A program made the position numbers and the translations under genes. A stretch of 46,651 nucleotides of DNA from SAR202 cluster bacterium (GTDB lineage: Bacteria; Chloroflexota; Dehalococcoidia; Lucifugimonadales; GCA-2712585): the NCBI GenBank assembly GCA_016872285.1, contig VGZZ01000019.1:1-46651 (forward strand). The letters are read 5' to 3'. The notes under the pieces are model-generated. The model was not told where the DNA came from. It did not search any database and saw nothing but the letters and a program-made list of their open reading frames with translations. Below, one piece after another: positions 1-46,651 of the stretch (its first letter is position 1; the number at the start of each line of letters is the position of its first letter).

Positions 1-62
1 CTTTCCCTTTGACGCTGAGCGTACTCGCCAATGCTCTCCCGGTTCACGGCTACCTCCCTGGG

Positions 63-108
63 ATTTCGGTAACCGTAGTTTTGAGACAATCACTTTATTT
101 CGGTAACC
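63..108. repeat. Two 12-bp direct repeats upstream of first gene
   Basis: The 12-mer ATTTCGGTAACC occurs at 63-74 and 97-108, 34 bp apart. Each copy holds the odd-centred palindrome GGT-A-ACC. They lie 86-131 bp before the ATG at 194, so an operator pair is possible. No clear -35/-10 pair is seen with them. The repeat is directly visible; a regulatory role is a guess. Confidence 0.35.
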
Positions 109-193
109 ATATTTTTAATGTCATGCGGCCCCTTGCCTTAAGACAAACACATGTTCTATTATTTCTGCCACCCTACCTACAAGGCAGGAATCC

Positions 194-880
194 ATGACCA
201 CCGACCCCAACGGCCCTCTCCCGCCCCCTCGCAAGGAAATCATGGGCGTCCCCATCACCAACTTCAACATCAAACGCCACCACCTCAATCCCCTCCTCCT
301 CTGCGACGACAACTGCCTCAACCCCTACCTGCTCAGCCCTCCCCCCGGCAAATGCGACGGCGCCTGCTTTAACCTCTACACCGAAGAAGTCGAAGCGACG
401 CGCTTCGCCGAGCACCAGTCCATTGAGGAAGCCAAAAGAAAAGCCGCCGAAAAAGAGGCCGCTCAGGAGATGGAGAAGAAGGAAGCGGAAAAACTGGCAA
501 GGAAAGAGGCCAAGGATAAGGCAAGGGCTCAAGCAAAAGCGGCCTCCCTCCCTCCTCGCCGACGCGGCGGCCAGCCCGGCAACCAGAACGCCTTTAAGAA
601 CGGCTATTACTCCAAGCTTACCCCAGCCCGTGACCTTGAGCTCATAAAAGAAGTCATTGCTATGGAGAACTTGGACCTTACCCCGGAAGTAGCCCTTGCC
701 CGCATCAGGTACGTTAAAAGCGCCAGCGATCCCTACGCCACCCCTGCCGATGTATATCGCCTGGGTCGCAACCTTATGAACATGATCAGGACCCGGGCCG
801 AGATCGACAAGGTCTATGGCCCCTTGGAAAGCGACGAATCGGAAATCGAATCTGTGCCTGACTCACGCCTGGAATCCTGA
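194..880 (+). CDS. Hypothetical protein with charged coiled coil and GNQNAFKNG motif
   Basis: The function is not recognised. The 228-residue protein has a Pro-rich N-terminus and four cysteines in two C-x3-C pairs (37/41 and 54/58) that could bind metal. A Lys/Glu/Ala-rich stretch at about 76-117 should form a long charged helix or coiled coil. A basic segment GGQPGNQNAFKNGYYS follows at 125-140. That last motif resembles the short basic GNQNA-K-HG-type motif of many small phage-terminase-like or DNA-associated hypothetical proteins, so nucleic-acid binding is conceivable. The C-terminal 85 residues look helical and acidic at the end. No membrane segment or signal peptide is seen. The ATG follows a weak purine-rich stretch (aaggcaggaatcc). 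No phage genes lie nearby. Confidence 0.7.
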   Translation: MTTDPNGPLPPPRKEIMGVPITNFNIKRHHLNPLLLCDDNCLNPYLLSPPPGKCDGACFNLYTEEVEATRFAEHQSIEEAKRKAAEKEAAQEMEKKEAEKLARKEAKDKARAQAKAASLPPRRRGGQPGNQNAFKNGYYSKLTPARDLELIKEVIAMENLDLTPEVALARIRYVKSASDPYATPADVYRLGRNLMNMIRTRAEIDKVYGPLESDESEIESVPDSRLES

Positions 881-1202
881 TTCGTTCCTCCAAAACTTTT
901 TTCCCCAAAATCGAATATCTAGGGAGGTTGTTTTGAAAAATTGAGAAAACAACTCTACTGCCCCCATTATGCTCTCAAGGCCGCCGCCAAGGCCTATGTC
1001 GAGCTGGTGAAATGGGGGTAATGGTGGCGGACAGGGCGTTGAGATTCCTTCCACCTCAGGCGGATCGGAATTACGTGAAACCCGCCCCCACTACTGTCTG
1101 CTGGACTGGTGGGTGGTGGGCAGCATATCCCGACTACAGATATACGCGCTTCTAAATGAGCGCAATCCGCCTTGTGGCCCCGATATGGTATAAAGAGCGG
1201 AA
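881..1202. other. Intergenic gap, no convincing gene
   Basis: This 322-bp gap separates the hypothetical gene from the ABC permease operon. It contains a 26-codon frame starting TTG at 941 and ending at 1021, with GGGAGG at 922-927. Its peptide (LRKQLYCPHYALKAA...) has protein-like composition, but it is too short and its start too weak to call. A TATAAA at 1190-1195 just before the permease ATG has no properly spaced -35. The promoter of the permease operon must lie here, but I cannot place it. Confidence 0.4.
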
Positions 1203-2171
1203 ATGCTCACCCGCCACCTTATAACCCGCCTCCTCCTCTTCATACCTACGCTGCTTATTGCATCCATCCTTATCTTCCTTATCATCCGAGTCCTGCCCGG
1301 CGACGTGGCCCAGGCAGTGCTTGGCGGGTCAGGCGAGTCTATCCACCGGCAGGAGCAGCTGGAAAGCTTGCGGCGGGAGCTGGGCCTCCGCGATCCACTC
1401 CCGCTTCAGTACGGCAAGTGGCTTCTCAGCCTTGTCGACGGCACCTTTGGCGGGCGTTCCCTGGCCGACCGCCAGCCCCTGCGCACCACGCTGTGGGACC
1501 AGGCGCCGATCACGCTGCTGCTTATCCTGTATACCCTGGCCCTGGCCCTTCTCGTCTCCATCCCCCTGGGTGTCCTGGCCGCCGTGTATCAGGACCGATG
1601 GCCTGACTACCTCATACGCACCATCACCATCGCCGGCCAGACGCTGCCCAGCTTTGTGGCGGGGCTGCTGGTGATCCTGGGCCTCACCTACTTCCTGGGG
1701 TGGACGCCCCCTATCATCTACAAACAGCCCTGGCAAAACCCTATCGACCACCTGACGATGGTGCTATGGCCTGCCCTGGTCCTCGCCTGGGGCCTCGCCT
1801 CCGTCGCCACACGAGTTATCCGGGCTGGCATCCTGGAGGCGCTGCGGCAGGACTACATCACCCTGGCCCGAATCAAAGGCCTGTCGGAAAATCGAGTCCT
1901 CTTCGGCCACGCGCTGCGCAACGCGCTGGGCGGCCTCGCCAGCGTGACCGCCATCCAGGCGGCGTCGCTGCTGGGCGGCGCGGTGCTGCTGGAGGTGGTG
2001 TTCGGCCTGCCGGGGCTGGGCCGGGCCATGGCTTCGGCGGTCGCCAGCCGGGACTACCCCGTGGTGCAGACTCTAGCCATGGCCTTCGTTTTCCTCGTCC
2101 TCACCCTCAATCTCGCCACCGACATCCTTCACGCCCGCATTGACCCGCGCATCCTCCCCTCCAACCCATGA
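1203..2171 (+). CDS. ABC transporter permease, DppB/OppB family
   Basis: This is one of two membrane subunits of a peptide/nickel-type (Opp/Dpp) importer. At 322 residues the length is normal for the family. Hydrophobic segments lie at about 8-30, 102-128, 148-166, 186-205, 250-270 and 288-308. The family's N-terminal block (RRELGLRDPLPLQY, 57-70) precedes TM2. The cytoplasmic EAA-type coupling loop for the ATPase is visible as KGLSENRVLFGHALRNAL at 225-242. It overlaps the next permease by ATGA, so the two are translationally coupled. No ATPase genes are present, and the candidate binding protein lies downstream on the opposite strand, which is an unusual arrangement. The substrate cannot be told from sequence; short peptides, metals and sugars are all transported in this family. 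Confidence 0.93.
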   Translation: MLTRHLITRLLLFIPTLLIASILIFLIIRVLPGDVAQAVLGGSGESIHRQEQLESLRRELGLRDPLPLQYGKWLLSLVDGTFGGRSLADRQPLRTTLWDQAPITLLLILYTLALALLVSIPLGVLAAVYQDRWPDYLIRTITIAGQTLPSFVAGLLVILGLTYFLGWTPPIIYKQPWQNPIDHLTMVLWPALVLAWGLASVATRVIRAGILEALRQDYITLARIKGLSENRVLFGHALRNALGGLASVTAIQAASLLGGAVLLEVVFGLPGLGRAMASAVASRDYPVVQTLAMAFVFLVLTLNLATDILHARIDPRILPSNP

Positions 2172-3079
2172 CCACTGCCGCCTCGATGTCTCGACGCCCC
2201 ATGCGGGCCGCCCTCGACGCCCTCCTCTGGCTCCCCTCCCAAATCTGGGCCTTCGCCCGATTTCGGCCTATCGGCTTCCTGGCCGCCCTGGTCCTCCTGC
2301 TATGGTGCCTGGCCGCCGCCTTCGCCGACACTATTGCCACCCACGACCCCCTGGCCCATAACATCCCCAACCGTCTTCATCCCCCCAGCGGCGACTTCTA
2401 CCTGGGCACCGACACCTTTGGCCGCGACGCTTTCTCCCGCATCATCCACGGTGCGCGAGTTTCCTTATACATCGGCGTCTCGTCGGCTTTCATAGCCACC
2501 CTCCTGGGCGCGCTTATCGGCATCGTTTCCGGCCTCAAGGGCGGCTGGCTGGACCTTGTTATTCAGCGGCTCCTAGACGCGCTCCTGGCCTTCCCTCCCC
2601 TTCTGGTGGCGATGCTGGTGGTCGCCGGCTTCGGCCCGTCCTCCAACGCGCTGCTCATCGCCCTCGCCGCCGCCTTCACGCCTATCATGGCCCGTCTCTC
2701 GCGCTCCCTCACCGTCGGTCTCAAGCAAGAGGCCTTCGTGATGAAGTCGGTGGTCCACGGCTCCGGCACGGCGCGGCTTCTCCTGCGGCACCTCCTACCC
2801 AACAGCCTGGGCCCTATCACGGTCTTAGGGGCGGCCCTGGTCGGGGAGGCCGTCGCCATCGAGGCAGGCATGAGCTTCCTGGGGTTGGGCGTCCCGCCGC
2901 CGGACCCTTCCTGGGGCCGTATGGTGCAGGAGGCGGCCCACCAGTTCCTGGAAACGGCTCCGTGGCTAACCCTCTTCCCCGCGCTGGCGATTGCGCTGGC
3001 AGTGTTTAGCGTCAACTTCTTTGCGGACGCCCTACGCGACCTCCTGGATCCTATTACACGGCAGTCCTCGGGGAGGTAG
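2168..3079 (+). CDS. ABC transporter permease, DppC/OppC family
   Basis: This is the second membrane subunit of the Opp/Dpp-type importer and would pair with the DppB-like protein encoded immediately upstream (4-nt ATGA overlap). It has 303 residues. The family's N-terminal OppC_N transmembrane helix lies at about 36-55. The signature LGTDTFGRDAFSRIIHGAR spans 79-97. The permease core follows, with an EAA-type loop near residues 195-215 (VHGSGTARLLLRHLLPNSL) and the conserved stretch AGMSFLGLGVPPPDPSWG before the last two helices. The start is fixed by the overlap. It ends 5 bp before the stop of the convergent small gene. Missing ATPases mean a complete transporter needs genes elsewhere. Confidence 0.93.
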   Translation: MTTAASMSRRPMRAALDALLWLPSQIWAFARFRPIGFLAALVLLLWCLAAAFADTIATHDPLAHNIPNRLHPPSGDFYLGTDTFGRDAFSRIIHGARVSLYIGVSSAFIATLLGALIGIVSGLKGGWLDLVIQRLLDALLAFPPLLVAMLVVAGFGPSSNALLIALAAAFTPIMARLSRSLTVGLKQEAFVMKSVVHGSGTARLLLRHLLPNSLGPITVLGAALVGEAVAIEAGMSFLGLGVPPPDPSWGRMVQEAAHQFLETAPWLTLFPALAIALAVFSVNFFADALRDLLDPITRQSSGR

Positions 3080-3084
3080 TTCGG

Positions 3085-3366
3085 CTATGACGTCGCAGGC
3101 CCTGGCGGCGGTCCGGGCGGCTGATGACAATAAACTTCGTGTATAGCTGCGATGGTCTCAGCAGCGGCTCCGGCTTTGGCCACGGGGGCAACAAACCCCG
3201 GCCCAGATGGGCCCTCGCCCGGGCCGGTGGGAACGCCTGGGATGGTCGCGATTACGCCAGGGGCGCCTCCAGCGCACGAGGTGTGTCCTTCATGCGCACT
3301 GACGGATGACACCAACGCGATTGCCAGCAGCCCTACCAGAATTCCTACACCTAAGAACCTTTTCAT
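3085..3366 (-). CDS. Small secreted His/Cys/Pro-Gly-rich protein
   Basis: The function is not recognised. It has 93 residues with a classic Sec signal peptide (MKRFLGVGILVGLLAIALV), cleavage predicted after VSA at about residue 24. The mature part begins HEGHTSC, a possible metal-binding N-terminus. It is dominated by Gly, Pro and Ala and has two cysteines in total (HTSC and VYCHQ), which could form one disulfide. The ATG is preceded by a strong Shine-Dalgarno stretch (gggaggggg) on the minus strand, which supports real translation. It lies between, and convergent to, the permease pair and on the same strand as the solute-binding lipoprotein 163 bp upstream. It might be co-transcribed with that gene, but no functional link is shown. 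Confidence 0.65.
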   Translation of the reverse strand: MKRFLGVGILVGLLAIALVSSVSAHEGHTSCAGGAPGVIATIPGVPTGPGEGPSGPGFVAPVAKAGAAAETIAAIHEVYCHQPPGPPPGPATS

Positions 3367-3529
3367 GTTGACCCCCTCCCTTCATCTTCATCCAACAACC
3401 ACTCGTGCTCTCTTGCGCTGCTAACCTGGGATAAGCACCTAGGATAGCCTTGGGATTGAGCATGGGGAGCTTCGCATCCGAAACCCTGCCTGTCAAGAGG
3501 TTCCGTCAATAGAGGAAAAGAGAAGGGAG

Positions 3530-5251
3530 TTAGCGGGAGAGCCAGGCGGTGGCGAAGTCGGTGTTGGCGTGGCCGTCTTCGGCGGGGATGGCGACGCCTC
3601 TTACATGGTTACGGTAGGGGACTACCTGGTGGGTGGCGGCGATGGGGATGACGTAGGCCTGTTCCAGGACGAGGTAGCGTTCGATTTCACGCCAGGCCTC
3701 GACGCGGGGGCGTTCCTGGCGGAGGTCTCGGAGGCGAGAGTAGAGGGTGGTTACATGGGAGTCCTGGTGCTTGGCGTAGGAGTCCGGGTTGTTGCTAAAG
3801 ACGCCGAAGACGGATTCGGTGGCTTCCGGGGTGACGGGGCTGAAGAAGGCGCCCTGCTGGGAGTCGTAGTCCAGGGTGACGCGGGCGGCGTTCCACTCGG
3901 CCTCGTCCACGACGCGGAGGCTAAGGTTTACGTTTAGGTCTTTTAGCTGGCCGTGGAGGAACTCACATCGAGCTATGGTGTTGTTGCGGCAGAGGTGGTC
4001 CATGGAGAAGCCGTTAGGGTAGCCGGCGTCGGCGAGGAGGCGTTTGGCTTCGGCCATGTCCTGGTCTCGAGTGTTCTTGTTGTAGCCGGGCCAGAGAAGG
4101 AAGTCGGGACTGCTGATGAGGTTATTGGGGCTGATGAGGCCGGTCAGGACGCCCTGTCCGCCGAGGGCGGAGGGGATAGCGGCGGCTTTATTGATCCATA
4201 GGGATAGAGCTTTTCGGACTCGAACGTCTTGCCAGGGACCGGGCTTGAGGGTGTTGAAAGCGAGGCGGAACTGGCCGCCCTGGATTTCGCCGAAGTAGGC
4301 TCTGTCCTTCATAGACTCTTCATACTGAGAGCGGCGCTCGAGAGTGAGATAGTGGCCTTCGCCTCGTGCGCCGCCGTCGATGCGGCCGGAGCGGAAGGCG
4401 GCGTCCATGACGGCGGGATCTTCGATGACGACGAAGTCGATGCCGTCCAGGTAGGGGAGGGCGCGGCCCTGGGCGTCCTTTTCCCAGTAGCGCTCGAAGC
4501 GGCGGAGGCTGATGAGGCTGCCCTTCTGGTACTTTTCGATTTTGAAGGGGCCGGCGCCGACGAGGCCGACATCCAGGGGGGCGACGCTGACCTCGCCGTC
4601 TTCAAGGCGGGGCTGCATGAGGTGTTTGGGGTGGGCGATTTTAAGGCGAGGGTTGGTGAGCTTATCGGGGAAGAAGAAGGAGGGGCCGGTGAGGGTGACG
4701 ACTAACTGGCTGCCGGGGAGGACATCGACCTGCTTAACATCGCCGAGCTCGCCTTTGAAGTAGGCGGGGGCGCGGACGCGGTCTCTGTTCTGGTAGCCGA
4801 AGACGGCGAGGTCGAGCCAGAACTTGGCGTCGTCGGCGGTAAAGCGCGTGCCGTCGTGCCAGTAAGCGTTGCGCTGAATTTGGAAGGTCCACTTGGAGAA
4901 GTCGGCATTGGGGAACCATCGTTCGGCCAGGTCGGGGCAGATGAAGAAGACGTTTTCGCGGCATCGCTTGACCAGGTTGCCGGGGCCGAAGAGGGCGCCG
5001 CCGGGATGGTGGAGGGCGATGCTGGAGGTGCGCATAGTGTCGAAGGCGGCGGGAGGGTCGCCTCGGTTGGCGAGGGTAAGGGTGCCGCCGTATTCGCCAG
5101 GCTCTAGGGTGGGTGTGGAGGTGGTGGGCAAGGCAGTGGCGGTGGGGAGGGAGGTGGAGGCGGGGTTAGAGGATGGGTTGTCGGCGCAGGCGGAGGCGAG
5201 GGAGAGGAGGAAGATGGAGAGGAGAGCCAGGAGCCTAAAGAATATGGACAA
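3530..5251 (-). CDS. ABC transporter substrate-binding lipoprotein, SBP family 5
   Basis: This is an extracytoplasmic solute-binding protein of the peptide/nickel (SBP_bac_5) family and probably serves the permeases at 1203-3079. It has 573 residues. A lipoprotein signal ends at lipobox LASAC with Cys22 as the lipidated residue. A Ser/Thr/Pro linker to about residue 50 follows, then the binding domain opening GEYGGTLTLANRGDPPAAFD. Family landmarks include LAERWFPNADFSKWTFQIQ followed by the WHDGTRFTADDAKF block, and LAFNTLKPGPWQDVRVRKAL. The start is TTG at 5251. I see no good Shine-Dalgarno for it, but the signal peptide needs this region. The gene points towards the permeases instead of sitting in their operon. 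Ligand unknown. Confidence 0.92.
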   Translation of the reverse strand: MSIFFRLLALLSIFLLSLASACADNPSSNPASTSLPTATALPTTSTPTLEPGEYGGTLTLANRGDPPAAFDTMRTSSIALHHPGGALFGPGNLVKRCRENVFFICPDLAERWFPNADFSKWTFQIQRNAYWHDGTRFTADDAKFWLDLAVFGYQNRDRVRAPAYFKGELGDVKQVDVLPGSQLVVTLTGPSFFFPDKLTNPRLKIAHPKHLMQPRLEDGEVSVAPLDVGLVGAGPFKIEKYQKGSLISLRRFERYWEKDAQGRALPYLDGIDFVVIEDPAVMDAAFRSGRIDGGARGEGHYLTLERRSQYEESMKDRAYFGEIQGGQFRLAFNTLKPGPWQDVRVRKALSLWINKAAAIPSALGGQGVLTGLISPNNLISSPDFLLWPGYNKNTRDQDMAEAKRLLADAGYPNGFSMDHLCRNNTIARCEFLHGQLKDLNVNLSLRVVDEAEWNAARVTLDYDSQQGAFFSPVTPEATESVFGVFSNNPDSYAKHQDSHVTTLYSRLRDLRQERPRVEAWREIERYLVLEQAYVIPIAATHQVVPYRNHVRGVAIPAEDGHANTDFATAWLSR

Positions 5252-5319
5252 CGTGTGGAGCTTTCTTAGAGAATTGACTGATCTGATATCAACAATACGA
5301 ATGGTGCTGGGGGAGAAGT

Positions 5320-5766
5320 TCAGGGGAGCACAGAGCGCTGCCAGCCAGCTAATTTGGCAGGATCCAGCCGTTCAAACTCGGGCAAGCGGTCAAAGCCTGT
5401 GTCGGCCGAGATGATGCGGTGTATGCCTAAACGTTGCATTACCGCCGCATGCACAAGGTCTCGCGCGGCGAGGTTCTTATAAGAGTCCGCTAAGACTGCG
5501 GCGCGATGAATGTCGCCGGCGTATATAGCCTCTATTCGTTCCTCCATGACGTCACTGAAGGCCTGAAAAACCTCACGTCCTTGAGGCCATAACCGCAATG
5601 AAAGGTAGCGGTGGATAATTTCCTGAAGAACCTCAGCATCACTCAAGAAGGCTCGAGGGTGCTCCATAGCCAGACGCATCACTTGAAGACAGGGTTCCTT
5701 CAATGGATGATCTCGGCCAACTGCGTAGATGGGTATATTTGTATCAATAAAGGCCGCGGGACTCAT
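5320..5766 (-). CDS. PIN-domain ribonuclease toxin (VapC-like)
   Basis: Probable toxin of a type II toxin-antitoxin pair; PIN toxins are Mg-dependent ribonucleases. From the ATG at 5766 it has 148 residues. The PIN acidic residues are visible: the first Asp in AAFIDTNIPIY near the N-terminus, a Glu in VLQEIIHRYL around residue 47, the Asp in NLAARDLVHAA, and the final Asp in SADTGFDRL. A TTG 12 nt upstream could also start the frame, but ATG has GGAG placed 5-6 nt before it. The gene overlaps the 3' end of the ribbon-helix-helix antitoxin by 23 bp, which is typical for translational coupling in VapBC operons. The toxin target is unknown. Confidence 0.88.
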   Translation of the reverse strand: MSPAAFIDTNIPIYAVGRDHPLKEPCLQVMRLAMEHPRAFLSDAEVLQEIIHRYLSLRLWPQGREVFQAFSDVMEERIEAIYAGDIHRAAVLADSYKNLAARDLVHAAVMQRLGIHRIISADTGFDRLPEFERLDPAKLAGWQRSVLP

Positions 5767-5998
5767 ACGTCTCCGCAAGCTGGCGGCTCAGGGTCTCAGG
5801 GTCTGGAACGTCTTCTATAGCCATTTGGCTCATTTTTTCGACTGCGCGCCTGCGGCGGGCCTTTAGGGTGTCTTCATACGCCATATCAATGAGCCGTCGC
5901 ACGATTTCGGAAACAGGTGTACCCTGCTCTGCCGCCAGTTCCTGCAGCTTGCGGCGTCGTTCTTGGTCAAGACGCACATCCAGACGTTCTATAGCCAT
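5744..5998 (-). CDS. Ribbon-helix-helix antitoxin (VapB/CopG-like)
   Basis: Probable antitoxin and autorepressor for the overlapping PIN toxin. It has 84 residues. The N-terminal beta-strand and two helices of an RHH DNA-binding domain fit residues 1-45: IERLDVRLDQERRRKLQELA, then GTPVSEIVRRLIDMAYE. The acidic C-terminal tail (about 50-84) would wrap and neutralise the toxin. It is the first gene of the pair. Its ATG lies 23 bp downstream of a good -10 element, and an inverted repeat lies just upstream. This order (antitoxin first, overlapping toxin) and both domain types make the assignment firm, although neither partner's specificity can be inferred. Confidence 0.88.
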   Translation of the reverse strand: MAIERLDVRLDQERRRKLQELAAEQGTPVSEIVRRLIDMAYEDTLKARRRRAVEKMSQMAIEDVPDPETLSRQLAETYESRGLY

Positions 5999-6020
5999 TT
6001 CATCCCTTTGTACACACGAT

Positions 6021-6059
6021 ATTGTACGCCAAATTTATGCCACATACAATCTTATGTGG
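6021..6059 (-). promoter_or_regulatory. Toxin-antitoxin promoter and candidate operator
   Basis: Read on the minus strand, TTGTAT (6044-6049) and TACAAT (6021-6026) are separated by exactly 17 bp, a sigma-70-like promoter. An inverted repeat CCACAT-n8-ATGTGG (6040-6045 and 6054-6059) covers the -35 box and could be the RHH operator. TTGTAC also occurs twice on the plus strand (6009-6014 and 6023-6028). The upstream half overlaps the last codon of purK. Boxes are seen; their function is inferred. Confidence 0.5.
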
Positions 6060-7194
6060 AGAGTTTTACCCGGGCCTGGATGACTTTTTGGAGGGCTTCT
6101 TGGGGGGTAGTGGCGGAGGCAGTGAGGTGGCCCATTTTACGGCCTGGGCGGGCTTCTGATTTGCCGTAGAGGTGGAGTTTGATGTCAGGCATAGCGAGGA
6201 CGCGTTGCCAGTTGGGTTCATGGGGGGACCAGAGGTTGCCGAGGAGGTTGGCGATGGCGGTGGGGTGGTAGAGGTCGGCGGAGCCGAGGGGGAGGCCGCA
6301 GACGGCGCGGACGGCTTGCTCGAATTGGGAGGTGATAGCGCCGTCGAAGGTCTGGTGGCCGGAGTTGTGGGGTCGGGGGGCGAGTTCGTTGATTAGGAGG
6401 CGGCCATCTTTAGCGACGAACATTTCAACGGTGAGCAGGCCGACGATATCCAGGGCGACGGCGATGCGGGTGGCGATGTCCCGGGCCTGGGTGAGAAGGG
6501 TGTCAGGTATCACGGCGGGCATAACGGCGGTGTCCAGGATGTGGTGGGCGTGAGTGTTTTCGGAGGGAGGGTAGCAGACGACCTGGCCTTGAGGGCTGCG
6601 GGCGACGATGACGGAGATTTCTTTGTCGAGGTTTACAAAGGCCTCCAGGATCGCCTCTCGGCCCTGGAGCCATTGCCAGGCTTCGGCGGCCTGGGTGGGG
6701 GAGTCGAGGCGGAGCTGGCCTTTGCCGTCGTAGCCGCCGGTGGCGGTCTTGAGGATGGAGGGGCATCCAATAGCCTTGATAGAAGACTGCAAGTCGCTTT
6801 GGGTTTTGACGGCGCGGAAGGCGGTGACGGGGGAGCCATGGTCACGGAGGAAGGTCTTTTCGGCGATGCGGTGCTGGCAGACGCGGACGACTCGGCTGGA
6901 GGGTCGGACGGGGACCAGGGGTTCGATGGCTTCAAGGGTGGCGGCAGGAATGTTTTCAAATTCGATGGTGACGACGCGGGAGGCGGCGGCGAGGCGGCGG
7001 GCGGCATCGATGTCGTCATAGAGGGCGACGATTTGGCCGTCGGAGACTTGGGCGGCGGGAGAGTCAGGGATAGGATCGAGGATGATGACTCGGTAGCCCA
7101 TGCGTTTGGCGGCGATGGACATCATGCGGCCTAGCTGGCCGCCGCCGAGGATGCCTATGGTGGAGCCGGGGAGTATGGGGGAGGAGGTGGTCAT
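6052..7194 (-). CDS. purK: 5-(carboxyamino)imidazole ribonucleotide synthase
   Basis: This ATP-grasp enzyme of de novo purine synthesis converts AIR, bicarbonate and ATP to N5-CAIR, the substrate of PurE encoded just upstream. It has 380 residues from the ATG at 7194. A TTG 33 nt further upstream is in frame but adds non-homologous residues. The N-terminal dinucleotide-like fold begins IGILGGGQLGRMMSIAAKRM. The ATP-grasp part shows CPSILKTATGGYDGKGQ, a glycine-rich loop, and the end of the grasp fold at LLTVEMFVAKDGRLLINELA followed by PRPHNSGHQT. That last motif is a hallmark of PurK. The gene follows purE at a 256-bp distance that contains a dispersed repeat, so cotranscription is likely but not proven. 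Confidence 0.96.
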   Translation of the reverse strand: MTTSSPILPGSTIGILGGGQLGRMMSIAAKRMGYRVIILDPIPDSPAAQVSDGQIVALYDDIDAARRLAAASRVVTIEFENIPAATLEAIEPLVPVRPSSRVVRVCQHRIAEKTFLRDHGSPVTAFRAVKTQSDLQSSIKAIGCPSILKTATGGYDGKGQLRLDSPTQAAEAWQWLQGREAILEAFVNLDKEISVIVARSPQGQVVCYPPSENTHAHHILDTAVMPAVIPDTLLTQARDIATRIAVALDIVGLLTVEMFVAKDGRLLINELAPRPHNSGHQTFDGAITSQFEQAVRAVCGLPLGSADLYHPTAIANLLGNLWSPHEPNWQRVLAMPDIKLHLYGKSEARPGRKMGHLTASATTPQEALQKVIQARVKLST

Positions 7195-7260
7195 GGGGAT
7201 AACTAGCGCTCTTGCCTTGTCTTCCAATTGGACGCGGGAATGGATTCGGATAGGGGGGTC

Positions 7261-7375
7261 AGTGGGAAGTGTGTTCTAGCCTGACGGACGAAACGTAGTG
7301 CTAGGGCTTCACCCTCACTCTCCACAGCGAGTCTTCGACCTTTATCCTCTCCCATCAAGGGAGAGGAAAGAAGAG
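7261..7375. repeat. Dispersed intergenic repeat, family C, copy 1
   Basis: This copy lies between purE and purK. Its core is AGCCTGACGGACGAAACG followed by TAGTGCTAGGGCTTCACCCT. A CCTCTCCCATCAAGGGAGAG hairpin ends it. Near-identical sequences occur at 14548, 16461, 17722 and 41336. No coding frame or transposase is associated. Confidence 0.75.
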
Positions 7376-7450
7376 CGAAGGACTCAAGGGGGTAACATAA
7401 GACTGGTACCAGGCTTCTCGTCATGGCTAGATCAGCTCATGGATGCCAAT

Positions 7451-7960
7451 TTAGGCGAGGGTTTTGCCTTGTTCTAGGGAGAGGCGATCGTTGTAGACGG
7501 AGTCGGACTGGGACTGGCGGTAGGCGCGGAGACGCTGGCGGATTTCGGGGCGCTTGTTGCCGAGGATGGCGGCAGCGAACAAGGCGGCGTTGATGGCGCC
7601 AGACCGCCCAATGGCGAGGGTTCCGACAGGGATGCCGCCGGGCATTTGGACCATGGAGAGGAGGGAGTCCATGCCGTTGAGGGCGTGGGTCTGGATGGGG
7701 ACGGCGAGGACAGGGATAAGAGTCTTGGAGGCGGTCATGCCGGGGAGGTGGGCGGCGCCGCCGGCACCGGCGATGATGACTTCCAGGCCACGTTTTTCAG
7801 CGGTGGAGGCGTATTCAAACATCCAGTCGGGGGTACGGTGGGCGGAGACGACGCGTGCCTCATGGGGGATGCCGAGTTCTTTGAGTGTATTGACGGTGTG
7901 GGACATGGTCTCCCAGTCTGACTTGCTGCCCATGATGACGCCCACAAGGGGGTTGTCCAT
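7451..7960 (-). CDS. purE: 5-(carboxyamino)imidazole ribonucleotide mutase
   Basis: PurE class I moves the carboxyl group of N5-CAIR to give CAIR in purine synthesis, working directly after PurK. It has 169 residues from ATG 7960. That start is chosen because it opens the family sequence ([19 protein letters not shown]) and has GAGGAG at proper spacing; the open frame extends further upstream without homology. Conserved features include [34 protein letters not shown] and the [20 protein letters not shown] block that lines the CAIR site. The last 25 residues are a charged tail of ordinary family length. It is the upstream gene of the purE-purK pair on the minus strand. Confidence 0.96.
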
Positions 7961-8049
7961 ATGTGTCTCCTCGGGTTGCTTCGCCCGCGAGGAAAGTATA
8001 GCAGAGAGGGGAGGGGTGGTTTGGTAGGGGGTGATTCTCGGGGGCAATC

Positions 8050-8205
8050 CTTGTTTTCGGTCGGTATGCCATCCCCTAGCCCCTTCCCCGACTGCATCGG
8101 GACTGAGTACAGCCTGCTGGAAGGGGAAGAGAAAAGATTGCACCAATTCCCCCTCTAACTCCTCCTTTTCCACACGAGGAAAAGGGGGAGGACCAGATGA
8201 GATCC
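8050..8205. repeat. Dispersed intergenic repeat, family B, copy 1
   Basis: This fills most of the 328-bp gap before purE (7961-8288). The core is GACTGCATCGGGACTGAGTA, then CAGCCTGCTGGAAGGGGAAG. The arm ATCCCCTAGCCCCTTCCCCG precedes it, so the element can fold on itself. Related copies lie at 25425 and 32735. A family A copy follows at 8255-8285. I see no gene in this gap. Confidence 0.75.
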
Positions 8206-8254
8206 GGCTGGGCGAGTTATGATTGGCTAGCTGTGGCGTACAGCAGAAGGGCCG

Positions 8255-8285
8255 TTGACATTTCTCAACTACGCTCGAAATGACG
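8255..8285. repeat. Dispersed intergenic repeat, family A, copy 1
   Basis: TTTCTCAACTACGCTCGAAATGACG abuts the 3' end of the glycosylase gene. In reverse complement it reads GTCATTTCGAGCGTAG..., the REP-like pattern seen again at 9339, 16611, 20233, 28721, 28852 and 32965. Confidence 0.7.
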
Positions 8286-8288
8286 TTG

Positions 8289-9212
8289 CTAGAAGGCCAT
8301 GAAGCCGCGGCGGAGGGCGGCGAAGAGGTAGGTGGTGACAAAGGAGCGGTAAGGGAACCAGCGGCGGGAGAAGGCGTCTAGTTCTTTGGCGGAGAGGGCG
8401 CGACCTTTGAAATAGAAGTGGGAGACGACGCGCTGGAGGGCGAGGTCTCCGGCGGGGAAGGCGTCGGGGCGGCCCAGGGCGCGGATCATGAGCCAGTGGA
8501 CGGTCCATGGGCCGACGCCTCGCAGGGAGAGGAGGGTCTGGCTGATGGCGTCGTCGTCGAGGTAGCGGAGGCCTTCCAGGTCGAGGGCGCCAGTGTGGGC
8601 AGCGGTGGCGACATCGAGGATATATTCGGCCTTGCGGGCGCTGAGCTTGAGGTTTCGCAGGCGGTCAAAGCCGCCGTCGACGATGGCGGATGGAGAGGGG
8701 AAGGCGTAGTAGAGGTGGCCGTCTAGGGATAGCCGCCGGCCGTAGGTTTCCAGGAGGAGGCCTCGGATGAGGCGGGCGACAGTGGAGGCGATTTGCTGGG
8801 CGGTGACGGCGTGGACAAAGGCCTCGAAGACGGTTAGGGTGCGGGCCATGTGGAGGCCATAGAGTTTTTGGGTTAAAGGGGCGAGGATGGGATCTTTGGC
8901 GGCCATCTTGTAGAAGCCGTTTAGGGAGGGGTCGGCGCCGAGAATCCATTGGATGATTTGACTGACGCGGCGGATGTCGGCTTTGGTGACGCATTCAGCC
9001 TGGATGGTGAGGTGGAGTTGGGGATTGTCGGTAGCGCCGGAGGAGCGGACGGTGGCGAGGAAGAGTTTGCCGTCGATGTCTAGGAGTCGCTGGTAGGCGC
9101 CGTCGTGGAACACATCGGCGGTAAGGGCGCCCTGGAAGGAGGCGAGGTGGCCCAGGGTCAATTCGAAGTTATATGGAGGGAGTGGGGTTAGCGTAAGAGA
9201 ATGCGACTGCAT
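8289..9212 (-). CDS. alkA: DNA-3-methyladenine glycosylase II, AlkA type
   Basis: This base-excision repair glycosylase removes alkylated bases such as 3-methyladenine. It has 307 residues. The N-terminal AlkA_N-like beta domain spans about 1-115. The HhH-GPD fold follows (about 120-290), with the hairpin [11 protein letters not shown] at 230-240. The catalytic aspartate is in FPAGDLALQ, Asp256, matching the essential Asp of the family. The protein lacks the four-cysteine iron-sulfur loop of EndoIII/MutY, consistent with AlkA. It is the downstream-most gene of a minus-strand cluster with thpR and mug, another base-repair gene, but a 162-bp repeat-bearing gap separates it from thpR. The start ATG 9212 begins the family N-terminus. 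Confidence 0.92.
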
Positions 9213-9338
9213 GGCGGCTAGATTAAAGCATGGGTAGTGGGATGGGAGGGAAGGGATGAATGGGAAGGGCGAGCGACCTCGCCCCTACATAAGTAGTGGA
9301 ATCGTCCTAGTAGGAGGCGAGATCTGGTGGCAGACAGA

Positions 9339-9387
9339 ACAGATCCTTCGACCACGCCTGAGTACAGGCTTCGCTCAGGATGACAAG
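9339..9387. repeat. Dispersed repeat, family A, copy 2, overlapping thpR stop
   Basis: The copy reads GATCCTTCGACCACGCCTGA then GTACAGGCTTCGCTCAGGAT and ends in GACAAG. The inner arms GCCTGAGTAC and GTACAGGC can pair. It runs into the coding region, supplying the last codons and TGA stop of thpR (9375-9377). Confidence 0.75.
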
Positions 9388-9965
9388 TTGAGGGGGATGG
9401 AGCCGAGGGTGCGGTAGATGGGGCCTTGGGGCGTGAGGGTGCTGTGGATGTAGATGAGTTCCTTGGCTGTCCAGGATAGATTGCCGAGGCTAGGTTCTGA
9501 TTCTATGAGGGGTTCGATGAGGGAGCGGGATTGAGGTGGGATGGAGTCTCGGAGGCGGCCTATGGTGATGTGGGGGTTGAAGCCGCGGGGGTCGGAGGGG
9601 TAGCCGAGGGGAGAGACGTGGGACTCGAGGGTAGATTGGGTGTGTTGGAGGGTGGGGAGGTCGCCTTCGACGCCGACCCAGAGGACTCGAGGGCTGCGGA
9701 GGTTGGGGAAGGCGCCGAGGCGGGTTAAGAAGAGGGGAAAGGGCTGGGTGCTGCGGAGGGCTTGTTTGGAGGCGGTGAGGATGCGCTCAACATCGGAGGG
9801 GCGGGTCTCGGGCATGAATTTTAGGGTGAGGTGGATAGTATCGAGGTTGACCCATCGGACGGAGTTGAGGCCGGCGGATTTAAGCCTGGCGATGAGAGAG
9901 GCCAGGGCCGCCTTGGCGCCTGGGGGTAAGTCGACGGCTAGGAAGGTACGGAGGGTGGCGTCCAT
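9375..9965 (-). CDS. thpR: RNA 2',3'-cyclic phosphodiesterase
   Basis: A LigT/ThpR-type 2H phosphoesterase that opens 2',3'-cyclic phosphates on RNA, working in RNA end processing. It has 196 residues, typical length. Both H-x-T/S-x signatures are present: HLTLKF at 45-50 and HITIGR at 132-137, which carry the two catalytic histidines. The family opening TLRTFLAVDLPPGAK is intact. Its start lies inside the 3' end of mug (28-bp overlap), so translation is probably coupled. The C-terminal residues LSS and the stop codon are encoded by a family A dispersed repeat, which suggests that the insertion or loss of a repeat reset the end of the protein. Confidence 0.94.
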   Translation of the reverse strand: MDATLRTFLAVDLPPGAKAALASLIARLKSAGLNSVRWVNLDTIHLTLKFMPETRPSDVERILTASKQALRSTQPFPLFLTRLGAFPNLRSPRVLWVGVEGDLPTLQHTQSTLESHVSPLGYPSDPRGFNPHITIGRLRDSIPPQSRSLIEPLIESEPSLGNLSWTAKELIYIHSTLTPQGPIYRTLGSIPLNLSS

Positions 9966-10495
9966 GTCAGCTTCAACTGGTCGCGGAGGGTTTTTAGCTG
10001 CTTATACCAATTGACGAGGGTGTCAAGGGAGAACTGGGCGTTGGTGGGGCTGGGATTAGGGACGACGAAGACGGTGGACTGGCCGATGGAGGCGGGCTGG
10101 AGGCCAAGGGTGGCTTTGGCCTTGGAGTTTTCAGCGTAGAGGAGGTAGCCGTTGCAGGCCATGAGGCCGTGGAAGCAGACGATCATGGGCCGGGATTGGA
10201 GTAGCTTCTGTTTGAGGATGGGGGCCCACTGCCGGAAGTCCTGGGGGGTGAGGGCGCTGGCCTGGCTGCTGGGGCGCTTGACGACGTCGGTGAAGCCGAT
10301 GCCGTAGGCAGGCAGGGTATGGTCCTGGTCGCTGGAGAGGGGGACAGGCACGAGGCCGGAGCGGTTGAAGGCGGGCCAAAATCGATTGCGGGGGTTGGCG
10401 AAGTAGTGGCCGCGCTGGACGGAGATTTGGGAAGGGTTGATGCCGACGAGGACGATGTCCAGGCCGGGTTGCAGATAGTCGGGCAGGGTGTTCAT
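9938..10495 (-). CDS. mug: Mismatch-specific uracil/thymine-DNA glycosylase
   Basis: A Mug/TDG-type uracil-DNA glycosylase (UDG superfamily family 2) that removes U or T opposite G. The CDS starts at ATG 10495 (185 residues), where homology begins; the open frame runs far upstream through the MarR gene but is an unrelated reading there. Motif A is GINPSQ (18-23) with Asn20 as the catalytic-type Asn. It is followed by GHYFANPRNRFW, the family's characteristic block. Motif B is PNPSPTNAQFS near residue 145. The C-terminal part overlaps the thpR start. Next to AlkA this makes a small base-repair neighbourhood. Exact substrate preference cannot be told. Confidence 0.92.
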   Translation of the reverse strand: MNTLPDYLQPGLDIVLVGINPSQISVQRGHYFANPRNRFWPAFNRSGLVPVPLSSDQDHTLPAYGIGFTDVVKRPSSQASALTPQDFRQWAPILKQKLLQSRPMIVCFHGLMACNGYLLYAENSKAKATLGLQPASIGQSTVFVVPNPSPTNAQFSLDTLVNWYKQLKTLRDQLKLTWTPPSVPS

Positions 10496-10514
10496 GGATG
10501 GCGAGGGGAAGCGG

Positions 10515-10964
10515 CTAGGCCTTGTTGGCTTTGAGGACTTTGGAGAGGATGGCATGAAGAGCGTCCAAATCGGAATTGGAGAGGTGGCGAGTGAAGTGGT
10601 TACGGATACCGCGGAGATGGAGGGTGGCGCAGTTCTTCTGGACCTGGAGGCCGAGGGGGGTAATGACGGCGAAGGAGCCGCGCCGATCTTCAGGGCAGTC
10701 CTCTCGGCGGACCTGACCGTGAGCTTCCATGCGGTCGATGAGGCGTGTGAGGCCGCTGCGAGTGAGGACGACGTGACGAGCGAGGGTCTGCATACGGAGG
10801 CGGCCACCGGGGGCGTTTTTGAGGTGGAGGAGGACGTCATACCAGGTGAGAGGTGTGCCCTGGAGGTCCTCCATTTCGCGCTCCAGCTTTCTGACGACGA
10901 GGGCATGGGTCTGAAGGAAGGTCTGCCAGGCGGAGAGGCGTCGGTTGGGTTTTTTGGCAGGCAT
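10515..10964 (-). CDS. MarR-family transcriptional regulator
   Basis: A 149-residue winged-helix regulator of the MarR family, expected to bind DNA as a dimer. The helical dimerisation N-terminus spans about 1-35. The winged HTH is visible as TWYDVLLHLKNAPGGRLRMQ, then LARHVVLTRSGLTRLIDRME (recognition helix), and the wing VRREDCPEDRRGSFAVITPLG with the conserved D-x-R-R tips. The C-terminal helix is Leu/Ile-rich. It lies 19 bp upstream of mug on the same strand, so it probably heads or belongs to the mug-thpR operon and may control it. The ligand is unknown. The Cys in the wing (EDCPEDRR) could allow thiol sensing, but that is speculative. Confidence 0.92.
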   Translation of the reverse strand: MPAKKPNRRLSAWQTFLQTHALVVRKLEREMEDLQGTPLTWYDVLLHLKNAPGGRLRMQTLARHVVLTRSGLTRLIDRMEAHGQVRREDCPEDRRGSFAVITPLGLQVQKNCATLHLRGIRNHFTRHLSNSDLDALHAILSKVLKANKA

Positions 10965-11018
10965 GGGATGAGTTTAGAGGAATATAGTTGAGGGTGCAAT
11001 AATTAAATAAGGGAGGGA

Positions 11019-11525
11019 TCATTTTGCAGCAGGCAGGTCTTTGAAGAGATGTTTGAGGGCCTGGTCTTGCAGCGCCCACATTTTCTTTTTTTGGGTGGGG
11101 GTCTGATGGTCGTGGCCGAGGAGGTGGAGGATGCCGTGGATGGTGAGGAGGGCGAGTTCTCGTTCTATGGGGTGGCGGGCGCGGTTGGCTTGTCTCTGGG
11201 CTTGAGAGAGGGAGATGACGACTTCGCCGAGGGGGGGAGGTCCCTCGTCGGGGAGAAGGGGGAAAGTAGGGTCGGGGGTTGGGGTAGGGGTGGTGTCCCC
11301 CTGCCAGGGGCCGGAGTGAGTAGGGGAGAAGGAGAGGACGTCGGTGACTTTGTCTTCGCCGCGGAAGTCGCGGTTGAGGCGACGGATGGTGGCGTCGTCG
11401 ACGACGGCGATGGAGAGGGAGGTGGGGTCAGGGTGGGCGAGGTGAAGGGCGGCGCGGGCGGTGCGGCGGAGGAGGGGACGGAGGGCGGGAGGGGAGGAGA
11501 GGGAGATGACTAGGCGTGCTGGCAT
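11019..11525 (-). CDS. ybeY: Endoribonuclease YbeY (rRNA maturation factor)
   Basis: A zinc-dependent single-strand endoribonuclease for 16S rRNA 3'-end maturation and ribosome quality control. It has 168 residues. The metal-binding signature HGILHLLGHDH is at 130-140 (His130, His134, His140). The upstream family block FRGEDKVTDVLSFS is at 54-67. An unusual Pro/Thr-rich insert (TPTPTPDPTFPLLPDEGPPP) lengthens the loop after it. The ATG at 11525 is 19 bp downstream of the dCTP deaminase stop, suggesting cotranscription. Elsewhere ybeY usually sits with phoH or era; here neither is adjacent. Confidence 0.95.
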   Translation of the reverse strand: MPARLVISLSSPPALRPLLRRTARAALHLAHPDPTSLSIAVVDDATIRRLNRDFRGEDKVTDVLSFSPTHSGPWQGDTTPTPTPDPTFPLLPDEGPPPLGEVVISLSQAQRQANRARHPIERELALLTIHGILHLLGHDHQTPTQKKKMWALQDQALKHLFKDLPAAK

Positions 11526-11544
11526 TTAAGAGCTACGCTCCCGC

Positions 11545-12726
11545 TTAGGAGATGCCGGCGATTTGCTGGCCGATGGCGCTGGCGGGGACGAAGTGTTTGC
11601 TGAGGATGAGGTTCTGGCCCTGGTAGAAGGAGCCGATTTGTAGGCCGTAGAGTTTTTTGGGGCGGGCGGCCATTTTTTCGAAGCGGAGTTTGCAAACTTT
11701 TTGGCCGTGCTCGATCATGAAGGCGACGTCGCGGGCGCGCACTTCCATGACTGCTTTGGTGCCCTGGGGCTTGTCCTTGGGGTAGACGCCGAAACCTGGG
11801 TCGAAGAAGCCGGCATAGTGGGTGCGGAGCTCGCCGCTGGTGGGTTCATAAGCGGCCATTTCAGCGGCGTAGCCGGGGGGGATGCGGACTTTTTCGGAGG
11901 AGATAAGGAGGTAGAAGACTTCGGGTTCGAGAATTAGCTTGCCGGCGCGGTCGGGCTTGATTTCATCCCAGTAGTCCTCGGGCCGGTATTTAGTCCGGGC
12001 GCTTAAGTCGAGGAGGGAGGCGTGGGCGCGGGCTTTGTAGCCGACGGTGGCGGCAGCGGGCGAGCCTTTGAGGTCAACGCTGAGGAGGATGCCGTCGCTG
12101 TTGATGGCCTGGTGGGCCTCGAGGTCGAGGGGCTTAGAGTCGTCATAGAGAAGGGATTCGGAGGCGGGCTCGCGGAGGATTTTTTGGGGCGTGACGTTGG
12201 GGTTGCCCTGGATGAAGCGGATCTGGTTTAGGGAAAGTCCGCTTTTGACCTTGATGGTGAAGGTGCGGGATACGAGCTCTAAAAACAGGCGACCGTGGTA
12301 GCCTTCTTTAATTTCGTCGAACTGATGGCCGTGGTCGGTGATGACGCGGGTGAAGATGTCCAGCCTGCCGGTGGAGCTTTTGGGGTTGGCGCGGGCTTTG
12401 AGGCAGTCGGGGAGGGCTAGTTCTTCCATGAGGGGGATTAGATAGGCCTGGTCTTTATGGAGGATGGCGCCTTCAGGCTGGTCGAGGCGGATTTGGCCCA
12501 TAGAGAGGTGTCGCAGCTTGGAGGTGACGGATTCGGCGCCGGGGATGAAGCTGCACTGGAGGAGGTGGGCGACTTCGCCGAGGCGGAGGTCAAGGCTGGC
12601 GGGCTGGATATTTTCGGGCGGGATGGGAGGGAGGGCGCCGTGGGGTCGGACGTGGCCGTGGGTGATGGCGTCGTCGATGAAATGGGCGGGCCAGACGCCT
12701 GTGGTCTTGGGGGATGGAGTGGTCAT
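11545..12726 (-). CDS. dcd: 2'-deoxycytidine 5'-triphosphate deaminase, long form
   Basis: This deaminates dCTP to dUTP in pyrimidine deoxynucleotide synthesis. At 393 residues it belongs to the long bacterial DCD family (PF06559 type) rather than the 190-residue Dcd. Two dUTPase-like half-domains are apparent: the N-terminal one with IQPASLDLRLG, then ARANPKSSTGRLDIFTRVIT and the GYHGRLFLELVSRTF strand; the C-terminal one with YWDEIKPDRAGKLILEPEVF, YAAEMAAYEPTSGELRTHYA and FFDPGFGVY. The ATG at 12726 starts a good N-terminus; a TTG 27 nt upstream is possible. It is divergent from the antiporter gene with 93 bp between the starts. Confidence 0.9.
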   Translation of the reverse strand: MTTPSPKTTGVWPAHFIDDAITHGHVRPHGALPPIPPENIQPASLDLRLGEVAHLLQCSFIPGAESVTSKLRHLSMGQIRLDQPEGAILHKDQAYLIPLMEELALPDCLKARANPKSSTGRLDIFTRVITDHGHQFDEIKEGYHGRLFLELVSRTFTIKVKSGLSLNQIRFIQGNPNVTPQKILREPASESLLYDDSKPLDLEAHQAINSDGILLSVDLKGSPAAATVGYKARAHASLLDLSARTKYRPEDYWDEIKPDRAGKLILEPEVFYLLISSEKVRIPPGYAAEMAAYEPTSGELRTHYAGFFDPGFGVYPKDKPQGTKAVMEVRARDVAFMIEHGQKVCKLRFEKMAARPKKLYGLQIGSFYQGQNLILSKHFVPASAIGQQIAGIS

Positions 12727-12819
12727 TTGGGTGAAAGGATAGCGGGGGAGCAAGCGGATGTCTATGATAACGGAGAGGAAGTTTTTTTATCCGTATATGG
12801 GCAATAAAGAGGCAGATCT

Positions 12820-14412
12820 GTGCCCGATGTGTCGCTGGCATTTGGCCTTGTCGGACTGATAATAGCGGTCGCTGCGCTGGCTTCGCGGGTGGTGGACCGC
12901 TGGCATATCTCGATTCCTTTGTTGTTTTTGGTCCTGGGGTTGCTGCTGGGACGACCGGTCTTCGGGGTCATAGACCTTACGCCTGAGAACAGGCTGCTAG
13001 AGGTAGTGGCGACCCTGAGCCTGGCGCTGGTGCTGTTCCTGGATGCGGTGAAGCTGAACATTCGTGAGTTAGGCAGGCGCTGGGTGGTGCCATTCCTGGT
13101 CCTGGTGCCGGGGACGGCACTGGTTATGGCCTTGGGCGCGCTTCCGCTGGGGCTAATGCTAGGGTTGTCATGGACAGTCGCGTTCATTGGCGGCGCGGCT
13201 ATTGCTTCCACTGACCCTGTGGTGCTTCGAGATATCCTAAGAGACTCGCGCCTTCCGCGGTCGATCAGGCAGACCCTTCAGATAGAAGCGGGGTTAAATG
13301 ATATAATAGTGCTGCCGGTGATTCTTATACTCATCGCGGTCGCTGGGAGCCATTTCGACGACGCGGGCGAATGGAGCGCTTTTCTGGCGAAGACCCCGGT
13401 CGTGGGTCCGGTAATTGGACTTGCGATTGGAGGGGTAGGCTCCTGGCTGATTTCCCAGGCTGACACGCGACTGAGTATTCGGCGGGAGCATCAGGCTTTG
13501 TACGGGTTGGGTATGGTGCTGGCGGCGTACTCGGCGGCGACTGCGGCGGGCGGGGATGGGTTTCTGGCGGCCTTTGCCGCCGGCCTAGGGGTAGTGGTCT
13601 TCGGCCAGAAGCTGTGCGACTGCTTTCTAGAATACGGAGAAACGACCTCTGAGATGGCGATGCTTTTCGCGTTCTTGCTTTTTGGGGCCGTTCTATCTGG
13701 CATCCTTGGCAGGGTGAACCCCCTGGAAGGCATAGCCCTGGCAGCAATCGTTATTGTTGCTGTTCGGCCTGCTGTACTGACGGCCTTACTTTCTAAAGCT
13801 AGGATGAGCCAGGCGGCAAAGGCGTTCATAGTCTGGTTTGGGCCTAGGGGACTAAGCACTTTGCTGTTGGCCTTGCTGGCGGTGCAAGCCGGGCTGCCCG
13901 AGGGGGAACTGCTGCTGTCTGCCGTGGGGTTTGTGGTAATAACTTCGGTGGCGTTACACGGAGCGACGGCGGCGCCGGCGGCCGCGATGTACGCGCGAAA
14001 GGTGGCATCGGAGACGCTCGAAGAGGAACGGGAGAGCACCGCGGCGGGGCTGTTCGCGCCAGGTACGGAGACGGTATCACGAATAAAATCCAAGGAGCTT
14101 CACGCGTTACTTAGCCAGCCTTTGGCGCCGATAGTGCTGGACGTCCGCTCTCGGTCCAGCTACGAGGCGGACGGGAGTCAGATTCCTGGAAGCATTCGTG
14201 TGGAGCCGGACAGGATATCTGAATGGGCGGCGGGCCGGCCCAAGGACCGACTCATAGTCACTTACTGCACTTGAAGAAACGAGGCGACGAGCGCCCGTGC
14301 GGCGCAGGAGCTACAGGCGATGGGCTTCAACGTGGCGGCGCTGGAGGGCGGGCTTGCTGAGTGGCGCAGCATGTCGTTGCCTGTTGTGCCTGTGGCTACA
14401 GCCGTTAAATGA
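12820..14412 (+). CDS. CPA1-type cation/proton antiporter-rhodanese fusion with in-frame UGA (candidate selenoprotein)
   Basis: The product is a membrane Na+(K+)/H+ antiporter joined to a cytoplasmic C-terminal rhodanese (sulfurtransferase) domain. The start is GTG 12820 with AAGAGG upstream. Residues 1-390 carry 12-13 hydrophobic helices with antiporter hallmarks: AIASTDPVVLRDIL, EAGLNDIIVLPVIL and FGPRGLSTLLLALL. The rhodanese part runs from about 425 (IVLDVRSRSSYEADG, IPGSIRV). At codon 485 (14272-14274) the frame has UGA in LIVTYCT-UGA-RNEATSARAA. Family members have CPNEATSA-type loops here, so UGA replaces the catalytic Cys. The frame then continues with MGFNVAALEGGLAEW to TGA at 14410-14412 (530 residues). 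Without recoding the protein ends after 484 residues with a dead rhodanese domain. Selenocysteine is inferred; a Cys-to-stop mutation or sequence error remains possible. Confidence 0.8.
14272..14305 (+). promoter_or_regulatory. Candidate SECIS element downstream of in-frame UGA
   Basis: UGA at 14272-14274 is followed by a perfect 5-bp stem GCGCC (14291-14295) / GGCGC (14301-14305) with loop CGTGC. The loop starts 22 nt after the UGA and has G as its second base. Known bacterial SECIS hairpins place the apical loop about 16-37 nt after the UGA with a G near the loop start, so distance and loop fit. The stem is short and GC-rich sequence makes chance hairpins common. Confidence 0.45.
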
Positions 14413-14547
14413 GGGGCAGCGGTCAGGGCTGTTTATTCCTGAATTGACACCCTAATCGGCCTCCAATACAATGGCCTCACGCTCGGTTAGTGCGTAAAAA
14501 GGCCGGTTTTGAAGGCGAAGGATTTAATGATAACCCTTCCGCCAGAA

Positions 14548-14695
14548 CCCCGACCCCCCTCTCTAACTCTCCCCCTCAAGGGGGTAGAGAACCTAATGGG
14601 AAGCCCAGTGGGAGGTATGGTCTAGCCTGGCGGACGGAGCGTGGAGCTAGGGCTTCAACCTCACTTTAATCCTCTCACATCAAGGGAGAGGAAGA
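14548..14695. repeat. Dispersed intergenic repeats, families D and C, copy 2
   Basis: This fills the centre of the gap between the antiporter fusion and sdhA. A D unit (CTCTAACTCTCCCCCTCAAG then GGGGTAGAGA) forms a hairpin. It is followed by a C unit (AGCCTGGCGGACGGAGCG... TCACATCAAGGGAGAGG). The rest of the gap (14413-14547) shows nothing recognisable. Confidence 0.75.
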
Positions 14696-14788
14696 AAAGG
14701 GGATCTCTCGTCTCGCCAAGGCGAGTCTTCGAGCTTGGCCCTTCCTTCGCAAGAAATGAGGGAAGGGACATTAGAGAGGAGAAATGAG

Positions 14789-16399
14789 TTGCCGCAGCAT
14801 GATGTAGTTGTAGTTGGGGGTGGAATGGCGGGGATGAGGGCCGCGCTGGCGGCGAAGGCCGCGGGGGCGGAAGTGGCGATGGTTTCCAAGCAACATCCGA
14901 TGCGCAGCATGTCGTCGGGAGTGCATGGGGGGATAAACGCGGCACTGAAGAAGGGGGACTCGTGGGAGGGGCACGCGCAGGACACGATTTTAGTGGGGGC
15001 GTATTTGAATGACCAGGATGCGGTGGAGGCGCTATGCAAGGACGCGCCGGGGGATGTCATTGCGCTGGAACACATGGGCGTGGTGTTCAGCCGGAACGGG
15101 GAGGGTCGGATAGACCTAGCCGCGCTGCCTGGGTCTGGGAAGGCGAGGACGGCGTACGCGGGTGACACGACGGGGCATATTATCCAGCAGGTTTTATTTG
15201 AACAGATATTGAGGCACCAGATACCGGTGTATGAGGAGTGGTTCGTCGAGGCGCTGGTAGTGGAGGAGGGGGTGTGCAGGGGGGTGGCAGCCAGGGATAC
15301 GAAGAGCGGGAAGCTGGAGGCGTTCACATCTAAGGCGACGATACTGGCGACGGGGGGCTTCGGGAGGGTGTACGCGCCCAGCACGGCGTCGCTGCTGGCG
15401 ACGGGGGACGGGGTGGTGCTGGCGTATAGAGCGGGGGCGGCGCTGCGGGACATGGAGATGGCGCAGTTCGCGCCGACGACGCTGAAGAGCCGAGGACTGC
15501 TGATTACTGACATGGCGCGAGCTTTGGGGGGGAAGCTGGCGGACAAGGGCGGGAATGAAGTCGTGAGGGCGGGAGCGACTCGGGATGCGGCATCGAGGGC
15601 GGCGGCGGAGGCGATATCGGCGGGCCGAGGAGAGAACGGGTATGTGTTTTTGGACCTCCGGGGAGTCGATAAAAAGGTATTGTCGGGCCGACTGCCGGAG
15701 ACTCGAATGATGCTGAAGGACCTGGAGGGGCTGGACCCGTCGAAGGACTTGATACCGGTGAAGCCGGCGATGCACCGGCCCATCGGTGGGGTAAAGACGG
15801 ATGCGCATGGGGCGACCAGTGTGGCAGGGCTATATGCGGCTGGAGAGTGCGCCAGCAACGGGGCGCATGGGGCGGGCCGGCTGGGAGGGAATTCGATTTT
15901 GGATAGCGTGGTGTTTGGTCGCCGGGCGGGGGAGTCGGCGGTGGGGCATGCGAAGGAGGAGAGAGGTGGAGCGCCGATGGTGGGAGACGTGATGAAGGGA
16001 CTGGAGAGCAGCCTGGCGTCGGCCAGCGGAGATATTTTGCCGGGGGTAATAGCGCGGGAGCTGTCGTCGGTGATGAATGGGAAGGTGGGAATCAAGAGGG
16101 ATGCATCGGGGCTGAAGGAGGCGTCGAAGGCGATAGAGGTGCTGAGGGAGAGGTATGGGCGGGCGGGGGCGAAGAACGCGGCGCAATATCGAGAAGTGGG
16201 GAATATGCTGGACTTGGCGTCAGCGATAGTGGCGTCGTCGTTGGCGAGGGGGGAGAGCCGGGGAAGCCACTATCGGTCGGACTTTCCGAATCGGGATGAT
16301 AGAAACTGGCTGAAGCATACGGTGGTGAATTTTTCGTCGGAGGGGCCAAAGGTGGGGACTGAGGCGGTGAAGATTACGAAGTGGAAGCCAAAAGGGTAG
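14789..16399 (+). CDS. sdhA: Succinate dehydrogenase/fumarate reductase flavoprotein subunit
   Basis: The FAD-binding catalytic subunit interconverting succinate and fumarate, cytoplasmic with SdhB. I chose TTG 14789 (536 residues) because GAGAGGAG precedes it and the Rossmann strand DVVVVGGGMAGMRAALAA begins directly after; in-frame ATG 14756 and TTG 14735 lack a ribosome site. Family blocks: MRSMSSGVHGGINAA (38-52), GHIIQQVLFEQ, ATGGFGRVY, MHRPIGGVKTD, and AGECASNGAHGAGRLGGNS. The C-terminal block ESRGSHYRSDFPNRDD is typical. The usual RSH-T of covalently flavinylated enzymes reads RSM-S here (Met41), so the standard His-FAD bond is probably absent. No Tat signal is seen. Gaps of about 260-290 bp with dispersed repeats separate it from sdhB and sdhE. 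Confidence 0.94.
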   Translation: MPQHDVVVVGGGMAGMRAALAAKAAGAEVAMVSKQHPMRSMSSGVHGGINAALKKGDSWEGHAQDTILVGAYLNDQDAVEALCKDAPGDVIALEHMGVVFSRNGEGRIDLAALPGSGKARTAYAGDTTGHIIQQVLFEQILRHQIPVYEEWFVEALVVEEGVCRGVAARDTKSGKLEAFTSKATILATGGFGRVYAPSTASLLATGDGVVLAYRAGAALRDMEMAQFAPTTLKSRGLLITDMARALGGKLADKGGNEVVRAGATRDAASRAAAEAISAGRGENGYVFLDLRGVDKKVLSGRLPETRMMLKDLEGLDPSKDLIPVKPAMHRPIGGVKTDAHGATSVAGLYAAGECASNGAHGAGRLGGNSILDSVVFGRRAGESAVGHAKEERGGAPMVGDVMKGLESSLASASGDILPGVIARELSSVMNGKVGIKRDASGLKEASKAIEVLRERYGRAGAKNAAQYREVGNMLDLASAIVASSLARGESRGSHYRSDFPNRDDRNWLKHTVVNFSSEGPKVGTEAVKITKWKPKG

Positions 16400-16460
16400 G
16401 GGATTGGAGTAGAATGGAAGGGTTGGTTTGAAGACTTTTCGAGCGAGAGGTAAATAGGGA

Positions 16461-16562
16461 CCAAAGGAAAGCCCTGGAGGGTGTGGTGGAGCCTGGCGGA
16501 CGGAACGTAGTGCCAGGGTTACACCCTCATCCTGCACCTTCCACCATCAAGGGGGAAGGAGG
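16461..16562. repeat. Dispersed intergenic repeat, family C, copy 3
   Basis: Lies within the sdhA-sdhB gap. It reads GCCTGGCGGACGGAACGTAG, then TGCCAGGGTTACACCCTCAT, and ends with CCACCATCAAGGGGGAAGG. GCCTGGC and GCCAGG can pair around the core. Confidence 0.75.
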
Positions 16563-16610
16563 AACCGGACGGCTGCATAGTGCTGAACTTGGTGGCTAGG
16601 TCATAGTGAG

Positions 16611-16641
16611 GCCAGATTCCTCGACTATGCTCGGAATGACA
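16611..16641. repeat. Dispersed intergenic repeat, family A, copy 3
   Basis: CCAGATTCCTCGACTATGCT then CGGAATGACA, ending 15 bp before the sdhB ATG. This short copy has no internal hairpin insert. Confidence 0.7.
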
Positions 16642-16656
16642 TAATCGGAGTGAGTA

Positions 16657-17664
16657 ATGGAAGTAAAGATTAAGGTGAAGCGGAGCAGCCCGTCGAGCAA
16701 CGGGAAGGCGGCGTGGCAGGTGTATACGGTGGATATAGAGAAGGATGCGACGGTGCTGGACGCGCTGGCGAGAATTCGGGAGGAGATGGACCCGACGCTG
16801 GCTTTCGGCGGGGGGTGCCGCACGGGGATGTGCGGCGGCTGCACTATGGCTATCAATGGCGACGGGCGCATCGCATGCCGGTACACCGTTGGGAAGGGGC
16901 TGAAGGGGGCGGACGAGGAAGGGGAGGATGCGATATCGCTGGCGCCGATAAAGATGACCACGGCGGTGCGAGACCTTAGATATGACGAGGAGCTGTTCCA
17001 CTGGTCGAAGCTGCGGGCAGTGGAGCCGTGGATTGAGCCGAAGGCTGCGCCGGCGGAGGGGGAGCATATCATGTCGGCGACGGAGGCCGGGGCGCTACAG
17101 GAGGCGATGGCTTGCACCAACTGCGGGCTGTGCGACCAGGGCTGTGTGGTCATCGCGGTGGACAAAACGTATTTGGGGCCGGCTGCGCTGGCGCACGGGT
17201 ATCGAACGGTGTTCGACCCCCGGGACTCGCGGACCAAGGAGCGGCTGGAGAAGCTGAGCCTGAAGAAGGGCATATGGGATTGCGCGCACTGCTTTGAGGC
17301 GACGGAGCACTGCCCTCGTGGGGTGAGGCCGACGCACTACATATTCGACATGCATGACAAGGCCATGGAGCACAAGGCGGGGCCGTCGTACGTGCGAGGA
17401 CATTATGGGAGCTTTGCCAGGTCGGTGAAGGCGCACGGGTGGCTAGACGAAGGGCGGCTGGCCTTGGAGACGGAGGGTTTGACGAACGTGCGTGGGCTGC
17501 TGAAGCTGCTACCGTTCGCGCTGAAGGCGGGAGCGAAGGGAAAGCGGCCAATGCCCTACGTGCTGCATCCGAAGCGGCCCGGTGCGGAGCATATCAGGCG
17601 GATTTTTGAGAAGGTGGAGGCGAAGCAGAAGAAGGAGAAGGGTGATGAGAAGGGGCATGGTTAG
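16657..17664 (+). CDS. sdhB: Succinate dehydrogenase/fumarate reductase iron-sulfur subunit
   Basis: The electron-transfer subunit carrying electrons between SdhA's flavin and the SdhE/quinone side. It has 335 residues, longer than classical SdhB (about 240). The N-terminal ferredoxin fold has the [2Fe-2S] ligands Cys54, Cys59, Cys62 and Cys74 (GCRTGMCGGC...RIAC). The second domain has ACTNCGLCDQGC (Cys153, 156, 159, 163) and DCAHCFEATEHCPRG (Cys209, 212, 219) for the two further clusters. The last 80 residues are a basic, Lys-rich extension ending KQKKEKGDEKGHG. The start ATG follows GGAGTGAGTA. It sits between sdhA and sdhE in one transcriptional direction. Confidence 0.94.
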   Translation: MEVKIKVKRSSPSSNGKAAWQVYTVDIEKDATVLDALARIREEMDPTLAFGGGCRTGMCGGCTMAINGDGRIACRYTVGKGLKGADEEGEDAISLAPIKMTTAVRDLRYDEELFHWSKLRAVEPWIEPKAAPAEGEHIMSATEAGALQEAMACTNCGLCDQGCVVIAVDKTYLGPAALAHGYRTVFDPRDSRTKERLEKLSLKKGIWDCAHCFEATEHCPRGVRPTHYIFDMHDKAMEHKAGPSYVRGHYGSFARSVKAHGWLDEGRLALETEGLTNVRGLLKLLPFALKAGAKGKRPMPYVLHPKRPGAEHIRRIFEKVEAKQKKEKGDEKGHG

Positions 17665-17721
17665 GCCTCTTTCGTGTGGGAGAACTGAACAGGTGGGAAG
17701 AAGGGGATGTCCCCCTGAACC

Positions 17722-17870
17722 TCCACCACGACCCCACTCTCTAACTCTCCCCCTCAAGGAGGGAGAGGACCAGACGGGAAGGCCGTGGAAGGTGTGGTAT
17801 AGCCTGGCGGACGGAACGTAGTGCTAGTGTTTCACTCTCTCTTCTGTTCTCCCCTATCGAGGGAGAGAAG
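17722..17870. repeat. Dispersed intergenic repeats, families D and C, copy 4
   Basis: Lies within the sdhB-sdhE gap. The D hairpin CTCTCCCCCTCAAGGAGGGA is followed by C core TATAGCCTGGCGGACGGAAC and GTAGTGCTAGTGTTTCACTC, then CTATCGAGGGAGAG. Order and spacing match the copy at 14548, so D+C behaves as one composite unit. Confidence 0.75.
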
Positions 17871-17950
17871 GTGAGAACATGAGTCGGCGGATGGCAACTG
17901 GCACTTTTCAATAAATGACAGCAAGGGTTTGAGAAGAAGGAGAAGAAGTA

Positions 17951-18838
17951 ATGAAGTACGCGTTTTTTCCTGGCTGCGTGTCGCGGGGAGGGTGCCCGGA
18001 GCTATACCCATCGGCGGTGAAGGTGGCGGAGAGCCTGGGGTTCGAGCTGAAGGAGATGAAGGACGTGGGCTGCACGGGGGCGGGGGTGCTGAGCCGGGAG
18101 GTGTCTGACCCGATAAACGCGCGGACGCTGGCGAAGGCTGAGGCCAAGGGGTTGCCGATGATGACCATTTGCAGCACGTGCCAGGGGGTGCTGACGCAGG
18201 CCAACGCTCGATTGCAGGAGAAGGAATATCGAGACTATATCAACAAAGAGTTTTTGGCCGAGGAGGGACTGGAATATAAGGGGACGACGCAGGTGCGGCA
18301 CATGCTGTGGTCGGTGGTAGAGGATTACGGCGTCGATAAGCTGAAGACGCTGGTGGTGAGGCCGCTGAACGGGCTGAAGGTGGCGCCCTTCTACGGATGC
18401 TATTTGATTCGACCGCCGGAACTGATGGTGCCCGGGGCCTTCAGGAAGACGCGTCGCAGCGCGCTGGAGAACATTATCGAGGCGCTGGGAGGCGAGGCGG
18501 TGAAGAGTTCGGGCCGGACGAAGTGCTGCGGGTTCCCGATATTGACGTCGAACGAAGAGAACTCGCTGGCTATGTGCGGCGACCACACACTGGACGCCAA
18601 GGGGAAGGGTGCGGAGGCGATGGTGACGCCATGTCCTCTGTGCCACCTGGAACTGGACGGGAAGCAGGCGGACGCGGCGGCGCACAAGGGCGAGAAGATC
18701 GACTTGCCTGTGTTGCATCTGCCGCAGTTGATAGGGCTGGCGCTGGGGTTTAGCCCCAAGGAGCTGAATATGCAGCGGCACCTGGTGTCGACGAAGCCGG
18801 TGGAGGCGAAGCTGGGGCTGGTGGAGATGAAGGTTTAG
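17951..18838 (+). CDS. sdhE: CCG-domain succinate dehydrogenase subunit SdhE (HdrB-like)
   Basis: A cysteine-rich CCG-domain protein homologous to heterodisulfide reductase subunit B. In class E succinate:quinone reductases and methylmenaquinol:fumarate reductases it replaces the cytochrome b anchors. It has 295 residues. The second CCG unit is canonical: Cys150, Cys192-Cys193 in KCCGFP, and Cys228/231 in CPLC. The first is degenerate: Cys9, then a single Cys41 in GCTGAG instead of a CC pair, then Cys74/77 in CSTC. Such clusters usually bind unusual [4Fe-4S] centres. No transmembrane helix is seen; membrane contact may be peripheral. ATG has AAGGAGAAGAAG before it. As third gene after sdhA and sdhB it completes the complex. 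Confidence 0.92.
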
Positions 18839-18863
18839 GGGGAATACCCACCCCGTAGATGGG

Positions 18864-18930
18864 TGGTTGGTCCCTACCGCCCAACACATCGGGGTAGCAT
18901 AGGCTCTGTCGGTAGGAATCTAACCAGATT
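18864..18930. repeat. Dispersed intergenic repeat, family E, copy 1
   Basis: Lies between the convergent sdhE and msrA. It reads GTTGGTCCCTACCGCCCAAC, then ACATCGGGGTAGCATAGGCT. It is a diverged version of copies at 27331 and 37936. Confidence 0.6.
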
Positions 18931-18962
18931 AACACTTGGCCGTTCCATTCGAGCGGGAACAG

Positions 18963-19514
18963 TTACTTCTTAAGCTTTTCCAGGAACTGCTTTCTGAGCT
19001 TGGCCACTTTGGGGGCAATTACTAGCTGGCAGTAGGGCTGGTAGGAGTTGGCGCGGTAGTAACCCTGGTGATAGGCCTCAGCCGGGTAGAAGATTTGGGA
19101 AGGCAGAAGCTGGGTGACGATGGGATTGGGCCAGAGTTTGACCTTAGTTAACTCGATGAAGGCTTGCTCGGCGGCCTTTTTTTGCGCGGGGTCGTGGTAG
19201 AAGATGGCGGAGCGGTACTGGGTACCCACGTCGCCGCCTTGACGGTTGAGGGTGGTAGGGTCGTGGATGGTGAAGAAGACGTTCAGTAGGTCTTTATAAG
19301 AGACGACGGTTGGGTCGAAGGTGATCTGGACGGCTTCGGCGTGGCCTGTCGTGCCTGAGCAGACCTGACTGTAGGTGGGGTTGGGAACGTGGCCGCCGGA
19401 GTAGCCGGAGACGACTTTATTGACGCCTGCGAGCTGCTCAAAGACGGCTTCGAGGCACCAGAAGCAGCCGCCTGCGAGGGTTGCGGTCTCCGATTTTCCT
19501 GCCATTGAGTTCAC
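18963..19514 (-). CDS. msrA: Peptide methionine-(S)-sulfoxide reductase
   Basis: Repairs oxidised methionine (S form) in proteins, using thioredoxin or similar reductants. It has 183 residues (or 180 from the second ATG, MAGKSETATLAGG). The catalytic motif GCFWC is at 16-20 with Cys17 as nucleophile. Further family blocks are VVSGYSGGHVPNPTYSQVCS, GHAEAVQITFDP and GGDVGTQYRSAIFY. Cys162 in QPYCQLVIAPK is a candidate resolving Cys. Note that this enzyme uses Cys, not selenocysteine, at the active site. It is convergent to sdhE with a repeat between, and monocistronic. Confidence 0.96.
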   Translation of the reverse strand: MNSMAGKSETATLAGGCFWCLEAVFEQLAGVNKVVSGYSGGHVPNPTYSQVCSGTTGHAEAVQITFDPTVVSYKDLLNVFFTIHDPTTLNRQGGDVGTQYRSAIFYHDPAQKKAAEQAFIELTKVKLWPNPIVTQLLPSQIFYPAEAYHQGYYRANSYQPYCQLVIAPKVAKLRKQFLEKLKK

Positions 19515-19670
19515 CCATTACTACAGTGAAACTGAGGACGCTCTAACTTTACCACCAATTTGGGTCAAGCGTCGCTCTCAAAGGAGAGAAAGTTAGATGA
19601 CGAAAATCATGTTTGGGCACTAAGAATCCAGTGTATAATCCCCGCCGAAGATGGATGGAGGAGCGTCGCC

Positions 19671-20129
19671 ATGCCTAAATACTGGCTGTTCAAATCGGAG
19701 CCGAACGCGTATTCATATGACGATTTGGTGAAGGATGGGGTGGCGGAGTGGGACGGGGTGAGGAATTTTCAGGCTCGTAATACGCTGCGGGATGATATCA
19801 AGAAAGGGGACAAGGTGCTGTTTTATCACAGTAGCGTAGACCCGCTGTCGATTGTGGGGACGGCGGTGGTGACTCGGGAGGGGTACCCGGACCACACGGC
19901 GTGGGACTCGAAGTCAGACCATCCGGACCCGAAGAGCACGAAATCGAACCCCATATGGTATATGGTCGATATAAAGGCGGAGAAGCGGTTCAAGTCGCCG
20001 GTGACGGTGGAGATGATGAGATCGTCGGCGGCGCTGAAGAATATGGTGGTGCTGAAGCGGGGAATGAGGCTGTCGGTGCAGCCGGTGACGAAGGAGGAGT
20101 TTGAGGCGGTGGTGAGGATGGGAGGGTAG
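19671..20129 (+). CDS. EVE-domain protein
   Basis: A 152-residue protein made of a single EVE domain, a PUA-related fold that in other organisms binds modified nucleotides in DNA or RNA. The start is ATG 19671 with GGAGGAGCG in front; the open frame before it is non-homologous. The opening YWLFKSEPNAYSYDDLVKDG is the family signature. WDGVRNFQARNTLRDD and KGDKVLFYHS lead to the binding pocket, and DPKSTKSNPIWYMVDIK closes the barrel. The gene stands alone, not linked to a restriction or YTH-type system in this window, so the housekeeping version of the family is likelier than a defence effector. Confidence 0.92.
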   Translation: MPKYWLFKSEPNAYSYDDLVKDGVAEWDGVRNFQARNTLRDDIKKGDKVLFYHSSVDPLSIVGTAVVTREGYPDHTAWDSKSDHPDPKSTKSNPIWYMVDIKAEKRFKSPVTVEMMRSSAALKNMVVLKRGMRLSVQPVTKEEFEAVVRMGG

Positions 20130-20232
20130 GGGGAGGTAGCGTCCGCTTTGTCTTTTCTCCACAAGAAGGGGTAGAGGGCATTGGCTTCAATGCGGCCTGC
20201 TTGACCGATGATGGAAGCAAGGCATCAGTCCG

Positions 20233-20289
20233 AACAGATTCCTCGACTATGTCCCGATGAGTACATCGGCACTCCACTCGGAATGACAA
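20233..20289. repeat. Dispersed intergenic repeat, family A, copy 4
   Basis: ACAGATTCCTCGACTATGTC... ACTCGGAATGACA. The arms CCGATGAGTACATCGG form an internal hairpin, as in copy 2. A partial A-like piece follows at about 20325-20371 (ACGTTGAGGCTTCTCGAA). These lie between the convergent EVE gene and MFS gene; nothing else is seen in that 255-bp gap. Confidence 0.7.
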
Positions 20290-20384
20290 ATCGTTAGCAT
20301 TTTAGTAATAAACGAGCAGTGGCAACGGACGGTACGTTGAGGCTTCTCGAACCCTCGGCGAAGGACTCTCTGTGACTGTGGGCG

Positions 20385-21707
20385 TTAAACTTTTGGAATG
20401 GTTGCGGCGGCACGTTCGTCGCGGGCGGGTTTGTTGGTGATGAGGGGACCCGGGGTCTCGGCGGGTTCGGGGAGGTCATCGATGCGGCGGAGAGGGCGTC
20501 GGAAGGCGGGCATGAGGAGGCCGAGGAGGGCTAGGAGGCCGAGGACGACAGCGGCGTTGAGGGCGAGGGCGGTGGTGACGCCCAGGGCGCCGGCGAGGGC
20601 GCCGATTTCCAGCCCGCCGACGTTGTTGCCCAGACCGACAGCAAGTTGCTGAGCGCCGAGGACCCGGCTGTGCATGCTGGCGGGGCTGGCCATCAGCATT
20701 ATGCCGCTTTGCATCGTCGAGAAGCCGACCTGGGTGAAGCCGAGGCCGAAGAGGAAGGCGAAGGATAAGGCGAAGAAGGGGGAGATGGCGAAGCCGAGGA
20801 GAAAGGCGCAGACGCCTATGGAGCCGAAGAGGAAGAGGAGGCCATGACGCTTGATTCGACCGCCGAAGGCGCCGAAGGCGAGGCCGCCGAGGATGGTGCC
20901 GAGGCCGTCGGCGGAGGCGAGGAGGCCCATGAGGCCGGGGCCTACGTGGAGGTGTTCCTGGGCAACGACGGGCACGAGGATTTGGTACTGGAAGATGACG
21001 TTCATGGGCACTGTAACGGCCAGGACGGCGGCGATGGCGGGGGTGGAGAAGGCGAATTTAAGGCCCTCGGTGATGCTGGCGAGGACGGGGCGTTTGGGGA
21101 GGGTGGAGGGGGGGTCGTCGAGTCGAAGGCGTAGCACCAGGGTAAGAGAGGTGAGGTGGAGGAGGGTGAGGGCGGAGTAGGCGGAGACGGCGGTGTTGGT
21201 GACCTGGAGGAGGATGCCGATGGTGAGGGGACCGATGATTCGTCCGATGCTGAAGCCGATGTTGTCCAGAGAGAGGGCCTGGATGAGGTTCTTTGAGCCG
21301 ACGACGTGGAAGGTGAGGGCACGACGGCTGGTGTTGTCGAAGGAGCGGGAGCCGCCACGAAGGACTGCACCTACGAAGAGGTGCCAGGGCTGAATCGCCT
21401 CAGAGGCGAGGAGAGCGAGGATGGAGGAGGTGACGAGGACGTTGAGGAAGAGGGAGGCGAGGACGACCTTTCGTCGGTCAACGCGGTCGCCGACGGCGCC
21501 GGCGAAGAGGCTGAGGGCGAACATGGAGCCGGTGCGGCAGAGGCCGGCGAGGGCCACCTGCCAGGGGGAGCCGGTGAGCTGGAGGACAAGCCAGCCGAGG
21601 ACGAGGATTTCCGACATTTCGGCAGTGGCGGAGCTGACGCCGGTGGACCACAGGAGCCGGAACCTGGGGTTTCGCAAGACCGCAGGGAGGGCGGCGCGGG
21701 GTCTCAT
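20385..21707 (-). CDS. MFS exporter, EntS/MFS_3 type (paralogue 1)
   Basis: A proton-driven efflux carrier with 12 predicted helices, 440 residues from ATG 21707. The frame extends 48 codons upstream, but the start chosen aligns with the two paralogues at 29894 and 31213. The N-terminal block LRNPRFRLLWSTGVSS and MSEILVLGWLVLQLTGSPWQ are shared almost word for word with paralogue 2. The cytoplasmic loop between helices 2 and 3 carries GAVGDRVDRRKVVL, the family's G-D-R-x-D-R-R signature. LGFTQVGFSTMQSGIMLMAS near the C-terminal half is also conserved in all three. The substrate is unknown; relatives export siderophores, macrolides or other small molecules. It is probably monocistronic. Confidence 0.92.
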   Translation of the reverse strand: MRPRAALPAVLRNPRFRLLWSTGVSSATAEMSEILVLGWLVLQLTGSPWQVALAGLCRTGSMFALSLFAGAVGDRVDRRKVVLASLFLNVLVTSSILALLASEAIQPWHLFVGAVLRGGSRSFDNTSRRALTFHVVGSKNLIQALSLDNIGFSIGRIIGPLTIGILLQVTNTAVSAYSALTLLHLTSLTLVLRLRLDDPPSTLPKRPVLASITEGLKFAFSTPAIAAVLAVTVPMNVIFQYQILVPVVAQEHLHVGPGLMGLLASADGLGTILGGLAFGAFGGRIKRHGLLFLFGSIGVCAFLLGFAISPFFALSFAFLFGLGFTQVGFSTMQSGIMLMASPASMHSRVLGAQQLAVGLGNNVGGLEIGALAGALGVTTALALNAAVVLGLLALLGLLMPAFRRPLRRIDDLPEPAETPGPLITNKPARDERAAATIPKV

Positions 21708-21957
21708 GGGCGGGCTGATGGAAGGTTGTTGAGGAGGGAGATGTGGGGCATAAAAACGACGGCTCATTGTATGCCAAAGACGAGGAGATACCAAGGGGAG
21801 GACGGAGGACGTTTTAGCGTTTCGGAGCCGTCGAAGAGAGAGATGATTCACGTTTATGCGAAATCTGACGGGTTTGTCAGTCCATTTGGATATATGTTGA
21901 ATAGTCTTTTAGTGGTAGGAACTGCTAGGGAGGGCCTGTTTTAATGAAATAAGCAGC

Positions 21958-22079
21958 GCTCGGTCCCGACGCAAAGGTTGGGATGGGAAGACAGGCGGAT
22001 GGCTGGGTAACGATGGAGATACCGAGCCTTTGTAAACCACCTATCTATGGGCGGTGGGCAGACCGGCTGAGCGCTGCCC
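21958..22079 (+). ncRNA. Candidate structured leader RNA (unclassified)
   Basis: In the 550-bp gap before the membrane protein at 22258, GCTCGGT (21958-21964) pairs perfectly with ACCGAGC (22021-22027). Inside it, CCCGAC-gcaaag-GTTGGG (21965-21982) forms a 6-bp stem. A second hairpin, GGGCAG/CTGCCC, follows at 22045-22079. GACGCAAAG and GGGTAAC-GATGG recall parts of the c-di-GMP-I riboswitch, but the required 5' GGGCAAACC half and P3 helix are missing. It may be a leader element for the downstream gene, 180 nt away, or just stable sequence. The rest of the gap (21708-21957 and 22080-22257) holds nothing I recognise. Confidence 0.3.
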
Positions 22080-22257
22080 GCTATAAGACATCTGCGGAGA
22101 GCAGGCTAGAGGTCCCTCAATGACCAATGGGTGTTCATGAAATTAAGGGCCAGGCCCACCAAAGCAGTTATCACAGTTTTTACCTACGTGACGATCCAAA
22201 GCCACCTAGTTTTCGGCGTTGCGCATTGTCAGAAGGCATGAAAGAAAGAGGTGAAAA

Positions 22258-22851
22258 ATGGTAAGAACGCCACACAGACATGACCGAGATGTCGATCACG
22301 AGCACGACGACTTGACGCATGACCATCCGCAGACTCGGCGCACGGCGACGAGGTACGATGACAGGCCGGTAGTGGACAGGCACGTCGGTGAGCAGGAAGT
22401 AGAGAGCCACCGTTCCGTGAGCTGGATGCCGTGGAGCCCGGCGCAGATGATAGCGCTTACTGGCGGTGTGGCCTTCATGGTCCTGGGTGCGCTGGCGGTG
22501 ATCCGAGGCGGGTTTGACGATATCCAGGCGCACACATCGGTCTGGACATTCCACCATACTACGCTTATGGGGCTGATAACTATAGGCTTTGGAGGGCTGT
22601 TGGCCCTAGGCGGAATGGCACCCAACCTGAGCCGAGCTATGATGGTCTTCCTAGGTGTCGTGGCTCTGGCATTTGGCCTCATAGTGGTGATAGAGCCTGC
22701 CGCAGAATTTCACGAATGGCTGGGCGTACATGACAGGAACGGCTGGCTGTACATGATAATCGGCGGGTCGATGCTGCTATTGGGGCTGATAGCGCCGGTG
22801 CTGTTTGGATCGCAGGATGTCCATAGCCGTCGCTCCGCAACCAGGTATTAG
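22258..22851 (+). CDS. Hypothetical four-helix membrane protein with His-rich N-terminus
   Basis: The function is not recognised. It has 197 residues. The N-terminal 50 are hydrophilic and rich in His, Asp and Arg (RHDRDVDHEHDDLTHDH), a likely cytoplasmic or metal-binding tail. Four hydrophobic segments follow at about 62-84, 103-120, 124-146 and 165-185. The second loop has HTSVWTFHHTTLMG. It ends in a short basic tail. ATG has GAAAGAGGTGAAA in front. The stretch TATRYDDR near its N-terminus resembles TTTRYDRD of the small membrane protein at 35864. A strong hairpin terminator follows, so it is a single-gene unit. Confidence 0.75.
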   Translation: MVRTPHRHDRDVDHEHDDLTHDHPQTRRTATRYDDRPVVDRHVGEQEVESHRSVSWMPWSPAQMIALTGGVAFMVLGALAVIRGGFDDIQAHTSVWTFHHTTLMGLITIGFGGLLALGGMAPNLSRAMMVFLGVVALAFGLIVVIEPAAEFHEWLGVHDRNGWLYMIIGGSMLLLGLIAPVLFGSQDVHSRRSATRY

Positions 22852-22875
22852 CCATTAGGGGTTGCGTTGAAATTG

Positions 22876-22906
22876 CAGGGAGAGACGCATCATGCGTCTC
22901 TCCCTG
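22876..22906 (+). terminator. Perfect 14-bp stem-loop after membrane protein gene
   Basis: CAGGGAGAGACGCA (22876-22889) and its exact complement TGCGTCTCTCCCTG (22893-22906) flank a 3-nt loop, 24 bp after the stop codon. No T-run follows, so it may act as a Rho-assisted terminator or 3'-end stabiliser. The remaining 302 bp to 23208 show only the ribosome site of the next gene. Confidence 0.6.
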
Positions 22907-23208
22907 TGTCTCACAAAGCCTGGGATGGGACGGAAGCGTGGAGAGGCTATAGGGGATGTCTATCCATTCGGACGGACGAGAATACTTTTTGAGCATCACC
23001 AGTTAGTAACTCTTCCCGCTTAGGATAAAGATAGAGAGCGATTTACAGTCGCGACGCGGGCATCGTCAAGACGTTGTATTAAGCGGATATAGAAGGAATT
23101 GGACCTGCGGTCTTGGGGAGAGTGGATGGCGTTGGGAGGAACAGGCCGCAGAGATTGAAAGACTCGCAATGATTTCATGGCTGGCTTGAGCTATTTGAGG
23201 AGCGTTCT

Positions 23209-24960
23209 ATGGCGACCACAGCGGCTGAAGTCCTAATCGACAGGCTTTATGACTGGGGAGTGGATGTTATTTTCGGGATGCCTGGGGACGGGATAAATGG
23301 GATTATGGAGGCGCTGCGGACTCACGAGGACAGGATTAAGTTCATTCAGGTCAGGCATGAGGAGTCGGCGGCGTTTATGGCGTGCGGGTATGCCAAGTTC
23401 ACGGGGAAGATAGGCGTGTGCCTGGCGACATCCGGCCCGGGTGGGATACATCTGCTGAACGGGCTGTACGACGCGAAGCTGGACAGACAGCCGGTGCTGG
23501 CGCTGACAGGTATGCCGTTTCACGACTTGCTAGGGACACACACGCAACAGGACGTGGAGCTGGATAAGCTATTTTCCGACGTGGCGCAGCACAGCCAGAG
23601 GATTATGGGGCCGTCCCACGTGGAGAACGTTGTGGACTTGGCGTGCCGCACGTCGCTGAGTTACAGGACGGTGAGCCATATAGCGTTTCCGGTGGATATA
23701 CAGGAGATGGAATATCCCGGGGAACGCTCCAAACGGAACGTGCCGAACCATACGTCACAGGAGTGGGCAGAAGGGGCGGGGATGGCGTCCAGGGAGGACC
23801 TGCTGCGGGCCGCCGATATATTGAATTCGGGAAAGCGGGTGGCGATCCTGGCGGGGGCTGGCGCGTTACACGCCACGGACGAACTGGAGGCCGCGGCGGA
23901 GAAGCTGGAGGCGCCGATTATCAAGGGGCTGCTGGGGAAAGCGTGTGTGCCGGACGACAGCCCGTACACCACAGGACAGATAGGACTGCTGGGCACCAGG
24001 CCGTCGCAGGAGGTGATGGAGCAGTGCGACACGCTGCTAATCGTGGGCAGCACGTTCCCATATATCGAGTTTTATCCAAAGCCCGGACAGGCGCGGGGTG
24101 TACAGATTGAGCTGGACCCGGCGCGGGTGGGGCTGCGTTACCCGGTGGAGGCGGGCCTGGTGGGGGACAGCCGTCGCACGCTGCGGGCGCTGCTGCCAAT
24201 GCTGGAGAAAAAGGATGACAAGGGTTTTCTTCATAAGGCGCAGCAGGGGATGGACCGCTGGTGGGAGCTGGTGAAGGGCCAGGGCACTCGCGACGATAAG
24301 CCGATGAAGCCGCAGGTGGCGGCGTGGGAGCTGGGGATGCGCTTAAGGGACGACGCGATAGTTTCTTCCGACAGCGGGACGATAGCGGTGTGGTGGGCGC
24401 GGCATATTCCGGCTCGAAGGGGGCAGATGTTTTCGCTGTCCGGCACGCTGGCGTCCATGGGGAACGGGCTGCCTTACGCTATCGCGGCGCAGGTGGCGTA
24501 CCCGAACCGGCAGTGCGTGGCGTTTGTGGGCGATGGGGGATTTTCTATGCTGATGGCGGACTTTGCCACGTGCGTAAAGTACAACTTGCCGGTAAAGGTT
24601 GTGGTGATCAAGAACAATACGCTGGGGATGATTAAGTGGGAGCAGATGGTGTTCCTGGGGAACCCGGAGTATGGATGCGAGCTGCAGCCAATCGATTTTG
24701 TGAAGTTCGCGGAGGCGTGCGGCGGGAGAGGGTTCAGGATAGAGGACCCGAGGGAGTGCGGGTCGGTGATGGAGGAGGCGCTGGAGTGCGAGGGGCCGGC
24801 GCTGATTGAGGCGGTGGTGGACCCCTTTGAGCCGCCGATGCCGCCGAAGGCGACGCTGGAGCAGGTGACGAACTTCGCGAAGTCGCTAATAAGGGGGGAG
24901 CCAAACAGAGAGAAGATAGCGCTGACGGCGATATCAAGCAAGGTGCGGCAGCTTATCTGA
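23209..24960 (+). CDS. Thiamine-diphosphate enzyme, pyruvate oxidase/dehydrogenase (quinone) type
   Basis: A TPP/FAD enzyme of the acetolactate synthase superfamily, closest in layout to PoxB-like pyruvate oxidases. It has 583 residues. The N-terminal PYR domain has FGMPGDGINGIMEAL and catalytic Glu51 in VRHEESAAFMACGYAKFTG. The central FAD/DHS-like domain runs about 200-330 (GKRVAILAGAGALHATDEL). The C-terminal PP domain has the TPP/Mg motif GDGGFSMLMADF at about 441, ending with VVIKNN, and LSGTLASMGNGLPYAIAA. TTG-containing GAGGAG lies before the ATG. It probably decarboxylates pyruvate to acetate (or acetyl phosphate) with electrons to quinone or oxygen. A related 2-oxo-acid decarboxylase role cannot be excluded. 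No small regulatory ALS subunit lies nearby, arguing against acetolactate synthase. Confidence 0.88.
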   Translation: MATTAAEVLIDRLYDWGVDVIFGMPGDGINGIMEALRTHEDRIKFIQVRHEESAAFMACGYAKFTGKIGVCLATSGPGGIHLLNGLYDAKLDRQPVLALTGMPFHDLLGTHTQQDVELDKLFSDVAQHSQRIMGPSHVENVVDLACRTSLSYRTVSHIAFPVDIQEMEYPGERSKRNVPNHTSQEWAEGAGMASREDLLRAADILNSGKRVAILAGAGALHATDELEAAAEKLEAPIIKGLLGKACVPDDSPYTTGQIGLLGTRPSQEVMEQCDTLLIVGSTFPYIEFYPKPGQARGVQIELDPARVGLRYPVEAGLVGDSRRTLRALLPMLEKKDDKGFLHKAQQGMDRWWELVKGQGTRDDKPMKPQVAAWELGMRLRDDAIVSSDSGTIAVWWARHIPARRGQMFSLSGTLASMGNGLPYAIAAQVAYPNRQCVAFVGDGGFSMLMADFATCVKYNLPVKVVVIKNNTLGMIKWEQMVFLGNPEYGCELQPIDFVKFAEACGGRGFRIEDPRECGSVMEEALECEGPALIEAVVDPFEPPMPPKATLEQVTNFAKSLIRGEPNREKIALTAISSKVRQLI

Positions 24961-25088
24961 GTAGATTAACCGTGTTTTTATGGAGAACACGGTGGAACGA
25001 TAGGCTAGCCCGGAAGGGCAGGGCCTAATGGATAGAGAAGGTTGCGAAGGGCCGGCGTAAGGCCGGTATCACACCATAGGAGGTCACC

Positions 25089-25295
25089 GTGAGAGAACAA
25101 GAGATGAATCAGGGCCAGGGAGGCATGAACCAGTGGAAATGCGAGAAGTGCGGCGCGAGCTTCACAAATCAGGAAGAGCTCGACAAGCACAATAGCATCC
25201 ACGTGGAGGAGGAGGAGACCAGTAAGGCGGGAGCCGGAGGAACGGGCGGCGCACGCGGCGAGATGGAGGGCGGCGGCAATAGGGAGATGAGCTAG
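25089..25295 (+). CDS. Small C2H2 zinc-finger-like protein
   Basis: A 68-residue protein with one zinc-finger-like motif: WKCEKCGASFTNQEELDKHN and SIH, that is C-x2-C-x12-H-x4-H at about residues 18-38. The rest is Gln/Gly-rich and low in complexity (AGAGGTGGARGEMEGGG). The start is GTG 25089 with AGGAGG directly in front, one of the strongest ribosome sites in the window; an internal ATG is also present. Single-finger C2H2 proteins of this size occur in various bacteria and archaea; DNA, RNA or protein binding are all possible. It is flanked by its own intrinsic terminator and is 128 bp downstream of the TPP enzyme. Confidence 0.8.
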   Translation: MREQEMNQGQGGMNQWKCEKCGASFTNQEELDKHNSIHVEEEETSKAGAGGTGGARGEMEGGGNREMS

Positions 25296-25338
25296 ACCCA
25301 GGCCGCGAGCCGGCTAGAATTGGGCTGAATACCTATAG

Positions 25339-25385
25339 GCCCCTTCCTTGGCCTTTACCGGCAGAGGAAGGGGCTTTTTCTTTTT
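25339..25385 (+). terminator. Rho-independent terminator
   Basis: A perfect 10-bp stem GCCCCTTCCT (25339-25348) / AGGAAGGGGC (25365-25374) with a 16-nt loop is followed by TTTTTCTTTTT. It lies 43 bp after the zinc-finger stop codon. Confidence 0.88.
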
Positions 25386-25424
25386 ATGCACGCCTGTTTT
25401 GATGAGATGTTACCTTGTGAAGCG

Positions 25425-25575
25425 GTATGGGATACCATTCCCTGGCCCCTTTCCCGACTACATCGGGACTGAGTACAGCCTGCTGGAAGGGGAAGAGAAA
25501 ATAAGATCACCTCATCATCCCCCTTCGACAAGCTCAGGGCAGGCCCTGTGTAAGGAGAAGAGGGGGGGGGGGACC
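25425..25575. repeat. Dispersed intergenic repeat, family B, copy 2
   Basis: Between terminator and GMC gene (gap 25296-25700). It has CATCGGGACTGAGTACAGCC, TGCTGGAAGGGGAAGAGAAA and TTCGACAAGCTCAGGGCAGG. A run of G (25562-25572) ends it. Beyond it, up to 25700, nothing is recognised. Confidence 0.75.
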
Positions 25576-25700
25576 TGAGGTAGATACTCAGCTCGCTCCG
25601 AGAATGAGGTGCGGCCAAGCTCTAGGGAGGTACCTGAAGTGGCGATAGGGTTGCGTGCGCCGAGAGAATTCGAGAGCGGGGGATGGAACGCGCTGACCGC

Positions 25701-27272
25701 TCAAGGAAGGCGGTTAAGGATGTGGTCGGCGGTGCGGAGGGCTAGGGCTTCTATGGTGAGGCTGGGGTTGAGGGCGCCGGCGGTGACGAAGACGCTGCCG
25801 TCGCAGATGAAGAGGTTTCTCACGTCGTGGGAGCGGCAGAAGGGGTCGACGACGGAGGTGTTGGGGTCCATGCCCATACGGCAGGTGCCGAGGAGATGGC
25901 CGGAGCCGGTGGTGTGGAGGATTTCATCGGCTCCGCCGGCGCGCAGGACTTCCTCGCCGTGGCGGGCGGCGGCTTGGAGCATTTTATTGTCGTTATCGTC
26001 GTAGCTCATGGTCACGTGAGCCACGGGCACGCCGTTTTTGTCCGTCTCGCGGGCCAGGGTGACACGGTTGTCCTGGCGGGGGAGCATTTCGTTCATGGTG
26101 ACAAGGGAGGTCCAGTGGGTGTAGTGGTCCATAACATCGAACATCTTTTTGCCCCAGAGGTCGGGCCTGCCGGTGAGGAGGGTGGCGATGAAGTCGATGG
26201 GGAAGTGGGCGTTGCGGACCATAGAGTAGCCGCCGGTAAAGTCGCGGCCCTTTTGGGTGCCGTAAGGGTCTTGCGAGATGATGCCGACAAGTGGGGTTAT
26301 GAAGTGGTCCATGGGCCCTGGGAAGCGGCCATAGACCTCAGTCTGGGGGTGAACCATGAGGTTGCGACCGACCTGGCCGCTGCGGTTGCAGAGGCCGTCG
26401 GGGCACTGTCCGGTGGCGGAGTTGAGGAGTAATCGGGGAGTTTCGATGGAGTAGCAACTTACGATGATGATTTTGGCCTGCTGCTCGGCCTCTCGTCCCT
26501 CGTGGAGGTAGGTGACGCTTTTGGCGTGGCCGTTGTCGTCGACGTTGATGCGGAGGGCGAAAGAGTTATCGCGGACTTCAGCGCCAGCGCGGACGGCGGC
26601 GGGGATCCAGGTGACGAGGGCAGTGCTCTGGGCGTCGCTCTTGCAGCCGTTGACGCAGAAGCCGTAGTACATGCAGGGGCTACGGCCATCTTTTGTGCCT
26701 GTGAGTATGGCGTGGGGTGACATAGTCCATCGCATGCCGAGCTTTTCGAAGCCGCGAGCGATGACCTCATCGCCGGCGGAGAGGGGGAGTTCGCCGTGAG
26801 GGTATGGGCCGTGGAAGCCGCCCCAAGGGAAGTGGTGGGGGCCAAAGACGCTGAGGAACTCTTCAGCTTTTCGATAGTAGGGGGAGAGGTCGTCGTAGGT
26901 GAGGGGCCAGTCGGGGCCGCTGCCCTGCATAGAGCCTCGGAGGAAGTCCTGGGGGTGGAGGCGGAGCTTGATGGAGGTAAAGTGGATCGTGCTGCCGCCG
27001 ACGGCACGGCCGGTGTTGATTCGGCCCAGGCTGATGGGGTGGTTGCCGCCGCTTATTCGGAGGTCGTCCCAGTCAATCTTGCCGAGCATGGCGAGCTCGT
27101 CGTTGACGAAGTCTTGCTGGGTGTCGAGCCAGGGGCCGGCTTCTAAGACAACGACAGACATGCCGCCTTCGGCGAGGGTTTTGGCGAGAGTACTGCCAGC
27201 GGCGCCGGCGCCGACGATGCAGACGTCCACGGGGCCGGTGTGATGTTTCATGATGTCGCGGGAGGGTTTCAT
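25701..27272 (-). CDS. GMC-family FAD-dependent oxidoreductase
   Basis: A flavoprotein dehydrogenase/oxidase of the glucose-methanol-choline family acting on an alcohol or sugar. It has 523 residues. The FAD dinucleotide site is VCIVGAGAAGSTLAKTLAEG (18-37), followed by VVVLEAGPW. The second FAD block is GRAVGGSTIHFTSIKLR. A cysteine-containing segment CMYYGFCVNGCKSDA is typical for gluconate-dehydrogenase-like members. The C-terminal blocks are GHLLGTCRMGMDP and VTAGALNPSLTIEALALRTA. ATG has CAGGAGGAG in front. It is the last gene of an operon with a subunit-3 homologue and a small membrane protein, which suggests a membrane-linked dehydrogenase feeding electrons to the quinone pool. No Tat signal is on this subunit; no cytochrome c subunit is nearby. 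Confidence 0.93.
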   Translation of the reverse strand: MKPSRDIMKHHTGPVDVCIVGAGAAGSTLAKTLAEGGMSVVVLEAGPWLDTQQDFVNDELAMLGKIDWDDLRISGGNHPISLGRINTGRAVGGSTIHFTSIKLRLHPQDFLRGSMQGSGPDWPLTYDDLSPYYRKAEEFLSVFGPHHFPWGGFHGPYPHGELPLSAGDEVIARGFEKLGMRWTMSPHAILTGTKDGRSPCMYYGFCVNGCKSDAQSTALVTWIPAAVRAGAEVRDNSFALRINVDDNGHAKSVTYLHEGREAEQQAKIIIVSCYSIETPRLLLNSATGQCPDGLCNRSGQVGRNLMVHPQTEVYGRFPGPMDHFITPLVGIISQDPYGTQKGRDFTGGYSMVRNAHFPIDFIATLLTGRPDLWGKKMFDVMDHYTHWTSLVTMNEMLPRQDNRVTLARETDKNGVPVAHVTMSYDDNDNKMLQAAARHGEEVLRAGGADEILHTTGSGHLLGTCRMGMDPNTSVVDPFCRSHDVRNLFICDGSVFVTAGALNPSLTIEALALRTADHILNRLP

Positions 27273-27330
27273 GGGGGCTCCTCCTGGCTTCTAAAAAGAG
27301 GCCTTTGTTTTAAGCGGGGCGAATTAGTGG

Positions 27331-27457
27331 GGGGCTGGTACCCTACCGCCCCGATTATCATGCGGGGTCTCGCGATTGATATAGGTAAATAGAGGTGCTC
27401 GACACACTGAAGTGTGCGGCATAGGTCTTATTGGCGGCTTTGTAGCGTACGGTGTTA
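27331..27457. repeat. Dispersed intergenic repeat, family E, copy 2, with insert
   Basis: Starts GGGCTGGTACCCTACCGCCC and ends GGCGGCTTTGTAGCG, like copy 3 at 37936. About 50 bp absent from copy 3, beginning TCTCGCGATTGATATAGGTA, interrupt it. The same TCTCGCGATT start occurs inside the D copy at 39088. Confidence 0.65.
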
Positions 27458-27509
27458 TGAAGGTCTGGATGAGGTGTTAGGGGGATGGAAGTCATGTTCT
27501 CGCTTAGTT

Positions 27510-28109
27510 TTAGAATTTGTCCCAGCCGGGTTGGCGGCGGTGGCGTTGTTTTGTCTGCCCGGCAGTGAGCCAGAGGTAGCCTTCAGGGTAGGCGGGGCCG
27601 GGGAAGCCGATGCGCATCCAGGCTTTGGGGTGGGCGAAGTATCCCATGAGGGCTTTGGCATATAACCGGAGGAAGAAGGCGCTGCTGGGGATGCGCTGCC
27701 AGACCTGGCCTTCCGCATGGCCTTTCTGGATGGAGCGTAGGACTTCATCTTGCTGGTCTAGTGAGAGTTGGAGGAAGGGCTTGCTGAATTTGGCCTGGGC
27801 GGTCTGGCTTATGCCCTGGAGGCCTTGATGGAAGAGTTCTGGTTCGTCGGGCATGTCGGGCTGGCGGTCGCCGCGGCCCAGGGGCTTGCCGACAGCCCAG
27901 TCGAGGAAGCCGACGAGGTCGATGCCTTCGTCTTGGGGGATGAGGCGCTGGAGGATGGCGGCAAGGGTGGTGGCTTCGTCATCAGAAAACTGCTCAAGGC
28001 GAGGGCGTGAATAGTTGGTCTTGAGGCGATTTTCGATGACTTGCCGCTCGACGCCGTCCCATCGTTGCATCAGCTTTTGGTATTCGTCTGGGGAGTAGCG
28101 GGTGGGCAT
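27510..28109 (-). CDS. Gluconate 2-dehydrogenase subunit 3 family protein
   Basis: A small partner subunit of GMC dehydrogenases (PF13618-like). It has 199 residues from ATG 28109; an in-frame TTG 39 nt upstream is less likely. The family's core starts FSDDEATTLAAILQRLIPQD and continues with VGFLDWAVGKPL. The centre FLQLSLDQQDEVLRSIQKGH matches the family's conserved L-x-x-Q-x-x-x-L pattern, and FLRLYAKALMGYFAHPKAW then RIGFPGPAYPEGY completes the fold. Unlike many subunit 3 proteins it lacks a Tat signal, so the complex should be cytoplasmic-facing. It lies 11 bp downstream of the membrane protein's stop and 237 bp upstream of the GMC gene, whose gap holds a family E repeat. Confidence 0.9.
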   Translation of the reverse strand: MPTRYSPDEYQKLMQRWDGVERQVIENRLKTNYSRPRLEQFSDDEATTLAAILQRLIPQDEGIDLVGFLDWAVGKPLGRGDRQPDMPDEPELFHQGLQGISQTAQAKFSKPFLQLSLDQQDEVLRSIQKGHAEGQVWQRIPSSAFFLRLYAKALMGYFAHPKAWMRIGFPGPAYPEGYLWLTAGQTKQRHRRQPGWDKF

Positions 28110-28120
28110 GGCGTCGTCTA

Positions 28121-28542
28121 TTAAGGAGTGCCTGCGATGTCGTCCCAATAATAGACCAGGAGGGCGAGACCGCTGAGGGTGGCGTACATCATAGGCATAA
28201 TGAAAGGCGGGCCAGCCATGAGGTTGCGGAGGTTGACGCCGCCTATGTAGGAGGCCACGCCTCGGATGTGCAGCATAGCTCCCATGAGGCCTTCAACGAC
28301 GCCGATGCTAAACATAATAACGTAGATGATTTCAATGACGTCTCCCTGGACAATGCCCATGAGGACGGCGATGGCGATGAGGAGGGGGGGGTGTAGAGGA
28401 CTGGCCCCCACATGAAGCGGCTTCGGAAGGCGCCTCGCCAGTGGAAGAGGGTGAGCTGGGTCCCGACCATGAGGTAGGCGGCGGCGGTGAAAAAGTAGAG
28501 GAATCGTCCCAGGGGCCATCCATCCCAGGCATCCACTGCCAC
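28121..28542 (-). pseudogene. Small multi-helix membrane protein, frame broken in a G8 tract
   Basis: The reading begins GTG 28542 with GGAGGT in front and encodes MAVDAWDGWPLGRFLYFFTA then AAYLMVGTQLTLFHWRGAFR. It loses sense at a run of eight G (28384-28391, C8 on the coding strand). In the neighbouring frame the membrane-protein reading resumes (LLIAIAVLMGIVQGDVIEII, FSIGVVEGLMGAMLHIRG, ending YYWDDIAGTP) to 28121. One extra or two fewer bases in the tract would join them into a protein of about 140 residues with four hydrophobic helices. It heads the GMC dehydrogenase operon and could be its anchor. The break may be a sequencing error, a slippage/phase-variable site or a real mutation. 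The family is not recognised. Confidence 0.75.
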
Positions 28543-28720
28543 TACACCTCCGAAATCCTTAATTCTATGGCGGCCCAGTTGTGAGGGAAGTGCAATTATG
28601 AGAAAGGAGTAGGCGGGAAATTGGGAGGGGCTAGTAACGGGAAGTTAGGGAGAGGCGACCTCGCCCCTACGTTACCAGACGGGTTGTGGTGAGGGATGGC
28701 AGAAGCTAGGTTCTAGGCAT

Positions 28721-28772
28721 AACAGATTCTTCGACTGCGTCCGCCAGAGGCGGACTTCGCTCAGAATGACAA
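28721..28772. repeat. Dispersed intergenic repeat, family A, copy 5
   Basis: ACAGATTCTTCGACTGCGTC, CGCCAGAGGCGGACTTCGCT, then CAGAATGACA. The arms GTCCGCC and GGCGGAC form an internal hairpin. It lies in the 482-bp gap upstream of the GMC operon (28543-29024). Confidence 0.75.
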
Positions 28773-28851
28773 TTCTGTTTTATTACTAGTGTCGGAATGG
28801 TTGACCAGCGTTTTGGGAAGGCACCGGTTGGCGGGATGGGGTGTTGTTAGC

Positions 28852-28939
28852 GGACGGCACGCTGAGGTTTCTCGACTACCCCATTCGGCTACGTCCGAGT
28901 ACAGACTTCGCTCAGGGCTAAAGGCTCACCGAAATGACG
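28852..28939. repeat. Dispersed intergenic repeat, family A, copy 6 (long form)
   Basis: ACGCTGAGGTTTCTCGACTA... ACAGACTTCGCTCAGGGCTA... ACCGAAATGACG. It is longer than the other copies. Apart from this, copy 5, and a short palindromic CCAGCTTCCGCTGG near 28990, the gap has no gene. The promoter for the GMC operon should lie just after 28542 but is not evident. Confidence 0.65.
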
Positions 28940-29024
28940 TATATCCCAACCCCTATCCAGCCCCTAGTGGGGAAAGGGCTAGATTCCAGCTTCCGCTGGA
29001 ATGACGGAGGACGGTGGAGGGCGG

Positions 29025-29579
29025 TTAAGAGAGGATGGCCTGGAAGGAGACGCCGAATTTGGACTTGTAGTCCACGATTCGGTTGAGTTTCCAGCCGCCC
29101 CATTTCTGGGGAGGGTCGCTAGCGGCCCCATGGAGTCTCAGGTCTTCGGAGGTCTCTTCGTCGGTGATGATGGCCATGCGGGAGCCTGGGGCGAAGAAGG
29201 GAAGGCGGTCGGAATGCCAGGTGTTTTTCTTAAGTAGGTAGCCGACGGAGCCGTCGATGAGGAAGATGCGGATGTCCTCGGTAGAGGGGATGGCATGGGG
29301 GTTGTGGGGGTCGGTGGGGGGAGCGAGGCCGACGATGGCGGGGGCGCCGCTGAGGGGGAGGAAGGACTGGGTGACGTTGAAGTGCTGCTCCAGGATGCTG
29401 AAGGTGAGGCCTTTGTAGGGGAGGAAGGCGGCGCTGATTCGGGTTTTTCCGCCCTGGAAGTCGACGGGGAAAGACCTGGGAGGGTTGTGGGGAGCGTCGC
29501 CGGGGTCGATGAGCTGGCCGAAGGGGGCGAAGGTGTCGCTGGTCATGCGCTCGACTTTTATTTGGAGGGTTTTGGGCAT
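29025..29579 (-). CDS. Ureidoglycolate lyase-like protein (AllA family)
   Basis: A cupin-fold protein of the AllA family, which releases urea from ureidoglycolate in purine/allantoin breakdown. It has 184 residues. The family opening VERMTSDTFAPFGQLIDPGD is clear. The barrel follows with FSILEQHFNVTQSFLPLSGA (the conserved H-x-x-x-x-Q-x-F block) and then DIRIFLIDGSVGYLLKKNTW with HSDRLPFF, the typical W-H active-site segment. ATG has TAGGAGG in front. No other allantoin-pathway genes are present, so the substrate may differ; several relatives act in unrelated contexts. It stands alone, 482 bp from the GMC operon. Confidence 0.85.
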   Translation of the reverse strand: MPKTLQIKVERMTSDTFAPFGQLIDPGDAPHNPPRSFPVDFQGGKTRISAAFLPYKGLTFSILEQHFNVTQSFLPLSGAPAIVGLAPPTDPHNPHAIPSTEDIRIFLIDGSVGYLLKKNTWHSDRLPFFAPGSRMAIITDEETSEDLRLHGAASDPPQKWGGWKLNRIVDYKSKFGVSFQAILS

Positions 29580-29660
29580 GAGGGCCTCCTATGGGAGGTG
29601 ATGGGGGCAATTGTAGTGGGGAAAGGTTGGTATGGAAAGCCAGCCTTGGCTTTAAGTGGG

Positions 29661-29806
29661 GTGCCCTCATCACCCTTAGTCCCTCTTCTCCCGACTACGG
29701 GAGAAGAGGGAAAGAAAATAAGGATCACCTCATCACCCCCCTATCCCCCTCTTCTCCTTTGCAATTAGGAGAAGAGGGGGCACCAGAGGGGAACGGGATG
29801 CCATAA
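29661..29806. repeat. Dispersed intergenic repeat, family B-like, paired copy
   Basis: Lies in the 314-bp gap between the MFS and AllA-like genes (29580-29893). It has two hairpins: CCCTCTTCTCCCGACTACGG/GAGAAGAGGG, then CCCCCTCTTCTCC.../AGGAGAAGAGGGGG. They are joined by AAGGATCACCTCATCACCCC, a phrase shared with B copies 2 and 3. The remaining gap shows nothing recognised. Confidence 0.6.
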
Positions 29807-29893
29807 AAACCTCGCCGATAAAGACAGAACACTTATCGGGCTATCTTATAACAGCTATCCTAATAACAATCGTATGTGGGGCTTTGTGCAGGT

Positions 29894-31204
29894 TTATTTA
29901 TGGTGGGAGGTTTTTGCCGATGGGGAGGTGGGTTGGGGCAGGGACGGGTGGAGGGCTGGCGTCGGGGGAGGGTGGGCGCCCGGGAGGGGACGCCGGAGGG
30001 CGGGCATGAGGAGGGCGATGATGAGGAGGAGGGCCGCGCCCACGATGCCGTTGGCGGCGAGGGCGGCGGGGGCTTCGTAGACGGCGGCGAGGGCGCCAAT
30101 CTGGAGGCTGCCGAAGTTGCCGGTGCCGACGGCGACTTGCTGAGCGCCAAAAACTCGTCCGTGGAAGTTCTGGGGGCTGGCGAGAAGGAGGATTCCGGCC
30201 TGCATGGTGGAGAAGCCGACCTGAGAGAAGCCTACGGCTACCAGGAGGAGGAAGGAGAGGGGATACCAGGGAGATACGGCAAAGGCGGCCAAGAGGACGC
30301 AGACGCCAAGGGAGCCGATGAGGAATATCCGGCCATGATATTTGATGAGGTGGCCCCATAGCCCAATGGCGACGGAGCCGATGATGAAGCCGATACCGTC
30401 GGCGGCGGCAAGGAGGCCCATGAGGCCGGGGCCGACGTGGAGGTGGTCCCGGGCGATGACGGGTATGAATAGTTGGTACTGAAAGATGGTGTTCATGGGA
30501 ACGGTGATGGCGAGGACGCCGGCGATGGGTGGAGTGGAGAAGGCGTGCCGCATACCTTCGGTGATGCTGGCGAGGACGGGGCGGCGGGGAGGAGCGGGGG
30601 AGGCCGGGTCGACTTTGACCATGAAGAGACAGAAAAGGGAAACCAGGTGGAAGGCGGCGATGGCGGAGTAGGCGGAGACGGCGGTGTCGGTCACTTGGAG
30701 GAGGGCGCCCATGGAGATGGGGCCGACGATTTTACCCGTGCTGAAGGCTACATGGTCCAGGGAGACGGCTTGGATGAGGGTGCGGGACTGGACTACCTGG
30801 AAGGTTAGGGCACGTCGGCAGGTGTTGTCGAAGGAGCGGACGCCGCCTCGAATAACAGCGGCGATGAAGAGGTGCCACGGCTGGATAAAGTCGGCAGCGA
30901 GGATGGCGATGATGGAAGCGACGACGGCGATGTTTATGCATTCGATAACCATCATGATGCGACGGCGGTCGAAGCGGTCGCCGAGGGCGCCGGAGAAGAG
31001 GCTGAAGGCGAACATAGAGCCGGTGCGGCAGACGCCGACGAGGGCTACATACCAAGCCGAGTCGGTAAGCTGGAGGACGAGCCAGCTTAGGACCAGGATT
31101 TCCGACATTTCCACGGTGGCGGAAACGACGCCGGTGCCCCAGAGGAATCGGAAGTTGCGGTTCCGCAGAACGTCAAGGAGGGGCAGTCGAGAGGAGGGTT
31201 GCAT
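29894..31204 (-). CDS. MFS exporter, EntS/MFS_3 type (paralogue 2)
   Basis: A 12-helix efflux carrier, 436 residues. It is very similar to paralogue 1 at 20385: LRNRNFRFLWGTGVVSATVE, MSEILVLSWLVLQL, and the helix 2-3 loop SGALGDRFDRRRIMMV. The C-terminal half has VGFSQVGFSTMQAGILLLAS and the last 40 residues are a Pro-rich tail (PGAHPPPTPALHPSLPQPTS). The ATG lies 9 bp downstream of the stop of paralogue 3, so the two are cotranscribed and perhaps arose by duplication. The substrate is unknown. Heterodimers are not expected for this family. Confidence 0.92.
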   Translation of the reverse strand: MQPSSRLPLLDVLRNRNFRFLWGTGVVSATVEMSEILVLSWLVLQLTDSAWYVALVGVCRTGSMFAFSLFSGALGDRFDRRRIMMVIECINIAVVASIIAILAADFIQPWHLFIAAVIRGGVRSFDNTCRRALTFQVVQSRTLIQAVSLDHVAFSTGKIVGPISMGALLQVTDTAVSAYSAIAAFHLVSLFCLFMVKVDPASPAPPRRPVLASITEGMRHAFSTPPIAGVLAITVPMNTIFQYQLFIPVIARDHLHVGPGLMGLLAAADGIGFIIGSVAIGLWGHLIKYHGRIFLIGSLGVCVLLAAFAVSPWYPLSFLLLVAVGFSQVGFSTMQAGILLLASPQNFHGRVFGAQQVAVGTGNFGSLQIGALAAVYEAPAALAANGIVGAALLLIIALLMPALRRPLPGAHPPPTPALHPSLPQPTSPSAKTSHHK

Positions 31205-31212
31205 GGGGCGTC

Positions 31213-32559
31213 TTAGTTGACGTCAGTAGGACACGGCGCGGCAGGGCCCTCGACTCTATCCGCCTTCTGCCGAAGGACTTCGCTCGGCCCCCGCCCCGAG
31301 GGTGTTGAGGGCACTGGGGGCTGCGGTTCGTCTGGGAGGCGCTGAAGGGGACGCCGGAGGGCAGGCATGAAGACAGCGATGAGGCCCAGGAGAAGGATGG
31401 CGACAGCGGCGTTGACGGCGAGAGTGGCAGGCACGCCTATGAGGGCCACCATAGCGCCAAGCTCAAGGCTGCCCAACTGGCCGGTGCCGACGGCCAACTG
31501 CTGGACGCCCATGACTCGACCGTGGAGCTTGGTGGGGGTGGACATAAGGATTATGCCGCTTTGCATTGTCGAGAAGCCTATCTGGGAGAAGCCTAAAGCT
31601 ACTAGAAGGAAGAAGGAGAGAGCATACCAGGGAGAGAGGGCGAAGCCCAAGAGGGACAGTGACAGGCCTAAGGAGCCTAAGAGGTAGATTCGCCCGTGGC
31701 GTTTAATCTTGCCGACCAGAACGCTGGCGACAATGGAGCCTGAGACTTTGCCGATGCCGTCAGCGGCGGCGAGGAGGCCCATGAGGGTCTCGCCGACATG
31801 GAGGTAGTCTTGGGCGACGACGGGGATGAAGACGTTGTACTGGAAGAGGACGTTCATGACCATGCTGACGCAGAGGACGGCGGCGATGACGGGAGTGGTG
31901 TAGGCGTATCTAAACCCTTCCACAATGCTGCTGAGAACCGGCGTGGAGGGTTTCTTATCTTGGAGACCTTTGACCCGGAGATTGAAGACGCTGTAGAGGG
32001 AGATGGAGTAAAGACCTAGAAGCACGGCAAAGTTGCTGATGGCGCTGTCGGTGACTTCCAAGAGGAGACCGGCAATGATGGGGGCAACGATGCGTCCGGT
32101 GCTGAAGCCCATGTGCTCCATGGAAATGGCCTGCATGAGGCCTTTGGCGCCAACGATCTGGAACATGACGGCGCGCCGGCTGGTGTTGTCGAAAGCGCGG
32201 GTGATGCCGTGGACAGCACCGAGGGCGTAGAGGTGCCAGATTTGGATGTCGCCGGTGATAAGGAGGACAAGGATGCTTGCGACGGCGGTGACGTTGGCGC
32301 CGTGGGAGGCGGCCATGAGGATTCGCCGATCGATGCGGTCGCCGATGGCACCGGCGAAGACGGAGAAGGCGAACATGAAGGCGGTGCGGCTGAGGGCGAC
32401 GAGGGCGATTTCCCAGGCGGAGCCCCCGAGCTGGAGGACGAGCCAGCCCACGACGATGGTCTCAGCAAGCTCGCCGGAGTTGGCGATGGTGCCGGCGGTC
32501 CAAAGGAGGCGGAAGTTGCGGTCGCGCATGACGGATGGGGTGGGGAGGTGGAGGTTCAT
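31213..32559 (-). CDS. MFS exporter, EntS/MFS_3 type (paralogue 3)
   Basis: A 12-helix efflux carrier, 448 residues, first gene of a two-gene operon with paralogue 2. Family blocks are VMRDRNFRLLWTAGTIANSG, ETIVVGWLVLQLGGSAWEI, and AGAIGDRIDRRILMA after helix 2. The C-terminal half has LGFSQIGFSTMQSGIILMST. It is more diverged from the others at the N-terminus (GELAETI instead of VEMSEIL). The C-terminus is a Pro/Arg-rich tail with no homology. Tandem MFS genes of this type plus one more 8 kb away suggest local duplication, possibly with different substrates. The start ATG 32559 fits the paralogues. Confidence 0.92.
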   Translation of the reverse strand: MNLHLPTPSVMRDRNFRLLWTAGTIANSGELAETIVVGWLVLQLGGSAWEIALVALSRTAFMFAFSVFAGAIGDRIDRRILMAASHGANVTAVASILVLLITGDIQIWHLYALGAVHGITRAFDNTSRRAVMFQIVGAKGLMQAISMEHMGFSTGRIVAPIIAGLLLEVTDSAISNFAVLLGLYSISLYSVFNLRVKGLQDKKPSTPVLSSIVEGFRYAYTTPVIAAVLCVSMVMNVLFQYNVFIPVVAQDYLHVGETLMGLLAAADGIGKVSGSIVASVLVGKIKRHGRIYLLGSLGLSLSLLGFALSPWYALSFFLLVALGFSQIGFSTMQSGIILMSTPTKLHGRVMGVQQLAVGTGQLGSLELGAMVALIGVPATLAVNAAVAILLLGLIAVFMPALRRPLQRLPDEPQPPVPSTPSGRGPSEVLRQKADRVEGPAAPCPTDVN

Positions 32560-32734
32560 GGGAGTGGCGGACAGGGGTTACCGGCCGGGTTGGGGTTGGG
32601 TATTGGGCTACTCACGAAGGAAGAGGATACACCTAAAGCGGGGCGGGATGGTAGGGAGAGGGGTTGGTGGGGAAGGAGGCATGGGGGTGGTCGGTACATA
32701 TGTGGGGTGCTGAAAGACAGGCGTTGTTCTTAAT

Positions 32735-33008
32735 TGGGATACCATCCCCTTTATCTCGCCACGGCGAGCTTGCAGCCCCTTACCCGACTGTATCGGGACT
32801 GAGTACAGCCCGCTGGAAGGGGAAGAGAAAAAGAGATCACCTCATCACCCCCATTCGACATACTCAGGAAGGCGTCTAACTCCCCCTTCGCCTTCCAGGC
32901 CGAAGGGGGAGAACCTAAATGGGAGGAGCCATGCGAAGCTCGGTAGCCGGTAAGGTGTATGTAACGTACGGAACGTTGAGATTTTTCGACTTCGCTCGAA
33001 ATGACGTA
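32735..33008. repeat. Dispersed intergenic repeats, family B copy 3 and family A copy 7
   Basis: These fill the 486-bp gap between leuS and the MFS operon (32560-33045). B copy 3 (32735-32930) has TATCGGGACTGAGTACAGCC, then CGCTGGAAGGGGAAGAGAAA. The hairpin CCCCCTTCGCCTTCCAGGCC/GAAGGGGG follows. A copy 7 (32965-33008) reads GAGATTTTTCGACTTCGCTC then GAAATGACG. No gene or clear promoter is visible. Confidence 0.75.
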
Positions 33009-33045
33009 GCACCCCGCCCTAGGCCCCTTTCCTGGGGGATAAATG

Positions 33046-35505
33046 CTAGCCGACGACGAGGTTGATGAGGCGGCCGGGGACGTAGATGGCTTTTTTGACT
33101 TGCTGGCCGTTGATGAAGGACTGGACTTTGTCGCTGGCCAGGGCGAGGGCTTTGGCCTGGTCTTCGGTGACGGAGGCGGGGGCTTCGATTTTGTCGCGGA
33201 CGCGGCCGTTGACTTGAATGACGAGGGTGACCACGTCCTCAGCGGCGAGTTGGGGGTCCCATTTGGGGAACGGTTTGTTGTGGATAGAGTAGGGGTGGCC
33301 GGCGCGCTCCCACAGTTCTTCGGCGATATGGGGGGTCATGGGGGCCATCATGAGGAGCATATTTTTGATGGCCTCATGCCACATGGGGCCGCTGACACTT
33401 TTTTCCTCCCAGGCTTTGGAGAGGTGGTTGCCGAACTCCATAAGAGAGGCGATGGCGGTGTTGAACTTGAACTTGTCCAGGTCGTCGTGGACTTTTTGGA
33501 TGGTCTGGTGTAAGAAACGGCGCGTAGGTGTGTCATCATTCTGGGTCGGTAGATCAGACAGGTTGCGTTGGGCCAGCTCCCAGACCCGGTTAAGCCAGCG
33601 GGCGGAGCCGTTGATGCCGGTATCGGTCCAGTCACCGCCCTGGTCCCAGGGGCCAATGAACATGAGGTAGGCGCGGACGACATCGGCGCCGAGGGAGGAG
33701 ACGTAGTCGTCGGGGGCGATGACGTTGCCTCGCGATTTGCTCATTTTGGCGCCGCCGGAGATTATGGTGCCCTGGTTAAATAGACGGAGGAAGGGTTCGC
33801 CGAAGTCGACGAGGCCAATGTCTCGCAGGGCCTTGATAAAGAAGCGGGCGTAGAGGAGGTGCATGACGGCGTGTTCGGCGCCGCCGGTATACTGGTCCAC
33901 GGGCATCCACTTCTTGACCTTGGCGGGGTCGAAGGCACCCTGGTCGTAGCCGGGGCTGGTGTATCGAAGGAAGTACCAGGAGGAGTCCACGAAGGTGTCC
34001 ATGGTGTCGGTCTCGCGGCGGGCGTCGCCGCCGCAGGTGGGGCAGGTTGTATGGGAGAAGGAGGGATGGGTGGCGAGAGGGGACTCGCCGGTGGGCTTAA
34101 ACTCGGCGTCAGGGGGGAGGAGGACGGGGAGGTCGGCCTCGGGGATGGGGACGATGCCATCTTTGGGGCAGTAGATGATGGGAATGGGGGTGCCCCAATA
34201 TCGCTGGCGGGAGATGAGCCAGTCGCGGACTCGGTAGGTGATACGACGGCGGCCCCATTGCTTCATTTCGACCTGGGCAGTGATGTCGCCCTTGGCCTGG
34301 GCGGAGGGGAGGCCTGTGAAGAGGCCGGAGTTGGCTATGATCCCTTCGTCCTCGTAGGCGCGGCCCTGGGGGGCCTGCTGTCCGTAGGGCGGCTTGATAA
34401 CGGTGACGATGGGGAGTTGGTATTTGGCGGCGAACTCATAGTCGCGCTGGTCGTGGGCGGGGACGCCCATGACGGCGCCGGTGCCGTAGGTAGTGAGGAC
34501 ATAGTCGGCGGTGAAGATGGGGATGCGCTGGTTGTTGAGGCGGTTGACGGCGTAGGAGCCGAGGGGGACGCCGGTCTTGACCTTGTCGGCGGCGAGGCGG
34601 TCGATTTCAGAGAGGCGGCGGGCTTCATCGACGTAGGTCTGGACGGCGGCTTTTTGCTGAGGGGTGGTGAGCTTTTCCACCAGGGGGTGTTCAGGGGCAA
34701 GGACGACGAAGGAGACGCCGAAGATAGTGTCGATGCGGGTAGTAAAGGTGCGGATTTCTCTTTCGGGGAGTCGGTAGTGGGAGATGTCGAAGGAGATTTC
34801 CACGCCCTCGCTGCGTCCGATCCAGTTGCGCTGCATGGTGAGGATTTTTTCGGGCCAGTCGAGGAGGCCGGAAAAGTCGAGGAGCTTGTCGGCGTACTTG
34901 GTGATGCGGAAGAACCACTGCTCCAGGTCGCGGCGGGTGACGAGGGTGTCGCATCGCTCACAGGCGCCGTTGACGACCTGCTCGTTGGCGAGGACGGTCT
35001 GGCAAGAGGGGCACCAGTTGACGGGGGCCTTGGCGCGGTAGGCGAGGCCGGCCTTGAATAGCTGGAGGAAGAACCACTGGTTCCACCTGTAGTATTTGGG
35101 GAGGCAGCAGACGACCTCGCGGTCCCAGTCGTAGATGGCGCCCATGGAGCGGAGCTGGCCGCGCATGCGCTGGATGTTGTCGATGGTCCAGGCGTAGGGG
35201 TGGATGCCGCGTTTGATGGCGGCGTTTTCAGCGGGGAGACCGAAGGCATCAAAGCCCATGGGGTGGAGGACGTTGTGGCCTTGCATGCGCTTAAACCGAG
35301 CGTGGGCGTCGGAGGGGGCCATGGCGTACCAGTGGCCGATGTGGAGGTCGCCGGATGGGTAAGGGTACATGGTGAGCTCATAGCGCTTGGGTCGAGGGTC
35401 GTTGTCGTTGACTTTGTTGATACCGTCGCGCTGCCATCGCTCCTGCCACTTCTTATCGATTTCGGTGGCGGGGTAGCGGATTTCGGTGTGGTGGCGAGTG
35501 GTCAT
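33046..35505 (-). CDS. leuS: Leucyl-tRNA synthetase
   Basis: A class I aminoacyl-tRNA synthetase charging tRNA-Leu. It has 819 residues, normal for bacterial LeuRS. HIGH is at 55-58 (PSGDLHIGHWYAM), and KMSKS at 587-591 (AKMSKSRGNV). Between them are zinc-ribbon-like cysteines (CPSCQTVLANEQVVNGACERC), the CP1 editing domain with TTYGTGAVMGVPAHDQRD (the threonine-rich and D-containing editing motifs), and a second Cys pair (CPTCGGDA). The leucine-specific YTGGAEHAVMHLLYARF precedes KMSKS. The C-terminal anticodon-binding helical domain and the last domain (VQVNGRVRDKIEAPA-like) are complete. It is monocistronic, divergent to the small membrane protein at 35864. No T-box leader was found upstream. 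Confidence 0.97.
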   Translation of the reverse strand: MTTRHHTEIRYPATEIDKKWQERWQRDGINKVNDNDPRPKRYELTMYPYPSGDLHIGHWYAMAPSDAHARFKRMQGHNVLHPMGFDAFGLPAENAAIKRGIHPYAWTIDNIQRMRGQLRSMGAIYDWDREVVCCLPKYYRWNQWFFLQLFKAGLAYRAKAPVNWCPSCQTVLANEQVVNGACERCDTLVTRRDLEQWFFRITKYADKLLDFSGLLDWPEKILTMQRNWIGRSEGVEISFDISHYRLPEREIRTFTTRIDTIFGVSFVVLAPEHPLVEKLTTPQQKAAVQTYVDEARRLSEIDRLAADKVKTGVPLGSYAVNRLNNQRIPIFTADYVLTTYGTGAVMGVPAHDQRDYEFAAKYQLPIVTVIKPPYGQQAPQGRAYEDEGIIANSGLFTGLPSAQAKGDITAQVEMKQWGRRRITYRVRDWLISRQRYWGTPIPIIYCPKDGIVPIPEADLPVLLPPDAEFKPTGESPLATHPSFSHTTCPTCGGDARRETDTMDTFVDSSWYFLRYTSPGYDQGAFDPAKVKKWMPVDQYTGGAEHAVMHLLYARFFIKALRDIGLVDFGEPFLRLFNQGTIISGGAKMSKSRGNVIAPDDYVSSLGADVVRAYLMFIGPWDQGGDWTDTGINGSARWLNRVWELAQRNLSDLPTQNDDTPTRRFLHQTIQKVHDDLDKFKFNTAIASLMEFGNHLSKAWEEKSVSGPMWHEAIKNMLLMMAPMTPHIAEELWERAGHPYSIHNKPFPKWDPQLAAEDVVTLVIQVNGRVRDKIEAPASVTEDQAKALALASDKVQSFINGQQVKKAIYVPGRLINLVVG

Positions 35506-35863
35506 GGGATGGGTATGTACCTAAGGGTAGTTTGAGGGGATTTTATCATAGGTGGAACTATTTTTACGCCTGCATATCTGCAAGCAACCGACCGCTATGT
35601 AACCTGGCGAAGAGTCTTGTTTAAGAACCAGCGACTGCATATACAGAATGCTTATCCAGCGCTTTCATCATACTTGCTTCAAGGATTAGCTATTACTGCT
35701 TGCTTACAACTGGCCGCCTGAGGGATGTGGGAGATTAGTCAGAAAGCAATACTAATATCAAGGTTTTGGGCGATGAGACGGCCCGAAGCCTGAAAATTCA
35801 TAAGGAAAGAGCCAGTCTCTTCAATGGCCGAAGGGCCAGAGGGAGGGGACCAGGGGAGGAACA
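35506..35863. other. Divergent intergenic region, leuS / small membrane protein
   Basis: This 358-bp region must hold promoters for both genes. On the minus strand, GATAAAAT about 30 nt upstream of leuS looks like a -10 box, but I see no matching -35. On the plus strand a small hairpin TGGCCGAAGGGCCA precedes AGGGGAGGAACA, the ribosome site. No repeat family or RNA gene is recognised. Confidence 0.4.
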
Positions 35864-36247
35864 ATGAGGGATGTGAGAAACGCTCCAAATACGGAAGCAC
35901 GCGGCGAGAGGGTGACGACGACCAGGTACGACAGAGACGCTTACGCGGATTTTGCTCATGAGATTAGGGTTATACAAACGGACAGGCCAATCCGGTACTT
36001 TTTCTATGGCCTGTCGACGGGACTGCTGGGCGCCATCCTATACCTTGTTGGCGGGTACGTTGACACCTATGCAGGCGGTACCATTGGAGATGAGGGTGTC
36101 AGAGATGGGCTGCGCTGGGACAACGTTCTGGAACAGCTGGGCCAAATAATGATGTTCGCGGGTCCGGCCCTTTTCTGGATACTGGCTTTCTTAAGGTGGG
36201 GCAAGGAGCGCGCCGACGATGCCGTTCACGAACGCGATGACCGATAG
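35864..36247 (+). CDS. Hypothetical two-helix membrane protein
   Basis: The function is not recognised. It has 127 residues. The hydrophilic N-terminus contains TTTRYDRDAYADFAHEIRV, similar in style to the membrane protein at 22258 (TATRYDDR). Two hydrophobic segments follow, about 46-66 (FFYGLSTGLLGAILYLVGGY) and about 92-111 (LEQLGQIMMFAGPALFWILA). The C-terminus is charged (WGKERADDAVHERDDR). ATG has AGGGGAGGAACA directly in front, so translation is well supported. It is convergent with the DEAD-box helicase and shares a two-way terminator with it. It could be a stress-related envelope protein, but nothing in sequence shows this. Confidence 0.75.
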   Translation: MRDVRNAPNTEARGERVTTTRYDRDAYADFAHEIRVIQTDRPIRYFFYGLSTGLLGAILYLVGGYVDTYAGGTIGDEGVRDGLRWDNVLEQLGQIMMFAGPALFWILAFLRWGKERADDAVHERDDR

Positions 36248-36351
36248 CATGCGTTCCGCCCGCAGGCGGTGGCGGTGGGCGCGGAGAGCGGCCAAGCGAC
36301 GACTGTCTGCAAGAGCCTAAGAGAAGTCACAACTGAGACGATAGGATAGGA

Positions 36352-36383
36352 GAAGGGGCCACCGAGATACGGTTGGCCCTTTC
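36352..36383. terminator. Bidirectional terminator hairpin
   Basis: GAAGGGGCCACC (36352-36363) pairs with GGTTGGCCCTTTC (36371-36383) with one wobble and one bulge, between the convergent membrane-protein and helicase genes. Stem and position suggest termination in both directions; no long T-run is present. Confidence 0.55.
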
Positions 36384-36391
36384 GCTATTGG

Positions 36392-37807
36392 CTAGCGGCG
36401 GCGTGGGTGGCGGCCCTGGCCGCCACCGGGCCGTTTGTGGAAGGGTCGGGTGGAGCGGCCCCGGGGGCCACGGCGCTGTGAGGGTTCCTCGGCGCGAACG
36501 CGGGGGATTTCCTGGCGGGGTTTGGCAGGGCCGAAGGCCCGGTTGAGGGCGGCGGCGGCCAGGTCCAGGGGGTCGTGACGTTGGGCGAGTTGCTCGACGA
36601 GGGGGCGGTAGGCGCTCCACTGGCCGTCTAGGAGGGCCTGCTCCATCTCGGTGACCATGCCGGCGCGCTCGCGTTCTTCGATTTCGGCGGCGGTAGGGAG
36701 CTCTTTGCGGCCGATGCGGGTGCCGACGGTCTGCTGGATGGTGCGAAAGAGGCCGCTTTCGCGGGGGCTGATGAGGGTTATAGCCTCGCCGGCGCGACCG
36801 GCGCGGGCGGTGCGGCCAATGCGGTGGACGTAGCGGTCGGCGTCCTGGGGGATATCGAAGTTGAAGACGTGGGAGACCTCCGGGATATCGAGGCCGCGGG
36901 CGGCGACATCGGTGGCGACGAGGACTTCGTGGTGACCGGCGCGGCAGGCCGCCATGACGGACTCCCGCTGGGCCTGGGTCATGTCGCCATGGAGGGCGGC
37001 GGCGCGGTAGCCTCGCGACTGAAGCTCGCGGCCCAGATCGGCGGCCATTTGCTTGGTGGCGCAGAAGACGAGGGCAAGCTGCGGAGAGGTGAGGTCGAGG
37101 AGCTGGGTGAGGGCTTCGATTTTGAAGGGGCGAGGCACCATGTAGTAGGACTGCTCGACGGTCTCGACGGTGACGGCGCGGGGCTTGGTGAGGATGACGC
37201 GCTGGGGTTCGTGGAGGAAGGAATTGGCGAGGCGGATGATCTCCTGAGGCATGGTGGCGGAGAAGAGGGCGGTCTGCCGGTCTTGGGGGGCCTGGTCGAG
37301 GATGCGTTCAACGTCCTCCTGGAAGCCCATGGCGAGCATTTCATCGGCCTCGTCGAGGATGAGAATTCGTATGTTGGACAAAGAGATAACACGCTGCTCC
37401 ATGAGGTCGAGGAGGCGGCCCGGGGTGGCGACGACGACGTGGGCGCCGGCGCGGATGGCGCGGGTCTGGTGGTGGTACGACTGGCCGCCGTAGACGGGGA
37501 CGACTCGCAGGCCTAGGAACTGGCCGATCTGACTGAGGTGGACGGAGACCTGGAGGGCAAGCTCGCGGGTGGGGCTGAGGACCAGGGCCTGGATTTTGGG
37601 CTGTGAGAGGTCCACTTTCTGGGCAATGGGGATGCCATAGGCGGCGGTCTTGCCGCTGCCGGTCTGGGCTTGGACGATGACGTCCTTGCCGTCGAGGAGG
37701 TGGGGGATGACTTGGCCCTGGACGGGGGTAGGCTCTTCGAAGCCCATAGCCTCCAGGGCTCGGAGGACGCGGGAGTGGAGGTTTAGTTCGAGGAATCCTT
37801 GGAGCAT
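36392..37807 (-). CDS. DEAD-box ATP-dependent RNA helicase
   Basis: An RNA helicase of the DeaD/CshA type that unwinds RNA in ribosome assembly or mRNA decay, often cold-induced. It has 471 residues. The Q motif is FEEPTPVQ (23-30). Motif I is AQTGSGKT (47-54), Ia PTRELALQ (79-86), II DEAD (152-155), III SAT (183-185). Motif VI, HRIGRTARAGRAG, lies near 330. The C-terminal 90 residues include an Arg/Gly/Pro-rich basic tail (RRGPRGRSTRPFHKRPGGGQ), a typical RNA-binding extension. ATG has GAGGTACTGCGCA in front. It is monocistronic. Whether it is DeaD, CshA or RhlE cannot be settled by motif reading. Confidence 0.95.
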   Translation of the reverse strand: MLQGFLELNLHSRVLRALEAMGFEEPTPVQGQVIPHLLDGKDVIVQAQTGSGKTAAYGIPIAQKVDLSQPKIQALVLSPTRELALQVSVHLSQIGQFLGLRVVPVYGGQSYHHQTRAIRAGAHVVVATPGRLLDLMEQRVISLSNIRILILDEADEMLAMGFQEDVERILDQAPQDRQTALFSATMPQEIIRLANSFLHEPQRVILTKPRAVTVETVEQSYYMVPRPFKIEALTQLLDLTSPQLALVFCATKQMAADLGRELQSRGYRAAALHGDMTQAQRESVMAACRAGHHEVLVATDVAARGLDIPEVSHVFNFDIPQDADRYVHRIGRTARAGRAGEAITLISPRESGLFRTIQQTVGTRIGRKELPTAAEIEERERAGMVTEMEQALLDGQWSAYRPLVEQLAQRHDPLDLAAAALNRAFGPAKPRQEIPRVRAEEPSQRRGPRGRSTRPFHKRPGGGQGRHPRRR

Positions 37808-37935
37808 TGCGCAGTACCTCTACAGGTTAGTATCTCATTGCGGGTGATGGGTGGCTAGGCTTTGGAGGGAGGAGAATGAGTATCGTGCTCTCGTGATGTT
37901 TAACAACTGAATTTGGTAATCCTGCCGTACTTAAT

Positions 37936-38012
37936 GGGCTGGTACCCTACCGCCCCGGGGCATCGGGGCGGCATAGACTTTGTAGGTGGCTTTGCAGCGC
38001 ACTCGGGTACAC
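37936..38012. repeat. Dispersed intergenic repeat, family E, copy 3
   Basis: GGGCTGGTACCCTACCGCCC, then CGGGGCATCGGGGCGGCATA and GGCTTTGCAGCGCACTC. The arms CCGCCCCG and CGGGGCGG form a strong hairpin. It lies in the 327-bp divergent gap before the LLM oxidoreductase (37808-38134), otherwise without recognised features. Confidence 0.7.
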
Positions 38013-38134
38013 CGGCAATAAGAAGGTTAATTTAGTTTATGAATGGTGGGAGAGTGTCGAAAAGTGGTTTGGCGTTGACACATCCTTCGGCAGGATAGAT
38101 ACTGGCCTAAAATCTACCAGGCAGGCAGCATTAC

Positions 38135-39061
38135 ATGCGGATAGGCGTGGTGTTTCCGCAAACGGAGATTGGCACGGACCCCGGGGTTGTTAGGGAGTAC
38201 ATTAAGGCCGCGGAGTCGCTGGGGTTCAGCCACATGGTGGCCTTTGACCACGTTCTGGGCGCGGACACAAGTTTTCATACAAACCTGCGAGGGCTGTATA
38301 CGCTGGAGGACCAGTTTTATGAGCCTTTCGATCTGTTCAGCTATGCGGCGGCTATTACGAAGAAGATGGAGTTTGTGACGGGCATTTTGATTCTGCCGCA
38401 GCGGCAGACGGCGCTAGTGGCGAAGCAGGCGTCGACGCTGGATGTGCTGTGCGGGGGTCGGTTCAGGATCGGTGTGGGAACGGGCTGGAATTTTGTTGAG
38501 TACGAGGCGCTAGGAGAGGACTTTCACAATCGCGGGAGGCGCAGCGAGGAGCAGATTGCGCTGCTGAGGGCGTTGTGGACGCAGGACAAGGTAAATTTTG
38601 AAGGGAAGTGGAATCGTATTGTACACGCGGGGTTGCGGCCTATGCCGGTGCAGCGGCCTATTCCGATATGGCTGGGCGGCAGCGCGCCGGAGGTGCTGGA
38701 CAGGGTGGGCCGCCTGGGAGACGGGTGGATAACGACGACTCGTGACACAACCCTGGGGGACGATTTCAAGTCTAAGATGGAGATTATCAGGACGAGTGCG
38801 GAAAAGGCGGGAAGAGACGCGAGCAAGATAGGTCTGGAGGCGTTCATCGATACCAGAGACAGGGCGCCGGAGGAGTGGGCGGCGGCGGCGGAGAAGTGGG
38901 AGAGCTACGGGGCGACGCACGTGAGCCTGAACAGTATGAAGTCGGGGCTCAAGCCGTCGGAGCATATTGAGGCGATTCAGAGGTTTAGCGAGGCGCTGCC
39001 GTCGAGGGCGAAGGCGAAGGATAAGGTTAGGCGAAGCACTAAGGCGAGGAGCAGAGGATAG
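38135..39061 (+). CDS. LLM-class flavin/F420-dependent oxidoreductase (TIGR03619-like)
   Basis: A luciferase-like TIM-barrel oxidoreductase, 308 residues, using F420 or FMN. The opening MRIGVVFPQTEIGTDPGVVR and EYIKAAESLGFSHMVAFDHV are the family N-terminus. FVTGILILPQRQTALVAKQA and GGRFRIGVGTGWNFVEYEAL (the cofactor-phosphate loop) follow. WLGGSAPEVLDRVGRLGDGW closes the barrel. The last 20 residues are a basic Lys/Arg tail. It leads a plus-strand run of LLM, alpha/beta hydrolase and second LLM, which might degrade an unknown small substrate together. Gaps contain repeats, so cotranscription is uncertain. The cofactor cannot be decided by motif reading alone. Confidence 0.92.
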   Translation: MRIGVVFPQTEIGTDPGVVREYIKAAESLGFSHMVAFDHVLGADTSFHTNLRGLYTLEDQFYEPFDLFSYAAAITKKMEFVTGILILPQRQTALVAKQASTLDVLCGGRFRIGVGTGWNFVEYEALGEDFHNRGRRSEEQIALLRALWTQDKVNFEGKWNRIVHAGLRPMPVQRPIPIWLGGSAPEVLDRVGRLGDGWITTTRDTTLGDDFKSKMEIIRTSAEKAGRDASKIGLEAFIDTRDRAPEEWAAAAEKWESYGATHVSLNSMKSGLKPSEHIEAIQRFSEALPSRAKAKDKVRRSTKARSRG

Positions 39062-39087
39062 AGAGGGACGACTCTCCTCCCTTCACC

Positions 39088-39192
39088 ACCGACCCCCCCC
39101 ATCTTAATCTTCCCTCCCGATGCTATCGGGATCTCGCGATTAGATAGCATCAAGGAGATCGACCTCAAGGGTGGAAGAGACCAGAAGGGACG
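39088..39192. repeat. Dispersed intergenic repeat, family D, with nested insert
   Basis: The D frame (ACCCCCCCCATCTTAATCTT ... CTCAAGGGTGGAAGAGACCA) is interrupted by a palindromic insert: ATGCTATC (39120-39127) and GATAGCAT (39143-39150) flank GGGATCTCGCGATTA. The TCTCGCGATT core also appears inside family E copy 2. Confidence 0.65.
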
Positions 39193-39235
39193 CACTTAAA
39201 CGAGCGGTCATAATAATATATGCAGGGAGAAGGAG

Positions 39236-40027
39236 ATGGCGCAGAGTTGGAAGGAAGAGTTTATTGATTACGAGGGCGCTAAGCTGCAGGTGCTGAAGGG
39301 AGGCAGGGGCGCGCCATTGCTTGTCCTGCACGGGGTGGGAGGGAGTCAGGGGTGGCTGGGGTTCCATGAGGCGCTGTCTAAGCATTTCACGGTACACGCG
39401 CCGTCGCATCCGGGATACAACAAGTCGGAGAGGGTAGGGTGGGTGGACTCGATAACAGCGCTGGCGCACTATTATCACGGGCTGATACGGCACCTAGGAT
39501 TCGGAGAGTATTACTTGATGGGGTCTTCGATGGGAGGGTGGCTGGCGGCGGAGATGGCGTCGATGCGGCAGGACGGGATAAAGAAGATGGCGCTGGGGGC
39601 GCCGGTGGGGATTCGGCCAAAGAAAGGGGAGATTGCGGAGCTGTTCCTGACGCCGAGGTCGGAGGTGGAGAAGCTGAGGTTTTATGACACGAAGCAGATA
39701 CCAAACTACGAGCAGACCTATGGTCGGAAGCTGACGGCGGAGGAGCAGAACGTGGAGAGGCAGAACAGGGAGATGTCGCAGAGGCTGTGCTGGCAGCCGT
39801 ACATGCACAACCCGAACCTGCCGCAGTATTTGAAGAAGGTGAGCACGCCGACGTTGATTGTCTGGGGGAAGCAGGACGCGATTGTGCCGGTGGAGTGCGC
39901 GGAGCTTTTTCATCAGGCGATGGTGAATTCCAAGGTGCAGATTATCGATAAGTGCGGGCATGTGCCGCAGGTGGAGAAGCCGAGGGAGTTTTTGGAGGCG
40001 GTGGAGGAGTTTTTGACGAGTAAGTAG
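39236..40027 (+). CDS. Alpha/beta-fold hydrolase
   Basis: A serine hydrolase of the alpha/beta superfamily, 263 residues. The oxyanion-hole block is LLVLHGVGGSQGW (28-40). The nucleophile elbow is GSSMGG with Ser98 in YYLMGSSMGGWLAAEMA. The acid is Asp214 in VWGKQDAIVP and the base His242 in CGHVPQVEKP. This layout fits epoxide hydrolase, C-C hydrolase (BphD-like) or lactonase relatives; the substrate is unknown. A cap domain of about 70 residues (about 128-195) is Lys/Glu-rich. ATG has GGGAGAAGGAG in front. It sits between two LLM oxidoreductases, suggesting a catabolic module. Confidence 0.92.
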   Translation: MAQSWKEEFIDYEGAKLQVLKGGRGAPLLVLHGVGGSQGWLGFHEALSKHFTVHAPSHPGYNKSERVGWVDSITALAHYYHGLIRHLGFGEYYLMGSSMGGWLAAEMASMRQDGIKKMALGAPVGIRPKKGEIAELFLTPRSEVEKLRFYDTKQIPNYEQTYGRKLTAEEQNVERQNREMSQRLCWQPYMHNPNLPQYLKKVSTPTLIVWGKQDAIVPVECAELFHQAMVNSKVQIIDKCGHVPQVEKPREFLEAVEEFLTSK

Positions 40028-40038
40028 AAAAATTGGAA

Positions 40039-40092
40039 GCCGACCCCCTATCTTAATCTTCCCCCTCAAGTGGGAAGAGACCAGAGGGGCAG
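40039..40092. repeat. Dispersed intergenic repeat, family D, short copy
   Basis: CGACCCCCTATCTTAATCTT, CCCCCTCAAGTGGGAAGAGA, then CCAGAGGGG. It fills most of the 77-bp gap and ends 12 bp before the next ATG, close to that gene's ribosome site. Confidence 0.75.
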
Positions 40093-40104
40093 GAGGGGAG
40101 CCAT

Positions 40105-41241
40105 ATGACGGTACAGGTGCACTGGTTTACGGAGATGGGCTACGCGCCCATGGATGAGGAGACGCTGTCGAAGCACCAGAAGGACTCGTATTTTACGCTG
40201 CCAAATAAGCTGTTCGATCCGAAGAAGGCGCATCGACTATATAACCAGTACCACGAGCAGTACGGGCTGGCGGACAAGGTGGGGTTCGACGGCATCATGA
40301 CCAACGAGCACCACAACGCCTGGTGGTGTATGAAGCCAGCGGTGAACATCGATGCGGCGGTCATCGCCAAAGTGACCAGCCGGTGCAAGATAGCGATATT
40401 AGGGAACGTGATTCCGGTGAACGACCCGGTACGTATGGCGGAGGAGATCGCCATGCTGGACGTGATATCGGGGGGCCGGATTATATCAGGGTTTGTGAGG
40501 GGGACGCCCGTCGAGAGCCTACAGGCCAATGTTAACCCGGCGGACAACATGGAGCGGTTCCAGGAGGCCCACGACCTGATTGTGAAGACGTGGACCACGG
40601 ACGGGCCGTTTCGGTGGGAGGGAAAGCACTACCACCACCGTGTGGTGAACCCGTGGATGAAGCCGATACAGAAGCCCCACCCGCCTATATGGTACCCAGG
40701 GACATCGAGCGTCGAGAGCGTGGTGTGGGCGGCGGAGCGCGGGTACACGTACATATGCCTGGGCAGCCTCAAGGACATCGCGATACAGATAAACGACCTG
40801 TACCACAAGACGGCCCACGAGGCAGGGCATAAGACGACCGCGGAGCATTACGGCTACCTGGTGCGGGCCTTTGTGGCGGATACGGATGAGAAGGCGTATG
40901 AGATAGGGAAAGGGTTTATGTGGAATGAGAAGTATCGCTTCGCGGGGCCGGAGGAGCATATGGACCCGCCAGGGTATCGGAGCCGGGATTCGGCGAAGAT
41001 AGCGTCTCGGAGGGTGCAGCCCGGGTTTGGGAAGTGGAGTTACGAGCAGCTTGTGGAGATGGATAACATAATCGTCGGCAGTCCGAAGACGGTGATTAAG
41101 AAGATGAAGATGCTTCGGGACGACCTGAAGGCGGGACACCTGCTAATTTACGGGCAGGAGGGGCCGATGGCGCATAAGGATGTGATGAGGTCGATAGAGT
41201 TATGGGGGAGGGAAGTGATACCGGCGCTGAAGGAGGGGTAA
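40105..41241 (+). CDS. LLM-class flavin-dependent oxidoreductase (luciferase-like)
   Basis: A luciferase-family monooxygenase-like protein, 378 residues. The opening VQVHWFTEMGYAPMDEETLS is followed by YGLADKVGFDGIMTNEHHNA, the E-H-H region typical of the FMN-dependent branch, and ISGGRIISGFVRGTPVESLQ, the phosphate loop. HYHHRVVNPWMKPIQKPHPP then IWYPGTSSVESVVWAAERGY complete the barrel. It is larger than the F420-type neighbours. ATG has GGAGGGGAGCCAT in front. It closes the LLM-hydrolase-LLM series. A monooxygenase acting on an alkane-sulfonate, ketone or similar molecule is possible, but no reductase gene is adjacent. Confidence 0.92.
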   Translation: MTVQVHWFTEMGYAPMDEETLSKHQKDSYFTLPNKLFDPKKAHRLYNQYHEQYGLADKVGFDGIMTNEHHNAWWCMKPAVNIDAAVIAKVTSRCKIAILGNVIPVNDPVRMAEEIAMLDVISGGRIISGFVRGTPVESLQANVNPADNMERFQEAHDLIVKTWTTDGPFRWEGKHYHHRVVNPWMKPIQKPHPPIWYPGTSSVESVVWAAERGYTYICLGSLKDIAIQINDLYHKTAHEAGHKTTAEHYGYLVRAFVADTDEKAYEIGKGFMWNEKYRFAGPEEHMDPPGYRSRDSAKIASRRVQPGFGKWSYEQLVEMDNIIVGSPKTVIKKMKMLRDDLKAGHLLIYGQEGPMAHKDVMRSIELWGREVIPALKEG

Positions 41242-41335
41242 CGGGGTTATACGGGAGGCCCAACCATTGTCTCTCCCGCGGGAAGCGAGAGAATGTATAA
41301 GCGCAGCATGGCAGGCGGCAGTGATAAAGCATCGT

Positions 41336-41410
41336 GCCTCTAGGGTTTCACCCTCATCTCTCCACGGTGAGTCCTCAACCTTCGCCTTTCCCCATTAAGG
41401 GGGAAGGGAT
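41336..41410. repeat. Dispersed intergenic repeat, family C, partial copy 5
   Basis: GCCTCTAGGGTTTCACCCTC, ATCTCTCCACGGTGAGTCCT, then CCCCATTAAGGGGGAAGGG. It lacks the GACGGAACG start of other copies. The remainder of the 361-bp gap (41242-41602) has GGGGAGAGGAGACCAGA at about 41474, the end of a D-type unit, but no gene. Confidence 0.65.
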
Positions 41411-41602
41411 TTTCTTGGAGGCCAGTCAGTCCTTTCATACACCTCTGGCCTCAACTAGCACCAGGCGTTCAAGGGGAGAGGAGACCAGAAAAGATAGCTC
41501 ATGGAGCTGGGATCAGTAATATGGAACGTAGCAGTGGCACCTTATGCAAGTTCCCGGATGTCACTTGCGACGGAGAGAGAGCCATGATCGGAGAAGAGTT
41601 AA

Positions 41603-41839
41603 ATGTATTATAGGCGCGGGCCGGCGAGTAATCAGTGGGTGAGGGTGTTGGGGGTGGGGCTGGTGGTGTTGGTGGGGGCGTATTTCGGCTATCAGTTCGC
41701 GCGGTGGATTTTGGGGTTGTTGGATTTTGTGAGCCGGGGGCTGGTTGATGACGGGGCGATGGTGATGGGAGGAGTGGCGGGCGCGGCGCTGGTGCTGCTT
41801 TATTTTTATAAGAACCGGCATAGGTTTCATTGGGATTAG
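41603..41839 (+). CDS. Small two-helix membrane protein
   Basis: The function is not recognised. It has 78 residues with a basic, tyrosine-rich N-terminus (MYYRRGPASNQ). Two hydrophobic helices follow, at about 12-38 (VRVLGVGLVVLVGAYFGYQF) and 50-68 (MVMGGVAGAALVLLYFYK), separated by a short loop with two Asp. The C-terminus is basic and aromatic (NRHRFHWD). ATG has GGAGAAGAG at correct spacing. It is a single gene downstream of a repeat-rich gap and points towards the response regulator, which is on the opposite strand. Confidence 0.7.
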   Translation: MYYRRGPASNQWVRVLGVGLVVLVGAYFGYQFARWILGLLDFVSRGLVDDGAMVMGGVAGAALVLLYFYKNRHRFHWD

Positions 41840-41957
41840 GCGACGTCTACTTCACTGAATGCCAGCGTTGTTCTCAATCGGAATACCTCCCCTGGCACCT
41901 CCCTGCTAATCTCGCGCTACGATATTAAGTAGTGGAATTTACTCATGGCAGGACAGT

Positions 41958-42662
41958 CTAAGGCGCCTGCGCGGCGGACCGTGATTGACTGTTAACCACC
42001 GGCTTAGCCCGGTGCAATCCAAAGCCTTCCCTGAGGCCGTAAATGGCCAGCTGGGTGCGGTTTTCCACGTTCAGCTTTTGCATAAGGCTGCGCACGTGGG
42101 CCCTGATGGTGTTGACTGACACGACCAGGGCGTCTGCTGTGTACTTGTTGGATTTCCCCTGGGCCATGAATTCCAGAACGTCCTTTTCTCGTTCAGATAG
42201 AGGAGCATAAAGGATGGAGTTGCCGCTGTTGCGCCGCTCGACTTTTTGGGCCAGCGCGGTAACCGGCTTGGCAGTCACGTCTTCGGTCAGGGCTACGCCG
42301 CCAGCGGCGGCCTGCTTCACCTGCTTGATCATGTTGGCGGCATCGGTGTTCTTGGGGATAAAACCGCGGGCGCCCGAACGCACGCCTTCAACAATGTCCT
42401 CTTCGGTCAATGAGGCAGAAACGATGACCACTTGCACCTCCGGCATCTCATTTTTGAGCAGCCCGGTAAGGGAGAGGCCATCTAGTCCAGGCATGTATAT
42501 ATCGGTCAGCACTACGTCCGGTTTCAAATCACGGGCTTTTCCGAGAGCGTCAAAGCCGTTGGATGCCTCGCCGACGATGTTAATACTGTCATCGACTGCG
42601 AGAAGACGAATGATGCCCTGTCGTACCAGGGTGTGGTTATCAACAACCAGGACGTTAATCAT
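41958..42662 (-). CDS. NarL/FixJ-family response regulator
   Basis: A two-component transcription factor, 234 residues. The receiver domain spans 1-120, with Asp8 in the acidic pocket, phospho-acceptor Asp54 in VVLTDIYMPG and Lys104 in GFIPKN. A short linker leads to the LuxR-type HTH at about 154-212 (LSEREKDVLEFMAQGKSNKY, then VSVNTIRAHVRSLMQKLNVE). The C-terminal 25 residues are a Ser/Ala tail. ATG has AAGGAGCAGTA in front. No histidine kinase gene is adjacent, so it is an orphan regulator here. The signal and target genes are unknown; the neighbouring LLM gene on the same strand is upstream of it, not downstream. Confidence 0.95.
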   Translation of the reverse strand: MINVLVVDNHTLVRQGIIRLLAVDDSINIVGEASNGFDALGKARDLKPDVVLTDIYMPGLDGLSLTGLLKNEMPEVQVVIVSASLTEEDIVEGVRSGARGFIPKNTDAANMIKQVKQAAAGGVALTEDVTAKPVTALAQKVERRNSGNSILYAPLSEREKDVLEFMAQGKSNKYTADALVVSVNTIRAHVRSLMQKLNVENRTQLAIYGLREGFGLHRAKPVVNSQSRSAAQAP

Positions 42663-42886
42663 TACTGCTCCTTAAAGCTATCAACTTCAGCCGGAGGCGC
42701 TTCTGAGGGGCCGCTGGTTTCCGTGGGGAGTGGCTTAAACCATAATCTATGTTAAACAGAGACCAATCGCTTGCACCACCCGTACGGACAGTCTTTAGGT
42801 GGTTTTTGTTTGAGAGAGGGCGTTTCATGACGAATATTTGCCTGAAACCCCGGCTTTCCGTTCTTAACTAGACAAAACCGTAAGGA

Positions 42887-43846
42887 CTAGTCCAGCGTTT
42901 TTCCAACATCAGCCAGTAGACGCGCCGTTTTGTCCCAGGCGGCATTTTTGTCGGGGCCGACGAGGATGGGGGTGGCGATGATTTCCGTCATGCCGTAGGC
43001 GAGGAGAGCTTTGAGCTTGTCGGCTACGTGGGAGTCCGACCCGTGGGCGACGACGGAGTCGATCATGGCGTCGCTCCAGGCGGCGGATTGGAGGGCTTCA
43101 GGGAAGCCGGCGTCGGCGAACATCCGGGCGTAGAAGGGGAGCCGGGGGAAGTAGCCGAGCTGCTCGCGGACGGCCTGGCGGACCTCGGCGGAGTTGGTGT
43201 GGACGGCGATAGGGCAGTGGGCGATGAGGGGAGGCGTGGGACGGTTGGCGGCCTTGGCGGCAGCCTGGAGGGCTGGAAGGGCGGTGTCGCGGAGATAGGT
43301 CCAGGGGGATACCCAGCTTATGGCGGCGTCGGCATGGGCGCCGCAGAGCTGGTAGGACTTCTGCCGCAGGGCGGAGGCCATGATGGGCACGGGAGCGGTA
43401 GTTGGGATGGAGGCGTGGGCGTGGTAGTAGCGGCCGTCAAAGTCCACTTTGCCTTTATGAAGCAAGGTTTTAATGATTTGTATGTGTTCTTTGAGGTGGG
43501 TCAGGGGTTCTTTGAAGTCAAATCCGAAGGCTGCGGTGATGCCGGGTTTGTGGCTGGGGCCGAGGCCGAGTCGAAATCGACCGCCGCTGATTTGATGGAC
43601 GACGAGGGCCTGCATGGCGATGGCGATGGGGTGCTTGGGCCAGATGGGGGTGATGGAGGTCCCTAGCATTATGCGCTGGGTGCGGGCCGCGGCGGCGGCG
43701 AAGATGGTGAGGGCGTCGGGGCCGGCGGCGCTGGTGGTCATCCAGGCAGCGGGGATACCGAAGGTGTCGGCGCGCTGGATGCGGTCGAGGGCTTCGACGG
43801 CGGTGGAGGAGGAGACGGCAATGCCGATGCTTTTGGTGGTGGGCAT
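42887..43846 (-). CDS. LLM-class F420-dependent-type oxidoreductase (third copy)
   Basis: A luciferase-like barrel protein, 319 residues. The N-terminus SIGIAVSSSTAVEALDRIQR then ADTFGIPAAWMTT matches the family start, and GGRFRLGLGPSHKPGITAAF gives the cofactor-phosphate loop; the Ser-His in GPSHK is typical of the Mer-like F420 subgroup. TAPVPIMASALRQKSYQLCG is followed by GAHADAAISWVSPWTYLR. The C-terminal YGMTEIIATPILVGPDKNAA is normal. It is more distant from the two others in the window than they are from their families. ATG 43846 is in a good family position. It precedes the response regulator by 224 bp on the same strand. Confidence 0.9.
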   Translation of the reverse strand: MPTTKSIGIAVSSSTAVEALDRIQRADTFGIPAAWMTTSAAGPDALTIFAAAAARTQRIMLGTSITPIWPKHPIAIAMQALVVHQISGGRFRLGLGPSHKPGITAAFGFDFKEPLTHLKEHIQIIKTLLHKGKVDFDGRYYHAHASIPTTAPVPIMASALRQKSYQLCGAHADAAISWVSPWTYLRDTALPALQAAAKAANRPTPPLIAHCPIAVHTNSAEVRQAVREQLGYFPRLPFYARMFADAGFPEALQSAAWSDAMIDSVVAHGSDSHVADKLKALLAYGMTEIIATPILVGPDKNAAWDKTARLLADVGKTLD

Positions 43847-44040
43847 GGTGGCCTCGCTGATGGAAAGTCCGTATGAACATAGCCCGAAAGTACAGTTAAC
43901 GCAAGAAGCCGGGCATTAGCTTAGGTGACAACATTTGAAAGTTGCTTTAGCAGCAAGCAAGATTACGAAAAGGCTCATAATAGGGGTTATTATTGGAGCG
44001 ATTGGGAATGACTTTTTCGAGTAGAAAGGGTGTTAGCACC

Positions 44041-44068
44041 TTGTACAAATTCGGACTTCTGTTGTAAA
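44041..44068 (+). promoter_or_regulatory. Candidate promoter for FecR lipoprotein
   Basis: TTGTAC (44041-44046), a 16-bp spacer and TGTAAA (44063-44068) form a weak sigma-70-like pair 64 bp before the ATG. An inverted repeat GGTG-n4-CACC lies directly before it. The 285-bp gap otherwise holds nothing recognised. Confidence 0.35.
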
Positions 44069-44131
44069 GTAGTTAGCTGGCTTGCGGGCAGCTTCCCTTA
44101 GAAGAGTCCGAAATATTAATAGAGGTTCGCC

Positions 44132-44830
44132 ATGCACCTTGCAAGAGGGCTACTGGCGGCGGCTGGGATCTTATTCATAGCTCTGGCGTGCACGTCGGGA
44201 GGGGGCGGTGATTCCACACCTATGGAGCCATCACCAACGGCCACGTCTCTACCACCCACGGCCACGTCTCTACCACCCACGGCCACCCCGACGTCTATTC
44301 CCACTCCGGTTACCGGCACCACACCTATTTCAATATCGGCCCCCACAGTCGTTCCCACAGCTGCGGCTACGCCTACCGCCACGGCCACCACCCGACCCGG
44401 CGCCACGCCAACACCTACCCCAACGCTGATTCCTTCGCCTACGCCCATAGTCAGGACGGTCATTGCCCAATTGGCGGTCAAGGAAGGGACGGGCGAATAC
44501 CGAGTCAGCGGCCTGAGCAACTGGCTGGCGGCGAGCGGAAACGTATCGCTGGCGGTGGGGGACTCGATACGGACGCCGTCGGCGTCCAGAGCGTCGGTGA
44601 CGTTCAGTGATGGGAGCGTGATTGTGCTGGAGCCAAGCACGGAAGTCCAGGTGCAGAACTACAGGGTCACGTGGGAGGGAGAGGCGGTGCGGACTCGCAC
44701 AGCCAGGATAGCGTTGGTGCGGGGGAAGATAACCGCCGACGTGAGGGAGGACCTGGTATATCCGCCGTCGGTCTTCGAGATCGCGACGGCGAGCGAAGTA
44801 ATAACGATACGCGGGACGCTGAAGGAATAG
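44132..44830 (+). CDS. FecR-domain lipoprotein with Thr/Pro-rich stalk
   Basis: A surface lipoprotein, 232 residues. The lipoprotein signal ends at lipobox ALAC with Cys20. A long Thr/Pro/Ala stalk spans 26-108 and contains two exact copies of PTATSLP. The FecR domain fills the C-terminal 120 residues: VKEGTGEYRVSGLSNWLAAS, GDSIRTPSASRASVTFSDGS, EVQVQNYRVTWEGEAVRTRT, ALVRGKITADVRED and ATASEVITIRGTLKE. In iron signalling FecR is an anti-sigma factor, but stand-alone secreted FecR domains with a G-D-x-I-x-T pattern are more likely structural or binding modules. It ends shortly after the domain. It is 52 bp upstream of the Cys-repeat protein and is probably cotranscribed with it. Confidence 0.85.
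   Translation: MHLARGLLAAAGILFIALACTSGGGGDSTPMEPSPTATSLPPTATSLPPTATPTSIPTPVTGTTPISISAPTVVPTAAATPTATATTRPGATPTPTPTLIPSPTPIVRTVIAQLAVKEGTGEYRVSGLSNWLAASGNVSLAVGDSIRTPSASRASVTFSDGSVIVLEPSTEVQVQNYRVTWEGEAVRTRTARIALVRGKITADVREDLVYPPSVFEIATASEVITIRGTLKE
44239..44280 (+). repeat. 21-bp tandem duplication in lipoprotein stalk
   Basis: GGCCACGTCTCTACCACCCA plus C is repeated exactly twice (44239-44259 and 44260-44280), encoding consecutive PTATSLP units. Exact identity at DNA level suggests recent slippage. Confidence 0.85.
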
Positions 44831-44882
44831 GTAGTGGTCGAAAGGGCTACATGACCATTGCCAGCTTTGAGGTGAACAAGAA

Positions 44883-46651
44883 GTGAAGACGCAACATTTA
44901 GCTATGCCCAGGTCCGGCGGAGCGTTGAGGTGGGCCACGGTTGGCCTGATGGCCCTGCTGATGCTCCTCATTTCGCTAGGCTCGGCGGAGTCAGCGCCGT
45001 CGGCGCAGTGGGAGGGACGGGCGGTGTTCGCGCTGGGCTTCGAGCCGGCGGCGGAAGGAGCAGGGGAGGACGCGCAGGAGAACCTGGTGCTGGCGGTGGT
45101 GCAGAGCACGCAGCCGGTGGTGGTGGCGGCCTTCGCCAAGGCGGGACAGGGTACCCTGCGGCTAGGAGCGCCGCCTGACGATAGCGTTCCAACTAATCCG
45201 GGTGGTGAGGCAGGCGGGGCCCCACCGGATGACAACGTTCCCGGCCAGGCCGGGCTGGTGTTCTACGAGGCCAAGGCGGGGGACGCGCTGAACATACCGC
45301 AGCCCGCGGGTAACGTATTTAAAGCACCTATATTCGAGATACTGCAGAACACGGACGACCTGTCCAACGTTCCCGGGGCGGAGTTGCTGGCGGCGGGTAG
45401 GCTGTTCGCACTGGATGATGAGGCGCGAGGCGTTTTCCAGGCCGGTTCCGGGATAGACCCGGCGCAAGCGTTTAACCAGGCCATGGCCAAGGCTGTGGGC
45501 AACCTTGCGGGTGGGTTCAATTTCCAGGGACCGCCGCCACCTCCCCCAGGGGGAGGACCCGGAGGGCCGCCTCCACCCTTCTTCCTGCCGCCGGAGCTGG
45601 CGGATATATTCGGCAATCATGGGAACCTGGCCCAGGGAATAGCAAACTTCCTACCGATAATCGCGGGGCCGCCTGCTCCTCCAGGAGGAGGGGGCGGACC
45701 TGGTGGGCCAGGCGGGCCGCTGCTGCCACCGCCGGACTTTTTCAGGGTGTTCCAGGGAGGCCCGAATGGCCCTGGCGGGCCGGCTGGCCCCAACGGCCCG
45801 GCGTCGTTCTTTGACCCGGGCAAGTTCTTTGTGGGGCCGGCGGCGCTTCCGCCGGAGTTCCAGAATTTTGGCAACGCGTTTAAGCAGGGCGGCGGGAATG
45901 AAGTAGTGGGCAAGTTTTATGGAGAGTTCCCGCCGGTACCATTTGCGGGGGGAGGCCCGCCGGGCGGGCCGGGGTTTGATCCTACAGCCTTCTTTACGTC
46001 GTTCTTTGGTGGAATCGATACGGGAGGGTTTTCGGAGTTTAAGGAGGGGCTGATACCGTGCGGAGTGCCTGGGAAGCCGATTTGTCCGGACTTCCCCGGG
46101 CTGGCGGGGCCTTGCGGGCTGGCAGGTCAGCCGCCGTGCCCTGAGTTCCCGCTTCCCGGCGGCCCGCTGGGGCCGTGCGGAGGGCAAGACCAGCCTCCGT
46201 GCCCGACATTCCCTGGCGGGCCTGCGGCCTGCGGCGGAGCGAACCAGCCGCCGTGCCCTGGCGGCCCGGTTGGTCCCATCGCGTGCGGCGCGCCAGCACA
46301 GCCTCCATGTCCTGATTTCCCTGGCGGACCCATAGCCTGCGGCGCGCCTCAGCAACCGCCATGCCCACAGAACCCTGATGGTGTTCCGGGCGGAGCAGGG
46401 CCATGCGGCGCTGTCGGCCAGCCTCCATGTCCTAAGCCGGGCGCGGGCGCAGGGCCCTGCGGTGGAGCGAACCAGCCGCCGTGCCCGGGCCCTGGAGCGG
46501 GCGGCCTACCTGACGGGGCGTTGGGATGCGGCGGCCCCGCCGGTCCTCCGTGCCCCCAGCCGCCTGAAGGGCAGCCGGGTGGGCAGCCACCACCTCCGCC
46601 TCCACCGACAGGCGCACCACCTCCGCCTCCACCGACAGGCGCACCACCTCC
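44883..46651 (+). CDS. Large secreted Gly/Pro-rich protein with Cys repeats (3' end beyond window)
   Basis: The function is not recognised. The frame is open from GTG 44883 (GAGGTG 8 nt upstream) to the window end, at least 589 residues; ATG 44904 is an alternative start. A signal peptide (hydrophobic core LMALLMLLISLGSAESA) leads to a roughly 200-residue globular-looking part (WEGRAVFALGFEPAAEG, AGLVFYEAKAGD, GAELLAAGRLFALDDEARGV). Gly/Pro-rich segments with phenylalanines alternate after that (PPELADIF, PPPDFFRVFQ). From 46059 nine C-x7-C units follow (CGxxxQPPCP type), then PPPPPPTGA repeats. The paired cysteines suggest disulfide-stabilised loops or metal binding on a surface or appendage protein. 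It lies just behind the FecR lipoprotein. Confidence 0.8.
   Translation, partial: MKTQHLAMPRSGGALRWATVGLMALLMLLISLGSAESAPSAQWEGRAVFALGFEPAAEGAGEDAQENLVLAVVQSTQPVVVAAFAKAGQGTLRLGAPPDDSVPTNPGGEAGGAPPDDNVPGQAGLVFYEAKAGDALNIPQPAGNVFKAPIFEILQNTDDLSNVPGAELLAAGRLFALDDEARGVFQAGSGIDPAQAFNQAMAKAVGNLAGGFNFQGPPPPPPGGGPGGPPPPFFLPPELADIFGNHGNLAQGIANFLPIIAGPPAPPGGGGGPGGPGGPLLPPPDFFRVFQGGPNGPGGPAGPNGPASFFDPGKFFVGPAALPPEFQNFGNAFKQGGGNEVVGKFYGEFPPVPFAGGGPPGGPGFDPTAFFTSFFGGIDTGGFSEFKEGLIPCGVPGKPICPDFPGLAGPCGLAGQPPCPEFPLPGGPLGPCGGQDQPPCPTFPGGPAACGGANQPPCPGGPVGPIACGAPAQPPCPDFPGGPIACGAPQQPPCPQNPDGVPGGAGPCGAVGQPPCPKPGAGAGPCGGANQPPCPGPGAGGLPDGALGCGGPAGPPCPQPPEGQPGGQPPPPPPPTGAPPPPPPTGAPP
46059..46556 (+). repeat. Nine coding C-x7-C repeat units
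   Basis: The units include CGVPGKPICP, CGLAGQPPCP, CGGQDQPPCP, CGGANQPPCP (twice), CGAPAQPPCP, CGAPQQPPCP, CGAVGQPPCP and CGGPAGPPCP. Linkers such as DFPGGP vary in length. Spacing between the two Cys is constant, while DNA sequence differs between units, so the pattern is under protein-level constraint. Confidence 0.85.
46590..46651 (+). repeat. 27-bp tandem repeat encoding PPPPPPTGA
   Basis: Two identical 27-bp units (46590-46616, 46617-46643) and the start of a third reach the window end. The near-perfect copies suggest recent expansion; the array length beyond the window is unknown. Confidence 0.85.

Follow-up and report, generated by a model that had tools for sequence, protein, structure and literature searches.

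A gene in the 46,651-nt stretch of SAR202 cluster bacterium DNA analyzed here (the window) is predicted to encode a CPA1-type cation/proton antiporter fused to a C-terminal rhodanese domain, and the in-frame UGA at the nucleophile position of that domain is almost certainly decoded as selenocysteine (Sec). The decoding, already proposed in the first-pass annotation, is backed by a conserved UGA/Cys pair among homologues, a hairpin specific to the UGA genes, selection on the tail, and the Sec machinery of the genome. The full reading is that of a selenoprotein ion exchanger, in which Sec485 belongs to a cytosolic rhodanese tail that switches the cation/proton exchange of an electroneutral CPA1-type antiporter; we give it a probability of roughly 0.6. 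Gene callers that take the UGA as a stop would truncate the gene after codon 484 and overlook its functional tail. If that tail gates transport, selenium/redox chemistry would be linked directly to ion and pH homeostasis.

The reading frame begins with a GTG at 12820, aligned with the starts of relatives ("VPDF/MPDF"), stays open for 484 codons up to a UGA at 14272-14274, and continues for 45 more codons to a second UGA at 14410-14412. The features of the gene are listed here by position.

12807-12812, plus strand: candidate ribosome-binding site AAGAGG, 7 nt 5' of the GTG start, proposed from the sequence
12820-14412, plus strand: whole predicted selenoprotein gene (antiporter-rhodanese fusion), 530 aa with UGA485 as Sec; stop UGA at 14410-14412
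12865-13980, plus strand: CPA1-type Na+/K+:H+ antiporter domain, residues 16-387, with 13 predicted transmembrane (TM) helices
14092-14370, plus strand: rhodanese domain, residues 425-517, predicted cytosolic
14272-14274, plus strand: in-frame UGA, codon 485, at the rhodanese nucleophile, supported by the UGA/Cys/Trp tally of homologues and the genomic Sec machinery
14275-14409, plus strand: rhodanese part after the UGA, 45 codons, with the helix that follows the active-site loop, the last strand and GGxxxW; pN/pS 0.49
14291-14305, plus strand: predicted bacterial SECIS hairpin GCGCC-CGUGC-GGCGC, loop at 14296-14300, from comparison of homologues and synonymous-site constraint

On the read-through product, Pfam Na_H_Exchanger matched residues 16-387 (133.5 bits, cut-off 26.2) and Pfam Rhodanese matched residues 425-517 (49.4 bits, cut-off 22.2), the latter match spanning the UGA. 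Frame and Pfam matches therefore agree with the original view that the antiporter frame passes through a rhodanese domain, across the UGA, to the second stop. The active-site motif is Y482-C483-T484-U485, that is, C-x-U. The UGA had also been placed at the rhodanese nucleophile, six residues before a Ser, and U485 and Ser491 are indeed in the same register as in solved rhodaneses, where six residues likewise lead from the catalytic Cys to the loop Ser (6mxv). The loop motif put forward at the same time was right in its nucleophile position but not in the Pro that should follow it; this residue is Arg in the window, and Pro is the commonest one in relatives.

To compare codon 485 among homologues, 84,980 species genomes were scanned with two antiporter patterns, which gave at least 80 loci with organism names. 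Among the matches listed, the site was readable in 77 distinct genes, the window counted and the tally being a sample, not a census: the codon is UGA in 66, TGC in 8, TGT in 2, and TGG in 1. Of the 11 genes without the UGA among these matches, 10 have Cys, as expected of a Sec/Cys pair, and the remaining one has Trp, so the question raised at first reading, whether UGA or Cys occupies the codon, is answered by one or the other in nearly all. In the UGA genes among the matches listed, 44-62 codons lie between the UGA and the next stop wherever the contig reaches it. By this comparison of sequences, it is far beyond chance that 66 of 77 genes among the matches listed share the position of the UGA and have long intact tails. 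Independent genomes from many studies and phyla carry the same UGA. Within the same order, 18 orthologues (window included) have UGA in 15 cases, Cys in 2, and Trp in 1, and the downstream frames are intact. Scattered stops and a decayed downstream frame, which the first-pass annotation had named as evidence against its reading, were not seen; relatives have one UGA, at this codon, followed by an intact tail.

A maximum-likelihood tree was built without the UGA column and the hairpin columns. Five state changes are enough on this tree, a minimum of three being required for Sec and for Cys. Every main branch includes the Sec form (Thermomicrobiota, Rubrobacteraceae and other Actinomycetota, Ktedonobacteria, and an Acidobacteriota-labelled MAG), some of the organism labels being MAG titles that are possibly wrong. 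The family ranges over Chloroflexota, Thermomicrobiota, and Actinomycetota; it is widespread in SAR202/Dehalococcoidia and occurs in a few others. Named organisms with the UGA gene include Candidatus Lucifugimonas marina JH1073 (L105) and Thermalbibacter longus CFH 74404 (L099), the genome of the latter having the UGA gene, selA, and tRNA-Sec together. Plasmid records gave partial antiporter matches only.

Two variants of the active site were observed. The uncultured Dehalococcoidia sequence OX638324.1 (L097 / L038) carries TGG (Trp) in place of the Sec codon and lacks the SECIS hairpin; the remainder of the domain is kept, as is selA in the genome. Chloroflexi SAT91 (L087) reads YYAU, with Tyr in place of Cys483, and keeps the Sec codon and the hairpin. 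Cys483, two residues before U485, is otherwise nearly invariant in relatives. The C-x-U pair is not indispensable, since Trp stands at the site in the L097 lineage and Cys483 is missing in L087.

The UGA genes share a hairpin 17-31 nt after the UGA, with a 5-bp stem and a small apical loop, CG(U/G)GN, that holds a G; counting the U of the UGA as 1, positions 20-34 read GCGCC-CGUGY-GGCGC (14291-14305 in the window). Among the matches listed, the loop starts with CG and has G at position 28 in 66/66 UGA genes, with U (58 genes) or G (8 genes) at position 27, and apart from a handful of cells, all five stem pairs are Watson-Crick or G-U. The 11 non-UGA genes among the matches listed have lost the hairpin, its stem pairing and loop both being scrambled. 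The position and the small G-bearing loop match what has been described for bacterial SECIS elements (PMC1088965).

The same region stands out at the codon level. Codons 491-496 are the most constrained six codons in the whole gene: in the UGA genes, same-residue codon identity was 0.881 there versus 0.313 expected from codon usage, compared with 0.411 versus 0.387 over codons 1-480. The effect disappears in the non-UGA genes, where the values for codons 491-496 were 0.337 and 0.254. When window codons 491-495 are replaced by their 2304 synonymous versions, only 6 fold at least as stably as the window hairpin. Folded by itself, 14260-14330 is unremarkable in its thermodynamics (z = -0.42), and because the stem is almost invariant, formal covariation gives a weak signal (56 of 500 shuffles were as good). 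The hairpin at proper distance claimed from the single sequence was thus borne out at 14291-14305 by comparison across homologues, which is what makes it convincing, but not by the single-sequence fold. A second, weaker peak of synonymous conservation was found inside the antiporter domain, at codons 327-332 (13798-13815; 0.50 versus 0.32 expected), and may have arisen by chance.

Pooled pN/pS in the UGA genes was 0.45 for the antiporter, 0.57 for the rhodanese part before U485, and 0.49 after it, and was also 0.49 after U485 outside the hairpin; these values are rough, synonymous sites being near saturation. Judged by these ratios, the post-UGA tail is constrained as protein like the rest of the gene. 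The earlier remark that the 45 downstream codons keep family sequence agrees with these ratios (0.49 downstream versus 0.45-0.57 upstream) and with the Rhodanese match across the UGA.

The genome of the window (2.61 Mb, 83 contigs, 95.6% complete) contains the Sec machinery that a Sec reading had been said to depend on. We found selA (557 bits, cut-off 268), selB (365 bits, cut-off 242), selD (376 bits, cut-off 125), and tRNA-Sec (76.3, cut-off 47), all over the curated cut-offs, and the tRNA-Sec, read directly, has CUUCAAA around the UCA anticodon. Among sampled relatives, selA was over the cut-off in 128 of 147 genomes. In 25 genomes outside the order, it was over the cut-off in 16/17 with a UGA gene versus 4/8 with a Cys gene (Fisher p 0.023); in the same order, it was present in 12/15 UGA-gene genomes and 3/3 Cys/Trp-gene genomes, and the pooled comparison (28/32 UGA versus 7/11 non-UGA) is not significant (p 0.17). 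The co-occurrence of tRNA-Sec was similar to that of selA and noisier. The four of 32 UGA-gene genomes in which selA over the cut-off is absent are all draft MAGs. Several Cys-gene genomes keep selA, so the Cys forms are not simply due to Sec loss; Cys genes in Sec-using genomes have been reported for other families (PMC1794560).

Other in-frame UGA codons were seen in the window's genome. Its selD (L019, contig C33) has one of its own at the catalytic position (HCAG-U-ASK). A separate rhodanese gene (L055, contig C5, about 11.7-12.1 kb) has a UGA at the catalytic position in VTH-U-GGTGRAAL and resembles the known UxxG rhodanese selenoproteins. Another gene (L056, contig C6, about 73.2-73.5 kb) encodes a rhodanese with a C-terminal extension and has a UGA in YCNDYL-U-DMSARAA, an unusual motif in that U precedes the Ser by three residues instead of six.

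This genome also uses UGA as a regular stop, and this very gene ends with it, as would suit an ordinary stop at codon 485 that leaves a 484-residue antiporter followed by an untranslated or decaying remnant; an error of sequencing or assembly could leave the same picture. Such an origin is very improbable in view of the UGA at the same codon in 66 of the 77 distinct genes among the matches listed, from many studies and phyla, of a tail under the same selection as the upstream part, of a conserved hairpin confined to UGA genes, and of Sec machinery in the genome. We consider even less probable that the UGA is read as another amino acid, by a reassigned code or by simple read-through to Trp, for which the TGG of one relative (L097) might be quoted. 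UGA terminates the same gene, the usual sense replacement among the matches listed is Cys (10/11) and not Trp, tRNA-Sec, SelA/B/D, and a SECIS are present, and another UGA stands at the catalytic position of this genome's selD. Sec at codon 485 is therefore the reading retained. A plain stop, a pseudogene, a sequencing error, and a reassigned code were each considered and set aside on the conserved UGA, the hairpin, selection, and the machinery.

The AlphaFold2 model of the protein (70 sequences; mean pLDDT 90, pTM 0.87) has 13 TM helices, those at TDP (130-133) and FGPRG (340-344) being broken, and a rhodanese fold in which U485 lies between strand 478-482 and helix 486-500. The best PDB folds were PaNhaP and MjNhaP1 (4cz8, 4czb), with TM-scores by target length of 0.74-0.77. 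E156-x3-N160-D161, D132, and R343 are invariant in 70 relatives and align to PaNhaP, the E-x3-N-D and TDP motifs included. Both features of CPA1 membership, the E-x3-N-D ion/proton site and the 13-TM NhaP fold, were found, and we regard the antiporter fold as predicted with high confidence. The fold and the nucleophile position of the rhodanese superfamily (PF00581) were found as well. The charged loops, which follow a positive-inside pattern, place the rhodanese tail in the cytosol, a location that is very probable.

The best NCBIfam models were those of YcgO/NhaP2-type K+/H+ antiporters and NF041203, all under their curated cut-offs. NF041203 ("LYCAU", rhodanese-like form 3, CxU) describes a predicted selenoprotein family (PMC13188914) that likewise has a rhodanese domain with a Y-C-x-U active site. 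All 70 relatives of the window protein match this model, and the window protein itself scores 92.3 bits, below the equivalog cut-off of 115; the model covers a single domain of 126 positions, whereas the window's domain is fused to an antiporter. Among antiporter models, YcgO/CvrA/NhaP2 (PRK05326, CPA1) matched best, with 143 bits versus a cut-off of 355. YcgO shares the CPA1 fold, a periplasmic N-terminus, and a regulatory cytoplasmic C-terminal region (PMC11808508), but its tail consists of RCK and CorC where the window protein has the Sec-rhodanese; a domain-profile search found no RCK or CorC domain in the window protein. The Na+/H+ antiporters PaNhaP and MjNhaP1, the best structural matches, are without rhodanese and without Sec. 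KefC/KefB are alike in that a cytosolic domain reads redox/electrophile status to control K+/H+ exchange (PMC10224563), but they belong to the CPA2 family and have an RCK domain and a glutathione ligand; TIGR00932 (KefB/KefC) gave 55.5 bits on the window protein, versus a cut-off of 238, and no RCK.

Rhodanese-like selenoprotein domains are already known, including form 3 with CxU, that is, NF041203 (PMC13188914, PMC9312934). Other Sec membrane/rhodanese fusions are TsoB (NF045694, rhodanese/DsbD fusion-like), SO_0444 Cu/Zn efflux, and YeeE/YedE (PMC13188914); their membrane partners and Sec positions differ, and cation:proton antiporters are not among them. Several transporters figure in the 2026 inventory of 119 prokaryotic selenoprotein families, but neither a cation:proton antiporter nor an antiporter-rhodanese fusion does (PMC13188914). 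No model in NCBIfam release 20 describes the fusion, and an antiporter-rhodanese selenoprotein was not found in the full text of open-licence papers. The first-pass annotation, which knew of no protein of this architecture, thus holds for the sources searched, though CxU Sec-rhodanese domains were already catalogued. The family appears to be one absent from current selenoprotein inventories, with Sec on an ion antiporter.

In the mechanism that we propose, UGA485 would be decoded by SelB and tRNA-Sec, guided by the short SECIS hairpin, to give a 13-TM CPA1-type antiporter that exchanges K+ or Na+ for H+ electroneutrally and has its C-terminal rhodanese domain in the cytosol. The Sec485 selenol, probably with Cys483 of the Y-C-x-U motif, would react quickly and reversibly with an oxidant or a reactive sulfur/selenium species (persulfide, thiosulfate, peroxide, or an electrophile being candidates), so that a selenenylsulfide or Se-S adduct forms, possibly to be resolved by the thiol of Cys483. 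The adduct would alter the contact of the tail with the membrane domain and so switch cation/proton exchange, and cytosolic pH and K+/Na+ would thereby answer redox or sulfur stress. A tail acting as a redox/reactive-sulfur switch that gates K+(Na+)/H+ exchange is somewhat favored by the domain architecture and by analogues. The tail may be regulatory because it stands in place of the RCK/CorC tail of YcgO, a regulatory cytoplasmic tail whose truncation, by removal of the CorC part, gives constitutive activity (PMC11808508), and because Kef uses redox/electrophile signals to gate K+/H+ exchange, through glutathione conjugates on its cytosolic domain (PMC10224563). For the role first annotated, that of a "selenium-based sulfurtransferase or redox sensor", we infer no more than that the tail could act as either.

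The main rival to gating is a membrane-anchored selenoenzyme, the rhodanese being a working sulfur/selenium transferase or reductase for thiosulfate, persulfide, cyanide, or selenium detoxification, and the antiporter giving location or local pH/ions. The complete rhodanese fold with its nucleophile in register is what such an enzyme would have, Sec favors catalysis, and C-terminal rhodanese domains on membrane proteins exist, such as that of the DedA-type PA1209 (PMC12893004). We consider this possible but rather unlikely, since the fusion is intact across phyla and the tail sits where CPA1 antiporters have regulatory tails; moreover, the Trp form of L097 keeps the domain, which fits a binding or regulatory role better than catalysis there. 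A variant of the gating model, improbable but made plausible by YcgO turning constitutive on removal of its CorC subdomain (PMC11808508), is that the UGA itself is a selenium switch. With selenium, the full-length redox-gated antiporter would be made with a working Sec-rhodanese tail; without it, a stop after codon 484 would leave a broken tail and altered, perhaps constitutive, exchange. If so, the ion/pH balance of the cell would read out selenium supply, and the protein would represent a novel type of ion transporter, controlled by a nutrient as well as by redox state.

No broadly recurring partner gene was found in the 3-kb flanks of the antiporter-rhodanese genes by gene-neighborhood analysis, and no neighbor there hinted at a signal or favored gating over the selenoenzyme or the reverse. 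In the window, the upstream neighbor encodes a dCTP deaminase and the downstream neighbors the flavoprotein and iron-sulfur subunits of a fumarate reductase/succinate dehydrogenase-type enzyme, and they look unrelated to the antiporter-rhodanese gene. Past these succinate dehydrogenase/fumarate reductase-like subunit genes, about 4.5 kb downstream of the antiporter gene, lies a gene for peptide methionine sulfoxide reductase A (18963-19514, minus strand).
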